Of a DNA stretch of 64,000 nucleotides, positions 1 to 64,000 are shown one piece after another. A program made the translations under genes and the position numbers. The notes under the pieces were generated by a model. That model was given only the letters and a program-made list of their open reading frames with translations. It was not told where the DNA came from and ran no database searches. Source of the DNA: Mycobacterium syngnathidarum (GTDB lineage Bacteria > Actinomycetota > Actinomycetes > Mycobacteriales > Mycobacteriaceae); contig NZ_MLCL01000024.1 of the NCBI RefSeq assembly GCF_001942625.1, positions 62,001 through 126,000 on the forward strand, written 5' to 3'. Each line of letters opens with the position of its first letter. Within the stretch, counting starts at the first letter, position 1.

Positions 1-243
1 CAACCGGACCCGCACCCAGGCCGAGGCGGCCTCGTGTTGTGGGACCCAGAATTTGTGCGGTTCGGCGGCGATCAATTCCTCACGGTCAAACCGAGGGCAG
101 CGCACCGCAAATGAGGTCTCGTCGTCGGGCACGGTGACGAACATCTTGCCCGCCACGTCGAAGGTCGGATGGCCCCAGCGCTCCTTCTCGGTGGTCTCGG
201 GGAAGGAGAGTGCGATGCTGCGCACATCGTCAGCGTCGAGCAC
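1..243 (-). CDS. MmcQ/YjbR-family protein (3' end outside window)
   Basis: The minus strand reads from a GTG at 243 with GGAGG 11 bases upstream. The 81 visible codons have no stop and run off the left edge. The start VLDADDVRSIALSFPETTEK followed by ERWGHPTF, then GKMFVTVPDDE, is the pattern of the MmcQ/YjbR family, small single-domain proteins with a CyaY-like fold and no firm biochemical role. An in-frame stop lies upstream of the GTG, so a longer start is unlikely. Frames on the other strand here show no family pattern. Confidence 0.75.
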   Translation of the reverse strand, partial: MLDADDVRSIALSFPETTEKERWGHPTFDVAGKMFVTVPDDETSFAVRCPRFDREELIAAEPHKFWVPQHEAASAWVRVRL

Positions 244-353
244 GGGGTATCGGACCTCCGATCGCGCATGGGTTTTCGCTCCGGCAGCCTACCGGGGGCC
301 ATGACGTGGCGGATACCTCGGCGGGGGCAGCCCGTTAGGTGATCGACCCGAAC

Positions 354-1706
354 TCAGCGCGAGGTCTTGTCTGCCGGGGCCGGCTCGGGGAAGAAGTAGT
401 CGGTGACGTCGACCGACTTCTTCCGCACGAGCATGACGGAAGCGGCAGCGATCAGGCTGGCGGCGGCCAGCGCATACAGGCCCCAGGTGACGGTGCCGGT
501 GGCTTGTTTGATCAGGCCGAACCCGAACGGCGCGACGAACCCGCCGAGATTGCCCAGCGAGTTGATGATCGCGATCGCGGGTGCCAATACCAGTGGGTGC
601 ATGGAGGACTGGGGGATTGACCAGAACAGGGGGCTGGCGCTCTTGAAGCCCATCGCCGCGATGCACAGGAACAGGAGAGCCAGCAGTGGCGAGGTGATGG
701 CCGCGAGGTAGGTTCCGGCGGCGGCCGTGAGGAGGGCGAAGATCAGCAGGGGACGGCGCAGGTCAGGCCTGCGATCGCCGAGGCGGGAGGAAAGGTACAC
801 CGCGATGACGGCGCTGATCCACGGCAGGCTCGACAGCAGGCCGACGGTGATGTCGTTGAGGCCGTCGATGCGGCGCACGATGGACGGCAGCCAGAAGGTG
901 TTCGCGTAGATGGACAGCTGGATGGCGAAGTAGATCCAGCAGAACAGCAGCAGCTTGGGGTCGGCCAGCATCTTCCAGCGGTTGCCCTTGCCTTCGACGC
1001 CCGATGCCCTGGTCTTTTCGGCTTCCTCGACTTCGATTGCGTCGATGAGGGCGTCCTGCTCGGCGCGGGTCAGCCACCTGGCATCACGGATCTTCGAGTT
1101 GAGCATGAAGTACGCGACGACGCCGACGAGGACAGACACCATGCCTTCGATGAGGAACAGCCACTGCCATCCGCGCAGGCCGCCTTGACCGTGCAGCGAG
1201 AGCAGCGGGCCCGACAGCGGACCGGAGATCGCGGCGGCGATGGAGGAGCCGGCGATGAACAGGGCGGTTGCCCGTCCGCGGTGGCTGTCGGGCAACCACT
1301 TGGCCATGTAGTAGATGACCGCCGGGAAGAAGCCGGCCTCGGCCATGCCGAGCAAGAATCGCAGCACGTAGAACATTTCGGCGCTTCGGACGAACATCAT
1401 GGCGGCCGACACCAGGCCCCAGCTGATCATGATGCGTGTCAACCAGATCCGGGCGCCGAACTTCTCCATCAGGATGTTGCTCGGAAGTTCGAACAGCGCA
1501 TAGGCCACGAAGAACACGCCTGCGCCGAAACCGTAAGCGGCAGCGCCGATTCCGACGTCTGCTTCGAGGTATTCCTGTGCGTAACCGATGTTGGCGCGGT
1601 TGAGCTGATTGCAGATCAACATGATGATCAGCAGCGGTACGACGCGGCGGAAGAATTTCGACACGGCCGACTGCAAGTCGGCGGACGCGGATTGCGTGAT
1701 CGACAC
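354..1706 (-). CDS. MFS transporter, anion:cation symporter type
   Basis: A 450-residue inner-membrane permease with about 12 hydrophobic segments. FELPSNILMEKFGARIW after the second helix is the signature loop of the ACS (tartrate/phthalate/hexuronate-type) branch of the major facilitator superfamily. Start GTG 1706 is chosen because AAAGGAG sits 7 bases upstream; an open frame reaches 1748 without a better ribosome site. It probably imports an organic anion by proton symport. The substrate cannot be read from sequence, and no catabolic gene is directly coupled to it. Confidence 0.85.
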   Translation of the reverse strand: MSITQSASADLQSAVSKFFRRVVPLLIIMLICNQLNRANIGYAQEYLEADVGIGAAAYGFGAGVFFVAYALFELPSNILMEKFGARIWLTRIMISWGLVSAAMMFVRSAEMFYVLRFLLGMAEAGFFPAVIYYMAKWLPDSHRGRATALFIAGSSIAAAISGPLSGPLLSLHGQGGLRGWQWLFLIEGMVSVLVGVVAYFMLNSKIRDARWLTRAEQDALIDAIEVEEAEKTRASGVEGKGNRWKMLADPKLLLFCWIYFAIQLSIYANTFWLPSIVRRIDGLNDITVGLLSSLPWISAVIAVYLSSRLGDRRPDLRRPLLIFALLTAAAGTYLAAITSPLLALLFLCIAAMGFKSASPLFWSIPQSSMHPLVLAPAIAIINSLGNLGGFVAPFGFGLIKQATGTVTWGLYALAAASLIAAASVMLVRKKSVDVTDYFFPEPAPADKTSR

Positions 1707-1997
1707 TTCCGCTCCTTTGGAGATACCTCGGCGAGTGACCCGCCTCACAATGGAATGTCAAGCAGATTATTGATGCACGTCCAAGACCAATTGCGCATCA
1801 GCTAATCCAACCTTTGTATGAGTTGCCCGCGAATCCGCTGTCATCTCTACGGAAGATGGCTTACATCTAAAGCAATCGTTGGACTTGATGGTCTCCACCC
1901 GGTCAGATGGACCCATGGCATCAGCCGGGAGCCCGGCTATCGCCGCTGAATGAATGCCCTGATTTCCCAAAAGAATTCGTTGCCCTAGGAGTGCCAC

Positions 1998-2426
1998 ATG
2001 TCCGTCGTCAGCTTTCAGATGACATCAGTGCTCGACCCCGAATCCGTCATGGACGTGTTGACCGACTTCGGGCCCAGGCGTCCGGGGCTGTGGCCGACGA
2101 TCGACGCGGACCATTTCCAGGTGCACTCGCTCGGGGATACCTGGGCAGAAGTGACCGAGGGGACTGCCGCGGCGTGGGAGCGTGCACGTTACGACTGGGA
2201 TGTCCGACGGCGGCGCGTCACCATCACCACCCATGACTCGAAGGTCTTCGGCCCGGGCGGTGGCTGGACATTCCAACTCGCTCCGCAGGCCGGCGGCACC
2301 CGGATCGACATCCACTTGGTCCGCGATCCGCAGGGAATCAAGCGAAAACTGCTCGCCGCGCTGCTGCCTGTCGTTGCCCCGGCGTCGTTGAAGAAGTCGT
2401 TCGCCGGACCGCTGCAGGCTAGGTGA
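1998..2426 (+). CDS. SRPBCC-family (START-like) protein
   Basis: 142 residues, ATG start. The pattern of a short N-terminal strand, a central beta-rich region (TWAEVTEGTAAAWERARYDW) and a long C-terminal helix ending KRKLLAALLPVVAPASLKKSF fits the SRPBCC/polyketide-cyclase-like fold that encloses a hydrophobic ligand. No catalytic residues can be assigned. It stands alone, divergent from the MFS gene and convergent with the TetR gene that follows 16 bases after its stop. Confidence 0.7.
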   Translation: MSVVSFQMTSVLDPESVMDVLTDFGPRRPGLWPTIDADHFQVHSLGDTWAEVTEGTAAAWERARYDWDVRRRRVTITTHDSKVFGPGGGWTFQLAPQAGGTRIDIHLVRDPQGIKRKLLAALLPVVAPASLKKSFAGPLQAR

Positions 2427-2442
2427 AGGTGTCGGGCGGGCC

Positions 2443-3012
2443 CTACCGTGGCGCTCGCAGATTCAGGGTGCGCCGGCCGGCGCCGACCAATTGTTCGTAC
2501 AGTTCGGTGTCATCCACCCCGTCGAACTCCACGCCGACGGCCGCGGAGATGCCGGCCATGACGATGGCTGCCCTGATCTGACCGTTCGCTCCGGGCTCCG
2601 CGCCGGCGAGCAGATCCGCCTGCCGTTTCACGAGGGCGCGCAGTGGCGGGCGATGTAGCAGATAGTCGCCGACGCCGGGATCGCCGGTGAGGATGGGGAA
2701 CAGGTCCCGGTGGGACACGGCCAGGGACACGTATCCGGCGAGCATGGCCTCGGCTTGTGCGCGAGCGCCTCGCTGGGCTTCGGCTGTCTCGATGAGGTGG
2801 GTCAGCTCGTCGATGACGGGTGCCATTACGGCGGTCAGCAGCTCGTCGCGGGTCCGAAAGTGGTAGTAGATCGCCGATTTCGTCAGGCCGAGCTCATCGG
2901 AGATCATCTGCAGCGACGTTCCCGCCACGCTGTGTCGCCGGAAGAGGTCGACGGCGGCGTCGATGAGCTTCTGACGTGTCGCTCCGCGAGTGTCCGATGC
3001 TGGATCGCTCAC
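2443..3012 (-). CDS. TetR-family regulator of the P450/SDR operon
   Basis: 189 residues, GTG start. The N-terminal helix-turn-helix reads TSLQMISDELGLTKSAIYYHF, with a ligand-binding C-terminal half of ordinary TetR size. It is divergent from the P450 gene, and the intergenic region holds three copies of one 17-base operator arm (3052-3119). By usual TetR logic it represses itself and the P450-SDR pair until a substrate-like ligand binds. The ligand is unknown. Confidence 0.85.
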   Translation of the reverse strand: MSDPASDTRGATRQKLIDAAVDLFRRHSVAGTSLQMISDELGLTKSAIYYHFRTRDELLTAVMAPVIDELTHLIETAEAQRGARAQAEAMLAGYVSLAVSHRDLFPILTGDPGVGDYLLHRPPLRALVKRQADLLAGAEPGANGQIRAAIVMAGISAAVGVEFDGVDDTELYEQLVGAGRRTLNLRAPR

Positions 3013-3051
3013 GCGGTCCCCCTAAATGTAGTGTGCCTAACAATTTGCTCT

Positions 3052-3119
3052 CCACTGACCAATCGTACAGTTTATCCCTGTACGATTGGTCAGTAAGCAG
3101 CTGTACGTTTGGTCAGTGG
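3052..3119. promoter_or_regulatory. Three-arm TetR operator
   Basis: Arm 1 (3054-3070, ACTGACCAATCGTACAG) and arm 2 (3078-3094) form a perfect 17-base inverted repeat with a 7-base spacer. A third arm at 3101-3117 repeats arm 2 with one mismatch. Each arm is itself a loose dyad (TGNNCNNNNGNNCA). The block lies between the divergent TetR and P450 genes and is the obvious target of that regulator. Confidence 0.8.
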
Positions 3120-3165
3120 ATATGCCCCGGCCGGTCAGCTCGCAAACCCACTCGAGGAGCGCATC

Positions 3166-4515
3166 ATGACGTTGGACACCGTGCCGCAACCACCCGTTTT
3201 CGCTGGTGCCTCACCTCTGCGGGACGTCGACTTCTTCCACGACCCGACGATGGTGGCCGACCCGTACCCGGTGCTGGAGCGCATGCGTTCGACCAGTCCG
3301 GTGCTCCGCGAACCATCCCTCGGAGTCGTCGTGGTCACGGGATACGAGGAAGCGTTGGCCGTCGTCAGCGACCATGAGTCGTTCTCGTCCTGTAATACCG
3401 TCACCGGTCCGGTGCCCGGATTCCCGGTGCCTCTCGACGGGCTCGATGAATCCGAGGTGCGTGCCCTGATCGAGGCTCATCGCGACGAGTTGCCGTTCAG
3501 CGACCAGCTGCCCTCGTTCGATCCGCCCAAACACACGGCGCACCGTTCGCTGCTGTCGCGGCTTATCACCCCGAAACGCTTGAAAGAAAATGAAGAGTTC
3601 ATGTGGCGCCTCGCCGATCAGGTGCTGGAACCGTACGTGGCGGCCGGCGGCGGTGAATTCATCCGTGCCGTAGGCAATCCCGTCGCGTTGCTGGTGATCG
3701 CCGATCTGCTCGGAGTGCCCGAAGCCGACCGACCCGAGCTCACGGCTCGGCTTACCGGAGACGTGTCGCTGGGCAGCACCAACGAGACCGCGATGGAGCA
3801 CGCGCCGCTGGAATATCTCTACGCCCGTTTCAGCGATTACATCGAGGATCGGCGTCGGCGCCCCCGTCGCGATGTCATGACCGAGATGGCCCACGCCACA
3901 TTCCCGGATGGATCGACGCCGGAGGTGATCGATGTGGTGCGGGTGGCGGCCAATCTGTTCTCCGCGGGCCAGGAAACGACGGTCCGGCTGCTGTCCTCGG
4001 CGCTGAAGATCCTGGCCGAGGATCCCGAGCTGCAACAGCGGCTGCGGCGCGCACCCGAGCTGGTGACCAACTTTGTCGAGGAGGCGCTGCGCTTCGAGAG
4101 TCCCATCCGAGGTGATTTCCGGCTGGCCCGTGCCACCACGGACGTCGGCGGGGTCCAGATACCCGCGGGAGCGGTGGTGATGGTGCATTACGGTGCGGCC
4201 AACCGGGATCCGCGTCAGTTCGACAATCCCGACGTGTTCGACCTGGACCGGCACAACGCCCGGCGGCACATCGCCTTCGGTCGGGGCGTCCACAGTTGCA
4301 TCGGCGCGCCGCTGGCCCGGGCCGAGGCGAAGGTGGTCATCCAGCGTCTGCTGGCGACCACCAGCGCGATCGAGATCGATGGCGCCCACCACGGGCCCGC
4401 CGACGCACGGCGTTACGACTATGTGCCGACCTACATCCTGCGAGGCTTGACCGATCTGCACCTCAAGCTGACCCCGGCGGCCGACACGGAAAGCGCCGAA
4501 GCCGTCACTGGCTGA
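3166..4515 (+). CDS. Cytochrome P450
   Basis: 449 residues, no membrane anchor, so a soluble bacterial P450 that needs ferredoxin and reductase partners; none are adjacent. Seen: I-helix oxygen-binding segment FSAGQETT, the ExxR core in EEALRF, and the heme loop FGRGVHSCIGAPLARAE with the thiolate ligand at Cys378. ATG 3166 is chosen because GAGGAG precedes it; an upstream in-frame start at 3109 would lie inside the operator. It is followed 62 bases later by an SDR, suggesting hydroxylation then oxidation of one substrate. The substrate is not identifiable. Confidence 0.9.
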   Translation: MTLDTVPQPPVFAGASPLRDVDFFHDPTMVADPYPVLERMRSTSPVLREPSLGVVVVTGYEEALAVVSDHESFSSCNTVTGPVPGFPVPLDGLDESEVRALIEAHRDELPFSDQLPSFDPPKHTAHRSLLSRLITPKRLKENEEFMWRLADQVLEPYVAAGGGEFIRAVGNPVALLVIADLLGVPEADRPELTARLTGDVSLGSTNETAMEHAPLEYLYARFSDYIEDRRRRPRRDVMTEMAHATFPDGSTPEVIDVVRVAANLFSAGQETTVRLLSSALKILAEDPELQQRLRRAPELVTNFVEEALRFESPIRGDFRLARATTDVGGVQIPAGAVVMVHYGAANRDPRQFDNPDVFDLDRHNARRHIAFGRGVHSCIGAPLARAEAKVVIQRLLATTSAIEIDGAHHGPADARRYDYVPTYILRGLTDLHLKLTPAADTESAEAVTG

Positions 4516-4577
4516 CCCGAGCAGGCGATCCTCCACAACCCTTACTACTACTGATAGCAATCGAAGGAAAAGTAACC

Positions 4578-5432
4578 ATGTCAACAGATTTCGAGCGTCG
4601 CGACCGTCGGGTCTTCGACTTGTCCGGCAAGGTGGTGGTCGTCGTAGGCGGCGGGCAGATGCCTGGCCCCAAGATCGGCAACGGCCGGGCCACGGCCATC
4701 GTGGCGGCCCGCCACGGTGCCGAGGTGGTAGTAGTGGACCGTAATCTGGCGTCTGCCCAGGAGACGGTCGACATGATCACCGCCGAGCGCGGCAACGCCT
4801 ACGCCGTCCAGGCGGATGTGTCCGAAAAAGACGACTGTCAGCGCATTTTCGACACCGCGATGCAGCGCAGCGGTCACGTCGACGGCATGGTGTACAGCGT
4901 CGCGATCAACCCGCCGTTCGATCAAGTGAACAACTCGATGAGCGTGGAGAACTTCAACCACGGCCTCAACGTGAACATGCTGGGGTGTTATTACTGCAAT
5001 CTCTTTGCCGCACAGTGCATGGAGAAGAACGACAGCGACTCCACCGGCAGCATCGTGAACTTCTCGTCCATCGCCAGCATCAAGAACGAGGTCGGGCTCA
5101 ACATCGGGATCATGCCGTACGCCCTCGGCAAATGCGGGCTGAACTACATCACCGCACTCACCGCGACCCAGTATGCCGACGCCGGTATCCGTGCCAACAC
5201 CTTGATGCTGGGCCCGATCGACTCGACGCTCGGAAACACCGATTCCCAAGAACTGTTCGGCTTCGAGCCCGAGGAGGTCGACGAGGCCTACCGCGAGGTG
5301 GTCAAGCTGAAAATGGGCCGGGCAAGTGCCTGGGAGACCGGATATGCGGCGCTGTATCTGCTGGCCGACGAGTCGCGCTTCATGACGGGACAACAGATCC
5401 GGCTGGACGGTGGCGCCACTTTGGTGCGCTGA
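4578..5432 (+). CDS. SDR-family oxidoreductase with extended glycine loop
   Basis: 284 residues, ATG with GGAAAAG upstream. It is a Rossmann-fold short-chain dehydrogenase: catalytic Tyr/Lys in YALGK, serine in NFSSIAS, C-terminal GGAT. The cofactor loop is unusual: instead of TGxxxGxG it reads VVGGGQMPGPKIGNGRATA, an insertion of about five residues. It shares a likely transcript with the P450 and probably oxidises the alcohol that the P450 makes. That coupling is inferred from the arrangement. Confidence 0.85.
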   Translation: MSTDFERRDRRVFDLSGKVVVVVGGGQMPGPKIGNGRATAIVAARHGAEVVVVDRNLASAQETVDMITAERGNAYAVQADVSEKDDCQRIFDTAMQRSGHVDGMVYSVAINPPFDQVNNSMSVENFNHGLNVNMLGCYYCNLFAAQCMEKNDSDSTGSIVNFSSIASIKNEVGLNIGIMPYALGKCGLNYITALTATQYADAGIRANTLMLGPIDSTLGNTDSQELFGFEPEEVDEAYREVVKLKMGRASAWETGYAALYLLADESRFMTGQQIRLDGGATLVR

Positions 5433-5438
5433 GAGGTC

Positions 5439-5687
5439 TCACGGCCTCCGGTGTGCGGTGGGACTCTGCGTTGACTCCCACTTGGACTCCAGCGACCGCT
5501 TGACCGGTGCACCGCTGGGGACTTCACGCTGAAATGTCTCGCCCTCCTCGCCCTCGAAGGTGATCAAGAAGCCCGATTCGGTGGGTTCTTTGTGGACCAC
5601 TTTGCGGGCCGGTTCACCGGCCCCGAGGGTGATGATGTCACCGGGGGCGACCTCGTTGATGCGACTGTCAGCGTTGGGTAGAGACAT
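5439..5687 (-). CDS. Small conserved hypothetical protein
   Basis: 82 residues from ATG 5687 (MSLPNADSRINEVAPGDIIT). It is acidic in the middle (TFEGEEGETFQREVP), has no signal peptide or membrane segment, and shows no recognised motif. The open frame extends further upstream into the hydrolase region, but that part is compositionally a shadow. It ends 7 bases from the convergent SDR. Function unknown. Confidence 0.5.
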   Translation of the reverse strand: MSLPNADSRINEVAPGDIITLGAGEPARKVVHKEPTESGFLITFEGEEGETFQREVPSGAPVKRSLESKWESTQSPTAHRRP

Positions 5688-5740
5688 TTCCTGGCGATAG
5701 CCGCTTTGGCCGCGTGCCAAACGGGTCCATGACGGACGTC

Positions 5741-6658
5741 TCAGGTGATCGACCAGAACTCCAACAGGGTGCGGACGGTCGCCACGAGCGGTAGCGGCTG
5801 ATCCAGCATGGGGTGGTGGCCGGCCTCGGCGAGGTCGACGAACGGCCCCCGCAGTTGCAGGATCAAGCGAATCTGCTCGGCCATCCTGGGTGGCACCACG
5901 CCACGCTCGCAATGCAAATAGCCGATCCGGCAAGGGATTCGGGCGAAGGCGTTCTCCAGGATCTCCTCGTCGTCGGGGGTCTCGTCCATCAGCAGGCCGC
6001 CGAAGATGTCGGGGTCGAACTTCCACACCCACCCGTCGTCGGTCTTGCGCACGGATTGCACGGCGATGTGGTGACCGATGTAGGGCAGTGTCACCTCTTG
6101 CTTGGGCACAGCCCTGAATCGGGCCAGGATTTCTTCTTCGGTGGTGTAGCCCGCGGTGTCCCGGCGGCGGTTACGCAGTCGTACTTCCTCGGGTGCGCGA
6201 TCCCGCAACGGTGAATCGATGACCAAGATGCTGTCGATCTGCGCTCCGTAATGGGTGGCCGCGGAGGCGCCGACCCAACCGCCCATGCTGTGCCCGATGA
6301 TGGTCGGCCGCGCCGATGAGCCAGAGGCCGCGGCTGCCGCGAGTACTTCCCGCGCCCAGATCGACAGCGCGTATTCGGTGCGAGTTCCGCTGTCGCCGTG
6401 TCCGCTCAGGTCAGGTGCGACGACCCGATGGGTGCGGGCGAAGAACGGGGCGATGTGATCCCACCATCCGGAGTGGGCGCCGCCGCCGTGGACGAACACC
6501 AGCGGGGGTTTGTCCGGGTCACCCCAGCTGCGCACGTGGATCGGGCAGCCGTCGACGTCGATCGTGGAGTGCTCTGGGGTCTGTGCCAGGGCAGAGGTGA
6601 ACCAGGCTGGAGCTTCCGCCATCGGATGCGGCGGTGGAGATGGTTCACGACGGAACAT
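5741..6658 (-). CDS. Alpha/beta hydrolase
   Basis: 305 residues. Seen: oxyanion region VFVHGGGAHSGWW, APDLSGHGDSG, nucleophile elbow GHSMGG, and a C-terminal histidine in EAGHHPM. This is the standard catalytic set of the epoxide-hydrolase/esterase/C-C hydrolase group, and cytosolic. ATG 6658 is preferred because AGGTGA precedes it; GTG 6667 is the alternative. The gene lies between a small hypothetical gene and an amino-acid exporter, which says little about its substrate. Confidence 0.85.
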   Translation of the reverse strand: MFRREPSPPPHPMAEAPAWFTSALAQTPEHSTIDVDGCPIHVRSWGDPDKPPLVFVHGGGAHSGWWDHIAPFFARTHRVVAPDLSGHGDSGTRTEYALSIWAREVLAAAAASGSSARPTIIGHSMGGWVGASAATHYGAQIDSILVIDSPLRDRAPEEVRLRNRRRDTAGYTTEEEILARFRAVPKQEVTLPYIGHHIAVQSVRKTDDGWVWKFDPDIFGGLLMDETPDDEEILENAFARIPCRIGYLHCERGVVPPRMAEQIRLILQLRGPFVDLAEAGHHPMLDQPLPLVATVRTLLEFWSIT

Positions 6659-6750
6659 GGGACTCACCTGCTAATTCTGTCGCATGCCCGAAATCCGATT
6701 GACACTTGCCCGACGGTTTCTGGCAGTGGACAGCTCGCTGCGGACCGCGC

Positions 6751-7350
6751 TCAGGACACCGCCAGGCTGACGCCGAGCGCGACCATCATCACCGCGATGA
6801 CGCCGTCGAGGATCCTCCAGGTCATCGGGGTGGCGAACAATCCGGCCAACCGGCGCGCGCCCAGGCCCAGGCCGGTGAACCACACCGCACTGGCGGCCAC
6901 CGCGCCGGCGCCGAACAGCCACCGCTGCTCGTGGTGTTCGTTGGCCAGGGAGCCGAGCAGGACCACAGTGTCCAGGTACACATGCGGGTTCAGCCAGGTC
7001 AGCGCCAGGCAGGTGACCAGTACCTCGGCCAGCCGGGCCGGCGTGCGCTCGGAGGGATTCAGCGTCGAGGGCCGGAAAGCGCGACGCGCCGCCAGCACGC
7101 CGTAGCCGATCAGGAAGGCTGCACCGCCGAACTTCACCACCGTCATGGCGTCGGGATGGGCGGTGATCAACGCACCGACCCCGGCGATGCCGGCGGCGAT
7201 CAGGATCAGGTCGGAGACCGTGCACAACGCGATCACGGCGACGATGTGCTCCCCACGGATGCCTTGACGCAACACAAAGGCGTTCTGCGCGCCGATCGCG
7301 GCGATCAACGCCATGGTGGTCAGGAATCCGATCAGGACAGGTGAAGCCAT
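6751..7350 (-). CDS. LysE/ArgO-family amino-acid exporter
   Basis: 199 residues, six predicted membrane segments. Starts [20 protein letters not shown] then [10 protein letters not shown], the LysE/ArgO hallmark, with [11 protein letters not shown] in the middle. The family exports lysine and arginine when intracellular levels rise. The usual divergent LysR-type regulator (LysG/ArgP) is not adjacent: a TetR gene lies upstream on the same strand. Confidence 0.85.
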
Positions 7351-7487
7351 GCGCTCGAGGCTATGGACGAGTGATGATCAAGTACAGCTAATGATTCTGC
7401 ATATACATAAGTATTGCTTATTGAGAGCACCCGGGGTGGCCGGCCGGGAGTAGGAGGAGGACTTCATTCTTGGCGACACAGCAGCGC

Positions 7488-8099
7488 TCAGTAGGCGTCT
7501 GCAGGGGGTTGGCAGTTCTGGACCGCCTTGATCACTCGGCCGGCCAGTTCGGAGACAAAAGCGGTGTTGATCGGCTGGTGGGTGAGTGCGCTGCGGAAGT
7601 GGATAGGTGCGATGAGCAGTTCGATCACCTGCCGGGCATCGACGTCACCCGGAAGTTCGCCACGCGTGACCGCGCGCGTGATCATCGGCAAGATCATCTG
7701 ATAGCGCTGCTCCCAGAACGCTTCTCGTGCGGCCGCCAGCTCCTCGGAATCGCTGACGGCAGACAGCGCCCGCACCAGGCCGCGCCCCAGCGGAGTATCG
7801 AGGTAGTCACCCAGTGCGGTGCCGAAGGCGGTGAGATCCGTGTGCAGCGATCCGGTGTCGGGGATGGGCAATTCCCTCGCGCTGGAGGCGAGTAGGGCAT
7901 CAAGGACCAGATTTTCCCGGGTTCCCCAGCGCCGGTAAATGGAGCTGTCCCGAACGCCGGCGCGCCGGCTCACGTCGGGAATGCTGACCTTGTCGGCACC
8001 GTGCTCGGTTACCGCCTCGATTACCGCTTGGTGGACAGCCTGTTTCACGCGGGCAGCTCGGCCGCCCGGCCGCGCTCGTGACGATGCGGGATGAGCCAT
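7488..8099 (-). CDS. TetR-family regulator
   Basis: 203 residues, ATG 8099. Helix-turn-helix VSIPDVSRRAGVRDSSIYRRW, with a basic N-terminal tail (SSRARPGGRAARVKQ). It is divergent from the hydrolase/FAH-family genes, and a short dyad (8157-8172) lies between, so it most likely represses that operon and itself. Confidence 0.85.
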   Translation of the reverse strand: MAHPASSRARPGGRAARVKQAVHQAVIEAVTEHGADKVSIPDVSRRAGVRDSSIYRRWGTRENLVLDALLASSARELPIPDTGSLHTDLTAFGTALGDYLDTPLGRGLVRALSAVSDSEELAAAREAFWEQRYQMILPMITRAVTRGELPGDVDARQVIELLIAPIHFRSALTHQPINTAFVSELAGRVIKAVQNCQPPADAY

Positions 8100-8156
8100 A
8101 CCGGCATCTTAAAACAGAAGGTCTTGCGTTTAGCGCGAGAAGTTGCCTATTCTTAA

Positions 8157-8172
8157 CGCAGAATAATCTGCG
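8157..8172. promoter_or_regulatory. Candidate TetR operator (dyad)
   Basis: CGCAGA-ATAA-TCTGCG is a perfect 6-base inverted repeat with a 4-base spacer between the divergent TetR and hydrolase genes, about 25 bases before the hydrolase ATG. The position suits repression by blocking the promoter. Confidence 0.5.
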
Positions 8173-8196
8173 ATTGGGTGATCGAGGAGGCTGGCC

Positions 8197-9540
8197 ATGA
8201 CGTCGGTACTGGATGCTGCGAAGCGGGTGGCCGTCACCGCATGTGCCCTCACGCACACCACCGATCAGGTGGCGGGACGATTGGGAGTGTCGCCGTTTCT
8301 GCCCAAACTGTTCGTGGATCGGTTCACTCACTTGGGTGGCTTCACCGATGCGCAGTTCCGCAATCAGTTGGCCGCATGCCGAACATTCGAGGATGCAGGG
8401 TGGGCATCGCATTGGCAGGGCTTCGCCCGCGCGCAATTGGTCCGGGCGGACAAGGCGCTCTCGCATCTGGGTGGCCCAGCCGCGGAACAACTCGTCGACC
8501 CTGACGTCGATGTCGACGTGCGCGCACTCGGTGAGCTATTGGCCCCCGCCGTGACGATTCTGGCCGACCGAGGAGCCGTGGCCGACCCCGACGCGGTGGC
8601 CGAGTTCTGTAGGCAGCACCCTGAGTCGGCAGACGCCGCCGAGGCATTGGACGCGCTGATCAAGACGCTGGTCTACGAATTCGCCGCGGCCTGGCCAGGA
8701 TTCAGCCCCCACCGACTGCGCGCCTACAAGAGAATGGATCGGCTGACCGAGGTTCTGGTGACGGCACTGGCCCCGGCTATGGGCTGCACAGTCGACGTGG
8801 TGCAGATCCCGTCCGGTGGCGGCGATGTCGTGCGCGGGTACTTGGTACTGCCCCAAGGAGCGGCCCGCGTCCCGACGGTGCTGGTCACCAACGGGCTAGA
8901 GGGCAGCATCGCCGAGGTGCTGTTTCCGATGCTGGCCCAGCAAGACGGGAGACTGGGCCTGTTCGTCATGGAGATGCCAGGCACCTACGGCTATACCGAG
9001 CGACTGACGGTGGCCGGCGGCCAAAGCGCATACTCCAAAGTCATCGACTACCTGGTAGCTGACCCCCGCGTCGACGCTGACCGGATCGGCATGTTCGGCG
9101 CGAGCTTCGGCGGGTACTGGTCGACGCGAATGGCCGCTGTCGACGATCGGCTGAAAGCTGTCGTTTCCAACGGGCCCCTGGCGGATCGGAGTTTCAGCAC
9201 GCTCAACTCCGTAGGAATGCCGGAGATCATGGTGTGGACTTTGCTCAAAACTCTCGGCGCTAGTAACCCAATCGACTTGTCGCACAAGTTGTCTGACTTC
9301 GCGGTGACTGAGCTTTGCAGCAGGATTTCTGCTCAGCTGCTGGTGATCAACGGGGCCCACGACACCTTGGTCGACACGCAGGACTCGATCGATATCGCCG
9401 CCGCAGCTCCCGATGCGTTGCTGGCCCTGTATGCCGGTGATGATCACTGCGCCATGGGTAATGCCGAACATTGGTCGCCGCTGGCGGCGAGATTCCTGCG
9501 CGACCATTTGACCGCCCCGATCGGGGAGGCGCACGCGTGA
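8197..9540 (+). CDS. Alpha/beta hydrolase, FrsA/DHPN-hydrolase-like
   Basis: 447 residues, ATG with a strong GAGGAGG site. An N-terminal helical region (about 1-190) precedes a catalytic domain holding the nucleophile motif GASFGGYW and the late acid/histidine region NGAHDTLVD and DDHCAM. This long form resembles the family of 2,6-dihydropseudooxynicotine hydrolase and FrsA-type esterases, which cleave C-C or ester bonds. Its stop overlaps the GTG of the next gene, so the two are translationally coupled. Confidence 0.75.
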   Translation: MTSVLDAAKRVAVTACALTHTTDQVAGRLGVSPFLPKLFVDRFTHLGGFTDAQFRNQLAACRTFEDAGWASHWQGFARAQLVRADKALSHLGGPAAEQLVDPDVDVDVRALGELLAPAVTILADRGAVADPDAVAEFCRQHPESADAAEALDALIKTLVYEFAAAWPGFSPHRLRAYKRMDRLTEVLVTALAPAMGCTVDVVQIPSGGGDVVRGYLVLPQGAARVPTVLVTNGLEGSIAEVLFPMLAQQDGRLGLFVMEMPGTYGYTERLTVAGGQSAYSKVIDYLVADPRVDADRIGMFGASFGGYWSTRMAAVDDRLKAVVSNGPLADRSFSTLNSVGMPEIMVWTLLKTLGASNPIDLSHKLSDFAVTELCSRISAQLLVINGAHDTLVDTQDSIDIAAAAPDALLALYAGDDHCAMGNAEHWSPLAARFLRDHLTAPIGEAHA

Positions 9541-10490
9541 CCGAGGCAATCAAAAGCCTGCCGCAGATGCGGCGCGTCCTCCGTGCCGCTGACCACCGCA
9601 TCGATACCCAAATCTCCAACGAAGCAGGTTGGTTGGACGCTCAGAATGCCGTCTGGCCCGAGGATCTGCGCACCCTGCCGGCGGCGTTCACGCCGGAGTT
9701 CGAGATCGCCCGTTACCAACAGTTGGGCCTTGTCGACGGGGCCACGGTACTGCCTGTCTGCCCGGCGTCCTTCCGCGATTTCATGGTGTACGAGAAGCAT
9801 GCGGTTGATGCTGCCCGCGGCCTGACGAAACGGTTCCTGCCGAAGGGCTACCGGGCGTCCCGGATCTACGAAACCATGACTCGCCGAACGTTTCCCATGT
9901 TTCGACCCAACGCGCTCTGGTATCGCGAGCCGGTCTACTACATGTCCAACGCGTTGACCATTGTCCCGTCGGGAGTGCCCATTCGCGCCCCGTCCTACAG
10001 TCGCGCCCTCGATTTCGAGCTTGAACTCGGTGTCGTACTCGGAAGCCCGCTGCGCAACGCAACCGTCGAGCAGGCGACGGCCGCGATCGCCGCGGTGGTC
10101 GTCGTCAACGATTTCTCCGCGCGGGACGTGCAACTGGCCGAAATGCGTTCCGGTTTCGGCCCGCAGAAGGCCAAGCACTTCCTCAGCTCGATGTCGGCCA
10201 CCGCCGTCGCCGGCTCCGCCCTGGCACACCGTCTCGACGGGTTGACCGCCAGCGTCACCATCAACGGTAAAACTGTGTCACGCACCACGACCGCGGGGAT
10301 GCGGTATTCCATGGCCGAGGCGATCGCCCATGCATCGCGCGACGAACAACTCTTTCCCGGCGAGCTGCTGAGCACCGGCACATTGCCCGGCGGCAGCGGG
10401 ATGGAACTGGGCCGATGGCTGGCCCCGGGGGACGAACTGCGGCTGGAGATCGACGCGATCGGTGTCATCGAACACCGAATCCAAAGCTAG
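9537..10490 (+). CDS. Fumarylacetoacetate hydrolase-family protein
   Basis: 317 residues from GTG 9537, overlapping the previous stop (GTGA). Seen: YSRALDFELELGVVLG with the metal-binding glutamates, VVVNDFSARDVQLAE, and a C-terminal GTLPGGSGMELGRWL, as in the FAH superfamily. These enzymes cleave or hydrate acylpyruvate-like beta-diketo compounds. Coupling to an alpha/beta hydrolase and a metallo-beta-lactamase-fold gene suggests three hydrolytic steps in one catabolic route. Confidence 0.8.
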   Translation: MTEAIKSLPQMRRVLRAADHRIDTQISNEAGWLDAQNAVWPEDLRTLPAAFTPEFEIARYQQLGLVDGATVLPVCPASFRDFMVYEKHAVDAARGLTKRFLPKGYRASRIYETMTRRTFPMFRPNALWYREPVYYMSNALTIVPSGVPIRAPSYSRALDFELELGVVLGSPLRNATVEQATAAIAAVVVVNDFSARDVQLAEMRSGFGPQKAKHFLSSMSATAVAGSALAHRLDGLTASVTINGKTVSRTTTAGMRYSMAEAIAHASRDEQLFPGELLSTGTLPGGSGMELGRWLAPGDELRLEIDAIGVIEHRIQS

Positions 10491-10503
10491 AGGTGATCTC
10501 TCA

Positions 10504-11219
10504 GTGAAGATCCATCAAGTCTCAGATTCCGTCTACGTGGTCGCTGGCACCAACGTGAACTGGGCACTGATCAGTAACGGCTCCGGGACCACCCTCATCG
10601 ACGCCGGCTATCCGGCCGACACCGACGATCTGCTCGACTCGATCCGCCAAATCGGGCACCACCTCGAGGATGTGACCGCCGTCCTGTTGACCCACGCTCA
10701 CCTCGACCACATTGGCGCGATCCCCACGCTCGTCGAGCGCATCGGGATGCCGGTCTACACCGGAACCGAAGAAGTGCGGCACGCCAAACGCGAATACCTG
10801 CAACAAATTACGCCTGTCGAAATGCTCAAACAGCTCGCCAGTCGGCGTGGTCGACGGTGGTCACCCAGACCGTCACAGCCGCGCGAGGGGGAATCAAGAC
10901 AACAGTGCCCACAGCGACTGCCGCCGTGGCCGAGGTGCTCGCCCAACTGCCGGGTGGGCTGATCCCCGTGCCGTCACCGGGACACACGTCCGGTCACACC
11001 GCCTATTTCATGGCTTCGGAGAAGGTACTGTTCTCCAGTGATGCCCTGGTCACCGGGCACCCCCTGCTGGACGACGACGGCCCGCAACTTCTGCCGTCGC
11101 TCTTCAATCACGACGAGGCACTGTCCCGGCTCAGCGCACGGCAGCTCGCCGCCCAACCTGCTCATATCTTGGTCCCCGGACACGGCGCGCCCATCGTCCA
11201 CAACGAATCCACGCCGTAA
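10504..11219 (+). pseudogene. MBL-fold metallo-hydrolase, split by a frameshift
   Basis: Frame 1 begins at GTG 10504 (VKIHQVSDSVYVVAG) and holds the metal motif HAHLDH; it reads correctly to QLA near 10843, then gives non-homologous sequence to a stop at 10962. The remaining half (QSAWSTVVTQ, PSPGHTSGHT, SSDAL, VPGHGAP) continues in a frame shifted by one base to 11219. Restoring a single C in the run near 10843 joins the halves, so all metal ligands exist in the DNA but not in one frame. It may be real decay or a sequence error. It lies 13 bases after the FAH-family gene. Confidence 0.75.
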
Positions 11220-11302
11220 GCAGGGTTGGCTGAACCGTGGAAGCCGTATTGGGTGTCATCGCCTGGTGCCGCCGGCGCCGCGCGCCAGCGGCACGTTTGG
11301 GG

Positions 11303-11333
11303 TTGCACCCTGTACCCAGGTACGGGTTTATCG
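11303..11333 (+). promoter_or_regulatory. MerR-type promoter with 19-bp spacer
   Basis: TTGCAC (11303-11308) and TTATCG (11328-11333) are 19 bases apart, the over-long spacer typical of MerR-regulated promoters. The spacer carries the imperfect dyad ACCCTGTACC-CA-GGTACGGGT. The transcript would begin close to the ATG at 11341, possibly leaderless. Confidence 0.6.
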
Positions 11334-11340
11334 TCGATAT

Positions 11341-11688
11341 ATGGCCACCGATGCAACGCCGCCGTGGGGGCCCGAGTCCTGCTCGTTGCCCACCGGTGAG
11401 CAGCCGGCACGAGTCGCTGAATTCGACCGGTTGTTCGCCGATTCGGTGCTGCGGTCCGCGAGGCTATCGGCCACCCGATTGGATCTGGTGTTGCCGTCGG
11501 CCGCTGAGGCCACGGCGCGGGATCTGGCGGATCGAGAGGCCGGTTGCTGTTCGTTCTTCACCTTCGACTTCGCCGGTGCAGGGACAGATGTGGTGATGAG
11601 CATCTCTGTGCCGCAGGCGCAGGTCGAGGTGCTCGATGCGTTGACCGACCGAGTCGACGCCGTGCTCGCCGGCAGGGCGCCGTCATGA
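11341..11688 (+). CDS. Conserved protein upstream of merR
   Basis: 115 residues, ATG 11341 directly downstream of a MerR-type promoter and without a ribosome site. Notable is the adjacent cysteine pair in REAGCCSFFTFDF, which could bind a thiophilic metal. The stop overlaps the ATG of the merR fragment (ATGAG), so the two formed an operon. Function is unknown; a metal-sensing or sequestering role is inferred from the context only. Confidence 0.55.
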   Translation: MATDATPPWGPESCSLPTGEQPARVAEFDRLFADSVLRSARLSATRLDLVLPSAAEATARDLADREAGCCSFFTFDFAGAGTDVVMSISVPQAQVEVLDALTDRVDAVLAGRAPS

Positions 11689-11945
11689 GTGGGGCGGGTC
11701 TGCGCAGCGGTGAGCTGGCTGCCGCCGCGGGGGTGAATATCGAGACCTTGCGGTACTACGAGCGGCGCGGTCTGCTGCGCGAACCGCAGCGTTCCCTCAA
11801 TGCCACCTGCGCACGTTGGTGGGCGACGCGCACGCTAACTGTCGTTTCGGGAGTACGGTGTCATGATCGATTTTCTTGCCGAGGGCGCCGACAACATAGT
11901 CGGTATCCGGTTCAGTGGAAAGCTCAGCCCGTCCGATTATCGTGA
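11685..11945 (+). pseudogene. Truncated MerR-family regulator
   Basis: The first 37 residues (LRSGELAAAAGVNIETLRYY then ERRGLLREPQRS) are a normal MerR helix-turn-helix. Homology stops abruptly near 11795. What follows is unrelated sequence to the stop at 11945 and overlaps the next gene. The wing, the dimerisation coiled coil and the metal-binding cysteines are missing, so it cannot work as a MerR activator. The break coincides with the start of the SpoIIAA-like segment. Confidence 0.75.
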
Positions 11946-12228
11946 TGTGCTCGGCCCACACGTCGAGGCAATGCTGCAACGGTTCAGGGCCCTGAAGGTA
12001 CTCATCCTGATGGACGAATCCTTTGAGGGCTGGACATTCTCGGCGGCATGGGCGAACACCGTCTTCGACTTCAAGCACCGAGGTGACTTCGACAAGATCG
12101 CGATGGTCGGCGCCCCGAAATGGGAAGAATGGTGCGTCCGGAAACCTGCTTCGTGGCTGATACGTGGTGAACTGCGAACCTATCCACGGGACCGGCTTAC
12201 CGACGCATGGCGATGGTTGCGCGAGTAA
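11863..12228 (+). CDS. SpoIIAA-like (STAS-fold) protein
   Basis: 121 residues, ATG with GGGAG upstream. MIDFLAEGADNIVGIRFSGK, LKVLILMDESFEGW and the C-terminal AWRWLRE match the SpoIIAA-like family, a STAS-related lipid- or partner-binding fold. It is flanked by a truncated merR on one side and a truncated arsenate reductase on the other, as if the segment had replaced what lay between them. Role unknown. Confidence 0.75.
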   Translation: MIDFLAEGADNIVGIRFSGKLSPSDYRDVLGPHVEAMLQRFRALKVLILMDESFEGWTFSAAWANTVFDFKHRGDFDKIAMVGAPKWEEWCVRKPASWLIRGELRTYPRDRLTDAWRWLRE

Positions 12229-12234
12229 AACCCG

Positions 12235-12362
12235 GTTCTGGCCTGGGTGCCCGCGGAGTGGATGTGGATGTTGGGTGCCACGATATGGCGCATGAGCCCG
12301 GCGGCCATGACCGACTTCCCGGTGTTGCTGACGCAGACGAACCACACAGACTTATCGGACAT
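12235..12362 (-). pseudogene. Truncated LMW-phosphatase-type arsenate reductase
   Basis: From ATG 12362 the frame reads SVWFVCVSNTGKSVMAAGLM then HIHSAGTQA, the N-terminal phosphate loop and first strands of a low-molecular-weight phosphatase/arsenate reductase. Lysine stands where the CX5R arginine is expected. Homology ends near 12235, next to the SpoIIAA-like gene; the frame itself runs on to 12180. It follows arsC by 28 bases, so it was the last gene of the ars operon. About two thirds of the protein is lost. Confidence 0.7.
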
Positions 12363-12390
12363 ACTCGGCGTGTTCCCTTGTCTTAGTGGG

Positions 12391-12864
12391 CTATTGGCTG
12401 ATCGACACCTTCAGCTCGGCGAGCAGTTGCTGGATCCGGTGGTCGATTTGGTCGCGGATCGGGCGGACCGCCTCGATGCCCTGGCCGGCAGGGTCGGGCA
12501 GTTCCCAGTTCTCGTAACGCTTTCCGGGGAAGATCGGGCAGGCGTCACCGCAGCCCATGGTGATGACGACGTCGGCAGCTTGCACGATTTCATCGGTCCA
12601 GGGTTTCGGGTATTCACCGGTGATGTCGATACCAACCTCGGCCATGGCCTCGATCGCGGCGGGGTTGATCTCATTGCCGGGCTCAGATCCTCCTGACCAG
12701 GCGATCGCGTTGTCGCCGGCATAGTGGGTGAAGTACCCGAGGGCCATCTGCGAGCGCCCGGCGTTGTGGGTGCACAAGAACAGCACGGTGGGCTTGCCGT
12801 CGCTGATCTTGCCTTCGACCCGTCCGCGGGCGTGCAGCTGGTGGGTACGTGGGCTGTCCGTCAT
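12391..12864 (-). CDS. arsC: Arsenate reductase
   Basis: 157 residues. The phosphate loop LFLCTHNAGRSQMA gives the complete CX5RS motif, and ITMGCGDACPIFPGK plus WELPDPAG complete the low-molecular-weight-phosphatase type arsenate reductase that reduces As(V) to As(III) with a thiol donor (mycothiol or thioredoxin in actinobacteria). ATG 12864 overlaps the acr3 stop (ATGA). The As(III) produced would leave through Acr3. Confidence 0.9.
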   Translation of the reverse strand: MTDSPRTHQLHARGRVEGKISDGKPTVLFLCTHNAGRSQMALGYFTHYAGDNAIAWSGGSEPGNEINPAAIEAMAEVGIDITGEYPKPWTDEIVQAADVVITMGCGDACPIFPGKRYENWELPDPAGQGIEAVRPIRDQIDHRIQQLLAELKVSISQ

Positions 12865-13979
12865 GGCGTCGTGTCCGTTCGCGTCGTCGAGCCGATGGTG
12901 GGTAGATGTTGGGAGGTGTGGTGTCCGAACCGCTTACGCAGGGCCAGCGAGACATAGACCAGCGCAACCAGGACGGGGACTTCGATCAGGGGCCCGACCA
13001 CCCCGGCGAGTGCTTGGCCGGACGTGGCGCCGTAGGTGGCGATCGCCACGGCGATGGCCAATTCGAAGTTGTTGCCCGCGGCGGTGAACGCCAGGGTGGT
13101 GGTGCGCTCATAACCCAGATCGAGGAGGGTGCCGAGCAGATAGCCGCCGCCCCACATGATCGCGAAATAGGCGAGGAGGGGCAGGGCGATGCGGGCGACG
13201 TCCCATGGCTGGTGGGTGATCTGATCCCCTTGTAAGGCAAAGAGAATCACGATGGTGAACAGCAGCCCGTAGAGCGCCCATGGCCCGATCCTGGGCAGGA
13301 ACCGCGTCTCGTACCAGTCGCGACCCTTGGACTTCTCGCCGATGCGGCGGGAGAGGTAGCCGGCCGCCAACGGGATGCCCAAGAAGATGAGCACGGATTT
13401 GGCGATCTGCCACGGTGAGGTGTCGATGGTGGTTTGTTCCAGGCCGAGCCAGCCGGGCAGCACCGACAAGTAGAACCAGCCCAGGACGGCGAACATGACG
13501 ACCTGGAAGATCGAGTTGAGCGCGACCAGGACGGCGGCGGCTTCGCGGTCCCCGCAGGCCAGGTCGTTCCAGATGATGACCATGGCGATGCAGCGGGCCA
13601 GTCCGACGATGATCAGGCCGGTGCGGTACTCCGGCAGATCGGGCAAAAACAGCCAGGCCAGGGCGAACATCAGTGCCGGGCCGAGCACCCAATTGAGCAG
13701 CAGTGAGGACAGCAGTAGTTTGCGGTCGCCGGTGACGGTGTCGAGTCGGTCGTAGCGGACTTTGGCCAGAACCGGATACATCATGATCAGCAGCCCGAGG
13801 GCGATGGGCAGCGAAATCCCGTCGAGCTGAACCTTTTCCAGCGCGGTGTTCAACCCGGGGATCCAGCGGCCCAGCAACAGCCCGGCGACCATCGCCGCGC
13901 CGATCCAGACCGGCAGGAACCGGTCGAGGGTGGACAGCTTGCCGACCACCGGCGGTGCGGGAGTGGTGGTGCCGGTCAT
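12861..13979 (-). CDS. acr3: Arsenite efflux permease Acr3
   Basis: 372 residues, about ten membrane helices. The conserved helix-4 cysteine lies in GLARCIAMVIIWNDLACGD, and FTAAGNNFELAIAVAIA is the second Acr3 signature. It exports As(III) driven by the proton gradient. ATG 13979 overlaps the arsR stop; an open extension to 14063 is shadow of arsR. The third gene, arsC, overlaps its stop in turn, giving a tight arsR-acr3-arsC operon. Confidence 0.92.
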   Translation of the reverse strand: MTGTTTPAPPVVGKLSTLDRFLPVWIGAAMVAGLLLGRWIPGLNTALEKVQLDGISLPIALGLLIMMYPVLAKVRYDRLDTVTGDRKLLLSSLLLNWVLGPALMFALAWLFLPDLPEYRTGLIIVGLARCIAMVIIWNDLACGDREAAAVLVALNSIFQVVMFAVLGWFYLSVLPGWLGLEQTTIDTSPWQIAKSVLIFLGIPLAAGYLSRRIGEKSKGRDWYETRFLPRIGPWALYGLLFTIVILFALQGDQITHQPWDVARIALPLLAYFAIMWGGGYLLGTLLDLGYERTTTLAFTAAGNNFELAIAVAIATYGATSGQALAGVVGPLIEVPVLVALVYVSLALRKRFGHHTSQHLPTIGSTTRTDTTP

Positions 13980-14344
13980 GCCGGCGCTCCGGCGGTGGTC
14001 TCGGTGCCGAGCAGCACGGCCAGGCTGGCCAGCGCATCGGGGACCACCGCGTAGTACACCCACGACGCCCGGCGCTGCGAGCTCAGCAGGCCGGCGTCGC
14101 GCAGCACCTTGAGGTGATGGCTCACGGTCGGTTGGGAGACCTCCACACCCACGGAGATGTCGCAGACACAGGCCTCACCACCGGCGTGGCTGGCGATCGC
14201 CGAGAACAACCGCAGCCGCACCGGATCGGCCAGGGCCTTGAGCTTGACGGCCATATCCGCGGCCTCGGCTGCCGACAGGGGTTCGCGCAGCAGCGCCCCG
14301 GGCGGACAGCACGCCTGGTCGAGCGGCCCCGATGATTTCGACAT
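13976..14344 (-). CDS. arsR: ArsR-family arsenic-responsive repressor
   Basis: 122 residues, start ATG 14344. The winged-helix core reads SQPTVSHHLKVLRDAGLLSS; the inducer site is likely the cysteines in GGEACVCDI, with an N-terminal ACCPPG pair. It should repress the arsR-acr3-arsC operon until As(III) or Sb(III) binds. The candidate operator overlaps its own start codon. A longer open frame to 14449 lacks family sequence. Confidence 0.88.
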   Translation of the reverse strand: MSKSSGPLDQACCPPGALLREPLSAAEAADMAVKLKALADPVRLRLFSAIASHAGGEACVCDISVGVEVSQPTVSHHLKVLRDAGLLSSQRRASWVYYAVVPDALASLAVLLGTETTAGAPA

Positions 14345-14371
14345 ACATCGATATTGACAGAGATCGATATC
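14340..14371. promoter_or_regulatory. Candidate ArsR operator of the arsR-acr3-arsC operon
   Basis: GACATACATCGA (14340-14351) matches, with one mismatch, the arm found twice in the arsI/arsR intergenic region. A second ATCGATAT element follows at about 14364-14371. It overlaps the arsR start, as expected for an autorepressor. Confidence 0.5.
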
Positions 14372-14459
14372 ACCTGCAAGTGGGCAGTGTCGGCGGGCAA
14401 AGCTGGGCGGTGGGCATGCAGGTCGGCATGTCCACCGCCAGCTCACCAAGGATGGACGG

Positions 14460-14939
14460 TCAGCAGCAGGATGCTGCCTTTGTCGCCTCGGGCTCAGCCT
14501 CTGCGGCGGCGGTGCCGCCGCAGCAGACGCCGGTCTCGCCGTCGGCGCGGAGCTGTGGGCTGGTGCCGAACGTCTCGGAATCCGCCAGCACGGTGTAGAC
14601 CTCCCACTTCTCGCCGGCCGGGCCGGTCACCCACACCTTGTCCTGGGTGGCGAAGCAACAGGTCGTGCCGATCTCCTCGTCGGTGAACAGCCCTTCGCCG
14701 GTCAGCCGGGCGATCTCGGCGTGCACCTTGTCGCTGGATTCGACCTCGACGCCGAGGTGGTTGATGGTGCCGCCCTTGCCGGGGTTTTCCAGCAGCACCA
14801 GCTTCAATGGCGGCTCGGCGACCGCGAAGTTGGCATAGCCGGGCTTCACCTTGGCCGGCTCGACGCCAAACAGTTTGGTGTAGAACGTGATCGCTTCGTC
14901 GAGATCGTCGACGTTGAGCGCTAACTGAACACGGGACAT
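14460..14939 (-). CDS. arsI: ArsI/CadI-type VOC protein (C-As lyase family)
   Basis: 159 residues, start ATG 14939. MSRVQLALNVDDLDEAITFY is the CadI/ArsI N-terminus. Metal ligands by position: Gln5, His61 and Glu113, plus the vicinal cysteines Cys94-Cys95 (TTCCFATQDKVWVT) that bind trivalent organoarsenicals in ArsI. The C-terminal tail adds further cysteines (GVCCGG, ASCC). ArsI cleaves methyl-arsenic bonds; CadI is its metal-induced mycobacterial relative. It is divergent from an arsR with a shared operator. Confidence 0.82.
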   Translation of the reverse strand: MSRVQLALNVDDLDEAITFYTKLFGVEPAKVKPGYANFAVAEPPLKLVLLENPGKGGTINHLGVEVESSDKVHAEIARLTGEGLFTDEEIGTTCCFATQDKVWVTGPAGEKWEVYTVLADSETFGTSPQLRADGETGVCCGGTAAAEAEPEATKAASCC

Positions 14940-14962
14940 GATCAACCTCCCACTAGGGATGA

Positions 14963-15017
14963 GACATATATCGAACTGACGCGTCACGCTCAGGATGCCA
15001 CCTTTTCGATATATGTC
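14963..15017. promoter_or_regulatory. Inverted ArsR operator pair between arsI and arsR
   Basis: GACATATATCGA (14963-14974) and its exact reverse complement TCGATATATGTC (15006-15017) flank a 31-base centre containing both divergent promoters. The arms match the site at 14340-14351 with one mismatch, so one class of ArsR protein probably reads all of them. Confidence 0.7.
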
Positions 15018-15041
15018 AAGAAATGTGGCAGGATGGGTGCC

Positions 15042-15401
15042 ATGCCCAAGGCCCTGCCCGTGATCGACATGTCCGCCCCGGTGTGCTGCGCCCCGGTGGC
15101 CGCCGGGCCGCTCAGTGACGCCGACGCCCTAGAGGTGGCGATGCGACTGAAGGCGATCGCCGATCCAGTGCGGGTCAAAATCCTGTCGTATCTGTACAGC
15201 TCATCGACTGGCGAAGAGGCCAGCGGAGACCTGGCCGCGGTGCTCGACCTGGCGGAGTCCACGGTCAGCCATCACCTAGGTCAGCTCCGCAAGGCGGGTC
15301 TGGTGATCTCCGATCGGCGTGGCATGAACGTGTTTCATCGGGTGAAACCCGAAGCCCTGCAAGCACTCTGCGTGGTACTCGACCCGAACTGCTGCACTTA
15401 G
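15042..15401 (+). CDS. ArsR-family metalloregulator with terminal cysteine pairs
   Basis: 119 residues from ATG 15042 with GGCAGG 9 bases upstream; ATG 15033 is the alternative. Winged helix LAESTVSHHLGQLRKAGLVI. Possible metal ligands are the pairs at the two ends (SAPVCCAP and DPNCCT), a layout different from the first ArsR, whose cysteines sit inside the DNA-binding region. It is divergent from arsI and likely controls it and itself. Confidence 0.85.
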   Translation: MPKALPVIDMSAPVCCAPVAAGPLSDADALEVAMRLKAIADPVRVKILSYLYSSSTGEEASGDLAAVLDLAESTVSHHLGQLRKAGLVISDRRGMNVFHRVKPEALQALCVVLDPNCCT

Positions 15402-15525
15402 TCGCAGAGACGGTCGGACGCCCTGGCACCGTCGGTGGGTCCGGTTCGAATCCAGCCGCGGGCGCGCACGCCGACGCCCAGAAATAGTGCACCGAGGCCC
15501 GTCGGAGTGGCCTTACGCTTTGTGC

Positions 15526-15825
15526 ATGTCGGCAAATCTGCGAGTGGCTCCCGCCGACCTGCGGACGGCGGCTGCGGCGCAGGCCGAGGTCGCCGCCGCG
15601 GTGTCGGCGCTGGGTGCCGGGCAATCGGTGGCGAGCGCGAGCAGCGGCGTATCCGACCTGGTCAGTGGCGCTGCCTGTAGTTTCGTGGCATCAGCGATCG
15701 ACAAGGCCACCGCAACCGTCAACGACGAATTGACAATGCACAAAGACCGCCTGACCGTCGCGGCTGAACGGTACCGACAAGGCGACGAGGAGTTCGGCCG
15801 CCGCATACGGCGGATCGGTGGCTGA
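15526..15825 (+). CDS. EspC-like (DUF2580) type VII secretion-associated protein
   Basis: 99 residues from ATG 15526. MSANLRVAPADLRTAAAAQA then EVAAAVSALGAG, followed by two long helices, is the EspC/DUF2580 pattern, a WXG100-sized helical hairpin found beside type VII secretion substrates. Its stop overlaps the GTG of the next gene by 8 bases. It probably pairs with, or guides secretion of, the downstream hydrolase. Confidence 0.75.
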   Translation: MSANLRVAPADLRTAAAAQAEVAAAVSALGAGQSVASASSGVSDLVSGAACSFVASAIDKATATVNDELTMHKDRLTVAAERYRQGDEEFGRRIRRIGG

Positions 15826-17569
15826 CGCCGCGCCGGCAGGGATGCCGGTCACGATTCCCCAGGTCCAGGCGTCGCAACCTGCCAACCTGGTGCAGGCCGG
15901 CGCGGAGATCGGGCAGAAAGCCGCGGCGCTCGGTACCCAGATCGAGCAACATCAAAAGGGTCTGCAGACATTGCACGCCGGGTGGCAGGGGTCAGCATCG
16001 CAGGCCGCGCAGGCCAAGTCGACCGCGACCGTTCAGCGGATGCAACAACTGCAGGAAGCCCTGACCCGGACCCAGACGATCATGCAGGAGGGCGGCGGTC
16101 AGCTTGCCCAGACCCGTTCCAGCCTCTTGCAGACGGTCAGTGGCCTGACCGCACAGGGCTGGCAGGTCGGGCCTGACGGTTCCGTCTCGGTCCGCCCCGG
16201 CTCGACGCTCGAGAAGTACGCGAAGCTCAGCCCCGCGAACGCCATGCAACTGCAGGCGTTGGCGGCGAGCAACGCGGTGAACGTGAAGACGATGCTGGCC
16301 AGCTTCGACACCGCCGATCGCCGGCTGGGCCAGAATTTGCGCGGCGCCGTCAGCGCACTGGACTCACCGATGCAGAACTTCGGGCCAGGAGGAATTCCTG
16401 CGCCCCAGAGCCCCAAGGACACCGGTCCTCAGATACCGCAAGGCAAGGACGCCACGGAAGTCAAGAAGTGGTGGGAGGGGCTGAGCAAGGAGGATCGTGA
16501 ACGGCTGCTGCGTGAGCAGCCGGAGAAGCTCGGCAACCTCAACGGCATCCCGGTCGCCGACCGCAGCACGGCCAACAAGGCAGTGATGGATGCCGACATC
16601 GCTCGTGTGGAGAATGCCACGGAGGCGTTGTCTCAGCAGGAAATGACCCGCTACTACAACGCGCTGAAGGTGCGCGAGGGACTTCAGCACAACGAGGACA
16701 GCACCGACGCTCCCTCATATCTCTACGTGTACGAACCGGAGGCGTTCAACGGCCAAGGCAGAGCGGCTATTTCGATCGGCGACCCCGATACGGCCGACAA
16801 CACGGCGGTCGTGGTGCCCGGGACCAGCCACAGCGTTTCAGAGGGATGGCTGAGCAGCGACGACGCCGCCAACGTGTACAACGAAACCCAGCGTGCCGAT
16901 CCGAGCAAGAGCAACGCGGTGGTGGCCTGGATGGGGTACAACGCCCCCGACAGCCTCACCGACCCGCAGGTCGGACAAGTCGGCAATGCACGTGAGGGCG
17001 GGGCGTTGTTGTCCTCCGACGTCAATGCATTGTCGGTGACGAACCACGGCGACTCCCATGTCACGGTCATCGGCCATTCCTATGGTTCGACCACCGTCGC
17101 CGACGCCGCTGCCGGCTACGGCATGCGCGTCGACGACGTGGTTCTGATCGGTTCACCCGGAACCGATTTGGCGAAGAGCGCTGCTGACTTCCACCTGCCC
17201 GAGAACGGCCATGTGTACGTGGGCGCCGCCTCCACCGATCCGATCACTCATCTGGGCGGGGACAACAATCAGGTTCATATCCCCGGAACCGGCGTCACCA
17301 TCGGACTGGGCACCGACCCCGCCGACGACGACTTCGGGTCGACGCGCTTCAAAGCCGAGGTGGAAGGCTGGACGTTGCCGTGGAAAGACCACAGTGGCTA
17401 CCTGGTCCCTGGCAGTGAATCGCTGTTCAGTATTTCCGATATCGCCTCAGGGCACGGCGACGCGTTGGAGCATGATGGGATGACTGCTGATCATCGAACG
17501 CAAGTTCTCGGCGTGGAGATCGATCCCGAGGCGTGGCGAATCGCCACCGGGGGGCACCGTCACCAATGA
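15818..17569 (+). CDS. WXG100-DUF1023 fusion hydrolase, candidate ESX substrate
   Basis: 583 residues, GTG 15818 overlapping the EspC-like gene. Residues 1-190 form a helical WXG100-like region with WQG at 56-58. A linker (190-290) follows, and residues 300-500 are a DUF1023 alpha/beta hydrolase with nucleophile Ser421 in GHSYG, then LIGSPGTD. No Sec signal peptide, which fits ESX export. The layout (EspC-like partner, WXG-hydrolase, lipoprotein) resembles a secreted enzyme with a guarding partner. Its substrate, perhaps an ester or lipid, is unknown. Confidence 0.75.
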   Translation: MADAAPAGMPVTIPQVQASQPANLVQAGAEIGQKAAALGTQIEQHQKGLQTLHAGWQGSASQAAQAKSTATVQRMQQLQEALTRTQTIMQEGGGQLAQTRSSLLQTVSGLTAQGWQVGPDGSVSVRPGSTLEKYAKLSPANAMQLQALAASNAVNVKTMLASFDTADRRLGQNLRGAVSALDSPMQNFGPGGIPAPQSPKDTGPQIPQGKDATEVKKWWEGLSKEDRERLLREQPEKLGNLNGIPVADRSTANKAVMDADIARVENATEALSQQEMTRYYNALKVREGLQHNEDSTDAPSYLYVYEPEAFNGQGRAAISIGDPDTADNTAVVVPGTSHSVSEGWLSSDDAANVYNETQRADPSKSNAVVAWMGYNAPDSLTDPQVGQVGNAREGGALLSSDVNALSVTNHGDSHVTVIGHSYGSTTVADAAAGYGMRVDDVVLIGSPGTDLAKSAADFHLPENGHVYVGAASTDPITHLGGDNNQVHIPGTGVTIGLGTDPADDDFGSTRFKAEVEGWTLPWKDHSGYLVPGSESLFSISDIASGHGDALEHDGMTADHRTQVLGVEIDPEAWRIATGGHRHQ

Positions 17570-17598
17570 TCGCCATGGGGCATAGAGAAAAGGTCAGC

Positions 17599-18105
17599 GT
17601 GCGAGCGAATCTGTTTATCGCGGTGGTCATGACGGTCGCCGCTCTCACTTCAGGATGTGATGCCGTGAGTTCCAAGAGCTATGGGGTTTCGGACCCGCTC
17701 ACACCCGAGCAGTCCAAGACCCAGGTGGTCGACGCCGCTCGCGAGATCGTGCAGACCCTGAAACTCGATACGTCGGCGGTGGTGTTCCGGCGTTCGTCCT
17801 GCAATGACCAGCACGAGGCACCGTTCCGGGGCGTCGTCAGGATCAAGTACCCGTTGGCTTCCAGTTTCGAAGCCTCCGGCAGCGAGGTCGAACAGATGGT
17901 GCAGCAGCTGAAGTCCAACGGGTGGGGCGAAAACACGGATTTCAAGACGCACGCCAGCAGCCTGGCCAAGAACCAGGTGGTCGCGGTCTTCAACCCTCAA
18001 GCCAAGGGGACCGTGAATCGATCGATCGAGCTCTACGGTGAATGCCGCGACGTCACCACGACGAAGGACTCGGCGGGCACCACCGAACACGTTGATCTCG
18101 GCTAG
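17599..18105 (+). CDS. Putative lipoprotein downstream of the DUF1023 hydrolase
   Basis: 168 residues from GTG 17599 (AAAAGG upstream); ATG 17566, which overlaps the hydrolase stop, is in frame and possible. The signal peptide ends in the lipobox LTSGC, so it should be anchored on the outer face of the inner membrane. Two further cysteines lie in RRSSCNDQ and YGECRD. The order EspC-like / DUF1023 / lipoprotein recalls the M. tuberculosis Rv2798c-Rv2797c-lppV order (from memory, to be checked). An immunity or chaperone role is inference. Confidence 0.7.
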   Translation: MRANLFIAVVMTVAALTSGCDAVSSKSYGVSDPLTPEQSKTQVVDAAREIVQTLKLDTSAVVFRRSSCNDQHEAPFRGVVRIKYPLASSFEASGSEVEQMVQQLKSNGWGENTDFKTHASSLAKNQVVAVFNPQAKGTVNRSIELYGECRDVTTTKDSAGTTEHVDLG

Positions 18106-18228
18106 CCGCGTACCGCAGCAACCGGCCGGAACCGTACCTTTGCACTGAGCCCCCGGGTTCTGCGTCGACTGACATGAAGTTGATATGAAGTCGGCGGCAG
18201 ACGCTGTTTCTGTCCGCAGAATGTCAGT

Positions 18229-18804
18229 GTGACGGCGTCGGCACCTTCCTGCGATCAGCAACGAGTTGATGGCTCGCTGATCCGCGTGGTGGGCGTCGCC
18301 GATGAAGTCGACAGGCTCACTGTCGCAGGCTCAGAACGTGACGAGGTCGTCCGGCTGACTCGCCAGCAGGAGCTGCGGCAGGCCCGCTACTACCGGGGGC
18401 TACTGGAATCGCAGCGGGCTGAGATCGACGAGGAGTTGGCTCGCGACTGCGCACTGCTCGCCAGGCACTTGGCCGACGGTCGCAGTCGGCGCCGGATGCC
18501 TCGCCTTCGGGAATCCGTCCGGCGCAAGCGCCGTGAGCAATATCAGATCGACTGTCTGCTGGAATCATTGAACATGAGGTTCTTCCAGCCGCGGCCGATG
18601 CCGCTGCCGGATCACCGCTTCACCGTGGAGATCGAACCGACCCGGCACGGCTATCGGGTTCGGGTCCTCGAACTCGATCAAGTCGTGACCGCGGTCAGCC
18701 GGGACGAAGCGGAGATGACTGCCCGCGAGTACATCGCCGTGAGCATCGGTATGGCAATCAGCCGGATCGCCGTACACGTCTCCCCGGCCCGCTCTGTCAC
18801 CTAG
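18229..18804 (+). CDS. Hypothetical protein with HicB-like C-terminus
   Basis: 191 residues, GTG 18229. The middle is a charged helical, probably coiled-coil region rich in Arg and Glu (about 40-120). The end (HRFTVEIEPTRHGYRVRVLE, then TAVSRDEAEMTAREYIA) resembles the small beta-alpha fold of HicB-type antitoxins, with the EAxxxAREYIA helix. No HicA-like partner gene is adjacent. The start is not supported by a clear ribosome site. Confidence 0.5.
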   Translation: MTASAPSCDQQRVDGSLIRVVGVADEVDRLTVAGSERDEVVRLTRQQELRQARYYRGLLESQRAEIDEELARDCALLARHLADGRSRRRMPRLRESVRRKRREQYQIDCLLESLNMRFFQPRPMPLPDHRFTVEIEPTRHGYRVRVLELDQVVTAVSRDEAEMTAREYIAVSIGMAISRIAVHVSPARSVT

Positions 18805-18941
18805 ATCCCGCGCCATCCGCGCCGCGCCAATGCGCGTTTTCTCCCATCCTCTGTGACGACGCTGCGCAAAACTGTTGTGGGCCAAGCTATGAAAGCCGAG
18901 GGATCATTGGCGCCCAGGTTGGGTGGTTAATGTCCAGGCAC

Positions 18942-19044
18942 AGTTTCCCTGTCAGTCACCTCCGGGAAACGCTGTGTCCCAACTGTTTATGGGGAAACTG
19001 ACGATGGGTGGTGACATCCCTTCGCGGGCGTTGCTAGTTTCCCT
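18942..19044. repeat. Four GTTTCCC/GGGAAAC boxes upstream of the porin pair
   Basis: AGTTTCCCT at 18942-18950, its reverse form GGGAAAC at 18964-18970, GGGGAAACT at 18991-18999 and AGTTTCCCT at 19036-19044. They alternate in orientation within 103 bases. TAATAC at 19058-19063 could be the -10 of the following porin gene. Otherwise 18805-19084 has no gene. Confidence 0.55.
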
Positions 19045-19084
19045 CGGGGAGAATTTCTAATACCGAGAGGCGCGACTTCGCACC

Positions 19085-19765
19085 ATGTTGAAAACTCTTG
19101 TCGCACTGGCTGTCGCCGGTTCATTCGCGGCCATGACAGCACTTGGCACCGCCAACCAGTCTGTGGCCCAGCCGCTTCCGGAACCGCCTGCGCCTGACGG
19201 CACAGCCGGAATCGGGGCTGGCACCGGTTCCGTGCCGTCTGCAGCGCCCGCGACCCTGCCCACTCCAGAGGGTTGGACTCTTTCAGTCAAGGCGGTGGAC
19301 GAAACGCAGATCGCCGTAGAGCCGTTGACCACGGCCATTTCGTCGCGTGAATACCTGGTGGGCGGAACGTTTCTGGGCGAGGTGACTGGTGCCGGCAAGG
19401 CCGCCTTGACCGGCGGCACTCTGGAGGCGGGGTACCAGATCGGTTGCGGAATCACCGCCGATGTCGTGGATGCCCGGTTCGGCGGCAACATCACGCCCTC
19501 GCTCAGCTCGGCGGGTCTGCCGAGTGTTGGAGGTGGGCTCTTCGCGCAGATCCGCCCCACGCTCAAGCCGGGTACGGCAACCGTTGTCGCGGTGACGAAA
19601 GTTCAATACGAGGGCGATTCGGCTCGTGCGACGATCACCGGCCTGCGGATCAAGATCGACAGTTGTGTCGGTCAGTCCTTCATCCGCTCATACGCGACCT
19701 TCACCAGCTCCACCGCCGACACGCAGGATGTCGTGTCATACGTGGGCGTGACCAAGGCTGTCTGA
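19085..19765 (+). CDS. MspA-family porin (first of tandem pair)
   Basis: 226 residues with a signal peptide ending near SVAQPLP, for export to the mycolic-acid outer membrane. EGWTLSVKAVDET, SREYLVGGTF, EAGYQIGCGI and the C-terminal RIKIDSCVGQSFIRSYATF are MspA-family landmarks, including the two cysteines. MspA-type octamers admit small hydrophilic solutes. A proline-rich stretch (PLPEPPAPDG) follows the signal peptide. GAGAGG lies 14 bases before the ATG. Confidence 0.9.
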   Translation: MLKTLVALAVAGSFAAMTALGTANQSVAQPLPEPPAPDGTAGIGAGTGSVPSAAPATLPTPEGWTLSVKAVDETQIAVEPLTTAISSREYLVGGTFLGEVTGAGKAALTGGTLEAGYQIGCGITADVVDARFGGNITPSLSSAGLPSVGGGLFAQIRPTLKPGTATVVAVTKVQYEGDSARATITGLRIKIDSCVGQSFIRSYATFTSSTADTQDVVSYVGVTKAV

Positions 19766-19826
19766 CGTCCCAAACCCAAATACACGCTCGCTCAACAATT
19801 TACGCTTTGAGAGGTGTCAAGCTGAC

Positions 19827-20492
19827 ATGACCAAGTTCTTTGCTGCCCTGGTTACGATTGGTGCGCTGGTGGCGCCGGCACCTTATGCGGTCGCCGCGCC
19901 CGAACCTGTTGTGCCGCCCGTTGAGGGCGAGCCCGAACCGACGCCGGACACCGGGGCCGTCGCTTCCGGCGAACCATCCGTGGTCACGACGCCAGACGGC
20001 TGGGTGTTGAAGCTCGCCGCCAGGGACGAAACCCAATTGCCGATCCCGGCCCTCACGACGGCGACCTCATCGCGTGAGTACCTGGCTGGAGGGACGTTCA
20101 CCGGCAGCATCAGCGGCAATGGCAGTACGTCGTTGCGAGGCGGTTCGCTGGAGGCGGGCTACCAGATCGGCTGCGGTATTGCGCTGAGCGCCGTTCGCCT
20201 GACCGGCAGCCTCGGCCTGTCCTCGTCGCTCAGCCGGTCTGGCCTCGGCGGGGTCAGCGCGCCGATCCAGGGCAATGTCGAAGTACGGCCCAAACCCGGC
20301 GAGGTCATCAACGTGCCGGTCACCAAAATGAAGTTCAAGGGTAAGGATTCCCGGGTCACGCTCAAAGACGTGCACATCAAGATCGATGGGTGCGTCGGCC
20401 AGTCTTTTCTGCGCTCATACGCGCAGCTGACCAGCGCTGCCCCGGGATCCGAAGATATCGTCGCGTACTACGGACTGACCAAAACCGTCTGA
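19827..20492 (+). CDS. MspA-family porin (second of tandem pair)
   Basis: 221 residues, signal peptide ending near AVAAPEP. It shares with its neighbour DGWVLKLAARDET, SREYLAGGTF, EAGYQIGCGI and HIKIDGCVGQSFLRSYAQL, so the two are tandem paralogues 61 bases apart and may form mixed pores. The last 25 bases overlap the 3' end of the convergent GAPDH gene. Confidence 0.9.
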   Translation: MTKFFAALVTIGALVAPAPYAVAAPEPVVPPVEGEPEPTPDTGAVASGEPSVVTTPDGWVLKLAARDETQLPIPALTTATSSREYLAGGTFTGSISGNGSTSLRGGSLEAGYQIGCGIALSAVRLTGSLGLSSSLSRSGLGGVSAPIQGNVEVRPKPGEVINVPVTKMKFKGKDSRVTLKDVHIKIDGCVGQSFLRSYAQLTSAAPGSEDIVAYYGLTKTV

Positions 20493-21937
20493 TCCGCGTC
20501 CGCCCGCATCTGCGGATACGTCGGGTATTCGATACCCGAGAGGTACTGCACGGTGCGCACGACCTGGGACGAGTAGCCGAATTCGTTGTCGTACCAGACG
20601 TAGAGGATCACGTTGTCCTCGTCGGCGATCGTGGCGTTCGCATCGATGATGCTCGCCGCACGTGAGCCGATGAAGTCGCTCGAAACGGCATCGGTGGCCG
20701 CGGTGTAGTCCAGGTTGCGGCTCAACGGTCCCGACAAGGAGGCCTGGCGCAGGTACTCCAGGACCTCACCCTTGGTGGTCTGCTTGTGCAGCTGCATGTT
20801 CAGGATGGCCACCGACACATCCGGGGTGGGAACGCGGATCGAGCTGCCGCTGATCTTGGCCTTGAGGTCTGGCATCGCCTTGGCCACCGCCGAGGCCGCG
20901 CCGGTCTCGGTGAGCACCAGGTTGAACGGCGCGGACCGGCCGCGGCGGTCAGCCTTGTGGTAGTTGTCCAACAGGTTCTGGTCGTTGGTAAACGAGTGCA
21001 CGGTCTCCACGTGACAGCGCGCTACGCCGAACTCGTCGTCCATGGCCTTCAACGGCGGAACGATCGCATTGGTCGTGCAGGATGCGCACGAGAAGATCTG
21101 CTGCTCGAGATCGAGTGTGCGGTGGTTGACCCCGTGCACGATGTTGGGCACGTCGCCCTTGCCCGGTGCGGTCAGCAGAACCTTGGCGATACCGGGGCGC
21201 AGGTGCTTGGACAGCCCTTCGCGGTCGCGCCACTTGCCGGTGTTGTCGATCAGGATCGCGTTGTTGATCCCGTACTGGGTGTAGTCGACGGTCGACGGGT
21301 CGTTGCTGTGGATGAACTTGATGACGTTGCCGTTGGCGATGAGGCAGTTGTTCTCGTTGTCGACCTTGATCGAGCCGTTGAACTGGCCGTGCACCGAGTC
21401 GCGGCGCAGCAGTGATGCCCGCTTGGCGAGGTCGCCTTCCCCGTTGCTGCGGATGACGACGGCGCGCAGGTTCAGGCCGTTGCCGGATCCGGCCTTCTCG
21501 ATGAGCAGGCGTGCGACGAGCCGACCGATACGGCCGAACCCGTAGAGCACCACGTCCCGCGGGCCCTGCGGCTCGATCTTGTTCTCCCCGGTCACATCGC
21601 TGAGCACCTGTGCGGTGAACTCGGGCACCGATGCGCTGCCATCGCTGGCGCGGTAAGCCATGACCAGCAGGCCCAGGTCGATCTTCGCGGGGCCCAGGTC
21701 CAGGTCGGCCAGGGCCTGAAGGAACGGGAAGGTCTCTTCGACCGAGAGTTCGTTGCCGCCCACCTGGCGGGCGAAGCGGTGCGTCCGCAGGATGCTGATG
21801 ACGGACTTGTTCACCAGCGACCGGCTGTGCAGCAGAACCGTCACGCCCTTCGCCCGGTGCAGGGTTCCGATGATCGGGATCATCGCCTCCGCGAGTGCTT
21901 CTTGGGCATTCCAGTTGGCGAGTTCTGGCGAGTTCAA
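20468..21937 (-). CDS. GapB-like glyceraldehyde-3-phosphate dehydrogenase (long form)
   Basis: 489 residues; the only start in the frame that fits is TTG 21937 with AGGA upstream. About 125 N-terminal residues precede the NAD-binding motif YGFGRIGRLVARLL. The catalytic cysteine is in SCASCTTNAIVPP, and WYDNEFGYSSQVVRT ends the catalytic domain. The length matches the corynebacterial GapB class, which works in the gluconeogenic direction, not the 340-residue glycolytic enzyme. It is convergent with the porin gene and overlaps it by 25 bases. Confidence 0.85.
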   Translation of the reverse strand: MNSPELANWNAQEALAEAMIPIIGTLHRAKGVTVLLHSRSLVNKSVISILRTHRFARQVGGNELSVEETFPFLQALADLDLGPAKIDLGLLVMAYRASDGSASVPEFTAQVLSDVTGENKIEPQGPRDVVLYGFGRIGRLVARLLIEKAGSGNGLNLRAVVIRSNGEGDLAKRASLLRRDSVHGQFNGSIKVDNENNCLIANGNVIKFIHSNDPSTVDYTQYGINNAILIDNTGKWRDREGLSKHLRPGIAKVLLTAPGKGDVPNIVHGVNHRTLDLEQQIFSCASCTTNAIVPPLKAMDDEFGVARCHVETVHSFTNDQNLLDNYHKADRRGRSAPFNLVLTETGAASAVAKAMPDLKAKISGSSIRVPTPDVSVAILNMQLHKQTTKGEVLEYLRQASLSGPLSRNLDYTAATDAVSSDFIGSRAASIIDANATIADEDNVILYVWYDNEFGYSSQVVRTVQYLSGIEYPTYPQMRADADQTVLVSP

Positions 21938-22123
21938 ATCAAGCGTCCTGTGCGTCGTGTGGGCTGGCCCCTCGGATGAGTAGCGCTTAGATGTTAGCGA
22001 TTGCCGGATTTCACAAAACGCCCTGGTAGGGCGGTGAGATCAGCAGTGGCGCAGGTCACAGGTCTATTTGGGTGGACGTGGCGGCCGGCAGGGACGTCCC
22101 GCCATCGAGCCGGCGCCCAGCCG

Positions 22124-23029
22124 TCACCGTAGCGCACTGCCGCTGAGCCACTGGTCCCACGACACACCCCAGTCGCCGTTCTGCCAGACCGGCAGTGGCT
22201 CACCGCCGGTATTGCGAACCTCGAACACATCTCCGGGCTGGGAGAATTCGTAGAACCACCGGCTGTTGTCGGCGTTGACGTTCAGGCACCCGTGCGACGT
22301 GTTGGTCTTGCCCTGCGCCCAGACGGTGCTGTCGAGTTGGTGGACGTAGATCCCGCTGTTGGTGAGCCGTACCGCATTGTTGACGGTCACCTTGTAGCCC
22401 AGCCGTGAATCCACGGGCAGACCGTAGGTGGAGGAGTCCATGACGACGGTGTCGGCCTTGTCCATCACCGTGTAGACGCCGGGTTGGGTCCAGAAGGAAA
22501 TGGTTTTTCCCGCGACGGTTTCTGAACCGCCCATACCCATCGAGGTCGGTATCGTCCGGACCAGTTCGTCATTGCGGTAGACACGGATCTGCTTTGTGGC
22601 GTCGTCGGCGATGGATACGTGCGACTCTCCGATGGCGAACGACACCCGGCCGGCCTCCTGGCCGTCGGCGACCACGCTCACCTCGGTGCCTGGACGGAAG
22701 TAGTTTTGCGGCCGCCAGTGGGCGTGCCGGCTATCCATCCAGTACCAGGAACCATCAACTGGCGGAACGGTTTTCACCGACAGGCGGCGTTCGGCGGCCG
22801 CGCGATCAGCGACCGGTTCGTCGAAGTTGGCCACGATGACAGTGCCGACGCCGTAAGTCCCTCCGTCGGCCAACTTCGCCCCCGAGGTCGCGGTGAAGCT
22901 GACTTGCTTCTGCTCACCGGCGGTGAGTGTGGCGACCATCGAGGTCGGCTGCGTCAGCAGGAGGGCGGCGGCGATGGCAAGCAGCGACAGGACTGGTACC
23001 GGTCGCTTCGCGGGTGAACCCACCGGCAT
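22124..23029 (-). CDS. L,D-transpeptidase (YkuD), secreted
   Basis: 301 residues from ATG 23029 (GGGAGG 7 bases upstream; ATG 23044 is in frame). An N-terminal signal/anchor segment is followed by an Ig-like domain (about 45-145) and the YkuD domain with NSGIYVHQLD and the catalytic SHGCLNV. These enzymes form 3-3 cross-links in peptidoglycan and are inhibited by carbapenems but not most penicillins. It is divergent from a redox/BlaI operon across a large dyad, so beta-lactam-responsive control is plausible. Confidence 0.9.
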   Translation of the reverse strand: MPVGSPAKRPVPVLSLLAIAAALLLTQPTSMVATLTAGEQKQVSFTATSGAKLADGGTYGVGTVIVANFDEPVADRAAAERRLSVKTVPPVDGSWYWMDSRHAHWRPQNYFRPGTEVSVVADGQEAGRVSFAIGESHVSIADDATKQIRVYRNDELVRTIPTSMGMGGSETVAGKTISFWTQPGVYTVMDKADTVVMDSSTYGLPVDSRLGYKVTVNNAVRLTNSGIYVHQLDSTVWAQGKTNTSHGCLNVNADNSRWFYEFSQPGDVFEVRNTGGEPLPVWQNGDWGVSWDQWLSGSALR

Positions 23030-23068
23030 CCCGGAGCCTCCCATCTGTCCGCCGCACTGCGGCGCCCT

Positions 23069-23120
23069 GTGCTAGAACGGAATACGTAGCTACGCCGTAG
23101 CTACGTAGGAAGGCTAGCAC
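23069..23120. promoter_or_regulatory. Large dyad, candidate BlaI operator
   Basis: TACGTAGCTACG (23083-23094) and its perfect reverse complement CGTAGCTACGTA (23096-23107) are separated by one base. An outer pair GTGCTAG (23069-23075) / CTAGCAC (23114-23120) extends the symmetry. It sits in the roughly 100-base gap between the L,D-transpeptidase and DsbA-like genes. A blaI gene follows in the same operon. Confidence 0.7.
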
Positions 23121-23131
23121 GGAGGTACGCG

Positions 23132-23869
23132 GTGAGCGGGCGGCGAGAGAGCGTCAGGAAAGACCTGATCTTCATCGGGGGACTTGTGGTGATCGCCGCC
23201 GCACTGATCGCGTACCTGCTGGTACGTCCCGACAATGGCCCCGCTTCCGCCGCGCCCGTCGCGGAGTCGTCGGCGACCTCGCAAGCAACCGGCGCGACCG
23301 CCGGCTCGGACCGGGCTCATCCGCCGGTTGAACGCCGTCAGGCGGGTGACCCGCTGGCGCTGGGAGATCCCGACGCGCCCGTGGCGTTGGTGGTCTTCTC
23401 CGACTTTCGGTGCCCGTTCTGCGCCAAGTTCAGTCGCGACACCGAGCCCGAACTGGTCAAGCGATACGTCGATACGGGCCAGCTGCGCATCGAGTGGCGC
23501 GACTTCCCGATTTTCGGCCCCCAGTCGATGACGGCCGCACGTGCCGGACGCGCTGCCGCCGAGCAGGGCAAGTTCTGGGAGTTCAACCGCGCCGTCTACG
23601 CGGCCGCACCGGAACGGAAGAAGGCAGACCTGACGGATGACGATCTGATCGGTTTCGCCAGGCAAGCCGGTGTCCCCGACATCGACAAGTTCACCGCCGG
23701 GATGCGCGGAACCACCTACGACGCCGCCGTCAACGCCGACCTGGCCCAGGGCACGGGGATCGGCGTCCCCAGCACACCGGCATTCCTGATCAACGACGTG
23801 CCGATGCTCGGTGCGCAGCCCACCGAAGACTTCGTGACCGCCATCGACGGAGCGTTGGCCACACGATGA
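23132..23869 (+). CDS. DsbA-like membrane-anchored thiol oxidoreductase
   Basis: 245 residues, GTG with GGAGG. One N-terminal membrane helix (LIFIGGLVVIAAALIAYLLV) anchors an extracytoplasmic thioredoxin fold whose active site is CPFC in SDFRCPFCAKFSRDTEP; the cis-proline is in GVPSTPAFLIN. It would form or isomerise disulfides in exported proteins. The ATGA overlap with the CcdA-like gene indicates a working pair that passes electrons across the membrane. Confidence 0.88.
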   Translation: MSGRRESVRKDLIFIGGLVVIAAALIAYLLVRPDNGPASAAPVAESSATSQATGATAGSDRAHPPVERRQAGDPLALGDPDAPVALVVFSDFRCPFCAKFSRDTEPELVKRYVDTGQLRIEWRDFPIFGPQSMTAARAGRAAAEQGKFWEFNRAVYAAAPERKKADLTDDDLIGFARQAGVPDIDKFTAGMRGTTYDAAVNADLAQGTGIGVPSTPAFLINDVPMLGAQPTEDFVTAIDGALATR

Positions 23870-24741
23870 GCGGCGTCGGCCTGCTCGGTGCCTTCCTCGG
23901 CGGGTTGGCCTCGCTGCTCAGCCCGTGTTCGGCGCTGCTGCTGCCGTCGTTCTTCGCTTACGCCTTCGATCGGACGCGCCTGCTGATCCGGCGCACCGTC
24001 GCATTCTGGGCTGGACTCTGTGTCGTGCTGGTGCCGCTGGGTGCCGGCGTCGGCGCCCTGGGCAGCGTGGTCACGCGCTATCGCAGCGAAGTCACCGTGA
24101 TCGGTGGCCTGGTGTTGATCGGCTTCGGTCTGATGACGTTGCTGGGCAAGGGTTTCGGCCTCTCGGGCATGCAGCGGTTGACGGCCCGGATCAACATCTC
24201 CGGCACGGTCTCGGTGCTTGCGTTGGGGGCGGTGTACGGTCTGGCCGGCTTCTGCGCGGGACCGCTGCTCGGCGCCGTCCTGACCATGTCCGCGATGGGC
24301 GCCGACCCGGCTTACGGAGCACTTCTGATGGCGGTCTACGCCCTCGGTATGGCCGCCCCGTTGTTCGTACTCGCCTGGTTGTGGGACCGCTTCAACCTGT
24401 CGAAACGCGCCTGGCTGCGGGGGCGGCCGGTGCGTCTGGGCCCGCTGGAAACCCACACCACCTCGCTGCTCACCGGGGCGATCTTCATCGTTCTCGGTGG
24501 GATCTTCCTGTTCACCGACGGCACCGCGAGTCTGGGCGGGCTGCTCTCCGTCGACGCACAGTACGACCTGCAGGTATGGCTGGGCCGCTTGTCGTCCGGC
24601 GTCAGCGATCCCTGGCTGCTTCTGGGCGTCGTGGCGGCGCTCATCGTGTGGCGGTCCATTCGGTTATGGCGGCGACGCACCACGTCCAGCACCGCGAGCG
24701 GGACTCACGATGAGCAGAGCAGCTACTATCGCGCTACATAG
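23866..24741 (+). CDS. CcdA/DsbD-type electron-transfer membrane protein
   Basis: 291 residues, six or more membrane helices. The redox cysteines lie in LLSPCSALLLPS (helix 1) and GLAGFCAGPLLG (helix 4), as in CcdA/DsbD, which carry reducing equivalents from cytoplasmic thioredoxin to extracytoplasmic thiol proteins. It overlaps the DsbA-like gene by 4 bases. No cytochrome c biogenesis gene is adjacent, so the partner is more likely the DsbA-like protein. Confidence 0.85.
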   Translation: MSGVGLLGAFLGGLASLLSPCSALLLPSFFAYAFDRTRLLIRRTVAFWAGLCVVLVPLGAGVGALGSVVTRYRSEVTVIGGLVLIGFGLMTLLGKGFGLSGMQRLTARINISGTVSVLALGAVYGLAGFCAGPLLGAVLTMSAMGADPAYGALLMAVYALGMAAPLFVLAWLWDRFNLSKRAWLRGRPVRLGPLETHTTSLLTGAIFIVLGGIFLFTDGTASLGGLLSVDAQYDLQVWLGRLSSGVSDPWLLLGVVAALIVWRSIRLWRRRTTSSTASGTHDEQSSYYRAT

Positions 24742-24792
24742 GTTTGACGGGCTGGGCCACGAAATGACGACGTCGCACCAACACGAGCGGTA

Positions 24793-25173
24793 ATGGGTAT
24801 GGGAATAAAGGGATTTGGCGATCTCGAAGCTGTAGTGATGGAAGTGCTCTGGTCACGTGCGGAGCCCTCCACGGTGCGCAGCGTGCACGACGAGCTCGTC
24901 ACCCAGCGCCAGATCGCCTACACCACGGTCATGTCGACCATGGACAACCTGTTCCGGAAAGGCTGGCTGGAGCGGGAAAAGATCGGCCTGGCGTACAGCT
25001 ATCGGCCGGTGATGACCCGGGAGGAGCATTCCGCGCAGCTGATGCGCACGGTGTTCGAATCCGGCGGCGACAGCGAGCTGATCCTCAACTTCTTCCTCGA
25101 GCAGATCGTCGACGAAGACTCGAAGAAACTCCGACAGGCCCTCAAGCGGTTCACCGAGGAGCAGCCACGATGA
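24793..25173 (+). CDS. BlaI/MecI-family repressor
   Basis: 126 residues; ATG 24793 or 24799. Winged-helix motif QIAYTTVMSTMDNLFRKGWL with VMEVLWSRAEPSTVRSVHDEL is the BlaI signature, and the C-terminal half is the dimerisation region cut by BlaR-type proteases. Its stop overlaps the start of the M56 peptidase gene, a typical blaI-blaR order. It likely binds the dyad at 23069-23120. Confidence 0.9.
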   Translation: MGMGIKGFGDLEAVVMEVLWSRAEPSTVRSVHDELVTQRQIAYTTVMSTMDNLFRKGWLEREKIGLAYSYRPVMTREEHSAQLMRTVFESGGDSELILNFFLEQIVDEDSKKLRQALKRFTEEQPR

Positions 25174-26108
25174 ACGCCGTCACGTTTCTGCTCGTCTATG
25201 CGGTGGCGCTGAGCTGGCTGGCGCCCGTTCTGTTCAGCGGACCGCTCTCGGCCAACGTCCACCCCAGGCTTTCGGTGGCGGGGTGGCTGGTCGCCGTCGG
25301 CACCGCGGCATTCGCGTGGGTGGCGGCGTTGGCGATCCTGATCGCAGGTGCCGCCCACAGCCTGATCACCCACACGGCGCTCACGTTCTGCGTCGAGACA
25401 CTGGGGATCGCCAGCGCGGTGACGTTGCCGCCGACCGTGGCGACGGCGCTGGTGGTGGTCTTGCTCGCGGTCACTGGCACGGTGGCGATCCACACCGTGC
25501 GTCGCGTCATGGTCTCGCTGCGCGGGGTGCGGCGCGCCAATCGAGCACACGCAGAAGCGGTCCGGATCATCGGGCGGCCCACCGAGCACAACGGCGTCGT
25601 CGCCATCACGGCCGACCAACCCGCAGCCTACTGCGTGTCCGGCGGCCGGCGACGCGCGATCGTCGTCACGACCGGGGCCTTGGAATTGCTCAAGCCGCCC
25701 GCACTCGCGGCGGTACTGGCCCACGAGCGGGCGCACCTGCGTGGCCGCCATCATCACGTCATCGCCCTGCTCAACACCCTGGCTGCGGCGCTGCCGCGGC
25801 TGCCGCTGATGAGGGCGGCGGCGCAGTCCGTACCGGCATTACTGGAGATGTGCGCCGACGACGCGGCCACTCGCCGGTATGGCCGGGAGCCGCTGTTGGC
25901 CAGCCTGGTCGCGTTGAGCACCCGGGGCCGTGTTCCTGATGGCGTGCTGGCCGTCGCCGGTACCGCGGTGGCCGCCCGGGTCACCCGGCTCTTGCAACCT
26001 CAGCGAGCGATCTGGTGGCGCCCATCGACCCTGGCGATGACGCTCATCGTGATCGCGACGGCCGTCGTGCCGGCTTTCGCGCTCACCTTGTGCACCCTGC
26101 AGCCGTAG
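25170..26108 (+). CDS. BlaR1-like M56 family membrane metallopeptidase
   Basis: 312 residues, several membrane helices, zinc motif HERAH in AAVLAHERAHLRGRHH with a downstream CADDAATRRYG. There is no C-terminal penicillin-binding sensor domain of the staphylococcal BlaR1 type, so the signal must reach it another way. It presumably inactivates the BlaI protein encoded just upstream. ATG overlaps the blaI stop (ATGA). Confidence 0.85.
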   Translation: MNAVTFLLVYAVALSWLAPVLFSGPLSANVHPRLSVAGWLVAVGTAAFAWVAALAILIAGAAHSLITHTALTFCVETLGIASAVTLPPTVATALVVVLLAVTGTVAIHTVRRVMVSLRGVRRANRAHAEAVRIIGRPTEHNGVVAITADQPAAYCVSGGRRRAIVVTTGALELLKPPALAAVLAHERAHLRGRHHHVIALLNTLAAALPRLPLMRAAAQSVPALLEMCADDAATRRYGREPLLASLVALSTRGRVPDGVLAVAGTAVAARVTRLLQPQRAIWWRPSTLAMTLIVIATAVVPAFALTLCTLQP

Positions 26109-26113
26109 CCGAA

Positions 26114-26533
26114 TCAGACGTCGTGGCTGCTGCTCGGCCCGGTGCGGGGCCCGTAGCGTTCGGCGTACGCCTGGTGAATGTGGGCGTTCTTCTTGCGCGA
26201 CAACTCGTCGACGAGGCCCGGGTTGAGGCCGTGTTTGGCGAGCATGTGACGACGCCACACCTTGTTGAGCGCGTGAGAGAAGTACACGAAAGGGATGAAG
26301 ATGGGCACCGTCATGCTGGCGTGCAGATAGAGCGACATCGGGATGAACCAGATCGGCGCCAGAACCAGGATCGCGGGGATCGCGACGCGGACCATCATCC
26401 GAATGGTGGCTCCGGGGCCTGCCAGGTCCTTGGCCACCCAGTCGCGCATCGAATCGGGTAGCCGCTTGCCGTAGCAGTACCCGATGTACTGCAGTGGGCC
26501 CGGTTTGGTGCGTGGGGCTTGGCCGGTGGGCAT
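26114..26533 (-). CDS. DUF5313-family membrane protein
   Basis: 139 residues from ATG 26533. PGPLQYIGYCYGKRLPDSMR followed by DWVAKDLAG is the DUF5313 start. Two membrane segments lie in the middle (VRVAIPAILVLAPIWFIPMSL and the next hydrophobic stretch), then a basic cytoplasmic tail. Function unknown; common in mycobacteria. Divergent from an ArsR gene with only 67 bases between. Confidence 0.7.
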   Translation of the reverse strand: MPTGQAPRTKPGPLQYIGYCYGKRLPDSMRDWVAKDLAGPGATIRMMVRVAIPAILVLAPIWFIPMSLYLHASMTVPIFIPFVYFSHALNKVWRRHMLAKHGLNPGLVDELSRKKNAHIHQAYAERYGPRTGPSSSHDV

Positions 26534-26600
26534 CGCTGAAGGGTAGCGCTCGCTATGATGGATTGCGAATTTCATCAATCCGTCAATCATTGGGGCAGTA

Positions 26601-26978
26601 GTGACCGACAGCGTTCTGGGAGGTCCCGAGCGGCCGTTGTACGAGATCAAAGCCAACCTGTTCAAGGCGTTGGCACACCCCGCACGGATCCGGGTGCTGG
26701 AGATATTGTCGGTGAGCCAGGGGCCGACGCCGGTCAGCGCGATCCTGGCTTCCACCGACATCGAACCGACCCTGCTGTCTCAGCATCTCGCGGTCCTCAA
26801 ACGCCATCACGTGGTCAGCGGGCACCGCGTCGGTAACGCGGTGTACTACACCCTCGCCCATCCGAAGATCGCCGAGCTGTTGCGCATCGCCCGCACGTTC
26901 CTCGCCGACACCCTCGCCGCCCAGCAGGGTCAGCTCGAGGCCGTCGGTTCATTGCCGCCAATTGGGACGCCGCGATAG
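26601..26978 (+). CDS. ArsR-family transcriptional regulator
   Basis: 125 residues, GTG 26601. LFKALAHPARIRVLEILS and TLLSQHLAVLKRHHVVSGHR form the winged helix. It has no cysteine, so it is not a thiol-metal sensor of the arsenic type. The short gap to the divergent DUF5313 gene makes that gene the first candidate target. Confidence 0.85.
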   Translation: MTDSVLGGPERPLYEIKANLFKALAHPARIRVLEILSVSQGPTPVSAILASTDIEPTLLSQHLAVLKRHHVVSGHRVGNAVYYTLAHPKIAELLRIARTFLADTLAAQQGQLEAVGSLPPIGTPR

Positions 26979-27002
26979 TCAGCGCGGTTGACGATCCGCC
27001 TC

Positions 27003-27637
<635 letters not shown>

Positions 27638-27660
27638 CTAGTTGGACTAGCAATGGATGA

Positions 27661-28353
27661 TCAGCGCGGTAGTCGATCGAGCCAGTCGGAGTTTCCGTCG
27701 AGCGATTCCCCGTCGATGACCACCATCGGCACCCCGGAGTCGGGGAGTGCCCGCAGCAGCGGCAGGTTGTTGGCGGCGATGAGGTGTCCGTCGAAGGGGA
27801 TGGGAAGCCCCAGCTTGATCATGTCCTGCGCTGAGGGCGGCGCACCGGCGCGATCGGCCAAGCCGGCGAGCTGCTCGTTGCTCAGATCGGTCGGGCCTTC
27901 TTCCTGCGGCTGCTGCTCGGCGGAAAAGATCTGCTCGATGAACTGCCATGTGACCTCGCTGGATTTCGAGTGATCGGCGACGATGAACGCGGCGTAGATC
28001 GCCCGGCTGTCGTAAGTGCCACTCGCCGAGTACTTTTCGAGGAAATTGACGAGACGCAGGTTGATGTGGAGCTTGCCGTCTTCGATGCGCCGGCCCATCT
28101 CGGCGCCCTGCTCGCGGACCATCTTTCCGCTGTACGGGCAGAGCGGATCCAGATACAGCTCGATCTGGCCCGGTGCGGCGGGATCGCCGATGGACAGCAC
28201 ATTCCCGGCCGGGGTGGCTTCGGCCGCGTACGCACGACCGACGCCGGGGCCCCACGCCAGAACCGTTGCCAGCAGGGCCAGCACCACCGCGAGAGCAATC
28301 GAGGTGCGTGGGTGTTCGGATCTGGTCCGTGTGTGGCTCATGTGCTTCATCAT
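27661..28353 (-). CDS. Secreted DsbA-like protein with CPYS active site
   Basis: 230 residues. The signal peptide (IALAVVLALLATVLAWGPGV, ending near AYAAEA) is followed by a thioredoxin/DsbA fold, LYLDPLCPYSGKMVREQG, with a cis-proline region SGVPMVVID. The second active-site cysteine is replaced by serine, so it cannot form the CXXC disulfide; a monothiol, isomerase-like or binding role is likely. It follows a TetR gene by 10 bases on the same strand, probably as an operon. Confidence 0.8.
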   Translation of the reverse strand: MMKHMSHTRTRSEHPRTSIALAVVLALLATVLAWGPGVGRAYAAEATPAGNVLSIGDPAAPGQIELYLDPLCPYSGKMVREQGAEMGRRIEDGKLHINLRLVNFLEKYSASGTYDSRAIYAAFIVADHSKSSEVTWQFIEQIFSAEQQPQEEGPTDLSNEQLAGLADRAGAPPSAQDMIKLGLPIPFDGHLIAANNLPLLRALPDSGVPMVVIDGESLDGNSDWLDRLPR

Positions 28354-28363
28354 GTCTGACGGA

Positions 28364-28963
28364 TCAACTCGACGGCGCGAGCCCGTTCTCGATGAGGTGC
28401 ATGACCTCGTCGGCGACTTTGTCGTGCGTCTTCTCGGAATTGATGACGTTGTGCAGCACCGCGGTCATCATGATGGCGCCGAAGATGGTGATCGCGGCGC
28501 TGTCCGGGTCGGCGACGTTGCGCAGTGAGCCGTCGGCGCCTCCGGAGCGGAGCACTCGGGCGATGGGTTCGTAGAACACCTCTTGAACGGCCGATGCGAG
28601 CTCGGGGAGTCGGATCGCACGCCCCAGATCCCCGACGAGTGCCTGGGCGGTGCCCGGGCGGTTCATGGTGTGGGCGACCTGCACTTGGATTACTGCGGCC
28701 AATCTTTGCCTGCCCGGCCCGGGGGCATCGGCGGCCGCGGCAACGTCGCTGGCCAGCGCGTCGAGGGCGTCCCGGAATAGGAAGGCAAGGATGTCGTCCT
28801 TGCCCTTGAAGTAGTAGTAGAGCGTCGCTTTCGGAACGCCTGATGCCGTAGCGATGTCCTCGATCTTGGTCTTGGCCAGCCCGCGAGCGGCAATCAGGTC
28901 AGTCGCGGAGTACAGCTTCTCGGCCACCGCAGGGGGCACTTTTCGCCCGGTCTGTTGAGCCAC
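28364..28963 (-). CDS. TetR-family regulator
   Basis: 199 residues. Helix-turn-helix TKIEDIATASGVPKATLYYYF. It is divergent from the FAD dehydrogenase with a perfect 9-base dyad between them, and cotranscribed with the DsbA-like gene downstream. It likely represses both directions. Confidence 0.87.
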   Translation of the reverse strand: MAQQTGRKVPPAVAEKLYSATDLIAARGLAKTKIEDIATASGVPKATLYYYFKGKDDILAFLFRDALDALASDVAAAADAPGPGRQRLAAVIQVQVAHTMNRPGTAQALVGDLGRAIRLPELASAVQEVFYEPIARVLRSGGADGSLRNVADPDSAAITIFGAIMMTAVLHNVINSEKTHDKVADEVMHLIENGLAPSS

Positions 28964-28992
28964 CAGCGCAGTCTACGAGTGTCCTTGCGCAG

Positions 28993-29015
28993 AGTTTGTA
29001 CTTTGAGTACAAACT
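28993..29015. promoter_or_regulatory. TetR operator between TetR and FAD dehydrogenase genes
   Basis: AGTTTGTAC-TTTGA-GTACAAACT: perfect 9-base arms, 5-base spacer, 41 bases before the dehydrogenase ATG and 30 bases before the TetR start on the other strand. Confidence 0.75.
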
Positions 29016-29055
29016 AGGAGTTCAAGTTCGATGGTCAATCGTTTCAGGGAGAGCC

Positions 29056-30660
29056 ATGACAGGCGCGCGCACAGTGGACGTTCTCGTCGTCGGATACGGA
29101 GCTGCGGGCGTCTGCGCTGCGCTGGAAGCGCGGGCCAGAGGCGCCGATGTGCTGGCCATCGACCGATTCAATGGTGGCGGTGCAACTCAGGTGTCGGGCG
29201 GAATCATCTATGCCGGAGGCGGGACCTGGGTGCAGCGCCAGGCCGGCGTCGATGACAGCGCCGACGCGATGTACGCCTACCTGCAGGCCGAGATCGGGGA
29301 TGCCGTCCGCCCGGAAACGCTGCGCCGTTTCGTCGACACCAGCCCGGCGATGATCGACTGGCTCACCGAACACGGCGTGCCGTTCGAGGCGTCAGTGTGC
29401 CCGTACAAGACGTCCTACCCGAACAACAAGTACTACCTGTACTACTCGGGCAGTGAGAACTCCGGACGCTTCCGCGCGATCACGCCGCCGGCCCAGCGCG
29501 GTCACCGGGCCAAAGGGCCGGGAGCCTCGGGCAAGAAGATCTATCAACCGCTGGCCGAGTCGGCGGCTGCCCGCGGGGTACGCACGCAGTTCCACACCCG
29601 TGCCGTCGCACTGCTGACCAACTCCGAGGGCCGGGTGGTCGGCGTGCGGGCCAGCACACTGGCCGATGCGCCGGCGTGGGTCCAGCATCGCTACCGCGCA
29701 TACGCCGAGCTCGCGATCAAACCGGGCATCTACTACCCGCCATTGCGGGCCGCGATGGAAAAGCTGCTGAACCGGCTGGAACGGCGCTACGCCCGCACCG
29801 TCGACATTCACGCGCGCAAGGCAGTCATTCTCAGCGCGGGTGGGTATATCGCGAATCGGGATTGGATCGCCGAGCACGCGCCCGACTACCGCGACGGACT
29901 GCAGCTCGGCACCACCGGGGACGACGGCAGCGGGATCACGCTGGCCGCCGACGTCGGTGCGGCCGTCGACCGCCTCGACAACGTCTCGGCCTGGCGGTTC
30001 ATCACCCCGCCCAGCGCGTTCCTGGGTGCGCTCGTGGTCGATCAACGAGGGCAACGATTCATCGACGAGACCCGCTACGGCGCGGCCGTCGGACACGCCA
30101 TGATCCAAGACCACGGCGGCCGTGGCTGGATCCTGGCCGACGACGGTCTGCTCAGGCAGGCGCGCGCCCAACTTCCCGAGCAGGCCATCTGGTTTCAGCG
30201 CCTGCAGATGGAAGCGATGTTGCGCACCGACCGGGTGGTCGGAGACACCTTGGAGGACGTGGCGGCCAAAGCCGGCGTCGATCCGGCCGGTTTGCGCGCC
30301 ACCGTCGAGGCCCACAACGCGGCGGCCACGGCGGGATTGCCCGATCCGATGGGAAAGCCAGCCGAGTACGTGAAACCTGTTGAACAGGGGCCATTCTCAC
30401 TGATCGCGATATCCATCAAGCGCAGCCTGATCAACCCTTGCCCCATGTTCACCCTCGGGGGCCTGGTCGTCGATGAAGTCACCGGAGCGGTGAAAATGCC
30501 TGGGGGACAGTCGATCCCAGGACTTTATGCGGCGGGGCGCACGGCAATCGGATTGTGCGTCAATTCGTACGTCAGTGGGCTGTCCATCGCGGACTGCGTG
30601 TTCTCGGGGCGGCGGGCCGCAGAACACGCCGTCGAACAGGAAGCCGTGCCGTCAGCGTAG
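29056..30660 (+). CDS. FAD-dependent dehydrogenase (fumarate reductase/KstD-like)
   Basis: 534 residues from ATG 29056. The N-terminal dinucleotide fold DVLVVGYGAAGVCAALEARA binds FAD; GGATQVSGGIIYAGGGT and the C-terminal GGLVVDEVTGAVKMPGG then IPGLYAAGRTAIGLCVNSY are family landmarks. It belongs to the flavoprotein group of 3-ketosteroid dehydrogenases and fumarate reductases, but lacks the full steroid-site pattern, so the substrate is open. A TetR dyad lies just upstream. Confidence 0.82.
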   Translation: MTGARTVDVLVVGYGAAGVCAALEARARGADVLAIDRFNGGGATQVSGGIIYAGGGTWVQRQAGVDDSADAMYAYLQAEIGDAVRPETLRRFVDTSPAMIDWLTEHGVPFEASVCPYKTSYPNNKYYLYYSGSENSGRFRAITPPAQRGHRAKGPGASGKKIYQPLAESAAARGVRTQFHTRAVALLTNSEGRVVGVRASTLADAPAWVQHRYRAYAELAIKPGIYYPPLRAAMEKLLNRLERRYARTVDIHARKAVILSAGGYIANRDWIAEHAPDYRDGLQLGTTGDDGSGITLAADVGAAVDRLDNVSAWRFITPPSAFLGALVVDQRGQRFIDETRYGAAVGHAMIQDHGGRGWILADDGLLRQARAQLPEQAIWFQRLQMEAMLRTDRVVGDTLEDVAAKAGVDPAGLRATVEAHNAAATAGLPDPMGKPAEYVKPVEQGPFSLIAISIKRSLINPCPMFTLGGLVVDEVTGAVKMPGGQSIPGLYAAGRTAIGLCVNSYVSGLSIADCVFSGRRAAEHAVEQEAVPSA

Positions 30661-30672
30661 GGCTCTGACCTG

Positions 30673-31305
30673 CTAGTTGGGCGCCGATGGCGGGACCGCC
30701 TGAACGTCGTTGCCGAACAGGGGTGATGACAACAGCATGGTCGTCACGTGATCGACGAACATCTCTTGGTCTGACCCGAGGTTGCCCTCGGTCCACTCGA
30801 TGAACAGCGAGATGATTGCGCCGAAGACTGTGGCGTATTGCATCTTCACCGGTGCCGACGCCGCGTCGGCCCGGCCGGCCGCAACCGCCGCACCACCCGT
30901 CAGTGCGCCGATGGTGTCGCGCACAAACTGTCGCAGCCCGAGGTCGGCTATGGGTTCTACCAACAAGATTCGGCAGATGCGGGGATCGTCGGTGACGAGT
31001 TGTGCCGCGGCTCGCACGCCGGCACGTGTTCGTGCGGGCAGGTCGGACGCCGCGTCACTTGCGGCACCGATGACGTCGCGGGCGTGCTCGAAGGTGCTGC
31101 GGTAGACCGCGCGGAGCAGATCGTCGGTGTCGGTGAAGCTTTCGTAGAAGAACTTCTGGCTGAGTTCGGCCTCCCGGCAGACCGCGCGCATGGTCATCGC
31201 GGACACCCCTTGAGTGCCGATCAGGTCAACGGCTGCCTGCAACAGACGGGCGCGGCGCTCCGCCGATCGTGCGTCGGCGCCTTGGCCGCGGTACGCCCTT
31301 GACAT
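30673..31305 (-). CDS. TetR-family regulator
   Basis: 210 residues. Helix-turn-helix MTMRAVCREAELSQKFFYESF. Divergent from the DUF1214/sulfotransferase/GH6 genes, with a strong perfect dyad (31329-31360) between. Convergent with the FAD dehydrogenase 12 bases away. Confidence 0.87.
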   Translation of the reverse strand: MSRAYRGQGADARSAERRARLLQAAVDLIGTQGVSAMTMRAVCREAELSQKFFYESFTDTDDLLRAVYRSTFEHARDVIGAASDAASDLPARTRAGVRAAAQLVTDDPRICRILLVEPIADLGLRQFVRDTIGALTGGAAVAAGRADAASAPVKMQYATVFGAIISLFIEWTEGNLGSDQEMFVDHVTTMLLSSPLFGNDVQAVPPSAPN

Positions 31306-31328
31306 GCCGCGAGCTTAACGGGCACGAT

Positions 31329-31360
31329 CCAATTCCGGAAGCACATGCTTCCGGAATTGG
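31329..31360. promoter_or_regulatory. Perfect 14-base inverted repeat, TetR operator
   Basis: CCAATTCCGGAAGC - ACAT - GCTTCCGGAATTGG. It lies 24 bases from the TetR start and immediately before the GGGGAGG ribosome site of the DUF1214 gene, so it would sit at the start of the mRNA leader. Confidence 0.8.
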
Positions 31361-31371
31361 GGAGGCAAGCC

Positions 31372-32469
31372 GTGGCGAGCAGTGCAGAAGAGCCCCGCGC
31401 CGAGGTCGACGCCTGGAACGCGTTCGTCGACGGATTACGCACGGCCGGTGAACAACTCGCCTCCGATACCGCGGGTCTGCCGGAGTCTGAACGCGCCGAC
31501 GGCTACCGGGCCTTGCTGCGGGGCCTGTCCAACCAACTGGGGCGCTTTGAAGTCGACCGCGACAAACCGGAACTCGTCGCATTCAACGGCTGGCGTCAGA
31601 AGTTCCTGATGGACAATCCCGACTTCCGGTACTGGGTCGCCGATATTCGCCCCGACGGTCGCTACCGGATCCGCGGTAATCGCGGCGACGCGGCGTATGT
31701 GTCGATCACGGTCTACGGCACCGGCGAGAACGGGGCCCAGGCAACCGCCCGGATCGACAGTGACACCATGGCTTTCGGCGCCGATGGCGGCTACGAGCTG
31801 GCGGTCGGCGGCGATCGGCCGCCGACCGGGGACTGGCTCGATCTGCCGGAGCGAGCCACGGTGGTCTGGGTGCGCCACTTCCACGAGGGAGTGCAGACCG
31901 AGCGGCCCGGGTGGTGTGGCATCGAACCGGTCGAGGTGCCTCCGATCCCCGCACCGATCGAGTCGGTGAGGTTCGGCAAGCAGCTGTCCAAGGTATCGGC
32001 CGTGATAACTCACCTGCCCCGCATCTGGAATGCCGCCGCCTCCGCGGACCACCAGACACCGAACCAGCTGCGCCACTGGAGCGAGATGACCGGTGGCGCG
32101 GTGTTCACCGAACCGGCGATCCAATATGTGCGCGGCGGCTGGCAGTTGGAACCCGACGAAGCACTGCTCATCGAAGGCGATCTGGTGCCGTGCCGGTACT
32201 GGAACATCTTGGCGTACAGCAGATTTCTCAACTCGCTGGACTACCGCCATCGGCAGGTCTCCTACACCGGTGCCACCGCCCACCTCGACGGCGGGCGCTA
32301 CCGGTTCGTGGTCTCGGCCACCGACCCCGGCCCGGCCGCCGGCGATTGGATCGACAGTGAGGGACGCGCATTCGGCATCGTCGTCATGCGGTTCTTGCAA
32401 CCCGAGCAGCAACCGGCGCTGCCGTCCACGCGCGTCGTCCGCATCGCCGACCTGGCGGAGCGCTCATGA
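31372..32469 (+). CDS. DUF1214-domain protein
   Basis: 365 residues from GTG 31372 with GGGGAGG 6 bases upstream; an ATG at 31345 is in frame but inside the operator. The centre (GDWLDLPERATVVWVRHFHEG) and the C-terminal repeat of that pattern (GDWIDSEGRAFGIVVMRFLQ) are DUF1214. No signal peptide. Role unknown; its stop overlaps the sulfotransferase ATG, so the two act together. Confidence 0.75.
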   Translation: MASSAEEPRAEVDAWNAFVDGLRTAGEQLASDTAGLPESERADGYRALLRGLSNQLGRFEVDRDKPELVAFNGWRQKFLMDNPDFRYWVADIRPDGRYRIRGNRGDAAYVSITVYGTGENGAQATARIDSDTMAFGADGGYELAVGGDRPPTGDWLDLPERATVVWVRHFHEGVQTERPGWCGIEPVEVPPIPAPIESVRFGKQLSKVSAVITHLPRIWNAAASADHQTPNQLRHWSEMTGGAVFTEPAIQYVRGGWQLEPDEALLIEGDLVPCRYWNILAYSRFLNSLDYRHRQVSYTGATAHLDGGRYRFVVSATDPGPAAGDWIDSEGRAFGIVVMRFLQPEQQPALPSTRVVRIADLAERS

Positions 32470-33707
32470 CCGGTTGGTCCGCGCCGGCCCGTACACCCGA
32501 GGCACTCGCGGCGTATGCGGCGGCCGAGCAGGACCGGGCCGCACGTCCTGACCGCTACCGGCTCGGGACGGACGCGGTGGACATCGTCATCGATCGCGGG
32601 ACTCGCCGTACGGGTGCCGGTGTGCTCGGTGACCCCGACCAATGGCGTCCCGGTCTGCAGCAGTACCTCGCATCGGCCGAGGAGGACGGCCGCCTCAACG
32701 CACTCGGCGCGTTCACCGCCCAGCGGACAGCGGCCAGCCGGCTGGCCGCCCGGGTGTCGATCGCGCGATATCTCCACGAGCACCCCGCGGCCGAGCACCG
32801 GCCGCTGCGACCTCCGATCATCATCACCGGGGGCTGGCGCACTGGTACCACCTTCTTGTTCCGGTTGCTCGACCGTGATCCCCGGCTGCGGGCACCGCTG
32901 CCCGCCGAGTTGGGTGCGCCCTGGCGGCTGTCCGGCGATCTCGACGCTGACGAGCGCTCGCGGCGCCTCGCGGAGGCCGCCGCCGGCCCATACCTGCTGC
33001 ATGTGCTCAACCCGGCGATGGCGATCGTGCACGACTCCGGGCCAGACCTGCCCGAGGAATGCGTGCTCGGCATGGGCACCACCCTGCGCAATTGGGGTTT
33101 CGCCGCCACCACGCGCCTGGACAGCTACGCGAACTGGCTGGCCGGCCAGGACTTCGCCGACGAGTACGCCCGGCACCGGCGGATGTTGCAGATCCTCGAT
33201 GCCGGCGACAGCCGTCGCTGGGTCCTCAAGGCCCCGGCGCACACCGCCGAACTCCGCCACGTGGCCGCGACGTATCCGGGCGCCTGCGTCGTGCAGTTGC
33301 ACCGCGACATCGTCGAGACGGTCACCTCGGGGGCGAGCCTGTTCGCCACGTACCGATCCACCTACAGCGACCACGTGGACGGCGCGGACGTGGGCCGGTT
33401 CCAAACCGAGCAGACCGAACTGTGGCTGCGCCGCGCCGTCGCCGCCCGTGCCTCGGAATCCACCGTCACCTGGCTCGACATTCAGTACACCGACCTGGTT
33501 GCCGACCCCGAGACGACGGTACGTCGCATCTACGCCGCGGCCCAGATGGAGCCGCCGGACATCGCGGGGATGCTCGCCGAGCACCACCGCACCCAGCCCC
33601 GCGACGGGAAAGGTAAACACCGGTACCGGCCCGAGGAATTCGGCATCGTCCCGGACGAGTTGCGCGAGCGGATGCGCTTCTACACCCAAACGCTCGTGGG
33701 GGAGTGA
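32466..33707 (+). CDS. PAPS-dependent sulfotransferase-family protein
   Basis: 413 residues, ATG overlapping the previous stop. The 5'-phosphosulfate loop is IITGGWRTGTTFLFRLL; RWVLKAPAHTAELRHV and VVQLHRDIVETVTSG form the 3'-phosphate site. This is the mycobacterial long sulfotransferase type (StfX-like), which transfers sulfate to lipids or sterols or is of unproven activity. Coupling to a DUF1214 protein is frequent in mycobacteria. Confidence 0.82.
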   Translation: MTGWSAPARTPEALAAYAAAEQDRAARPDRYRLGTDAVDIVIDRGTRRTGAGVLGDPDQWRPGLQQYLASAEEDGRLNALGAFTAQRTAASRLAARVSIARYLHEHPAAEHRPLRPPIIITGGWRTGTTFLFRLLDRDPRLRAPLPAELGAPWRLSGDLDADERSRRLAEAAAGPYLLHVLNPAMAIVHDSGPDLPEECVLGMGTTLRNWGFAATTRLDSYANWLAGQDFADEYARHRRMLQILDAGDSRRWVLKAPAHTAELRHVAATYPGACVVQLHRDIVETVTSGASLFATYRSTYSDHVDGADVGRFQTEQTELWLRRAVAARASESTVTWLDIQYTDLVADPETTVRRIYAAAQMEPPDIAGMLAEHHRTQPRDGKGKHRYRPEEFGIVPDELRERMRFYTQTLVGE

Positions 33708-33747
33708 CTGGCGCATTTCGCGTCGTCCCATTACTTTCCCTGAGGTG

Positions 33748-34725
33748 ATGTCCTCAGCTGCTGGCGCAGTCGCGCGGTTGATCGTCCCCTTTCTGACAGT
33801 TGCCGCCGTGGTCGGCGCGGGTCTGGCTGCCGAGTCGGCGCCCATGGTGCGCCTGGCCAGTGACGGCAACCCGCTCGAGGGGCACTCGTTCTACGTCAAC
33901 CCCTCCTCGAAGGCCATGCGCGCCGCGCAAGCCGACCCAAGCCCTGAGCTGCAGGCGATCGCCAACACCCCGACGGCCTACTGGATGGACAACGTCTCCA
34001 GCCCGGCCGTCGATGCGAAGTACATCGCTGCGGCGCAGGCCGCCGGCACCATGCCGATCCTGGCGCTGTACGGCATCCCGCACCGTGACTGCGGAAGCTA
34101 CGCCGCGGGTGGATTCGGATCGGCCGCGGCCTACAAGGGTTGGATCGACGGTGTGGCGGCGGCCATCGGCGGTGGTCCGGCAGCGGTCATCCTCGAACCC
34201 GATGCGCTCGCCATGGCCGACTGTCTGTCGGGTGATCAGCGCGAGGAACGCTACAACCTGATGAGCTACGCGGTGGACACGCTGACCCGCAATCCCGGCA
34301 CCGCGGTGTACGTCGACGCGGGTCACTCCCGGTGGGTGGCCGCCGACGAAATGGCCAACCGGCTGAACCGGGTCGGGGTGGCCAAGGCGCGCGGTTTCAG
34401 CCTCAACACCGCCAACTTCTTCACCACCGAAGAGGAAGTCGGATACGGCGACGCGATTTCGGGACAGACGGGTGGCAAGCCCTACGTCATCGACACGTCG
34501 CGTAACGGCGCCGGGCCGGCTGACGGCGAGATGTACTGGTGCAACCCGAGCGGTCGGGCCCTCGGCGCGGCGCCGACCACGGCAACCGGGAACGGCAACG
34601 TCGACGCCTTCCTCTGGGTCAAGCGGCCGGGCGAGTCGGACGGCGCCTGTGGCACGGGCGAAGCGTCGGCGGGAACCTTCGTCAACCAGTACGCCATCGA
34701 CCTGGTCCGCAAGGCACACGGCTAG
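33748..34725 (+). CDS. Secreted GH6 glycoside hydrolase (cellulase-like)
   Basis: 325 residues from ATG 33748. The signal peptide (VARLIVPFLTVAAVVGAGLA) precedes a GH6 catalytic domain: SFYVNPSS, ILALYGIPHRDCGSYAAGG, the general-acid aspartate in VILEPDALAM, YVDAGHSRWV, GFSLNTANF and NPSGRALG. GH6 enzymes cut beta-1,4-glucan; mycobacterial CelA-type relatives act on cellulose. The same frame is open back to 32515, but that part is a shadow of the sulfotransferase gene. Confidence 0.87.
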   Translation: MSSAAGAVARLIVPFLTVAAVVGAGLAAESAPMVRLASDGNPLEGHSFYVNPSSKAMRAAQADPSPELQAIANTPTAYWMDNVSSPAVDAKYIAAAQAAGTMPILALYGIPHRDCGSYAAGGFGSAAAYKGWIDGVAAAIGGGPAAVILEPDALAMADCLSGDQREERYNLMSYAVDTLTRNPGTAVYVDAGHSRWVAADEMANRLNRVGVAKARGFSLNTANFFTTEEEVGYGDAISGQTGGKPYVIDTSRNGAGPADGEMYWCNPSGRALGAAPTTATGNGNVDAFLWVKRPGESDGACGTGEASAGTFVNQYAIDLVRKAHG

Positions 34726-34735
34726 TTGCCGAGGC

Positions 34736-35362
34736 CTACTGGGGCGGTGGCGCCGCCTGGCACTCGGCGAGCATCGGTGTGGAGAACTTGACCGACCCGA
34801 CACCGCCGAGCGTCATCCCGTTGTCGGCGAGCGTCATCGTGGTCGTGTAGCGGCAGGTCTGATTCACCGTCAGGCCCGTGAGGAACTCGACGTCATAGGT
34901 GTACAGAAACGACCGCACGAGCTGACTCGGATTCCAAGGCACATCGAGGGCGAACCCCAACGACGACGCGGACAGGGCATTGAGCAACCGTGGGCCGGCT
35001 TCACCGATGCCCGGTGTGAGGTAGAACGGCGTGCCGTCGAGCTTGTTGCCGGAGACGCTGACGCTTCTGATCCGGTAGCCGGTGGTACCGCCGGGGATGA
35101 GGGGCCCGCGTCTGATGTTGGTGCTGAACAGGATTGAGTAGTTCGTGCCGCCGACGATCGCGGTCGTGCTGAAACTCGTCGAGGTGAATTCCTGCGGCAG
35201 TTGGGCCGCGCAATTGCCGAGCTTGCCTGCCGGATCACCGCATTCCTGCGGTGCTGCCAAGGCAACAGGTGCCACTACGGCCGCGCCGACGACGGGAACC
35301 GTCAAGGCGGCACCGCGGATGAACGTGCGGCGGGAGAACGAGCTCCCGAAATGTTTCGTCAT
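34736..35362 (-). CDS. Tat-exported protein of unknown function
   Basis: 208 residues, ATG 35362. A twin-arginine signal (FSRRTFIRGAALTVPVVGAA, cleavage near ALAAPQ) exports it folded. The mature part is beta-rich with three or four cysteines (ECGDPAGKLGNC, NQTCRYTTT, LAECQ) that could form disulfides. No known domain recognised. It is convergent with the GH6 gene 10 bases away. Confidence 0.75.
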   Translation of the reverse strand: MTKHFGSSFSRRTFIRGAALTVPVVGAAVVAPVALAAPQECGDPAGKLGNCAAQLPQEFTSTSFSTTAIVGGTNYSILFSTNIRRGPLIPGGTTGYRIRSVSVSGNKLDGTPFYLTPGIGEAGPRLLNALSASSLGFALDVPWNPSQLVRSFLYTYDVEFLTGLTVNQTCRYTTTMTLADNGMTLGGVGSVKFSTPMLAECQAAPPPQ

Positions 35363-35446
35363 TGGTATTCCTCCTTATTGGCTCGTGCTTTTGATCGGCA
35401 AACTCGAACCTACAAGGGTGACCTGCGGTTAGGCGGGGATTGGCAA

Positions 35447-36226
35447 TTACCGGAAGGAGCCGGCCCCGCCGTCCACGAGCAGCGTCTGCCCGGTGAGGTA
35501 GGTGGAGTCGTCGCCGATCAGGAACGCGACAACAGCACCGATGTCGGTGGTGGGATCCCCGATTCGCTTGAGTGAGGTGCTTCGGACCACCGCGTCGTAC
35601 TGTTTGGGTGCCATGTCGCGCAACACTTTCAGGCCGTCGGTTTCGGCGAGCGGGCAGACCACGTTGACGCGGATCCGGTCGACGCCCCATTCCAGTGCGG
35701 CCACCTTGGACATGCCGCGAATGGCTTCCTTGGCGCCGGCATACGCCCCGAAAGAGTGCGTACCAACCGTGCCCGCGGCCGAACCGAGGTTGACGATCGA
35801 TCCGCCGCCGCCTTTCACCATGACCGGGTGAATTGCCTGCATCAGCCGGAACGTCGCCCGCGGGCCCGTGTCGTGGACCTGCTCGTACTCCTCGGCCGGG
35901 ATGTCGGCGAACGGGATCGGTCCGGCGCTGGCCACGGCGTTGTTGACCAGTCCGTTCACCGTGCCGAATGCCTCGAGTGCGGCGCCGACGATGCGCTGGG
36001 CGCTGTCAGCTTCACGTAGGTCTGCCACCACAGACGCGACATCGAACCCGGCCTCGGCGAATTCCGCTGTGGTGTTTGCCAACACATCATCGAGGATGTC
36101 GGTCACCAGTACGCGGGCACCGCGGGAGAGCAGAGCGGTGGCGATGCCTTTGCCGACACCACGGGCCGCGCCGGTGACGATCACGGCGTGGCCGTCCAAC
36201 GAGTGCGGATGGCTGTAAGCGGACAT
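35447..36226 (-). CDS. SDR-family oxidoreductase
   Basis: 259 residues. TGAARGVGKG cofactor loop, NNAVA, serine in VNLGSAAG, and catalytic YAGAK. The acidic residue after beta-2 (VTDILDD) suggests NAD rather than NADP. A classical soluble dehydrogenase; substrate not predictable. Divergent from the protease-nuclease gene. Confidence 0.87.
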   Translation of the reverse strand: MSAYSHPHSLDGHAVIVTGAARGVGKGIATALLSRGARVLVTDILDDVLANTTAEFAEAGFDVASVVADLREADSAQRIVGAALEAFGTVNGLVNNAVASAGPIPFADIPAEEYEQVHDTGPRATFRLMQAIHPVMVKGGGGSIVNLGSAAGTVGTHSFGAYAGAKEAIRGMSKVAALEWGVDRIRVNVVCPLAETDGLKVLRDMAPKQYDAVVRSTSLKRIGDPTTDIGAVVAFLIGDDSTYLTGQTLLVDGGAGSFR

Positions 36227-36402
36227 GGCATTGCCTTTCCGGAGTCGACCAGAGTTGGCACGCTAGCTCATGCGAGCGAGCGCTGTCAGAGACTGGCGCT
36301 CAGATAGCCGGCTCGAATCGAGTAGTCGTCTACGCGTGTGCCCGAACCGTGGCAGGAAAAGACTGGGTGTAGCGATATCCCCACCCACGCGAGGTAGCTG
36401 TC

Positions 36403-38313
36403 ATGTCGATCTTCATGGAGCCTGACCACGGCCGGTTGGTTCGCCGCATCACCGCGATCACCGCAGGCGACCTGACGTCGACTCAGATCAGCAAGGTCGT
36501 CGACGGTGACCTCGATCTGCTCAAGAACCTTCCACAGTCCGGCAAGGACAAGGTCGCCGCCCTGGTCAAACCGCAGGTGCACGGTGAGTTGAGAAAGATC
36601 ATCGGCCCGACGACCGATTTCGTGCCCATCTACTACGTCGAGATGGCCAGGGTATCGGCTCAGGCGGTGGCACGGGTCATCGATGGCAAGCGTCGGCCAC
36701 TCGGTACCGGGGTCATGGTGTCGCCGCGGCTGTTCATGACCAACAATCACGTCATCGCGGATGCGCAGAACGCCGCGTCGACCTCGATCCAGTTCAATTA
36801 CCAACTCGACATCGATGACGTGCCCGCAGCCGTCACGGAGTTTCGACTCGATCCGGCAACCTTCTTTTGGACCAGTGACGAAACCGAACTCGACGTATCG
36901 CTGATCGCCGTCGGATCCCGCACTGCGGGCGCGGGCAAGCTGGCCGAGTTCGGTTGGACCGCACTGTCATCGGCGAAGGACAAGCACGCCGAAGGTGACC
37001 ACGTCACGATCATCGAACACCCCGACGCCGACTACAAGCAGATCGCATTGCGTGAGAACAGGGTCATCGGCCGCGGTAAGAAGGGCATCACCCTCTACTA
37101 CGCCGCAGACACCCTGCATGGCTCCAGCGGCAGCCCGGTGTTCAACGACCAATTCAATCTGGTCGCGCTGCATCACGCCGGTGGCGGCCATAACGACACC
37201 GAGCTCGAAGACGGTAAGCCCGTGCCGGAGGACTGCAATGAGGGCATCAGGATCAGCGCCATCGTCGACGCGCTCCGCGCCCGCCACGACCAATTACCCT
37301 CCAGGTTGAGGGATCTGCTGGCCGAAGCGCTCAATCCGCCGGCTACCGCCACCCCGCCGGCAGGAACGGGCGCGATCAGTGGTGGTGCTGCGGGCACCGG
37401 CCAGCTTGGTGTCCTCGAACGGAATGATGCGCCCAACCCTGACTACGGCAACCGCTCCGGCTACCACCCGGACTTTATGTCCAAAGCCGTTGCAATTCCG
37501 TCTATCCCGACGAACTTGCTGGCGGTGTGTGCGCTCCCGAAGGGGCTCAAACGGTCGTCGGCCAACGTGGTGCTGCGCTACCACCACTTCAGCCTCGTCA
37601 TCCGGGCGGATCGGCGAATGCCGCTGTTCACCATCGTCAACATCGATGGCCGCCGATTGCGGAAAATCAACCGAACGACGGGAGAGGTCGAGGCCGCCGA
37701 AACCTGGTACGCCGACTCGCGCCTGCGGTCCGAACAGCAGCTCGACCAGGACGTATTCGAACGGCAGAAGCCACGCTTGTTCGATCGCGGACATATGGTG
37801 CGCCGCCTCGATCCGGCGTGGGGCAGTCCCGTCGCCGCCAAACGGGCTGCCGACGACACGTTCCACTTCGCCAACTGCTGCCCGCAGATCTCGGCCTTCA
37901 ATCAACACCTCTGGGCCAAGATCGAAAACTACGCCCTCGACAACGCCGACGCCGAGAAGCGCCAGATCACCGTCGTCACCGGGCCGGTATTCGGTGACCG
38001 TGACCCGCTGTACCGGGGAGTCCTTGTGCCACGGCAGTTCTGGAAGATCGTGGTCCGGGTCAGTGCCCAAGACGGCGATCTGCGCGCCACGGCATTCCTG
38101 GCCGATCAGAACGCGGCGCTCGATGCGGCCTTCGGAGCCGACACCGAATCCTTCACCGACATAGACAAAGTGGTGATGTTCCAGAAATCCGTTGCCGACA
38201 TCGAACGGCTCACCGGGCTGTCGTTCGGTGGGTTGCGTGACCACGACACGATGACAGTGGGGCTGGAGGCGGTTTCGCCGCAGCTGGACTCCCTGGACGA
38301 GGCGGCCTGGTGA
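36403..38313 (+). CDS. Trypsin-like protease / EndoG-type nuclease fusion
   Basis: 636 residues, ATG, no signal peptide or membrane segment, so cytosolic. Residues 1-70: helical domain not recognised. 75-290: V8/trypsin-like serine protease with His116 (TNNHVI), Asp164 (ELDVSL) and Ser242 (GSSGSPVF). 300-360: Pro/Gly/Ala-rich linker. 365-620: DNA/RNA non-specific endonuclease with DRGH (His464) and the metal-binding FANCCPQISAFNQ/LWAKIEN (Asn491, Asn500, Glu508). Both active sites are complete. A stand-alone gene without immunity or regulator. The combination suits a stress- or phage-triggered effector; that is inference. Confidence 0.85.
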   Translation: MSIFMEPDHGRLVRRITAITAGDLTSTQISKVVDGDLDLLKNLPQSGKDKVAALVKPQVHGELRKIIGPTTDFVPIYYVEMARVSAQAVARVIDGKRRPLGTGVMVSPRLFMTNNHVIADAQNAASTSIQFNYQLDIDDVPAAVTEFRLDPATFFWTSDETELDVSLIAVGSRTAGAGKLAEFGWTALSSAKDKHAEGDHVTIIEHPDADYKQIALRENRVIGRGKKGITLYYAADTLHGSSGSPVFNDQFNLVALHHAGGGHNDTELEDGKPVPEDCNEGIRISAIVDALRARHDQLPSRLRDLLAEALNPPATATPPAGTGAISGGAAGTGQLGVLERNDAPNPDYGNRSGYHPDFMSKAVAIPSIPTNLLAVCALPKGLKRSSANVVLRYHHFSLVIRADRRMPLFTIVNIDGRRLRKINRTTGEVEAAETWYADSRLRSEQQLDQDVFERQKPRLFDRGHMVRRLDPAWGSPVAAKRAADDTFHFANCCPQISAFNQHLWAKIENYALDNADAEKRQITVVTGPVFGDRDPLYRGVLVPRQFWKIVVRVSAQDGDLRATAFLADQNAALDAAFGADTESFTDIDKVVMFQKSVADIERLTGLSFGGLRDHDTMTVGLEAVSPQLDSLDEAAW

Positions 38314-38325
38314 GGCGACCTGACC

Positions 38326-39123
38326 TCAGCGAGTCGCACCCTGCCACACGGTGTCGAACGGCGCGTTGCCGCTGATCCGCTGGACGATGCCGGCGGTGGT
38401 GAAGTCCTTGGCCAGGCGCACTGCCTCGGAGACGCCGGCGCCCTTGGCCAGCGCGGCCGTGATCGCTGCTGCCAGAGTGCATCCGGCTCCGGCGACGCGA
38501 GCGTGTCCGACCTTCGGTGCGCGCAGGATTTCGGCGTCGCTGCCGTCGAAGAGCACGTCGACAGCGTCGTCGCCGGGAAACTCGACCCCGCCCTTCACAA
38601 GGACGTGCGCGGGTCCCAGATCGGCAATGCGTCGGGCGGCCTCGATCAGGTCATCGATCGAGTTGATGGAATCCATCCCGGCGAGGGTGCGGGCCTCGAA
38701 CAGGTTCGGGGTGACGACGGTGGCCAGTGGCAGGATCTGACGGCGCAGTGCGGTGTCGGTGTCGAGCGCGGCGCCCGGTTCCTGCCCTTTGCAGATGAGA
38801 ACAGGGTCGACGACGATGTGCCGCCAGGGCTGGCCGGCGAGGGCCTCTGCGACGACGTCGATGGTCGCCGGGGTGCCGAGCATGCCGATTTTGACGACGT
38901 CGAGGTCATAGGCCGACGTCGCCGCTTCGATCTGATCGGCGATCACCCGGGGATCGACGGGTACGAACCGGTGGCCCCAGTTCGCGTTGGGGTCGAACGA
39001 AACGATGCACGTCACCGTGCCCATGCCGTAGGTGCCGAGCTCCTGGAAAGTGCGCAGGTCAGCTTGCAAACCGGCGCCGCCGGTGGCTTCGGATCCGGCG
39101 ATGACATACGAGAGATCGACCAC
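38326..39123 (-). CDS. Bifunctional hydroxymethylpyrimidine/pyridoxine kinase family
   Basis: 265 residues, GTG 39123. IAGSEATGGAGLQADLRTFQ, VDPVLICKG, TPNLFEARTL and the anion hole GAGCTLAAAITAAL define the ThiD/PdxK ribokinase-like kinases that phosphorylate HMP or pyridoxal with ATP. Cysteine and an LAA sequence replace the usual Asp-containing GxGDT, a pattern seen in the PdxK/ThiD2 branch. No thiamine genes are adjacent. Convergent with the protease-nuclease gene. Confidence 0.8.
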   Translation of the reverse strand: MVDLSYVIAGSEATGGAGLQADLRTFQELGTYGMGTVTCIVSFDPNANWGHRFVPVDPRVIADQIEAATSAYDLDVVKIGMLGTPATIDVVAEALAGQPWRHIVVDPVLICKGQEPGAALDTDTALRRQILPLATVVTPNLFEARTLAGMDSINSIDDLIEAARRIADLGPAHVLVKGGVEFPGDDAVDVLFDGSDAEILRAPKVGHARVAGAGCTLAAAITAALAKGAGVSEAVRLAKDFTTAGIVQRISGNAPFDTVWQGATR

Positions 39124-39356
39124 GTGGGTGAGCGTACGCCTGCGCCGGCGGATACTGGCATACGTTGCCGCGCTCGTTCAGAGGTGAGACGACCATGCCC
39201 CCGGCGTCGTGCATTCGCCCGGGTCAACGTGCTCTCGCGAACCCCGCACCGCGGCAACCCCGTCGGTCGTGCTCGACGGCGAAGCCTTCGATGACGTTGC
39301 CATGCAACGGCTTGCCCGCAACATCTGTGTCGAGGAACTGCAGTGGATCGGGGATA

Positions 39357-40028
39357 TCACTTCTGCAGAGGGTGGTCGCGCGGGACCGGCGTAGGTTCGC
39401 CGCGGCCGGGCGCCAGGATCATGATGGGTACGGCGCAGTGTTCGGTAAGCTCGGTCGCCACACTGCCCAGAAGCCGTTTGGTCAGTCCGCGGCCCTGCCG
39501 GCCTATGACGATCGCATCGACATCGTAGCTTTCGGCGAAGTGGCCCAACGTGGCTGCCGGAGGGCCAGTGAGGATCTCGGTGTAGCACGGAATCCCTTGG
39601 CGGCGAAGAAGCGCCGCCGAGTTGGCGAGTTCCTCGGTCGCCTCGCCGAGCGCGCGATGGTGCGGGAATTCGCTGGCTTCGTAGTACACAACCCGTGCGA
39701 GCACGATCATCTCGGACTGGCGTCCGAACAGGCTCACTGCAGTGTCCAGCACACGTTGTGCTGCGGGCGAGCCGTCCAGCCCAACGAGCAACCGCACTCC
39801 AGATGGCTGCGCATCGCGTGGGGGCGGTGGCTCCTGTGATCCTGGATTGGCGAGCCGCGATCCGTGCTCGACACGCTCGGCCGCAATTGGGACGAACAGT
39901 GGACCCAATACAGCGGCAATTGCGATCCATGTCTTGTCGTGGCCACGACGGACAATCCAGATGCCTGCGATCAGACCCGTCAGGAGCCATGCGGTGAGGA
40001 AGCCGGCCAGTAGGAGAAGCGTCGTCAC
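39357..40028 (-). CDS. Membrane-anchored universal stress protein-like
   Basis: 223 residues from GTG 40028. A membrane segment (LLLLAGFLTAWLLTGLIAGI) and a second hydrophobic stretch are followed by a UspA domain (about 90-220) with VRLLVGLDGSPAAQRVLD and the nucleotide loop IVIGRQGRGLTKRLLGSVA. Usp domains bind ATP and respond to starvation or oxidative stress. The membrane fusion is uncommon. Upstream open sequence to 40319 lacks homology. Confidence 0.72.
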   Translation of the reverse strand: MTTLLLLAGFLTAWLLTGLIAGIWIVRRGHDKTWIAIAAVLGPLFVPIAAERVEHGSRLANPGSQEPPPPRDAQPSGVRLLVGLDGSPAAQRVLDTAVSLFGRQSEMIVLARVVYYEASEFPHHRALGEATEELANSAALLRRQGIPCYTEILTGPPAATLGHFAESYDVDAIVIGRQGRGLTKRLLGSVATELTEHCAVPIMILAPGRGEPTPVPRDHPLQK

Positions 40029-40173
40029 GCGTCCATTCTGGCAGCCCAAGTCGATCGCGACGATGGTTCTAGGGCTCCAACGGCGAGGGACTTTTGGCCC
40101 TTGCGATGGAACGATGGCAATGTCTAGATCACCTGATCGCGCCTTGAGCCGGAAATTGGTGATCGAGCCCGGC

Positions 40174-40347
40174 TGATGAGCCCCCGGGGTCGAATCGCGA
40201 ATCTTCCAGTCGGTTCCTGCAGTTCGTCGGGTTGACGACCAGCCGAGGCTGGGCAAGGCCGGCGAGATCAGTGTGGTGGCTGAATCCGATGGATCGGTCT
40301 GGGTCGGTGGTGCCACCACCTGCTTCGAGGGTGGTGCGACGCTCTAA
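40174..40347 (+). pseudogene. Possible C-terminal remnant of a PhzF-like isomerase
   Basis: An open stretch after a TGA ends VVAESDGSVWVGGATTCFEG then GATL and a stop. DGxVWVGGxxxxxEG resembles the last strands of PhzF-family isomerases. No start codon and no catalytic N-terminal half are present. It overlaps the 3' end of the convergent TetR gene by 3 bases. The family call rests on one short motif. The remaining 40029-40173 shows nothing recognisable. Confidence 0.3.
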
Positions 40348-40943
40348 ACGGCATGTGCGGCAACGGCCGGTGCGACCCAATCCCAGAGGTAGGTGCGCAA
40401 ACCGGTGTCGTGTCGTGACGGCCCGCCCGGGTCGATGATGAATGACTGTAGGGTCCGCAGCATGAACTCGACGAGCTGAGTGAATACTTCATCATCGAAT
40501 CCGGCTGCAGCCCAGTCGATGTCGAAACGTTTCAGGATCGACTTGCCGAATTCGATGGCGAGATCCGAGGTTACGCCGGCGGTAAACGCGCTGGCCTTGC
40601 CGGGGTGCAACACCAGGCTGAGGTAACGGTCGTGTGGGATCTGTTCGGTGGTGTAGGCGATGCCCTCCACGACGGCTTCGCCGGGATCGGTGATCGAGCC
40701 CAGTTCCGCTGCGAGCCGATCGAGGAAGCCGTCCACTGAGGAGACGGCCGTGGCAGCCATGAGGCTCTCGACAGTCGGGAAGTAGCGATAGACGGTCTGT
40801 CGCGTCACCCCGAGGGCCTGCGCCACCTCGGACACGCTCACCGTGCCGCGCGCGTCGATCGCCTGGCGGGCCGTGCCGATGATGCGGCTGACGGCTTCGT
40901 CGTCGTCGGCGGGAATGTCTCCCGACCAGCCGTGCCTGCGCAT
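40344..40943 (-). CDS. TetR-family regulator of the Rieske oxygenase gene
   Basis: 199 residues from ATG 40943. Helix-turn-helix VSVSEVAQALGVTRQTVYRYF. It is divergent from the Rieske oxygenase gene, and an imperfect dyad (40976-41009) overlaps that promoter. It presumably derepresses the oxygenase when substrate is present. Confidence 0.87.
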   Translation of the reverse strand: MRRHGWSGDIPADDDEAVSRIIGTARQAIDARGTVSVSEVAQALGVTRQTVYRYFPTVESLMAATAVSSVDGFLDRLAAELGSITDPGEAVVEGIAYTTEQIPHDRYLSLVLHPGKASAFTAGVTSDLAIEFGKSILKRFDIDWAAAGFDDEVFTQLVEFMLRTLQSFIIDPGGPSRHDTGLRTYLWDWVAPAVAAHAV

Positions 40944-40975
40944 CCGTTGATCGTCGCACGAAAGACGCTGAGATC

Positions 40976-41009
40976 TTGACAATACAGTAAGTGACAATTG
41001 TATGGTCAA
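40976..41009. promoter_or_regulatory. TetR operator/promoter of the Rieske oxygenase gene
   Basis: TTGACAATACA (40976-40986) and TGTATGGTCAA (40999-41009) are inverted arms with one mismatch and a 12-base centre that contains the palindrome ACAATTGT. TTGACA can also serve as the -35 element. Only 3 bases separate the right arm from ATG 41013, so the leader is very short or absent. Confidence 0.65.
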
Positions 41010-41012
41010 ATT

Positions 41013-42176
41013 ATGACTGTCAGCCCAGTTAGCAGCACTGATGAGGAACTGACCCGCCGTGCCCTGCGGCACGCCGTCGAGGGGACGACGGATATGGCCG
41101 AGGCGGTGCTGAAGGTGCCCTTGCACTACTACCGCGATCCGAAGATCACCGAGATCGAGGAATCCCAGATCCTGCGCCGGGTGCCGCTGGCGATCGTGCC
41201 GTCGACCCAGATCGCGGAGAAGAACGACTTCGTTGTCCGCTCGGTGCTCGGGGACTCGCTGCTGGTCACCCGCGACCGCACCGGCGCCAGCCATGTTCTC
41301 CTCAACTACTGCCGCCACCGCGGCGCGATGCCGGCCTGCGGGTCAGGCAATGCGTCCCGCTTTGTGTGCCCGTATCACGCGTGGACCTACCGCAACACCG
41401 GCGAGCTGTTCATGGTTCCGGGTAAGGCCGGTTTCGACACGATGGACCCGGCGGAGTACGGCCTGGTGGAACTGCCGTCGGAGGAGCGTTACGGGTTCGT
41501 CTGGGCGGTCCTGACCGCGGATGCGTCGATTGACCTCGACGGCCACCTCGGAGCGCTCGGTCCAGAACTGGCGCAATGGAATTACCAGGACTACGGCTAC
41601 CACACCGATCGCGAATTCTCCTCAGAGGTGTCGTGGAAGGGTGCACTCGAGGCGTTCGCGGAGGGCTACCACTTCCCGTTCGTGCACGGCGAGAGCCTGA
41701 TCGGGCAGAACACCCTGCCCAACACCGCAATCTACGACGAATTCGGCAGGCACCACCGCATCGGATTCCCGTTCAACTGGATCAAGAATCTTGCCGAAGA
41801 TCCGAGTGCCGCATTCGACCCCTCGGCCAACATGGGCGTCATCTACTGGGTCTACCCGAACCTCATTCTCGCGAACAGCCCCGTCGGCGTAGAGATGATC
41901 GACATGCTGCCGGAGGGGGAGCCGACCCGCTGCACGGTCCGGCACAGCTGGATGGGTCGCATCCCGGCGACGAATGACGACATGCGGGCGGCTTATGACG
42001 CCGTCTACGAAGGCGTCCATGCCGCGGTGCGCGACGAGGATTTCGCCCTGCTCCCGCAATGCGGTGAAGGTGTCCGGCACGGTCAGCACGACCACATGAT
42101 CATCGGCCGCAACGAAATTGCGGTTCAGCACATGATCAAGGTGTTCGCCCATGAGTTGGGCGTGGCTCTGGCTTAG
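41013..42176 (+). CDS. Rieske-type ring-hydroxylating oxygenase, alpha subunit
   Basis: 387 residues from ATG 41013. The [2Fe-2S] ligands are in NYCRHRG and VCPYHAWTY. The mononuclear iron site is in EGYHFPFVHG, with a late acidic ligand region. It adds oxygen to aromatic or steroid-like rings and needs a separate reductase and usually a beta subunit, neither of which is adjacent. A VOC protein lies 5 bases after its stop on the other strand. Confidence 0.87.
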   Translation: MTVSPVSSTDEELTRRALRHAVEGTTDMAEAVLKVPLHYYRDPKITEIEESQILRRVPLAIVPSTQIAEKNDFVVRSVLGDSLLVTRDRTGASHVLLNYCRHRGAMPACGSGNASRFVCPYHAWTYRNTGELFMVPGKAGFDTMDPAEYGLVELPSEERYGFVWAVLTADASIDLDGHLGALGPELAQWNYQDYGYHTDREFSSEVSWKGALEAFAEGYHFPFVHGESLIGQNTLPNTAIYDEFGRHHRIGFPFNWIKNLAEDPSAAFDPSANMGVIYWVYPNLILANSPVGVEMIDMLPEGEPTRCTVRHSWMGRIPATNDDMRAAYDAVYEGVHAAVRDEDFALLPQCGEGVRHGQHDHMIIGRNEIAVQHMIKVFAHELGVALA

Positions 42177-42181
42177 GAGCC

Positions 42182-42733
42182 TCACTTCCCAGGCAGGGCG
42201 CGCATCGCTTGCAGGGTGATGCCGGGCACCGTGCGCGCCAGGTCCGGGCGCTGCTTGCCGAAGGTCCGCATTGCTCGGTAGAACGACCAGACCTGCCGTG
42301 GGCTGGGAACTTTCGGCACCCAGGCCAGCTCCCAATGGATGCCGTTGATCGGGTCGTCGAAGAACACCGCGTAATAGCCGGGCCAATACTGGGGGTAATC
42401 CCGCGGTTCGTCGGTGACCCGGAATCCCTGGGGAATCAGGAAGCCACGATGAAAGTGGTCGACTTCTTTGCGGTTTCGGGCCCACAGCGCGACGTGATTG
42501 ATTCCCACGGACTGCTCGGAATGGGTGAGCTTGCCGCCGGTGCGCGCCGGTTGGATGCCAATGTAGCTGTGGGGGTTGAGGAATCGCGTCATGTAGTAGA
42601 TCGACTGGTACTCCATGTTCAGTGAGGAGAAACTGCTGAACCCCAGCCAACCGAACATCGCGTCGTAGAACGCTATCGACGCGTCGTAGTCCAAGACCGC
42701 GAACTCGACATGACTGACTCCCCGCCACCGCAT
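42182..42733 (-). CDS. VOC-family (glyoxalase/dioxygenase-like) protein
   Basis: 183 residues from ATG 42733 with GGGGG upstream. SHVEFAVLDYDASIAFYDAM and INHVALWARNRKEVDHFH give the two beta-alpha-beta modules; candidate metal ligands are the first-strand His, the His of INHVAL and the Glu of GIHWELAW. It could be an extradiol-type dioxygenase or lyase acting after the convergent Rieske oxygenase; that link is inferred. Upstream open sequence to 43072 lacks homology. Confidence 0.75.
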   Translation of the reverse strand: MRWRGVSHVEFAVLDYDASIAFYDAMFGWLGFSSFSSLNMEYQSIYYMTRFLNPHSYIGIQPARTGGKLTHSEQSVGINHVALWARNRKEVDHFHRGFLIPQGFRVTDEPRDYPQYWPGYYAVFFDDPINGIHWELAWVPKVPSPRQVWSFYRAMRTFGKQRPDLARTVPGITLQAMRALPGK

Positions 42734-43037
42734 CGGGCCCCCTAGGTATCGACTACTACCGAATGTAGTACTCAGTGGGGGCGCTGGGAAGGGGTGAACG
42801 AGCGCCGGTTTCCACTGCAGGGTTGCTTCGCGCGAAGGGCCACGGCCGGTACGGAGAAATCGGCACACCAAGGCCATTGCTGCCAACCGCCGCTCAATTT
42901 CTGCCATCGGAATTAACCGCGCTGACCTGCGTGTTGTGCAGGTCAGACCGGGTAGGAATTCCCCGAACCGGAGGACAGACGTCCGAACCGCGACACTCAC
43001 GCCACGGCTCGAACGCCCCAGACAGAAGGGCTTCGAC
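42734..43037. other. Intergenic region with a hairpin
   Basis: 304 bases without a recognisable gene. It contains a perfect 8-base inverted repeat, TGACCTGC (42923-42930) / GCAGGTCA (42938-42945) with a 7-base loop, in the leader region of the small secreted peptide gene. Nothing else recognised. Confidence 0.5.
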
Positions 43038-43205
43038 ATGAAGAAGTTTGGTTTTGCGAGCATGATCGCCACTGGTTTCGCCGCCGCAATCGTCGGCCTG
43101 GCCGCCCCGGCGCAAGCCGACGTCTCCCATCACCAGTGGGTGCACGACATCCAGCAGCACGCCAGCACCGGCGCCGTCACCCCGGTCTTCGGCAACGGCC
43201 GCTGA
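43038..43205 (+). CDS. Small secreted peptide
   Basis: 55 residues, MKKFGFASMIATGFAAAIVG then LAAPAQADV: a textbook signal peptide with an AQA cleavage site, leaving a mature peptide of about 27 residues (starting near DVSHHQWVHDIQ) rich in histidine and glutamine and without cysteine. The role is unknown. The signal peptide and the clear ATG make it a real gene despite its size. Confidence 0.65.
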   Translation: MKKFGFASMIATGFAAAIVGLAAPAQADVSHHQWVHDIQQHASTGAVTPVFGNGR

Positions 43206-43294
43206 CGCACGACGCACGACGCAAGCGAGGGACGTCTACCTGGGCGCCCCTCGCTTGTCCGTCGGCGTCGAGTCCCTGGAAGTAGTGTGGCGAA

Positions 43295-44389
43295 ATGACC
43301 ACCACCCACCGGTTCGCAGTGATTCCGGGCGACGGTATCGGCAAGGAAGTAATGCCCGAGGGGCTCAAGGTGCTGGAGACGGCGGCCGCCGCCTTCGATT
43401 TCGCCATCGACTATGAGCAATTCGACTACGCATGCGCGGAGTACTACACCGACACCGGCGCCATGCTGCCCGACGGCTGGTTCGACGAACTCAGCCGCTT
43501 CGATGCGGTGTTCTTCGGCGCCGTCGGCTGGCCCGACGTTGTGCCCGACCACATTTCGTTGTGGGGCAGCCTGCTGCAGTTCCGTCGGCATTTCGACCAG
43601 TACGTCAATCTACGTCCGGTCAAGCTGATGCCCGGGGTGAAAAGTCCGCTTGCCGGCCGCGGACCCGGCGACGTCGACTTCGTCGTGGTCCGGGAGAACA
43701 CCGAAGGTGAGTACTCGAGTATCGGCGGCAAGATGTTCGAGGGCACCGATCGCGAGACCGTGGTGCAAGAGACGGTGATGACCCGCGTCGGCGTCGACCG
43801 GATCCTCAAGTACGCGTTCGAGCTCGCCCGACGTCGGCCCGACAAGCATCTGACTTCCGCTACGAAGAGCAACGGCATTTCGATCACGATGCCGTACTGG
43901 GACGAACGCGTCGAGCGAATGAGCGAGCGATACCCCGACATCCAGGTGGACAAGTTCCACATCGACATCCTCGCGGCGAACTTCGTGCTGCATCCCGACT
44001 GGTTCGACGTCGTCGTCGCGAGCAACCTCTTCGGTGACATCCTGTCGGACCTGGGGCCTGCGTGCACCGGCACGATCGGCATCGCCCCCAGCGGAAACAT
44101 CAACCCGGAACAACGTTTTCCGAGCCTGTTCGAGCCGGTGCACGGCTCCGCACCAGACATTGCCGGACGGGCAATCGCCAATCCCATCGGGCAGATATGG
44201 AGTGCGTCGTTGATGCTCGACCACCTGGGTGAGCGCGATGCCGCCGCGGCGATCGTCAAAGCCGTCGAGGACGTGCTGGCGCGTGGGGGTGACATCCTCA
44301 CACCCGACATGGGTGGATCGGCGACGACGAGCGCGCTCGGCACTGCCGTTCGCGACCAGCTACAGGTGAATCTTTCTGGTTCGCAATAG
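43295..44389 (+). CDS. Tartrate dehydrogenase/decarboxylase family enzyme
   Basis: 364 residues. AVIPGDGIGKEVMPEGL, FFGAVGWPDVVPDH, VVVRENTEGEYSSIGG, NLFGDILSDL and FEPVHGSAPDIAGR are the beta-decarboxylating dehydrogenase landmarks. The GWPD and EGEYS variants point to tartrate/D-malate rather than isopropylmalate dehydrogenase. NAD+ and Mn2+ or Mg2+ dependent. Monocistronic; it converges with an SDR 12 bases away. Confidence 0.87.
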   Translation: MTTTHRFAVIPGDGIGKEVMPEGLKVLETAAAAFDFAIDYEQFDYACAEYYTDTGAMLPDGWFDELSRFDAVFFGAVGWPDVVPDHISLWGSLLQFRRHFDQYVNLRPVKLMPGVKSPLAGRGPGDVDFVVVRENTEGEYSSIGGKMFEGTDRETVVQETVMTRVGVDRILKYAFELARRRPDKHLTSATKSNGISITMPYWDERVERMSERYPDIQVDKFHIDILAANFVLHPDWFDVVVASNLFGDILSDLGPACTGTIGIAPSGNINPEQRFPSLFEPVHGSAPDIAGRAIANPIGQIWSASLMLDHLGERDAAAAIVKAVEDVLARGGDILTPDMGGSATTSALGTAVRDQLQVNLSGSQ

Positions 44390-44401
44390 GTTCGCTATGT
44401 G

Positions 44402-45070
44402 TCAGGCCGACATCTGGCAGAGAAAGTCAGGCCCGCCGACGTAGACGATGCCCGACGGGTACGGAGCCGACGCGGCACGCACGATCGTGGTCGCCAGCTC
44501 GCGGTCGGACATCACCTCGCCGGAAACCACGGTGAAATCGATTCCCCGCCGGTCGAATTCGGAGCGCATCGCATAGAGCGCGGTCTCACCGGCCCGCTTG
44601 CTCGCGGCGATCGTGGCATAGCCCTTCGGCACGGCCTTGTTGGGGAAGAAGTGTGCCTGGTGGCTGGTGACGAACACGATTTGACCGCCCACCGGCATCA
44701 GCGGCAGGGCCAGCTTGGCCAGGCGACGCTGCGCGTCGCGGTTCAGTCGCATCGCATAGCCCGGATCGGATCCGAGCTGAAGCCCGGTCGATGCGTTGAG
44801 CACCAGGACGTCCAAGCGGCCGAATTCGCGGCCCACCCGCTCGATCATCGCGGTGGCGGCGGCTTCGTCGGAGATGTCGGCGCCGAGCGTGGAGGCGCGA
44901 CCGCCCGCGCGGCGGATTTCGTCGACGACCGTGTCGGCGCGTTTGGCGTTCTCGCGGTAGTTGACGACGACGTGGGTGTCCGGACCGGCGAGCTGCTGAG
45001 CGACGTCGGCGCCGATACCCCGCGATGCGCCGGTGACGAGAGCGATCCGGGTGGCTGCTGCAGGCTGCAT
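44402..45070 (-). CDS. SDR oxidoreductase with Y(X)6K active site
   Basis: 222 residues. VTGASRGIGADVA cofactor loop, LVLNAST, serine region FVTSHQAHFF. The catalytic tyrosine and lysine are spaced YATIAASK, six residues apart as in enoyl-ACP reductases (FabI/FabL), not the YxxxK of classical SDRs. NAD(P) dependent; NYRENA after beta-2 favours NADP. Substrate unknown. Confidence 0.83.
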   Translation of the reverse strand: MQPAAATRIALVTGASRGIGADVAQQLAGPDTHVVVNYRENAKRADTVVDEIRRAGGRASTLGADISDEAAATAMIERVGREFGRLDVLVLNASTGLQLGSDPGYAMRLNRDAQRRLAKLALPLMPVGGQIVFVTSHQAHFFPNKAVPKGYATIAASKRAGETALYAMRSEFDRRGIDFTVVSGEVMSDRELATTIVRAASAPYPSGIVYVGGPDFLCQMSA

Positions 45071-45222
45071 GTCGGGTTCCTTCCGTCACTGCCGAGGCGG
45101 ATGACCGCCCTGAGCACCCACCGTACCGCAACTCTAAGAAAAATAAGACCCTTTTAAGGTCACGGTAAGGGCAATGTCGCGTCGCAAGTGTGTTGCTGCG
45201 GTGCGCCGCCTAACCTGGCCTC

Positions 45223-45489
45223 ATGACTGGTCAACGCGTGCCCGGTGGAGTGGTCCACAAGTTGCCGGCCGACCTGCGGGAAGCCTTGATCGGCAATGTG
45301 ACGGCGTTGGAAGCCTGGAAAGACATCACGCCGCTCGCGCGCAACGAGTTCATCTGCTGGGTCGAGGACGCCAAGCAGCAGGTCACGCGCGAGCGACGGA
45401 TCCGTCGGACGCAAGAAGAGTTGGAGGAGGGGCAGCGGCGTCCGTGCTGCTGGCCCGGATGCAAGCACCGCGAGCGCAACGGGAAGTAG
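45223..45489 (+). CDS. YdeI/OmpD-associated family protein
   Basis: 88 residues. LPADLREALIGNVTALEAWK then LTP-type DITPLARNEFICWVEDAKQ, TRERRIRRTQEEL and the terminal RRPCCWPGCKHR are the YdeI C-terminal pattern. CC...C...H could bind a metal. No ribosome site precedes the ATG, but TAACCT lies 8 bases before it and may be a -10 element of a leaderless transcript. Function unknown. Confidence 0.75.
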   Translation: MTGQRVPGGVVHKLPADLREALIGNVTALEAWKDITPLARNEFICWVEDAKQQVTRERRIRRTQEELEEGQRRPCCWPGCKHRERNGK

Positions 45490-45500
45490 CCGCTGAATGC

Positions 45501-46712
45501 CTACCGGATCGACAGGCCGGTGATGGCCCGGGAGATCACCAGGCGCTGGATCTCGCTGGTGCCTTCGAAGATCGTGAAGATCTTCGCGTCGCGGTGCATC
45601 CGCTCCACCGGGTAGTCGCGGGTGTAGCCGTTACCGCCGAGGATCTGAATGGCTTCATCGGTCACGTACACAGCGGTCTCGCTGGCCACCAGCTTTGCCA
45701 TCGATCCCTCGGCATTGTCGAAGGGCTGGTTGTTGCGCGCCATCCAGCCGGCCCGCCACACCAGCAACCGTGCGGCGTCGATCCGGCTCTTCATGTCGGC
45801 GAGCTTGAACGCGACGGCCTGGAACTCGCCGATCTTGCGACCGAACTGCTCACGTTGGCAGGCATAGTCGAGGGCGTACTCGTAGGCCGCGCGGGCCACA
45901 CCGACCGCCATGGCACCGACCGAGGGCCGGGTGCGCTCGAAGGTCTTCATCGCGGCCTGGCCGCCGGCCGAGGCCCCGGACTTCACTCGCGCGATGCGGG
46001 CCTCGAACTTCTCCCGCCCGCCCAGGATCAGATCCTCGGACAGCCGGACGTTGTCGAGCACCACCTCTGCGGTGTGTGATGCCCGGATCCCGTGCTTCTT
46101 GAACTTCTGTCCCTGGCTCATGCCGTGAGTGCCCGGCGGGATGATGAACGTGGCCTGTCCGCGGGAGCCCAGCTCGGGGTACACCGAGGCCACCACGATG
46201 TGGACGTTGGCGATACCGCCGTTGGTGGCCCAGGTCTTGGTGCCGTTGAGCACCCATTCGCGGGTCGCCTCGTCGAAGCGGGCGCGGGAACGGATGGCGC
46301 CGACGTCAGACCCGGCATCGGGCTCCGATGAGCAGAACGCCCCCAGCTGAGGGTCTCCCGGAGTGCCGAACATCGGCGGCAACCAGGTGCCGATCTGTTC
46401 GGGCGTCCCGTTGCCCGCCAAGGCTGCTGCGGCCAGGCCTGTACCCAGGATCGACAGCGCGATCCCCGCGTCTCCCCAGAACAGCTCCTCGAACACGGTC
46501 AGCATGCCGAGCCCGGTGGGCTCGGCGGTCTGCTGAGCGAACAACTCGGGGGAGTACAGCCCGACCTTGGCGGCCTCCTGGAGGACCGGCCACGGCGTTT
46601 CTTCTCGCTCGTCCCATTCGGCCGCTGCGGGACGCACCACGTCGGCAGAGAACTGGTGCACCCAGTCGCGGACCTCGATCACATCGTCGCTGAGTTGCAT
46701 GGAGAACGTCAC
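45501..46712 (-). CDS. Acyl-CoA dehydrogenase
   Basis: 403 residues, GTG 46712. [20 protein letters not shown] and [13 protein letters not shown] are the ACAD signatures; the catalytic base is the Glu of [18 protein letters not shown] enzyme that introduces the alpha-beta double bond into acyl-CoA, passing electrons to ETF. It shares strand and a 26-base gap with an upstream TetR gene, so they form an operon read from the dyad at 47345. Confidence 0.9.
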
Positions 46713-46738
46713 GGTTGGCTCCTGAAATAGATTGGGGA

Positions 46739-47344
46739 TCAGTTGGTTTGAGAGCGGTGTTGATTGATCATGCTGACGGTCTGGGTGACCCAGGCCTCGA
46801 AGAAGCGTTCGTGGTCGACGTTGCCCGGCAAGCGTCCGGTCAGCGCCTGAAGGGTCGCGGCATAGGACAACCCGGAGATGGCGACCGCTGCGGTGGCCTC
46901 TGGATCCGGGATCTGGAAGCGGCCCGACCGATTGGACGCCGCCAACTCGTCGGCGAACCGCTGATAGGCGTTGTCGGTGATGATCTGCCAGGTCTTCTCA
47001 TCGAGCTCGCCGAGCTCATCGGGCTCGCGCAACATGACCCGCAGCAGCTCCTCACTCTGGGTCAGGTTCGTCCAGATCAACTGCCCCGCGCTGCGCACCG
47101 CCTCTTCGACCGACTTGGGATTGCCGGCGTCGTACTGCTCGCGGGCGCTCACGATGGCGTCGATGCGGTGGGACACCGCGGCCTCCAACAGCTCGCGTTT
47201 GGAGCCGAAGTGTTTGTAGAGCGCACCCGAGCCGGGTGCCAGGCCGGCGGCCTGCTGGATATGGGCCACCGACGTCGCGGCGTACCCCTTGGCGGCGAAC
47301 AGCTTCAGCGCTGTGGCCAAGAGCCGATCCCTTCCGGATGACAT
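46739..47344 (-). CDS. TetR-family regulator of the acyl-CoA dehydrogenase
   Basis: 201 residues from ATG 47344; a longer frame to 47509 lacks homology. Helix-turn-helix [23 protein letters not shown]. It heads an operon with the acyl-CoA dehydrogenase. A near-perfect 22-base dyad touches its start codon and probably mediates autorepression, with an acyl-CoA as the likely inducer. Confidence 0.87.
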
Positions 47345-47366
47345 GGTGAGAGAGTACTCACTCACC
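47345..47366. promoter_or_regulatory. TetR operator at the acyl-CoA dehydrogenase operon
   Basis: GGTGAGAGAGTACTCACTCACC forms a 22-base palindrome around AGTACT with one mismatched pair (seen as halves GGTGAGAGAGT and ACTCACTCACC). It directly abuts the TetR ATG, so bound protein would also block ribosome loading or the promoter. Confidence 0.7.
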
Positions 47367-47451
47367 AAATTGGGGTGCAAACGGGTCCCTAGTGCTGGCT
47401 GCATCGATAAGTTGGCCTGGACTGTGTCGGTCTTACGGGGGAGGCGTGACG

Positions 47452-47823
47452 ATGGCAATGCTGACACGAAACGACAAGATTTTGTGCGGCACCTATGCCG
47501 TGATCGCACTGGTCGCGCTGGTGGCGACGTGGTGGAACAACATCGCGTTCTTCAGAACCGAAAGTGCGAGCCTGATCGACTTCATCCAGAGTGGCTACGC
47601 CAACTACGGGTCATCCTCGCTCACCAACGACCTATTGCTGTTCGGGCTGGCGGCCTTCGTGTTCATGGTCGTCGAGGCGCGCCGGATCGGCATCCCGAAG
47701 GTGTGGATCTACCTCGTGCTCAGTGCGGTCGTCGCGGTGAGTGTGGCATTTCCGCTGTTTCTGATTCGGCGGCAGCTGGTGCTGGCGGACCGGCGGGCGG
47801 TGGTTGAGATGCAACGTAAATGA
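47452..47823 (+). CDS. DUF2834-family membrane protein
   Basis: 123 residues from ATG 47452 with GGGGGAGG upstream; GTG 47446 is also possible. Three membrane segments (YAVIALVALVATWW, LLLFGLAAFVFMVVEAR, VWIYLVLSAVVAVSVAFPLF). RNDKILCGTYAVIALVALVA is the DUF2834 start. Function unknown. Divergent from the TetR gene. Confidence 0.75.
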   Translation: MAMLTRNDKILCGTYAVIALVALVATWWNNIAFFRTESASLIDFIQSGYANYGSSSLTNDLLLFGLAAFVFMVVEARRIGIPKVWIYLVLSAVVAVSVAFPLFLIRRQLVLADRRAVVEMQRK

Positions 47824-47933
47824 GCAAAACCGTGTCGAACATTCGCGGCATTGATCCTCCGCTACTTGGGCACCTCGCCGCCAATGGCTAGGGGTGCAAA
47901 GTCCGGCCGTCAAGGATGCTGAGTACGAGATGA

Positions 47934-48542
47934 GTTGCAGTACAGAGTGATTCAAGCGCAGATGTCCAGCGGGTCGTCCTTCTCTCGTCGGACTTCGTTG
48001 AGTTGGGCAACGCGGAACACAACTCGCTGGCTCGACATCACGCCGACGTCGAAAAAGCCCTTGCTGCTGCGCCGTTCAGCATTACGGTGCTGCGGCCGGG
48101 AACATTCGCCACCATGACGCTCGACTGGGGATTCTTCATCCGCGCCGGAGTCCCGGTCGAGCAGCCCTTCTGGGGAGCCTGTCTCGACGTGATCCATCCC
48201 GAGGACATCGCCGACGTGGCCGAGTGCGCGCTCACCGACGACGATCTAGAGGGGCTCGTCCTGCCTCTTGGTGGCCCGGAGGTGCTCAGCTTTCATCAAC
48301 TACGCGACACTCTGGCAAGCCTGCTCGCGCGAGAACTGGACTGGCGCGAGCCCAGCAGAGAACAAGCCGTACAAAATCTTTCGCGACACGCTCCGCTTCC
48401 TCTGGTCGACGCCGTTCTCGACTATTGGTCGCAGCTGCCGCGACAGCACGACACGGCGCGGCGATCCGTCGAGCGCATCACCGGAAGGCCCGGACGCACG
48501 TTCCGGCAGTGGGCAGACGAGCGGCTCGATGCATTTCGCTGA
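47934..48542 (+). pseudogene. N-terminally truncated NmrA/NAD(P)-binding family protein
   Basis: An open frame after a TGA at 47931 reads VVLLSSDFVELGNAEHNSLA, then DVEKALAAAPFSITVLRPGTFA and VIHPEDIADVAECALTDDD, the middle and C-terminal part of an NmrA-like atypical SDR. The Rossmann GxxGxxG at the N-terminus is absent, and no ATG/GTG start with a ribosome site exists, only TTG 48003. It is best seen as a 5'-deleted gene. Confidence 0.65.
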
Positions 48543-48598
48543 TCGCCGAGGGTGCCGAAGGGTCCGTTCGATCGGTCGGTGATCCGCGCGCTGTGGGA

Positions 48599-49444
48599 TC
48601 AGATGAGGCCGAGAGGTCCGGCCAATTCGGTAAGTGAGGGAATCAGTTTGTCAGGTCCGGTCAGGACTTGCACGGATACGTGGGTCGCGCCGGCAGTGAG
48701 ATGCTCTTTCAGTCTGGCGGCGATGGCATCGGTGCTGCCATACGCGACGAGTGCGTCGATCAGGGCGTTGCTGCCGGGCGCGGCGACGTCGGAGTCGTTG
48801 AACCCCAATCGCTTCCAGTTGTTTACATAGTTGGTCCCTTTGAGGTAGGTGGCGAGTGCTTCGCGTCCGATGGCCCGTGCCTGGGCGGCGTCCGTGTTCA
48901 GCACCACCTTGTGCTCCGGGGCGATGAGAGCATCCGGTCCGACCGAAGTGCGTGCCTGAGCGGTGTGTTGCGGGGTGGTCAGGTAGGGAAGGGCTCCCAC
49001 GCTGCGGCGTGCTGCCAGCTTGAGAACCTGCGGTCCGAGCGCGGCGACGACGCGCTGGTCCTTGGGCACGCCGTACTCATCTAATTTGGCCAGATAATCG
49101 GTGAGCGCGTCGTAGGGCTTTCTGTACTCGGCGATCAGCTCGGGATGCCCCGCTCCGATACCGAGCAGGAATCGTCCGGGGTGGGCCGCCTCGATGCGGT
49201 GAAACGACTCGGCGACCGGACCGGCGGCCGCGGACCAGATGTTGACGATGCCCGTTGCCACCTTCAGCGTCTTGGTCGGCTCAAGGATCGACTCAACCCA
49301 GTCGAGTTCGGCCGGTAGCGAGCCGCCTGCCCAGATTGTGCCGTAGCCCAGCGCCTCGATATCCCTCAGGTGTGCCGGGGTCAGTCTTTTCCACTGCTGG
49401 AAAAGACCGAATACGCCGAAGGTGCCCAGAGTTGGACTAGTCAT
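48599..49444 (-). CDS. LLM-class F420-dependent oxidoreductase
   Basis: 281 residues from ATG 49444. GTFGVFGLFQQWKRLTPAHL then DIEALGYGTIWAGG, VATGIVNIWS and HPGRFLLGIGAGHPE are the luciferase-like TIM-barrel motifs of mycobacterial F420 enzymes, which transfer hydride to or from the deazaflavin. It may be the distal gene of the minus-strand group starting at 52144. Substrate unknown. Confidence 0.82.
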   Translation of the reverse strand: MTSPTLGTFGVFGLFQQWKRLTPAHLRDIEALGYGTIWAGGSLPAELDWVESILEPTKTLKVATGIVNIWSAAAGPVAESFHRIEAAHPGRFLLGIGAGHPELIAEYRKPYDALTDYLAKLDEYGVPKDQRVVAALGPQVLKLAARRSVGALPYLTTPQHTAQARTSVGPDALIAPEHKVVLNTDAAQARAIGREALATYLKGTNYVNNWKRLGFNDSDVAAPGSNALIDALVAYGSTDAIAARLKEHLTAGATHVSVQVLTGPDKLIPSLTELAGPLGLI

Positions 49445-49536
49445 GGTTGCCTCGAATATCCTTTCAGGCTTTGGCATTTGTGTTCCCGCCGAGCCGTCAC
49501 CAGCACCAATCTGACCGTCTCGGGCGGCATGGGTGT

Positions 49537-50895
49537 TCACTCCAACAGCTGACTGCACGTGGGTGTGGTGGGCACGCCGTTGAAGCGGTCGGCGATCCAG
49601 GCGATGCTGCGCTCGCCGTCGACGAAGGCGGTCAGGAGCGAGTTGGTATCCGTCTTGTTGAGGAAAGGTGGTTGCTCGTTGGTCCACAACGTGACGTCGG
49701 CTCCGAGCGCACACCAATCTCTCGCGGTTGCCACCACCGACTCGTATGGCGCGAAAGAATCCCATCGGTTGTGCGAAAGGTACACCGGCCCGGTGGGTTT
49801 CACATTTCCGATCCGCTGCATCGCCAGGATGGAGCTCAATGGCTCCTCGCGCACCGATTGATAGAGGTCTTTCTTGAACCATGGCTGTAGATGGCGGAAC
49901 GCATAGTTGATGCCGGTTTGGATCATGCACTGCCGGCTGGTGTTGGCCAACATCTCCGCACCGCGCGGGGTGAGGGAATCCGCAATCGGTTGGGTCATAT
50001 CGGGATACGCTTCTTGAATCCCTCGCAGCACCCACCCAAGGGATCCGGCGAGCTGGTTTCCGTCAAGAGGCGGCAACATGCTTGGCAGATCGGTCGTGGC
50101 GCCGTTGGCATAGGTGCCAACCACGTTGAGTTCGGGTGCGTATGCACCGGCCAGCTCGGCCGCCGCCAAAGCGGCATGTCCGCCGCCCGCCAGCCACCCC
50201 CAGAAGGCAACGGGCCCGTGCGGATCCAACGTGGTACCGGGCAGTTTCATCGCTGCCCGCGCGGCATCGTTCAGTGCGCTCCCGCCTGCAACCCGGTTCA
50301 GGAACTGTGGCGCCATCTGACCGTGCACCCCCAATCCGACACCGTCGGTGACCACTATCGCGAAGCCACGCGCCAGCAGAGTCGCGATGAATCCTTCCTC
50401 GAGGTTGAACATCAGGTCGAAGCCCGTGTCCAACGAGGCATGGATGCCTTGGTTGAACAGGCGGGACGGAGCGCACTGCTCTCCCATTCCGTACGGGGCT
50501 GTGGCGTAGGCAAGCAACGGGCGGGGCCCGCTGCCGGGCCACGCGACATCAGGCTCGATATAGGTGCCCGTGACCGCCACGGGATGACCCTGAGCATCGG
50601 TGCTGCGATACATGATTCGCGTTCCGGTCCCCACGAAGGAGCCCAGTTGCCCGGAAGGCTCCAGCACCAGTCTGGAAGGCTCGGTTCGGATGAGATCACC
50701 CGGTGCGCCCGCGGGCAGGGTATCCGGCGGCGTGTAGAACGCCCAGTACTGTGATTCGTCAGCTCGGGCGACGGGCGTGTTCGCCGAAAACTGCACTGAC
50801 GCAACAATACACAGGGCGATGATCAACGATCTGGCCCAGCTTCGCGTGCGGCATTTCGGGACATGTGCAGATTCGTCACCCGACAAGGGAATCAT
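49537..50895 (-). CDS. Secretory lipase-family protein lacking the nucleophile serine
   Basis: 452 residues from ATG 50895 (AAAGGAA 7 bases upstream). A signal peptide (SLIIALCIVASVQFSANTPV, cut near ARADES) leads to a PF03583-type secreted lipase. At the nucleophile elbow, where the family has GYSQGG, the sequence is FWGWLAGGGHAA: leucine replaces serine, with the surrounding glycines kept. The late acid and histidine region cannot rescue hydrolysis. It is either a binding protein or a dead enzyme. Confidence 0.78.
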   Translation of the reverse strand: MIPLSGDESAHVPKCRTRSWARSLIIALCIVASVQFSANTPVARADESQYWAFYTPPDTLPAGAPGDLIRTEPSRLVLEPSGQLGSFVGTGTRIMYRSTDAQGHPVAVTGTYIEPDVAWPGSGPRPLLAYATAPYGMGEQCAPSRLFNQGIHASLDTGFDLMFNLEEGFIATLLARGFAIVVTDGVGLGVHGQMAPQFLNRVAGGSALNDAARAAMKLPGTTLDPHGPVAFWGWLAGGGHAALAAAELAGAYAPELNVVGTYANGATTDLPSMLPPLDGNQLAGSLGWVLRGIQEAYPDMTQPIADSLTPRGAEMLANTSRQCMIQTGINYAFRHLQPWFKKDLYQSVREEPLSSILAMQRIGNVKPTGPVYLSHNRWDSFAPYESVVATARDWCALGADVTLWTNEQPPFLNKTDTNSLLTAFVDGERSIAWIADRFNGVPTTPTCSQLLE

Positions 50896-51041
50896 CGTTG
50901 GTTTCCTTTGGTTGGACAAGTTGGACGGCTGATGTGCGCGTCTGGAGCGAGCACAAAGTCAGCCCAGCTCAACGCGGTAATGGCGTGTGCTGGTGCGTGT
51001 TTGAACCAGGGGTGAACGGCCTGACGGGCCGGGGCGGAAAG

Positions 51042-51974
51042 CTAGCTGAGGAACGCTGCGAGGTCCCTCGCGAATACAGTGATGGCGTGATCGCCGTCGT
51101 CGAGTACGCCCGCCAGTAAGGGGAAGCTGTGCGGCATGCCCTCGTACTCGTGGGTTTGAACCTTGACTCCCGCCGCGGCGAGCTTGTCACCGTAGCGGTG
51201 CGCGTCGTCGGCAACGGGATCGATCTGAGCGCTGACGATCACTGCAGGCGGGGCGCCCACTAGGTTCTGTGTCAGCAATGGCGAGGCGAGGTTCGAACGA
51301 CGGTCGTCCAGTTCGGGTACGTACATGTCGTAAGCCCAGTCAAGAGCGGCTCGGGTGAGGAAGGGGCCGTCCTTGTACAGTTCGACCGAGTCGCTGCTCA
51401 TGGTGGCATCGAGTGCGGGGCACAGCAGACCTTGGACCCTGACCGGAGGGCCATGTTCTCGCGAGCCAAGCGCAACGCTTGCCGCCAGTGCGCCCCCAGA
51501 GGAATCGCCTGCAACCGCAAGGGCTTCGGGGTCGATGCCTAGTTCATCGGCGTGCTCACTCACCCAAGTAAACGCATCGCCGGCGTCATGGTGAGCGCAG
51601 GGAAACTGGTATTCGGGTGCCAGGCGGTATGCCACGGAAATCACGATGAGTTCGCCCCGCGCGCAGAGTTTCCGGCACAGCCGATCGTGGGTGTCGAGGC
51701 TTCCGCGTACGAACGCCCCGCCATGCAGATACACAACGGCCGGCAGTGCCGGTGAGGCTACGGGTGGGCGGTAACGCCGCGCCGCGACCACACCATCGCG
51801 GACGGGGATCGTGAAATCATCTACTGTGCAACGATTATCAACGTCGCCCGCCAACGTGATCAACTTCTCCCCGGCCTCCCGGTAAGCCGCGATCGACATC
51901 TCCCACGATTGTGCAGCGGGCCGTTCGGATAGGGCGCGCAGTAGCTGCTGGACCTGGGTATGCAGCGCACTCAT
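51042..51974 (-). CDS. HSL-family esterase (LipN-type)
   Basis: 310 residues. HGGAFVRGS oxyanion motif, SVAYRLAPEYQFP, nucleophile GDSSGG, and the late SAQIDPVADD aspartate and GMPHSF histidine: a complete hormone-sensitive-lipase type catalytic set. Cytosolic; acts on short acyl esters. Its ATG overlaps the stop of a 57-residue DUF3237 remnant, so it is translated from the promoter at about 52200. Confidence 0.87.
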   Translation of the reverse strand: MSALHTQVQQLLRALSERPAAQSWEMSIAAYREAGEKLITLAGDVDNRCTVDDFTIPVRDGVVAARRYRPPVASPALPAVVYLHGGAFVRGSLDTHDRLCRKLCARGELIVISVAYRLAPEYQFPCAHHDAGDAFTWVSEHADELGIDPEALAVAGDSSGGALAASVALGSREHGPPVRVQGLLCPALDATMSSDSVELYKDGPFLTRAALDWAYDMYVPELDDRRSNLASPLLTQNLVGAPPAVIVSAQIDPVADDAHRYGDKLAAAGVKVQTHEYEGMPHSFPLLAGVLDDGDHAITVFARDLAAFLS

Positions 51975-52144
51975 GCCGCGCCTAGGAAGACTTGGAATTC
52001 GGGGGCGGCGGTGCCGCTGATCCGGTTTCCGGTGACCTTGCCTCCGGTGACGGCGAGGACCTGACGCAGCCCGTACGGGCCCGGGCCCACGATTTGCGGT
52101 TCGGCGAGCTCTGCGGTGTAGCTGAACTCCGGCTCCAACTTCAC
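51971..52144 (-). pseudogene. Internally deleted second copy of the DUF3237 gene
   Basis: From GTG 52144 (GGAGG upstream) about 145 bases match the start of the DUF3237 gene at 61319 with a single difference (the G at codon 25). After GTAAP the sequence jumps in frame to EFQVF, the C-terminal end of the full protein, and then ends LGAA. About 90 internal residues are gone. The remaining 57-residue frame is open and its TGA overlaps the esterase ATG, so it may persist as a translational leader. Confidence 0.85.
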
Positions 52145-52218
52145 TGAAGGACCTCCGTTTTCGAGCGGGACTGCCGTTCGGGCCCGCGGTGGAACCGAGC
52201 GTGCACTATGCGTCGGTG

Positions 52219-52241
52219 ATAGTCAACACATTGTTGAGTAT
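52219..52241. promoter_or_regulatory. Regulon operator copy 1
   Basis: ATAGTCAACA-CAT-TGTTGAGTAT: 10-base inverted arms with one mismatch. The same motif recurs at 52268-52287, 56673-56695 and 60743-60765. It lies 75 bases upstream of the minus-strand operon starting at 52144. Confidence 0.75.
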
Positions 52242-52267
52242 TAGCTCGACGACGTTGTTGTCCGAAA

Positions 52268-52287
52268 GTGGACATTGTGTTGACTAC
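52268..52287. promoter_or_regulatory. Regulon operator copy 2 (weaker left arm)
   Basis: AGTGGACATTGTGTTGACTAC region: the right arm TGTTGACTA is conserved, the left arm (GGACA) is degenerate. It lies about 87 bases before the cupin ATG, so each divergent promoter has its own site. Confidence 0.6.
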
Positions 52288-52373
52288 AGTCGACTGTGAG
52301 TCTAGTCTCAAACTCGCCAAGGCCGTGACACCGGACACCGGCGCGCGGCACACAACGACGAAAGAGGATTGAC

Positions 52374-52934
52374 ATGGCCACGAGATCGGACGTCGACCAG
52401 ATCCAACCGTCAACTTCACGCGACGGTGAGAGCTACGTCTCCCACCGCGAGGACATCCACTTCAACATGACCGGTGACTTCATGACCGGGGTGGATTTCT
52501 GGATTCATGCGACCGGTGAGACCACGAACGGTCAGCTGATCGTCATCGAGACCAACTGGGTGCGTGGTACCGAACCGGTCTGGCACATCCACCACCGCGA
52601 AGAAGAGGGCTTCTTCGTGATGGACGGCGAGATCAAGATCCACACCGAAGCCGGTTCGTACAACGCCAAGAAAGGCCAGTTCGTCTGGGGGCGTAAAGAT
52701 CAGCGGCACACCTATGAGGTGGTCGGCGACGAAGCCCGGATCCTCGTGGTGTTCGTGCCCGGGCCCGACAGCTCGGGTTTCGAGCCCAACGGCGGTATCG
52801 ACAAGTACTTCTACGAAGCGCGCGATCGTGAGCTCCGGACACCCGAGCAGCTGCAGGCCGAGGTCGAGAACCTGAAGGTCAATTACGGCCTGGAGATGTT
52901 CCCCGAAATTCCGCATCCCCGCCAGAACGCGTGA
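52374..52934 (+). CDS. Cupin-domain protein
   Basis: 186 residues. The conserved metal site is in VWHIHHREEEGFFVMDGEIKI (two His and Glu) with a later His in RKDQRHTYEVVG. A single cupin barrel with a C-terminal helical tail. Such proteins may be dioxygenases, isomerases or sensors; the function here is open. It heads the plus-strand operon with the aldehyde dehydrogenase, downstream of operator copy 2. Confidence 0.8.
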   Translation: MATRSDVDQIQPSTSRDGESYVSHREDIHFNMTGDFMTGVDFWIHATGETTNGQLIVIETNWVRGTEPVWHIHHREEEGFFVMDGEIKIHTEAGSYNAKKGQFVWGRKDQRHTYEVVGDEARILVVFVPGPDSSGFEPNGGIDKYFYEARDRELRTPEQLQAEVENLKVNYGLEMFPEIPHPRQNA

Positions 52935-52984
52935 GCGTGGTTTCCGTTTCGGATATTTGGCATTACTGAACCATTGGAGTTGCT

Positions 52985-54490
52985 GTGACCATCGATGTAT
53001 CTCTTGACACCGTTCCACATTGGATCGGCGGCGCGGCCGTCTTCTCGGCGGAGGGGCCGCGAGCCGAGATCCATGATCCCGCTACGGGGCGCGTGATCGG
53101 GACCGTTGTGCTGGGCGGTACCGATGCCGTCGACGAAGCCGTCGTCAATGCGCGTACTGCGGCGGTGGCCTGGGCCGACACCCCCGGCCCAGCCCGTGCG
53201 GCGATACTGCATCGCTTCCGGGTCTTGCTGAACGAGCAGGTGGACGACCTGGCGTCGATCATCACGGCCGAACAGGGCAAGACGCTCGCAGACGCCCGGG
53301 GAGAGCTGGCGCGCTCGATCGAAGCTGTCGACGTGTCGCTTTCGGTGGTGCAGCAACTCAAGGGGGAGTACGCCGAGCAGGTTGCCAATGGCGTCGACAC
53401 GTACTCCTTCCGGCAACCGCTCGGTGTATGCGCCGGCATCACACCGTTCAACTTTCCGGTCATGGTGCCGGTGTCGATGTTCGCGGCCGCGATTGCGTGT
53501 GGGAACGCGTTCGTGCTCAAGCCAAGTGAGCAGGTGCCATCGGCATCGGTGCGGTTGGCACAGATCGCGAGCGAAGCAGGGTTGCCCGACGGCGTGCTGA
53601 ATGTTGTGCACGGCGGTGTGGAGGCAGCCGAGGCACTCATCGACCACCCCGATGTCGCTGCGGTGTCGTTCGTCGGGTCCACCCCTGTCGCACGTGCGAT
53701 TTACCGGCGCTCGGCCGAGGCCGGCAAGAAAGTGCAGGCTCTTGGGGGTGCCAAGAACCACTTGGTGGTGATGCCCGACGCCGACCTCGATGCCGCAGCC
53801 GATGCGCTGGTTTCAGCGGCCTACGGGGCTGCGGGTCAGCGATGCATGGCAGTGACGGTCGCGGTCGCGGTCGGTTCGGCGGCAGATGCATTGGTGGACA
53901 AGATTGCCGAGCGCGCCAACGCGTTCAAGGTGGGTCCGGGCGCGGAGTCGGGTAACGACATGGGCCCGTTGATCTCTGAGTGCGCACTCGATCGGGTCCG
54001 ACGGGCGCTGGAACGCTCCGTCAAGCAGGGTGGCCGACTGGTCGTCGATGGCCGTGATCGGACAGCACCCGGACCCGGCTACTTCATCGGTCCCAGTCTC
54101 GTCGACCACGTCGGCGTCGAGAGCGACCTCTACCGCGACGAAGTGTTCGGACCGGTCCTGAGCGTGCTGCGCGTCGAAGATCTCGAGCAGGCCCTGCAGA
54201 TCGTCAACGACAATCCCTACGGGAACGGCGCCATCATCTTCACCGGCAGCGGCACCGCTGCGCGTCGGTTCAGCCGAGGCGTGTCGGCGGGAAGCGTAGG
54301 GATCAATGTGCCTATCCCCGTGCCGATCTCCTGGTTCGGTTTCGGCGGATGGGGGGACTCGCGCTTCGGAGACGACGGCCTCAACTACGACGGCTACCGC
54401 TTCTACACGAGGTCCAAAGTAGTCACGCAGCGTTGGACCGAGCCGAGGCCCGGCCTTGCTCCGCACTTCGTCGCGGCAGGCAGTCAATGA
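52985..54490 (+). CDS. CoA-acylating aldehyde dehydrogenase, MmsA-like
   Basis: 501 residues, GTG 52985. PLGVCAGITPFNFPVMVPVS, FVLKPSEQVP, GGAKNH, catalytic cysteine in AAGQRCMAV, and GINVPIPVPISWFGFGG are marks of methylmalonate-semialdehyde dehydrogenase, which makes an acyl-CoA from an aldehyde with NAD and CoA. The next gene, a VOC protein, overlaps its stop. In this cluster it would convert an aldehyde from the mycofactocin SDR to a CoA ester. Confidence 0.88.
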   Translation: MTIDVSLDTVPHWIGGAAVFSAEGPRAEIHDPATGRVIGTVVLGGTDAVDEAVVNARTAAVAWADTPGPARAAILHRFRVLLNEQVDDLASIITAEQGKTLADARGELARSIEAVDVSLSVVQQLKGEYAEQVANGVDTYSFRQPLGVCAGITPFNFPVMVPVSMFAAAIACGNAFVLKPSEQVPSASVRLAQIASEAGLPDGVLNVVHGGVEAAEALIDHPDVAAVSFVGSTPVARAIYRRSAEAGKKVQALGGAKNHLVVMPDADLDAAADALVSAAYGAAGQRCMAVTVAVAVGSAADALVDKIAERANAFKVGPGAESGNDMGPLISECALDRVRRALERSVKQGGRLVVDGRDRTAPGPGYFIGPSLVDHVGVESDLYRDEVFGPVLSVLRVEDLEQALQIVNDNPYGNGAIIFTGSGTAARRFSRGVSAGSVGINVPIPVPISWFGFGGWGDSRFGDDGLNYDGYRFYTRSKVVTQRWTEPRPGLAPHFVAAGSQ

Positions 54491-54912
54491 CCCCGCCACC
54501 CGCTGCCGGCCTCCCTCGGCTCGACCACGTCGGCATCCTGGTCCGTGACCTGGACTCGGCACTCGCGCACTGGTCCAATCGGTTTGGGGTGGAGGTGGCT
54601 CGTTCGGTCGAGGTTCCGGCCATGAGCCTTCGCGCGGCGTTCCTCAACGTTTCCGGCGCAGAGGTCGAGCTGTACACCCTGCACGACCTGGACGCGCTTG
54701 AGATAGCCCTCGACGGAGCACCGGCAAAACTCGACCACCTGGCACTACGGCTGCATCACGCCGACGGCCCCGAACTCGCGGGCTGCGCCATCCGAGGGCC
54801 TGGCCGTCCGGAGCCGATCGGAGCACCGATCCTGATGGGAGACGCCACACATGTCTGGACCGAACCTCCCGGAATCGATGTTCTTCTCCAACTGATCAGA
54901 CCGAGCGAGTGA
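54487..54912 (+). CDS. VOC-family protein, methylmalonyl-CoA epimerase-like
   Basis: 141 residues, ATG 54487 overlapping the MmsA-like stop. LDHVGILVRDLDSALAHWSN and the second-half LDHLALRL resemble epimerase-type VOC proteins. The candidate ligands are the two His of LDH and the Glu of EVELYTL. Coupling to an MmsA-like enzyme supports action on a CoA ester, but the second half is short and the reaction is not certain. Confidence 0.72.
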   Translation: MTPPPAAGLPRLDHVGILVRDLDSALAHWSNRFGVEVARSVEVPAMSLRAAFLNVSGAEVELYTLHDLDALEIALDGAPAKLDHLALRLHHADGPELAGCAIRGPGRPEPIGAPILMGDATHVWTEPPGIDVLLQLIRPSE

Positions 54913-54992
54913 TAACTCGACTTATATCCGTTGCACCACAGGCGGTCTCGTCGAATCGGCCGACCGTAAACCAATCACCACGAGGAGTAAAC

Positions 54993-55859
54993 ATGGGACG
55001 CATGGATGGAAAGGTCGCCCTGGTCACCGGAGCGGCCCGAGGCCAGGGGCGGGCGCACGCCATCCGCCTCGCACAGGAAGGCGCGGACATCCTCGCCTTC
55101 GACTGCCCGGCAAACGGAGGGGTTCCCTATCCCGTAGGCACGGCAGCCGACCTCGACATCACGGTCAAGGAAGTCGAGGCGCTGGGCCGGCGAATCATCG
55201 CGCACCAAGGCGACGTTCGTGAGCAGGCTCCGCTGGACAAGTTGGTCGCCGAAGGCGTGAAGGCCTTCGGCGGACTCGATGTCGCAGTGGCCAACGCCGG
55301 CATCTGGACTGTGCATCCGTTCGCAGACATTCCCGAGGACGAGTTCCTGGATGTTCTCAACGTCAACATAGTGGGGCCTTGGCGCACGCTGAAGGCCGTA
55401 ACTCCCGCCATGAAGACGCGCGGAGGTGGCTCGGTGATCATCACCTCGTCCGGCAACGGCGTCGAGGGATCCCCCCACTACGTCCACTACGTGGCATCGA
55501 AGCATGGCGTACTCGGCCTGGCGAAGAGCGCGGCACTCGAGTTCGGCCAGTACGGCATCCGGGTCAACTCACTTCTTCCCGGGCCTACCGATACGCCCGC
55601 CCTGGACTGGCAAGGGGGCTACGACCTCTGCGCAGGCAAGGGACCTGGCCAGGGTGTCAAAGAAGACTTGCAGGGCGCGAGGTACTGGGCAGTTCTGCGG
55701 GATGTCGGCCTGCTGCCGCCGCAGGCCATGAGCGAGGCAGTGCTGTGGCTGGCCTCCGACGAATCACGATGGACGACGGGCCTGGAGATGCTGGTCGAAG
55801 GCGGCCACATGCTCATGCCAGGGCTGAACATGACGAAAATGGCCTTGGACAACCAGTAA
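54993..55859 (+). CDS. Mycofactocin-coupled SDR dehydrogenase
   Basis: 288 residues from ATG 54993 with GAGGAG. VALVTGAARGQGRAHAIRLA, then an insertion after beta-2 (CPANGGVPYPVGTAADLDIT) that buries the nicotinamide, and catalytic YVASK. These are features of the SDRs that keep NAD bound and use mycofactocin as external acceptor. Such enzymes oxidise alcohols or carveol-like compounds. It fits between an esterase releasing an alcohol and the aldehyde dehydrogenase. Confidence 0.87.
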   Translation: MGRMDGKVALVTGAARGQGRAHAIRLAQEGADILAFDCPANGGVPYPVGTAADLDITVKEVEALGRRIIAHQGDVREQAPLDKLVAEGVKAFGGLDVAVANAGIWTVHPFADIPEDEFLDVLNVNIVGPWRTLKAVTPAMKTRGGGSVIITSSGNGVEGSPHYVHYVASKHGVLGLAKSAALEFGQYGIRVNSLLPGPTDTPALDWQGGYDLCAGKGPGQGVKEDLQGARYWAVLRDVGLLPPQAMSEAVLWLASDESRWTTGLEMLVEGGHMLMPGLNMTKMALDNQ

Positions 55860-55909
55860 CGATCCGAGCGGCCGTAGCGGTCAAGCGGAGCCCTCCTCGA
55901 AGTCGTCGA

Positions 55910-56620
55910 TCACGTCTTCGAGGAGGGCTTGCGGCGCTTACCTGGCTTCTCGCGCGACTTCCACTCAAGGCCGTAGACCGTCCGCAGCCAGATCGTCGTC
56001 ACCGTTTCGGCCATGTCCTCCAACGGGATTGCGTTGTCGCTGCGCAGACTCATCAACGCGAGGTTGCGTTCACCCATCCACATCAACGCAGCAGCCAGCG
56101 ACCTGGCCGGCGGGCCGGCGATCGCCACGCCGGTCTCTCGGTCGCGCTCGATGCCCGCCGCCGCAGCGTCGATGAACCGGCCGAGGATCGAGTCCCACTG
56201 GGACTGTAAGTCTGGCTCGGCCGCTGCAGCGTCGGCCACTTCACGAAGAACGTGACCGTGCTGTTCCCACACCTGAATAACTTCGTTGACCGCATGCTCG
56301 ATGGCAGCCTCCGGCGGCATACCGGCTGGGCGTTCAAAAATCAGCTGCGATGCTTGGAACACGTCGGAGGTGACCCGCGAGAGCAGCGCCGACAACAGCT
56401 GCCACTTGGACTCGAAATAGAAGTAGAACGACGACCGCGACAGCCCGGCGCGCTTGGTGAGATCGTCGATGGAAATGTTGCGCAGCGGCACTGTGCGCAA
56501 CATGTCGTAAGCACCTTCGAGGATGGCTTGCTCGCGTCTGTCACCTTTGATGTTTCGTCGGCCCACCCGCGTTTCTGTGGTGCTCAGGTTGAAAGATGAA
56601 GTGGACGCCATGCGAAACAT
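55910..56620 (-). CDS. EthR-like TetR regulator
   Basis: 236 residues (ATG 56620 or 56611). The N-terminal half, GRRNIKGDRREQAILEGAYD, ISIDDLTKRAGLSRSSFYFYF and ESKWQLLSALLSRV, and the end TTIWLRTVYGLEWK follow the EthR pattern, with the long hydrophobic ligand tunnel of that family implied. The divergent acyl-CoA ligase promoter carries operator copy 3, and two other intergenic regions carry the same motif, so it is the probable master regulator of the cluster. Confidence 0.82.
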   Translation of the reverse strand: MFRMASTSSFNLSTTETRVGRRNIKGDRREQAILEGAYDMLRTVPLRNISIDDLTKRAGLSRSSFYFYFESKWQLLSALLSRVTSDVFQASQLIFERPAGMPPEAAIEHAVNEVIQVWEQHGHVLREVADAAAAEPDLQSQWDSILGRFIDAAAAGIERDRETGVAIAGPPARSLAAALMWMGERNLALMSLRSDNAIPLEDMAETVTTIWLRTVYGLEWKSREKPGKRRKPSSKT

Positions 56621-56672
56621 GATAGGTCAGGCCAACTGCGAAACAGGTGCACCAAAGGCCGAAGTACCGGTA

Positions 56673-56695
56673 ATTATCGACATTGTGTTGAGTAT
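56673..56695. promoter_or_regulatory. Regulon operator copy 3
   Basis: ATTATCGACA-TTG-TGTTGAGTAT. The right arm is identical to copy 1. It lies 53 bases upstream of the EthR-like gene, which suits autoregulation. A similar downstream stretch (GTGCATACT near 56709) recurs as GTGCACTCT after copy 4 and may be the core promoter. Confidence 0.75.
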
Positions 56696-56864
56696 CACCA
56701 ACGATTAGTGCATACTATGAGCGTTGCATCGGCCTCGCCTTCAACGTTGGCGCCGGCGCCGGCCGTCGACTCAGATTCGGCCGCTTCCGCCCGCGCTCAA
56801 ACGGGATTCGCACGCCTGGCCGCGGAATGAAAATGCGAGCTCTCTTTCGAAGTAGGAGTCAACC

Positions 56865-58367
56865 GTGTCCAACCTCGCTGGCAATCTGGTCGCGACTGCG
56901 CACGAATACGGGGACCGGCCGGCCGTGAAGCTCGACGAATACGTGCTGTCGTACCGGCAGCTTTATGACCAGGCTTCGGCTGTGGCTGGAGATCTGCGGG
57001 CCCAAGGTGTGCTCCCCGGCGACCGGGTGGGCCTGGTGCTCCCCAACGTCCCGGCCTACCCCGTGCTGTTCTACGGCATCCTTCTGGCGGGCGCTGTCGC
57101 AGTTCCCATGAATCCGCTGCTCGGTGCACGTGAGGTCGAGTACTACCTCACCGACTCGGGTATGACGATGGTGTACGGGTTGGAAGGCAACGATACCGTC
57201 GTGCCGGCCGCAGCGGTGAAAGTCGGAATTCGCTCGGTATTGGTGCCCCCTACGGGGCCAATCAACCTGTCCGGCAGCATAATCCGTGAAGCAGCCGAGC
57301 GGGCCGACAACGATACTGCGGTGATCCTCTACACCTCGGGAACCACCGGCAAGCCCAAGGGAGCAGAACTCACCCACCGGAACATGTCCTCCAACGCCGC
57401 GACGACAGTGGACACATTGATCAACGTGGGCCCCGAAGACGTGATCCTTGGATGCTTGCCGCTGTTCCATGTCTTCGGCCTCACCTGCGGCCTCAATGCA
57501 GCAGTCAAATCCGGTGCCCTCCTGACGCTCGTTCCGCGCTTCGAGGCTGCCAAGGCATTGGCGGTCCTGGCCCGCGATCGAGTGACGGTTCTCGAAGGCG
57601 TGCCCACCATGTACGCCGCGATGCTGCATTCTCCCGATGCGGATAACACCGACATGTCCTCGCTCCGCACGTGTATCACCGGCGGTGCACCCATGCCTGT
57701 CGAGATTCTCAAAGCGTTTGAGCACAAGTTCGACTGCGAAATCTACGAAGGGTACGGGCTCTCAGAGACGGCGCCTATTGCCTGCTTCAACCAGCCAGGC
57801 CATCAGCGCAGGCCCGGCACGATCGGGATACCTGTGCGGGGCTGCGCGCTGCGCATCGTCGGCGACGATGGCGAGGACATAGCGGATGGCGTACCTGGCG
57901 AGATCGCCATCCAGGGCGAGAATCTGATGAAGGGATACTGGAACCGACCTGAGGCAACGGCCGAAGCCATCCCCGATGGGTGGTTTCGCACCGGGGACAT
58001 CGCCATTCGCGACGGCGACGGCTACTACACCATCGTCGACCGGAAGAAAGATCTGATCATCCGGGGCGGGTACAACGTGTACCCACGCGAAGTCGAGGAA
58101 GTGCTCTACGAACATCCTGCTGTCGCCGAAGCGGCGGTGATCGGCATCAAACACGCAGTCCTGGGGGAGGAGATCGGCGCGGCCGTTGCCCTCAAGTCCG
58201 GGGTGCGCGCAGAAGTCGGTGAATTGAAGACGTTCGTCCGAGATCGCCTCGCCGCGTACAAATACCCTCGCGAGATCTGGTTCGTCGACTCCGTACCCAA
58301 GGGCCCGACCGGCAAGATCCTCCGACGCGAAGTGCAGCCGCCCAATCCACGGGGATCGGCTGACTAG
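56865..58367 (+). CDS. Long-chain fatty acid-type acyl-CoA ligase
   Basis: 500 residues, GTG 56865. AMP-binding signature [37 protein letters not shown] and the C-terminal hinge and lysine region [12 protein letters not shown]. It activates a carboxylic acid with ATP and CoA. In the cluster it would load an acid for beta-oxidation. Flanked downstream by a hairpin and an insertion-sequence remnant. Confidence 0.9.
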
Positions 58368-58504
58368 TACGCCATTTCGAGCTCGTCCGTTGCAGCGGCG
58401 ATTCGGTCGGCCGAACCCGGCGGCGGTGTCTGGCAGGGTCTGTTGCGACACGAGAACGCACGCCGCGCGAACGCGACCATTCTTGACCGCTTTCCGTTGC
58501 CACA

Positions 58505-58538
58505 CAGCCCAACCGGTGCTTTGCCACCGGTTGGGCTG
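58505..58538 (+). terminator. Strong hairpin after the acyl-CoA ligase gene
   Basis: CAGCCCAACCGGTG - CTTTGC - CACCGGTTGGGCTG: perfect 14-base arms, 6-base loop, no T-run. Such U-poor hairpins are usual for mycobacterial intrinsic terminators. It lies 138 bases after the ligase stop and just before the IS607 remnant. Confidence 0.7.
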
Positions 58539-58628
58539 CGCACTGTTCCCCTGACGGGTTAGGGGGTTGTCAGCTGTTGCATGGTGAGTGGTCGGTAGTT
58601 GTCGGTGGCGTGCTGTAGGAACAGAAGC

Positions 58629-59185
58629 GTGAATCTGGTGGTGTGGGCTGAGCGCAATAGTGTTGCGTGGGTTACTACGTGTCGCTGGTTCCGCGCCGGG
58701 CTGTTGCCTGTCCCGGCCCAGCGGGTGGGCCGACTGATCCTTGTCGACGACTCATCTGCTGGGCCGACGGCCCGGCCTGTGCTGACGGCTGTGTATGACG
58801 GGTGTCGTCAGCTGATCAGAAGTTGGACCTGGACCGGCAGGTTGCTCGGGGGACCGTGTGGGCAGCCGCGCAGCAGATCCCGGTGGACAAGGTCGTTGTT
58901 GAGGTCGGTTCCGCGTTGAACGGGCGCCGCCGCACATTTCTTGGGTTGCTTCGCGATCGGTTAGTGCCGAGGATCGCGGTGGAACACCGGGATCGGTTCT
59001 GCCGGTTCGGCTCTGAATATGTGGAAGCCGCCCGTGCCGCCCAGGGCCATGAGCTGATCGTGGTCGATTCGGCCGGGGTCGACGACGACCTGGTGGGTGA
59101 TATGACCGAGATTCTCACCAGTATGTGTGCCCGGTTGTACGGCAAACGTGCTGCGGCTAGCTGTACCTGGACAGGACGTTGGTAA
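58629..59185 (+). pseudogene. IS607-family serine recombinase TnpA, frameshifted
   Basis: GTG 58629 begins NLVVWAERNSVAWVTTCRWF then RAGLLPVPAQRVGRLILVDD, the MerR-like helix-turn-helix of IS607 TnpA. Near 58790 the frame breaks in YDG, where YARVSS with the catalytic serine is expected. The rest (SSADQKLDLDRQVARGTVWA, VEHRDRFCRFGSEYVEAA, TSMCARLYGKRAA) continues in another frame to 59185. A one-base loss at the active-site motif inactivates it. Confidence 0.8.
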
Positions 59186-59500
59186 TGCCGCGGTCAACCT
59201 CGCACGCTACGAGGAACCACCATCTGCACGTCCTGACGACACGTTTGGTCAAAGCTCACGGTCGGATCGTTGTCGAAGGCCTGGACGCGGCCGGGTTGCT
59301 GCGGCAGAAGGGACAGTGCCGTCAGCGTCGGCGACCGTGGCCAATCTAGCGTCGTCGGCCCCAGTTGGGGCCGCCGTCAAGCGTGGAACCGACCGTAAGA
59401 CCCGGCCTGGCCGGGCTGGTGGCCGTGAAGCGCGGAAGGGACGCAGCCACAAGGCTGCCGAACAACCCCGAGATGGGGGTGCAAGTCGCGTGACCACTAA
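59150..59500 (+). pseudogene. TnpB remnants, out of order
   Basis: Three TnpB pieces are present: NAAVNLARYEEPP (C-terminal part, about 59181-59224), HHLHVLTTRLVKAHGRIVVE then GLDAAGLLRQKG (central part, about 59215-59310, other frame), and PVGAAVKRGTDRKTRPGRAG then GREARKGRSHKAAEQPRDG (extreme C-terminus, about 59360-59480). The order is not that of an intact TnpB, and most of the nuclease domain is missing, so deletions and a rearrangement occurred. Confidence 0.65.
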
Positions 59501-59507
59501 AGATCAC

Positions 59508-60551
59508 TCACTTGCAACGGAGCGGTGCGACCTGGACGACTGTCTTTCCGCGCGCGCCGCCGGACAGTGCCTGATTGAGGGTTTCCCGAGCACTTTCCAG
59601 ACCTTCGACGACGGTTTCGTCGTACATGACCGAGCCCTCGCCCAGCGCCCCGGCGAGTTTGCCGATGATCTCGGTGTAGCGCTCTATGTGGTCGGTGACG
59701 ATGAAGCCCCGCAGGGTGGCTCGCTGCATGAGCAACTGGTTTGCGTTGCGCAGGCCCCGTTGACCTCCGTCGTCGTTGTAGGTGTCGTACTCCGAAATCA
59801 GACCACACAGCGCCACCCGTGCCCCGATGTTCAACCGGCCCAGGACGTGATCCATGATCGGGCCGCCCACGTTCTCGAAGTCGACGTCAATGCCGTCGGG
59901 GGTCGCCTGGTCGAGTTGCTCGCGCCAGTCGTCCGAGCGCCGGTCTACACATGCGTCGAATCCCAGTTCCTCCACCAGGTGCCGGCACTTCTCGGCTCCG
60001 CCGGCGATGCCGACCACGCGGGCGCCGCGCTGCTTGGCCAGCTGACCGGCGATCGAACCGACGGCGCCCCCTGCGGCGGAAACGACAACCGTCTCGCCGG
60101 GTTGCGGATCGCCCAGCTCGATACCGATGAACGCGGAAATTCCGGTGTGACCAAGCACGCCCAGGAATGCCGACAGCGGTGCCGGTAGTGGGTCGGGCAG
60201 CACTGTGAACGGAAACTCCAGAACGGAATCGTCAGCGACGCAATATTCTTGCCAGCCGGTGAAGCCGAGCACGAATGCGCCGACCGGCAGATCGTCTCTC
60301 CGGCTTTCGATCACCTGTCCGACACCGAGGCCTCGCATCACCGCGCCCAACTCAACCGGCGGGATGTAGGAACGCAACTGGCTCATCCAGACACGGTTCG
60401 TGGGGTCGAGGGAGAGGTACAGCGTGCGAATCAATGCCTGCCCCTCCCCAATGTCGGGGATGGGCTCCTCGACCCACTCGAGATCTTGTTCGGTGACCTG
60501 GCCTTGCGGCCGCCTCTGCAGACGAAACAGCCGGTTGGTGGGTGTTTTCAT
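59508..60551 (-). CDS. MDR-family NADP-dependent oxidoreductase
   Basis: 347 residues from ATG 60551. LYLSLDPTNRVWMSQLRSYI, VVVSAAGGAVGSIAGQLAKQ then VVGIAGGAEKC, and FENVGG are typical of the zinc-free medium-chain family of leukotriene B4 dehydrogenase/curcumin reductase type. It reduces alpha-beta double bonds of enones with NADPH. Divergent from the SnoaL-like gene across operator copy 4. An upstream frame to 60677 is not homologous. Confidence 0.85.
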   Translation of the reverse strand: MKTPTNRLFRLQRRPQGQVTEQDLEWVEEPIPDIGEGQALIRTLYLSLDPTNRVWMSQLRSYIPPVELGAVMRGLGVGQVIESRRDDLPVGAFVLGFTGWQEYCVADDSVLEFPFTVLPDPLPAPLSAFLGVLGHTGISAFIGIELGDPQPGETVVVSAAGGAVGSIAGQLAKQRGARVVGIAGGAEKCRHLVEELGFDACVDRRSDDWREQLDQATPDGIDVDFENVGGPIMDHVLGRLNIGARVALCGLISEYDTYNDDGGQRGLRNANQLLMQRATLRGFIVTDHIERYTEIIGKLAGALGEGSVMYDETVVEGLESARETLNQALSGGARGKTVVQVAPLRCK

Positions 60552-60742
60552 GGCGAATCCTCGTTGTCGGCGGTGACTGGAATGGTGGTCGTCAGGGCGC
60601 GCGGCATCGCATCGGCAGGGATGACGGCAAGACCCTTTACTGACTGTAAACGCATAGTCGGTATTAATCAACGCCATGTCGAGTAGTTATGTGGCATCCG
60701 CATCGATGAGCGTCAGTCACGTTCGGGGCCAACGGATACGGG

Positions 60743-60765
60743 TATATCGACACACTGTTGACTAT
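60743..60765. promoter_or_regulatory. Regulon operator copy 4
   Basis: TATATCGACA-CAC-TGTTGACTAT. It shares the right arm with the other copies and the ATCGACA left arm with copy 3. It lies 75 bases before the SnoaL-like ATG and about 190 from the divergent MDR start. Confidence 0.75.
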
Positions 60766-60839
60766 TGACGACGTTTGGTGCACTCTCAGTTTTGACATCC
60801 GACTGTGACGGCAGTCGACCGAGAGATGGAGGCGGGCGC

Positions 60840-61322
60840 ATGAGCGTACAAACGGACAACCGCGCGACGGTTGAGCGATTCTGGGAGGCCCTCGATGACG
60901 GTCCGCCTCGCGGTGAGGCGCTGGAGGTGTGGAAGGGGAACTTTGCCGAAGACGGCGTCTGGGAGATGCCGTTCGCACCCGAGCCGCTCGCCGATACCGT
61001 TCCCGGCAAACACCTGATCGGTCATTTCATCGACTGGTTCTTCGCCTCGGTGCCCGACCTCCGGATCGATTCGCTTGTCGTGCACGACACGACCGACCCG
61101 GAACTCTTCATTCTGGAACTGCACGGAAAGGCGACGGTCACGCAGACCGGTAAGATCTACGCCAACACCTATTGCACACATATGCGCATCCGGGACGGCA
61201 AGGTTGTGCTGATCCGCGAGTACTTCAATCCCAATGTGGTCCTCAAGGCATTTGGACGCGACGTGATCGCCGAGGGCATGTCTGCTGTGATGGCAGCCGC
61301 CGGAGTGGGGGCTGCACAGTGA
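60840..61322 (+). CDS. SnoaL-like protein (NTF2 fold)
   Basis: 160 residues from ATG 60840. ATVERFWEALDD, FAEDGVWEMPFAPEPLADTV, GKHLIGHFIDWFF and REYFNPNVVLKAFG fit the SnoaL/ketosteroid-isomerase-like alpha+beta barrel. Such proteins isomerise, cyclise or dehydrate small molecules. Its TGA overlaps the GTG of the DUF3237 gene, so the two are translated together under operator copy 4. Confidence 0.8.
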   Translation: MSVQTDNRATVERFWEALDDGPPRGEALEVWKGNFAEDGVWEMPFAPEPLADTVPGKHLIGHFIDWFFASVPDLRIDSLVVHDTTDPELFILELHGKATVTQTGKIYANTYCTHMRIRDGKVVLIREYFNPNVVLKAFGRDVIAEGMSAVMAAAGVGAAQ

Positions 61323-61777
61323 AGTTGGAGCCGGAGTTCAGCTACACCGCAGAGCTCGCCGAACCGCAAATCGTGGGCCCGGGCCCGTACGGCCTGCGTC
61401 AGGTCCTCGCCGTCACCGGAGGCAAGGTCACCGGAAACCGGATCAGCGGCACCGCCGCCCCCGGCGGCGGAGACTGGCTACTGGCCGGCGACGACGGCTA
61501 CGGCCGGCTCGACGTACGGGCCCAGTTCTACACCGACGACGGCGCGGTGATCTACATGAGCTACCAGGGCCTGGTCGAGGTCAACGAAGCAGCCGCAGGC
61601 GCCCTCGGGGGTGTCGGCAGTGGCACCGACTTCGGCGACCACTACTTCGTCACCACCCCACGCCTGGAATGCGGAGACCCCAAATACGCCTGGGTCAACC
61701 AGACCATCTTCGTCGGACAAGGACGCATCCAACCCGGACCCGTCGTCGAATTCCAGGTCTTCCGAGTCACGCTGTAA
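61319..61777 (+). CDS. DUF3237-family protein (full-length copy)
   Basis: 152 residues from GTG 61319, overlapping the SnoaL-like stop. LEPEFSYTAELAEPQIVGPG, GDWLLAGDDGYGRLDVRAQF and HYFVTTPRLECGDPKYAWVN are DUF3237, a beta-barrel family often found beside ring-modifying catabolic genes and of unproven activity. Its first ~145 bases are nearly identical to 51999-52144 on the other strand. It is the parent or sibling of the deleted copy. Confidence 0.8.
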   Translation: MKLEPEFSYTAELAEPQIVGPGPYGLRQVLAVTGGKVTGNRISGTAAPGGGDWLLAGDDGYGRLDVRAQFYTDDGAVIYMSYQGLVEVNEAAAGALGGVGSGTDFGDHYFVTTPRLECGDPKYAWVNQTIFVGQGRIQPGPVVEFQVFRVTL

Positions 61778-62098
61778 CAGGCCGGGTTTCATCAACGCGG
61801 TAACGGTGGGGGCCTGCTTCTGCCACCGTTGTTGCCGGGGCTGGAATCCAATCAGCGGATGCCTACGCTGATGCGTGCGCGCCGACCGGGCGCATCGACC
61901 GCGTCCGGTTCGGCGCTGCGCCCGGACTCGCCGGGTGCGGACCGAGCGCACGATCAACGCTGACACCGTCGTAGAACCTGGCGGCGTGCCCTAAGCCGTC
62001 GCGTTTCCAAATCGATTGGACTGCAGTGATTACAACGTTGCCCCACGAGCTGCGGCGGACGGCTGTCTGTCTGCGATGGCCGCGCAGAGAGGTGAATC
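61778..62098. other. Intergenic region with a possible terminator
   Basis: 321 bases without a gene. CCGGGCGCA (61887-61895) and TGCGCCCGG (61918-61926) can pair around a 22-base loop and may end the SnoaL-DUF3237 transcript. No copy of the cluster operator is seen before the PucR gene. Nothing else recognised. Confidence 0.4.
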
Positions 62099-63442
62099 AT
62101 GGTGCAAGCAGACGTGACTCGGACTATTGCCACGGAAACCGCCACTCTGATCATGGATCGGTTGAGCCAGAAACTCCCGGCGGCGTCGCGGTCCATCCAG
62201 GAGATGCTGTACCGGGAGCAGTCGGAGATGGCCGGCGACGGTGAGTTGCTGGCATTGCTCTACGACACGGTCCAGAGCAACCTCGAAACGTTCTTCCCAG
62301 CCATCCGTCACGGGATTCCCATTGACCGCGTAGTGGCGCCCACTGCAGCCCTTGAGCATGCGCGTCGGATGGCGCAACGCGGTACCCATGTCGAAGAATT
62401 GGTCCGCGCCTATTGGCTCGGCTACCAAGATTTCCTCTCGATCATTCTCGATGAAATCCAGGCCGCACAGCTTGAGGCTCATTTGGGATTGCTGGTATTC
62501 GCACAGATGTCGGCGAGCTCGTTCGCCTATCTGGATCGCGTATCGCATCAAGTCGTCAACGCCTATCAGGAAGAACGTGATCGGTGGCTGGCCAATCAAA
62601 ACCAGACGCGGTCACTGCGGGTACGCGAGGTGCTCGACGGCGACGATGATCTCGATATCGACGAAACTTCCGTTCTCATCCGCTATCCGTTGCGCCGGGT
62701 TCATCTCGCACTCGTTCTCTGGTGCCCTGAACAGGAAGATGGCGAGGAACTGGACACCATGGAGCGGTTCGTCGCTGAGCTGTCCGTCGCATTGGGCGCT
62801 CGGGATCGCCCGTTGTTCGTCGCCTCCGATCGCATCACCGGGTGGGCGTGGATTCCGCTCCCCGCCGACGCAGCGGCGGGCGATGCCGTGGGCCGGCTCC
62901 AGGATTTCGTCCGCTTGCATTCGAATCCGCCGTGGCTCGCCGCCGGCAATGTGTTGCCCGGCCCCGCCGGGTTCCGACAGTCACATCGCCAGGCCTTCGC
63001 GGCCCGAACCGTGGCGCTCGCGCCGGGCGTACCGCCACGGCGGGTGACCGCGGCCAACGAACCCGGTCTCGTCGTCGCAGCACAGTTCAGCTCCGACTTG
63101 GAAAACGCCCGCTCGTGGGTGGGGCAGGTCCTCGGCCCACTTGCTTCGGACAATGACAGCGACGAGCGACTGCGGGACACGTTGTCCGAGTTCCTGCGCA
63201 ACAGATCGAGCTTCAAAGCCAGCGCGCCCGAGCTGCACATTCATGTCAATTCGGTGAAGTATCGCGTACAACGCGCCCTCGAACGTCGGGGTAGACCGAT
63301 CGAGAATGATCGCCTTGATGTGGAAGTCGCGCTGCTGCTATGCCAATGGTTCGGCAGGGCAGTTCTGAGCCCGGCCAAGCGCGTGAACAGTGGCGGACGC
63401 CCAGCTGCCACGGCCACGACATTGCATACCTCGAGCGCATAA
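62099..63442 (+). CDS. PucR/CdaR-type transcriptional regulator
   Basis: 447 residues. An N-terminal helical RsbRD/PucR-like sensor region (1-170), a degenerate GGDEF-like middle (170-330), and a C-terminal PucR helix-turn-helix with LHIHVNSVKYRVQRALERRG and DVEVALLLCQWFG. Members activate catabolic genes in response to substrate. It lies at the edge of the cluster, convergent with a carboxylesterase, and may provide positive control besides the EthR-like repressor. Confidence 0.82.
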   Translation: MVQADVTRTIATETATLIMDRLSQKLPAASRSIQEMLYREQSEMAGDGELLALLYDTVQSNLETFFPAIRHGIPIDRVVAPTAALEHARRMAQRGTHVEELVRAYWLGYQDFLSIILDEIQAAQLEAHLGLLVFAQMSASSFAYLDRVSHQVVNAYQEERDRWLANQNQTRSLRVREVLDGDDDLDIDETSVLIRYPLRRVHLALVLWCPEQEDGEELDTMERFVAELSVALGARDRPLFVASDRITGWAWIPLPADAAAGDAVGRLQDFVRLHSNPPWLAAGNVLPGPAGFRQSHRQAFAARTVALAPGVPPRRVTAANEPGLVVAAQFSSDLENARSWVGQVLGPLASDNDSDERLRDTLSEFLRNRSSFKASAPELHIHVNSVKYRVQRALERRGRPIENDRLDVEVALLLCQWFGRAVLSPAKRVNSGGRPAATATTLHTSSA

Positions 63443-63524
63443 GCCAGGGCAGCGTCCAACGGCCGGTCGTGGCCGATCCGGCCCCAAAGAACAAGGTTGT
63501 CCGAGCCGTGACCCACGGATCTCG

Positions 63525-64000
63525 CTACTCGAAGTGCTGCACTGCAGCGTCATCGCCACGATAGCCGTCCCATCCAGGAGAACCGTTGCGGGCGAACGAC
63601 ACCCACGAACTGTGCATCCGCCGGGCCAGGCCCTCCGGAACCACATCGGGCCCCAGTAGACTCGTATTCCCGTGCAGCCACGGTGAATCGGCGATGTCGA
63701 AGACGAAGGGAAGCTCGACGGTGTGTGCAGCTCCGAGCTTGCCGTCGACCGCGGTCGAGCGGAAGCCGAATCGGTAGACGTAGGTACCGCGTGCCGAGAC
63801 CAGCGAGTGCGCCCGCGCCATCCGGGCGGAGCCGGAACCGAACAGCGCGTCGGCCAGCAGGGCCGAACGCAGCTCGCCGTGAGTGGCATGGGGCAGCCGG
63901 GCGGCCAAGCCGTCAACCGTGGCCTGGGGGTCCGAATGTGTCTGGGCCGCAACGGCCACGACATCGCCGTGCCGCGACGTATCGAAGGCGCCCTGAGGCA
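63525..64000 (-). CDS. Type B carboxylesterase, C-terminal part (5' end outside window)
   Basis: At least 158 residues, reading in from beyond the right edge and stopping at 63525. ADALFGSGSARMARAHSLVS, YVYRFGFRST, AAHTVELPFVF (catalytic His region), then WVSFARNGSPGWDGY is the end of a para-nitrobenzyl-esterase-like type B carboxylesterase. The nucleophile domain lies outside the window. Convergent with the PucR gene, 82 bases apart. Confidence 0.78.
   Translation of the reverse strand, partial: PQGAFDTSRHGDVVAVAAQTHSDPQATVDGLAARLPHATHGELRSALLADALFGSGSARMARAHSLVSARGTYVYRFGFRSTAVDGKLGAAHTVELPFVFDIADSPWLHGNTSLLGPDVVPEGLARRMHSSWVSFARNGSPGWDGYRGDDAAVQHFE

Follow-up and report, generated by a model that had tools for sequence, protein, structure and literature searches.

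A solitary trypsin-like protease and NucA-type nuclease fusion of Mycobacterium syngnathidarum, apparently cytosolic, shares a conserved upstream element with other hydrolase genes

Introduction

What use has a bacterium for a protease and a nuclease joined in one polypeptide that apparently stays in the cytosol? The question is raised by a gene in a 64,000-nucleotide stretch of the Mycobacterium syngnathidarum genome, here called the window. A first-pass annotation of that stretch took the product for a conflict-type effector in which proteolysis unleashes nucleic acid degradation and, finding no immunity gene or regulator adjacent, reasoned that restraint must lie within the protein.

The architecture is already known from three sources. 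In its passages on trypsin-NucA coupling, Kaur et al. 2020 (PMC7159879) describes System 3, the 'NucA-trypsin system', for which a proteolytic cascade deploying a nuclease was proposed; it is presented there as mostly alphaproteobacterial and often accompanied by operon partners (extra trypsins and, in subsets, EAD1 or STAND). The window protein is like it in holding trypsin-like and NucA/Endonuclease_NS domains in one chain, and unlike it in coming from a solitary actinobacterial gene with an N-terminal domain of its own. The account of Caulobacter LypC in PMC13236601 gives a trypsin-like domain, a flexible linker and a C-terminal nuclease, an architecture common to LypC and the window protein, and neither of the two is placed in a defence island. 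The 2008 serine-protease survey (PMC2605481) includes one Trypsin-Endonuclease_NS sequence, from Fusobacterium nucleatum, with the same domain combination; its entry is a single sequence carrying neither context nor tested function. Novelty of architecture was accordingly rejected as a claim. To go by these accounts, the fusion has been seen before and little tested, and LypC, the relative that has been tested, acts inside an NLR-type operon. It is the solitary, transcriptionally linked form of the fusion that is the interesting part.

The fusion protein, its family and its selection

The gene (36403..38313, + strand, ATG start) specifies 636 amino acids that, on the evidence of the open reading frame list, Pfam, alignment and a structural model, form a fusion of a trypsin-like protease with an EndoG(NucA)-type nuclease, active-site residues intact; the first-pass description of it in these terms was confirmed by the reading frame, by Pfam and by a 45-sequence alignment. 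Pfam assigns Trypsin_2 to residues 101-256 (E 5.1e-20) and Endonuclease_NS to 380-608 (E 6.4e-45). The protease, of the V8 class, occupies residues 71-300 (36613..37302, +) with His116, Asp164 and Ser242. A Pro/Gly/Ala linker (residues 301-345; 37303..37437, +) separates it from the nuclease (residues 346-620; 37438..38262, +), which has the DRGH His464 together with Asn491, Asn500 and Glu508. Across the 45 aligned sequences His116, Asp164, Ser242, Asn491 and Glu508 are invariant, and for the nuclease residues His464 and Asn500 conservation is 90% or higher. In the full-length AlphaFold2 model (mean pLDDT 84.9, pTM 0.51) five N-terminal helices (9-67) are followed by the protease, a disordered stretch of linker (314-338) and the nuclease. 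At the top of its fold matches are EndoG, Serratia nuclease, Anabaena NucA, the FAM111A protease domain, Esp and DegS. The closest solved structures by sequence and fold together, EndoG/NucA/Serratia nuclease and the V8-type proteases, are unlike the window fusion in being separate proteins, many of them exported or mitochondrial.

How widespread is such a protein? When the 7,994 candidates sharing most words with the query were scored, 1,874 proved to be relatives at E <= 0.001, and every one of the best 120, which were listed, has both domains. The loci of the best 80 (79 distinct) span Actinomycetota, Pseudomonadota, Bacillota, Cyanobacteriota, Planctomycetota, Bacteroidota, Chloroflexota, other bacteria and archaea. 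Occurrence is patchy: of 297 genus genomes 18 have a match at E <= 0.001, five of them at 84% identity or more, and among 396 genomes of the phylum 14 have one at E <= 1e-20. When 48 nuclease domains were placed in a tree, the window sequence fell into a supported group (99/94) of five members, the others being two Mycolicibacterium sequences, one from Gordonia and one further relative; the nuclease from a Polaromonas plasmid falls outside this clade.

Comparison with seven relatives gave dN/dS ratios of 0.11-0.35 for the N-terminus, 0.04-0.26 for the protease, 0.09-0.20 for the nuclease and 0.12-0.41 for the linker where computable, dS being saturated for two of the seven. The ratio was thus at most 0.41 in all four regions wherever it could be computed, and for N-terminus, protease and nuclease the highest value was that against Gordonia (0.20 for the nuclease, as against 0.09-0.14 with the six mycobacterial relatives). 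Purifying selection on both domains is supported by these ratios.

The N-terminal region (residues 1-70; 36403..36612, +) had been called helical and unrecognised, and so it remains, with its five modelled helices and no family match. Its AlphaFold2 pLDDT is 80-88 for residues 1-60 and 58 for 61-70, and only 55 for the fragment folded alone. Might it be an effector-associated or Death-like adaptor, as the first-pass annotation thought worth checking? Profile searches against Pfam and PDB returned nothing convincing: residues 1-96 matched no Pfam family, 18 N-termini gave Pfam hits for single members only, all with E above 0.01, and in the other search the best E was 0.27; the adaptor idea was rejected. 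With residues 1-75 as query all 21 proteins found were the same fusion, and each of the 19 short proteins picked up by an N-terminal profile corresponds to the beginning of a fusion, most of them extending into the protease and then breaking off in the manner of truncated or contig-edge copies. The domain therefore does not behave like a promiscuous adaptor.

Inside the cell or outside?

Secreted relatives exist in both domain families. An enzyme of this make-up could be degradative, released through lysis or exported independently of Sec, and could attack competitors or supply nutrients. Besides those secreted relatives, two homologues on Cupriavidus plasmids lie within type II secretion gene clusters, and some of the genes that share the upstream element described below encode secreted-looking, LysM or peptidoglycan-binding proteins. 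The N-termini nevertheless argue the other way. Judged by hydropathy alone, not by a dedicated signal-peptide predictor, the best 15-residue mean within the first 60 residues of the window protein is 0.61, as against 2.27 and 2.29 for two secreted control proteins (same window), and a value of 1.8 is reached by none of the 120 homologues. Among 72 further targets called by script, two (L047 and L064) exceed 1.8, with stretches that possibly lie upstream of the true start. The apparent absence of a signal peptide was thus borne out. A type II secretion cluster was present in just two of the 21 plasmid regions opened (from 125 records with a match). The hydrolases behind the same element likewise lack obvious signals. 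Export in this sense is unlikely, and the window fusion is apparently cytosolic.

A possible route to self-processing

Among the closest solved relatives of the protease are V8, Esp and other glutamyl endopeptidases. Thr237 and His257 (Ser242 minus 5 and plus 15) are invariant in 45/45 sequences. In Glu-specific V8-type enzymes Thr190 and His213 (chymotrypsin numbering) line the S1 pocket, and the spacing of Thr237 and His257 presumably agrees with that of these Glu-recognising residues. By these residues the S1 pocket of the window protease would resemble that of the Glu-specific V8-type enzymes.

Is there a glutamate for it to cut at? Where linker meets nuclease stands Glu339 (codon 37417..37419, +), a candidate autocleavage site. 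Counting back from the first conserved Tyr of the nuclease, Glu stands at position -8 or -9 in 108 of the 116 homologues with a recognisable boundary (four of the 120 were not matched), and no other position among the 30 preceding that Tyr has Glu in more than 14%. Further fusions have the boundary Glu in 43 of 61 cases and lack it in 18, two of the 61 being duplicate loci and 27 additional fusions not being scorable; it is missing from all four scorable stand-alone nucleases, one of which has Asp there. Kinship of the sequences inflates these counts, for which reason cleavage after Glu339 is put forward as a hypothesis only: a Glu-specific protease may free the nuclease by a cut at that point.

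A 'TIPLxIxV'-like linker strand, found by regular expression in 71 of 116 relatives, was considered as a docking strand shared with other proteins and rejected. It is absent from the window protein, and in the fetched loci its strict form outside the targets turned up in two other trypsin-NucA fusions and two unrelated-looking frames.

Protease or nuclease as the active principle

For LypC the published mutants give the protease the leading part. As PMC13236601 describes it, the protease is essential for LypABC-mediated lysis: S296A abolished lysis, which was kept in H471A, N505A and the double mutant, and the LypC of Caulobacter endophyticus is without the nuclease. By extension, the protease of the window protein could be the active effector or a signalling step, with the nuclease accessory or structural. 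Such a division of labour is improbable here. The nuclease catalytic residues are 90-100% conserved in the 45 sequences, the low nuclease dN/dS values given above apply to all six mycobacterial relatives and to Gordonia, and LypC looks like another subfamily by active-site spacing, its Ser-to-His distance (from the residue numbers in the LypC account) being 175 and that of the window protein 222. The same spacing is 163-166 in three other homologues (L098, L100 and L130).

Could the window protein belong, as an effector that has moved away, to a CARD-NLR system whose other genes lie at a distance in the same genome? The parts of PMC13236601 on LypC show a trypsin-nuclease fusion within such a system, and a Polaromonas plasmid (L096) has what we read, from annotation and sequence, as an operon related to CARD-NLR; its NucA nuclease stands alone and shares 39% identity with that of the window. 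The companions, however, did not turn up in the window's neighbourhood or in the genomes and loci of relatives that were searched. An adjacent LypA-like protease or LypB-like NLR is not among the window neighbours; of 47 fusion-carrying genomes just five responded to a LypA-like query, with matches that were short or weak and lay in the protease domain; and across 143 loci LypB matched just its Polaromonas source, with weak partial LypA matches in 11 others. Displacement from a system of this kind is highly improbable. LypA was also tried as a co-occurrence marker and set aside, its 0/385 alphaproteobacterial genomes at E <= 1e-20 being uninformative without a positive control.

Neighbourhoods

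The window gene is solitary, its flanking genes being on the opposite strand. Ten nearby genes were scanned, and those identified are metabolic: short-chain reductase, phosphomethylpyrimidine-kinase-like, GH6, sulfotransferase, Usp, Rieske oxygenase, glyoxalase-like, DUF1214 and TetR, with one having no family. The System 3 partners (trypsins, EAD1, STAND) are absent beside it. At its 3' end a GTGA overlap (38310..38313, +) joins the stop codon to a GTG that opens just a short frame in the window; in Mycobacterium sp. URHD0025 (L001) the corresponding four bases start a DUF4185 gene, and the neighbours there are DUF4185 with astacin. Position is partly kept in the fortuitum group: in M. senegalense and M. 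setense the fusion has the ThiD-like gene one gene downstream, and in M. septicum the reductase is found about 6 kb upstream of it. From this the host of the window gene is probably a member of Mycolicibacterium within that group.

Further afield, 98 loci were examined, of which 96 (two duplicates among them) had a called target, and in 57 of the 96 a simple script gene caller found no same-strand neighbour within 120 bp. Where neighbours occur they include M43 peptidases (L025, L078 and L128 by Pfam, L069 by similarity), subtilases (L032 by Pfam, L029 and L030 by similarity), Tle1-like lipases (L008, L072), a NACHT protein in L017 with a similar gene in L020, and a TIR protein in L073. Some plasmid regions have S1/P1 nuclease, phospholipase D, patatin, CHAT, SIR2, Dpd or pYEATS near the homologue. 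The enrichment in defence islands that had been proposed as a check is thus not consistent, given the metabolic neighbours in the window and the many loci without a same-strand partner.

An element upstream

What, then, controls a gene with no partners? Upstream sequence of the window gene and seven relatives has mostly diverged, apart from two blocks that are kept before the start codon. One is an inverted repeat, GAGTAG-N4-CTACGCGTGTG (36320..36340, +), 62 bp before the ATG, which departs by one base in L002 and L103 and is partial in Gordonia. The other, GGAAAAGACTGG...CGATATCCC (36355..36381, +), is kept in close relatives and is probably core promoter or leader, to judge from the upstream alignment. 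Other candidates in this region were rejected: a PafBC-like match, which would have made it a DNA-damage promoter, is unconserved in the relatives, there is no sigma-70 match upstream of the window gene, and a stable RNA leader structure was not indicated (z = 0.74).

The window site is exact, where 0.24 matches with up to three mismatches would be expected by chance in 64 kb. Six fortuitum-group genomes have 34 sites at two or fewer mismatches, against 3 for a reversed control. A refined pattern, TCGNGTAGNNNNCTACKCRTG, gave 65 against 1 in the same six at up to one mismatch, a contrast that is not independent, since the pattern was derived from those genomes. In eight further Mycobacteriales it gave 45 against 2 at up to one mismatch, one site being counted on both strands, and in the genus 73 exact sites in 40 of 118 genomes against none reversed, a count largely independent of the derivation. 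A shorter and looser pattern was not enriched (75 forward, 87 control), so weight is placed only on the stricter ones. Scored upstream of the fusion itself in 96 loci, where background frequency per locus is 0.01-0.15, the element reaches at least 11 of 13 in 15; the close relatives from which it was first recognised account for six, and the others are Rhodococcus, Gordonia, diverged mycobacteria and one further actinomycete. A string search of the literature with the element brought up, among the matches listed, no bacterial-regulon paper by title or abstract start.

The company the element keeps

Behind 85 distinct sites there are 71 acceptable downstream frames, 70 of which begin 20-119 bp past the first base of the site; the share of fusions among them is biased upward, some loci having been gathered because they bear the fusion. 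Pfam finds among the products subtilases (S8), M43, M12A (astacin) and M4 peptidases, Tle1-like lipases, patatin, two TIR-nSTAND1 proteins and a WD40 protein, as well as LysM and peptidoglycan-binding proteins, DUF2278 and a short partial Endonuclease_NS protein. One of the subtilases has an Mrr_N match below the Pfam cut-off, with similar genes in five of six fortuitum-group genomes; divergent from this gene, animal-type haem peroxidases are also preceded by the element. M43, S8 and Tle1-like genes are also neighbours of the fusion in other genera. N-terminal hydropathy is at most 1.45 in the peptidases, lipases and TIR-STAND proteins tested, the secreted controls being those given earlier; some other element-preceded products look exported. 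That the fusion shares its element with internal-looking, potentially destructive enzymes suggests that they are switched on jointly.

The element is not confined to hydrolases: Pfam also identifies a flavoprotein and an ABC-2 transporter behind it, inspection by eye adds an SDR and a P450, and many small unknowns and, at a weaker site, a tyrosinase follow it too; because of these it may be a general stress box. Would the fusion then merely recycle proteins and nucleic acids when cells are stressed or stationary, with no conflict role? The metabolic surroundings, the partly conserved chromosomal position in the fortuitum group and the housekeeping-looking genes behind the element fit it. The patchy spread, in few genomes of genus or phylum, speaks against it, as do the TIR-nSTAND1 and phospholipase-type genes behind the same element, and we regard it as decidedly unlikely.

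As to what might bind the element, a Gordonia gene of LuxR type (GerE) has it upstream with one mismatch. A search of the six fortuitum-group genomes with its product gave nothing at E <= 1e-6, and in other genomes the matches cover mainly the HTH part.

How the fusion might act

Where does this leave the proposal of a conflict-type effector? The analogies with System 3 and LypC, and the shared element, favour it; consistent placement in defence islands was not seen. Nor need restraint be sought inside the protein, because the window gene has its own conserved upstream element. For the solitary cytosolic NucA-trypsin fusion we give an even chance to its being a latent cell-damaging effector, serving death or defence and induced together with other hydrolases. 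Under stress or infection a regulator, probably of LuxR type, would bind the GTAG-N4-CTAC element, and a dispersed set of intracellular proteases and lipases would be induced along with the window fusion. The protease, once activated, would cut after Glu339, and the freed nuclease would attack nucleic acid, with lysis of the cell or an aborted infection as the outcome.

A bolder proposal, which we think rather doubtful, is of a self-destruction or immunity regulon dispersed across Mycobacteriales, in which a palindromic, probably LuxR-bound element is combined with a self-processing, Glu-specific fusion. Its members, on the same tentative footing, would be signal-less proteases of several classes, lipases, the fusion and TIR-nSTAND1 sensors, at many places in the genome.

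Were the element indeed to tie such fusions to hydrolases and TIR-STAND proteins, arsenals of defence or cell death would be organised as dispersed regulons, which searches based on islands would miss, and the element itself would offer a direct handle on the regulator, the inducing signal and further members.

Genes behind the promoter element

The inverted-repeat promoter element TCGNGTAGNNNNCTACKCRTG, which lies 62 bp before the ATG of the fusion gene in the window (36320-36340, forward strand), is conserved in Mycobacteriales, with further sites within the loci L148-L300, and across this set it stands upstream of numerous genes for hydrolases, TIR-nSTAND1 proteins and haem peroxidases. Several genomes of the fortuitum group have an Mrr_N-subtilase gene divergent from one for an animal-type haem peroxidase, each partner having a separate element copy (L149, L199, L212, L244, L254 and L261). 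At L208 and L221 the element is immediately upstream of genes for TIR-nSTAND1 proteins, and the former also has, divergent from its TIR-nSTAND1 gene and behind an element copy of its own, a gene for a WD40 protein with a hydrophobic stretch at its N-terminus. With one mismatch, the element is present too upstream of a LuxR-type gene of Gordonia (L222).

Architecture and neighbors of the fusion

Where the fusion gene occurs in L001, it is followed (12046-15436) by a DUF4185 gene that overlaps its end by 4 bases, a small gene whose product matches YscW weakly, and a gene for an astacin peptidase; this last gene has an element copy to itself (L273). Of this arrangement the window retains only the GTGA overlap, which opens a short frame. 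Elsewhere the neighbor is an M43 peptidase gene, alongside which a small protein of ~105-123 aa with an HSFEED...VYRP motif is encoded (L078:9584-9901, L128:3197-3562 and L069:12981-13352); a Pfam search with the L078 copy gave no match.

Among the best PDB fold matches of the window protease domain, as predicted by AlphaFold2 (model mbfbe587a4af3), is the serine protease domain of FAM111A. By regular expression, a ‘TIPLxIxV’-like strand is found in the linkers of 71 of 116 relatives (P0085, P0088, L091 and L097 are examples), the linker being variable elsewhere; the window protein and the other forms of 636-639 aa are without it. Of the two genomes G300 (L115) and G283 (L118) in the genus scan, one has its match broken by a stop codon, and in the other the protease and nuclease matches fall in separate frames on opposite strands, ~4 kb apart.

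Two Cupriavidus plasmids (L082 and L083) have the fusion gene embedded in a type II secretion gene cluster and yet, on inspection of the N-termini, neither fusion has an evident signal peptide. On a Polaromonas plasmid an operon (L096:2598-8311) encodes a protease-ATPase, a large ATPase and a stand-alone NucA nuclease; it resembles the NLR-type systems known as CARD-NLR.
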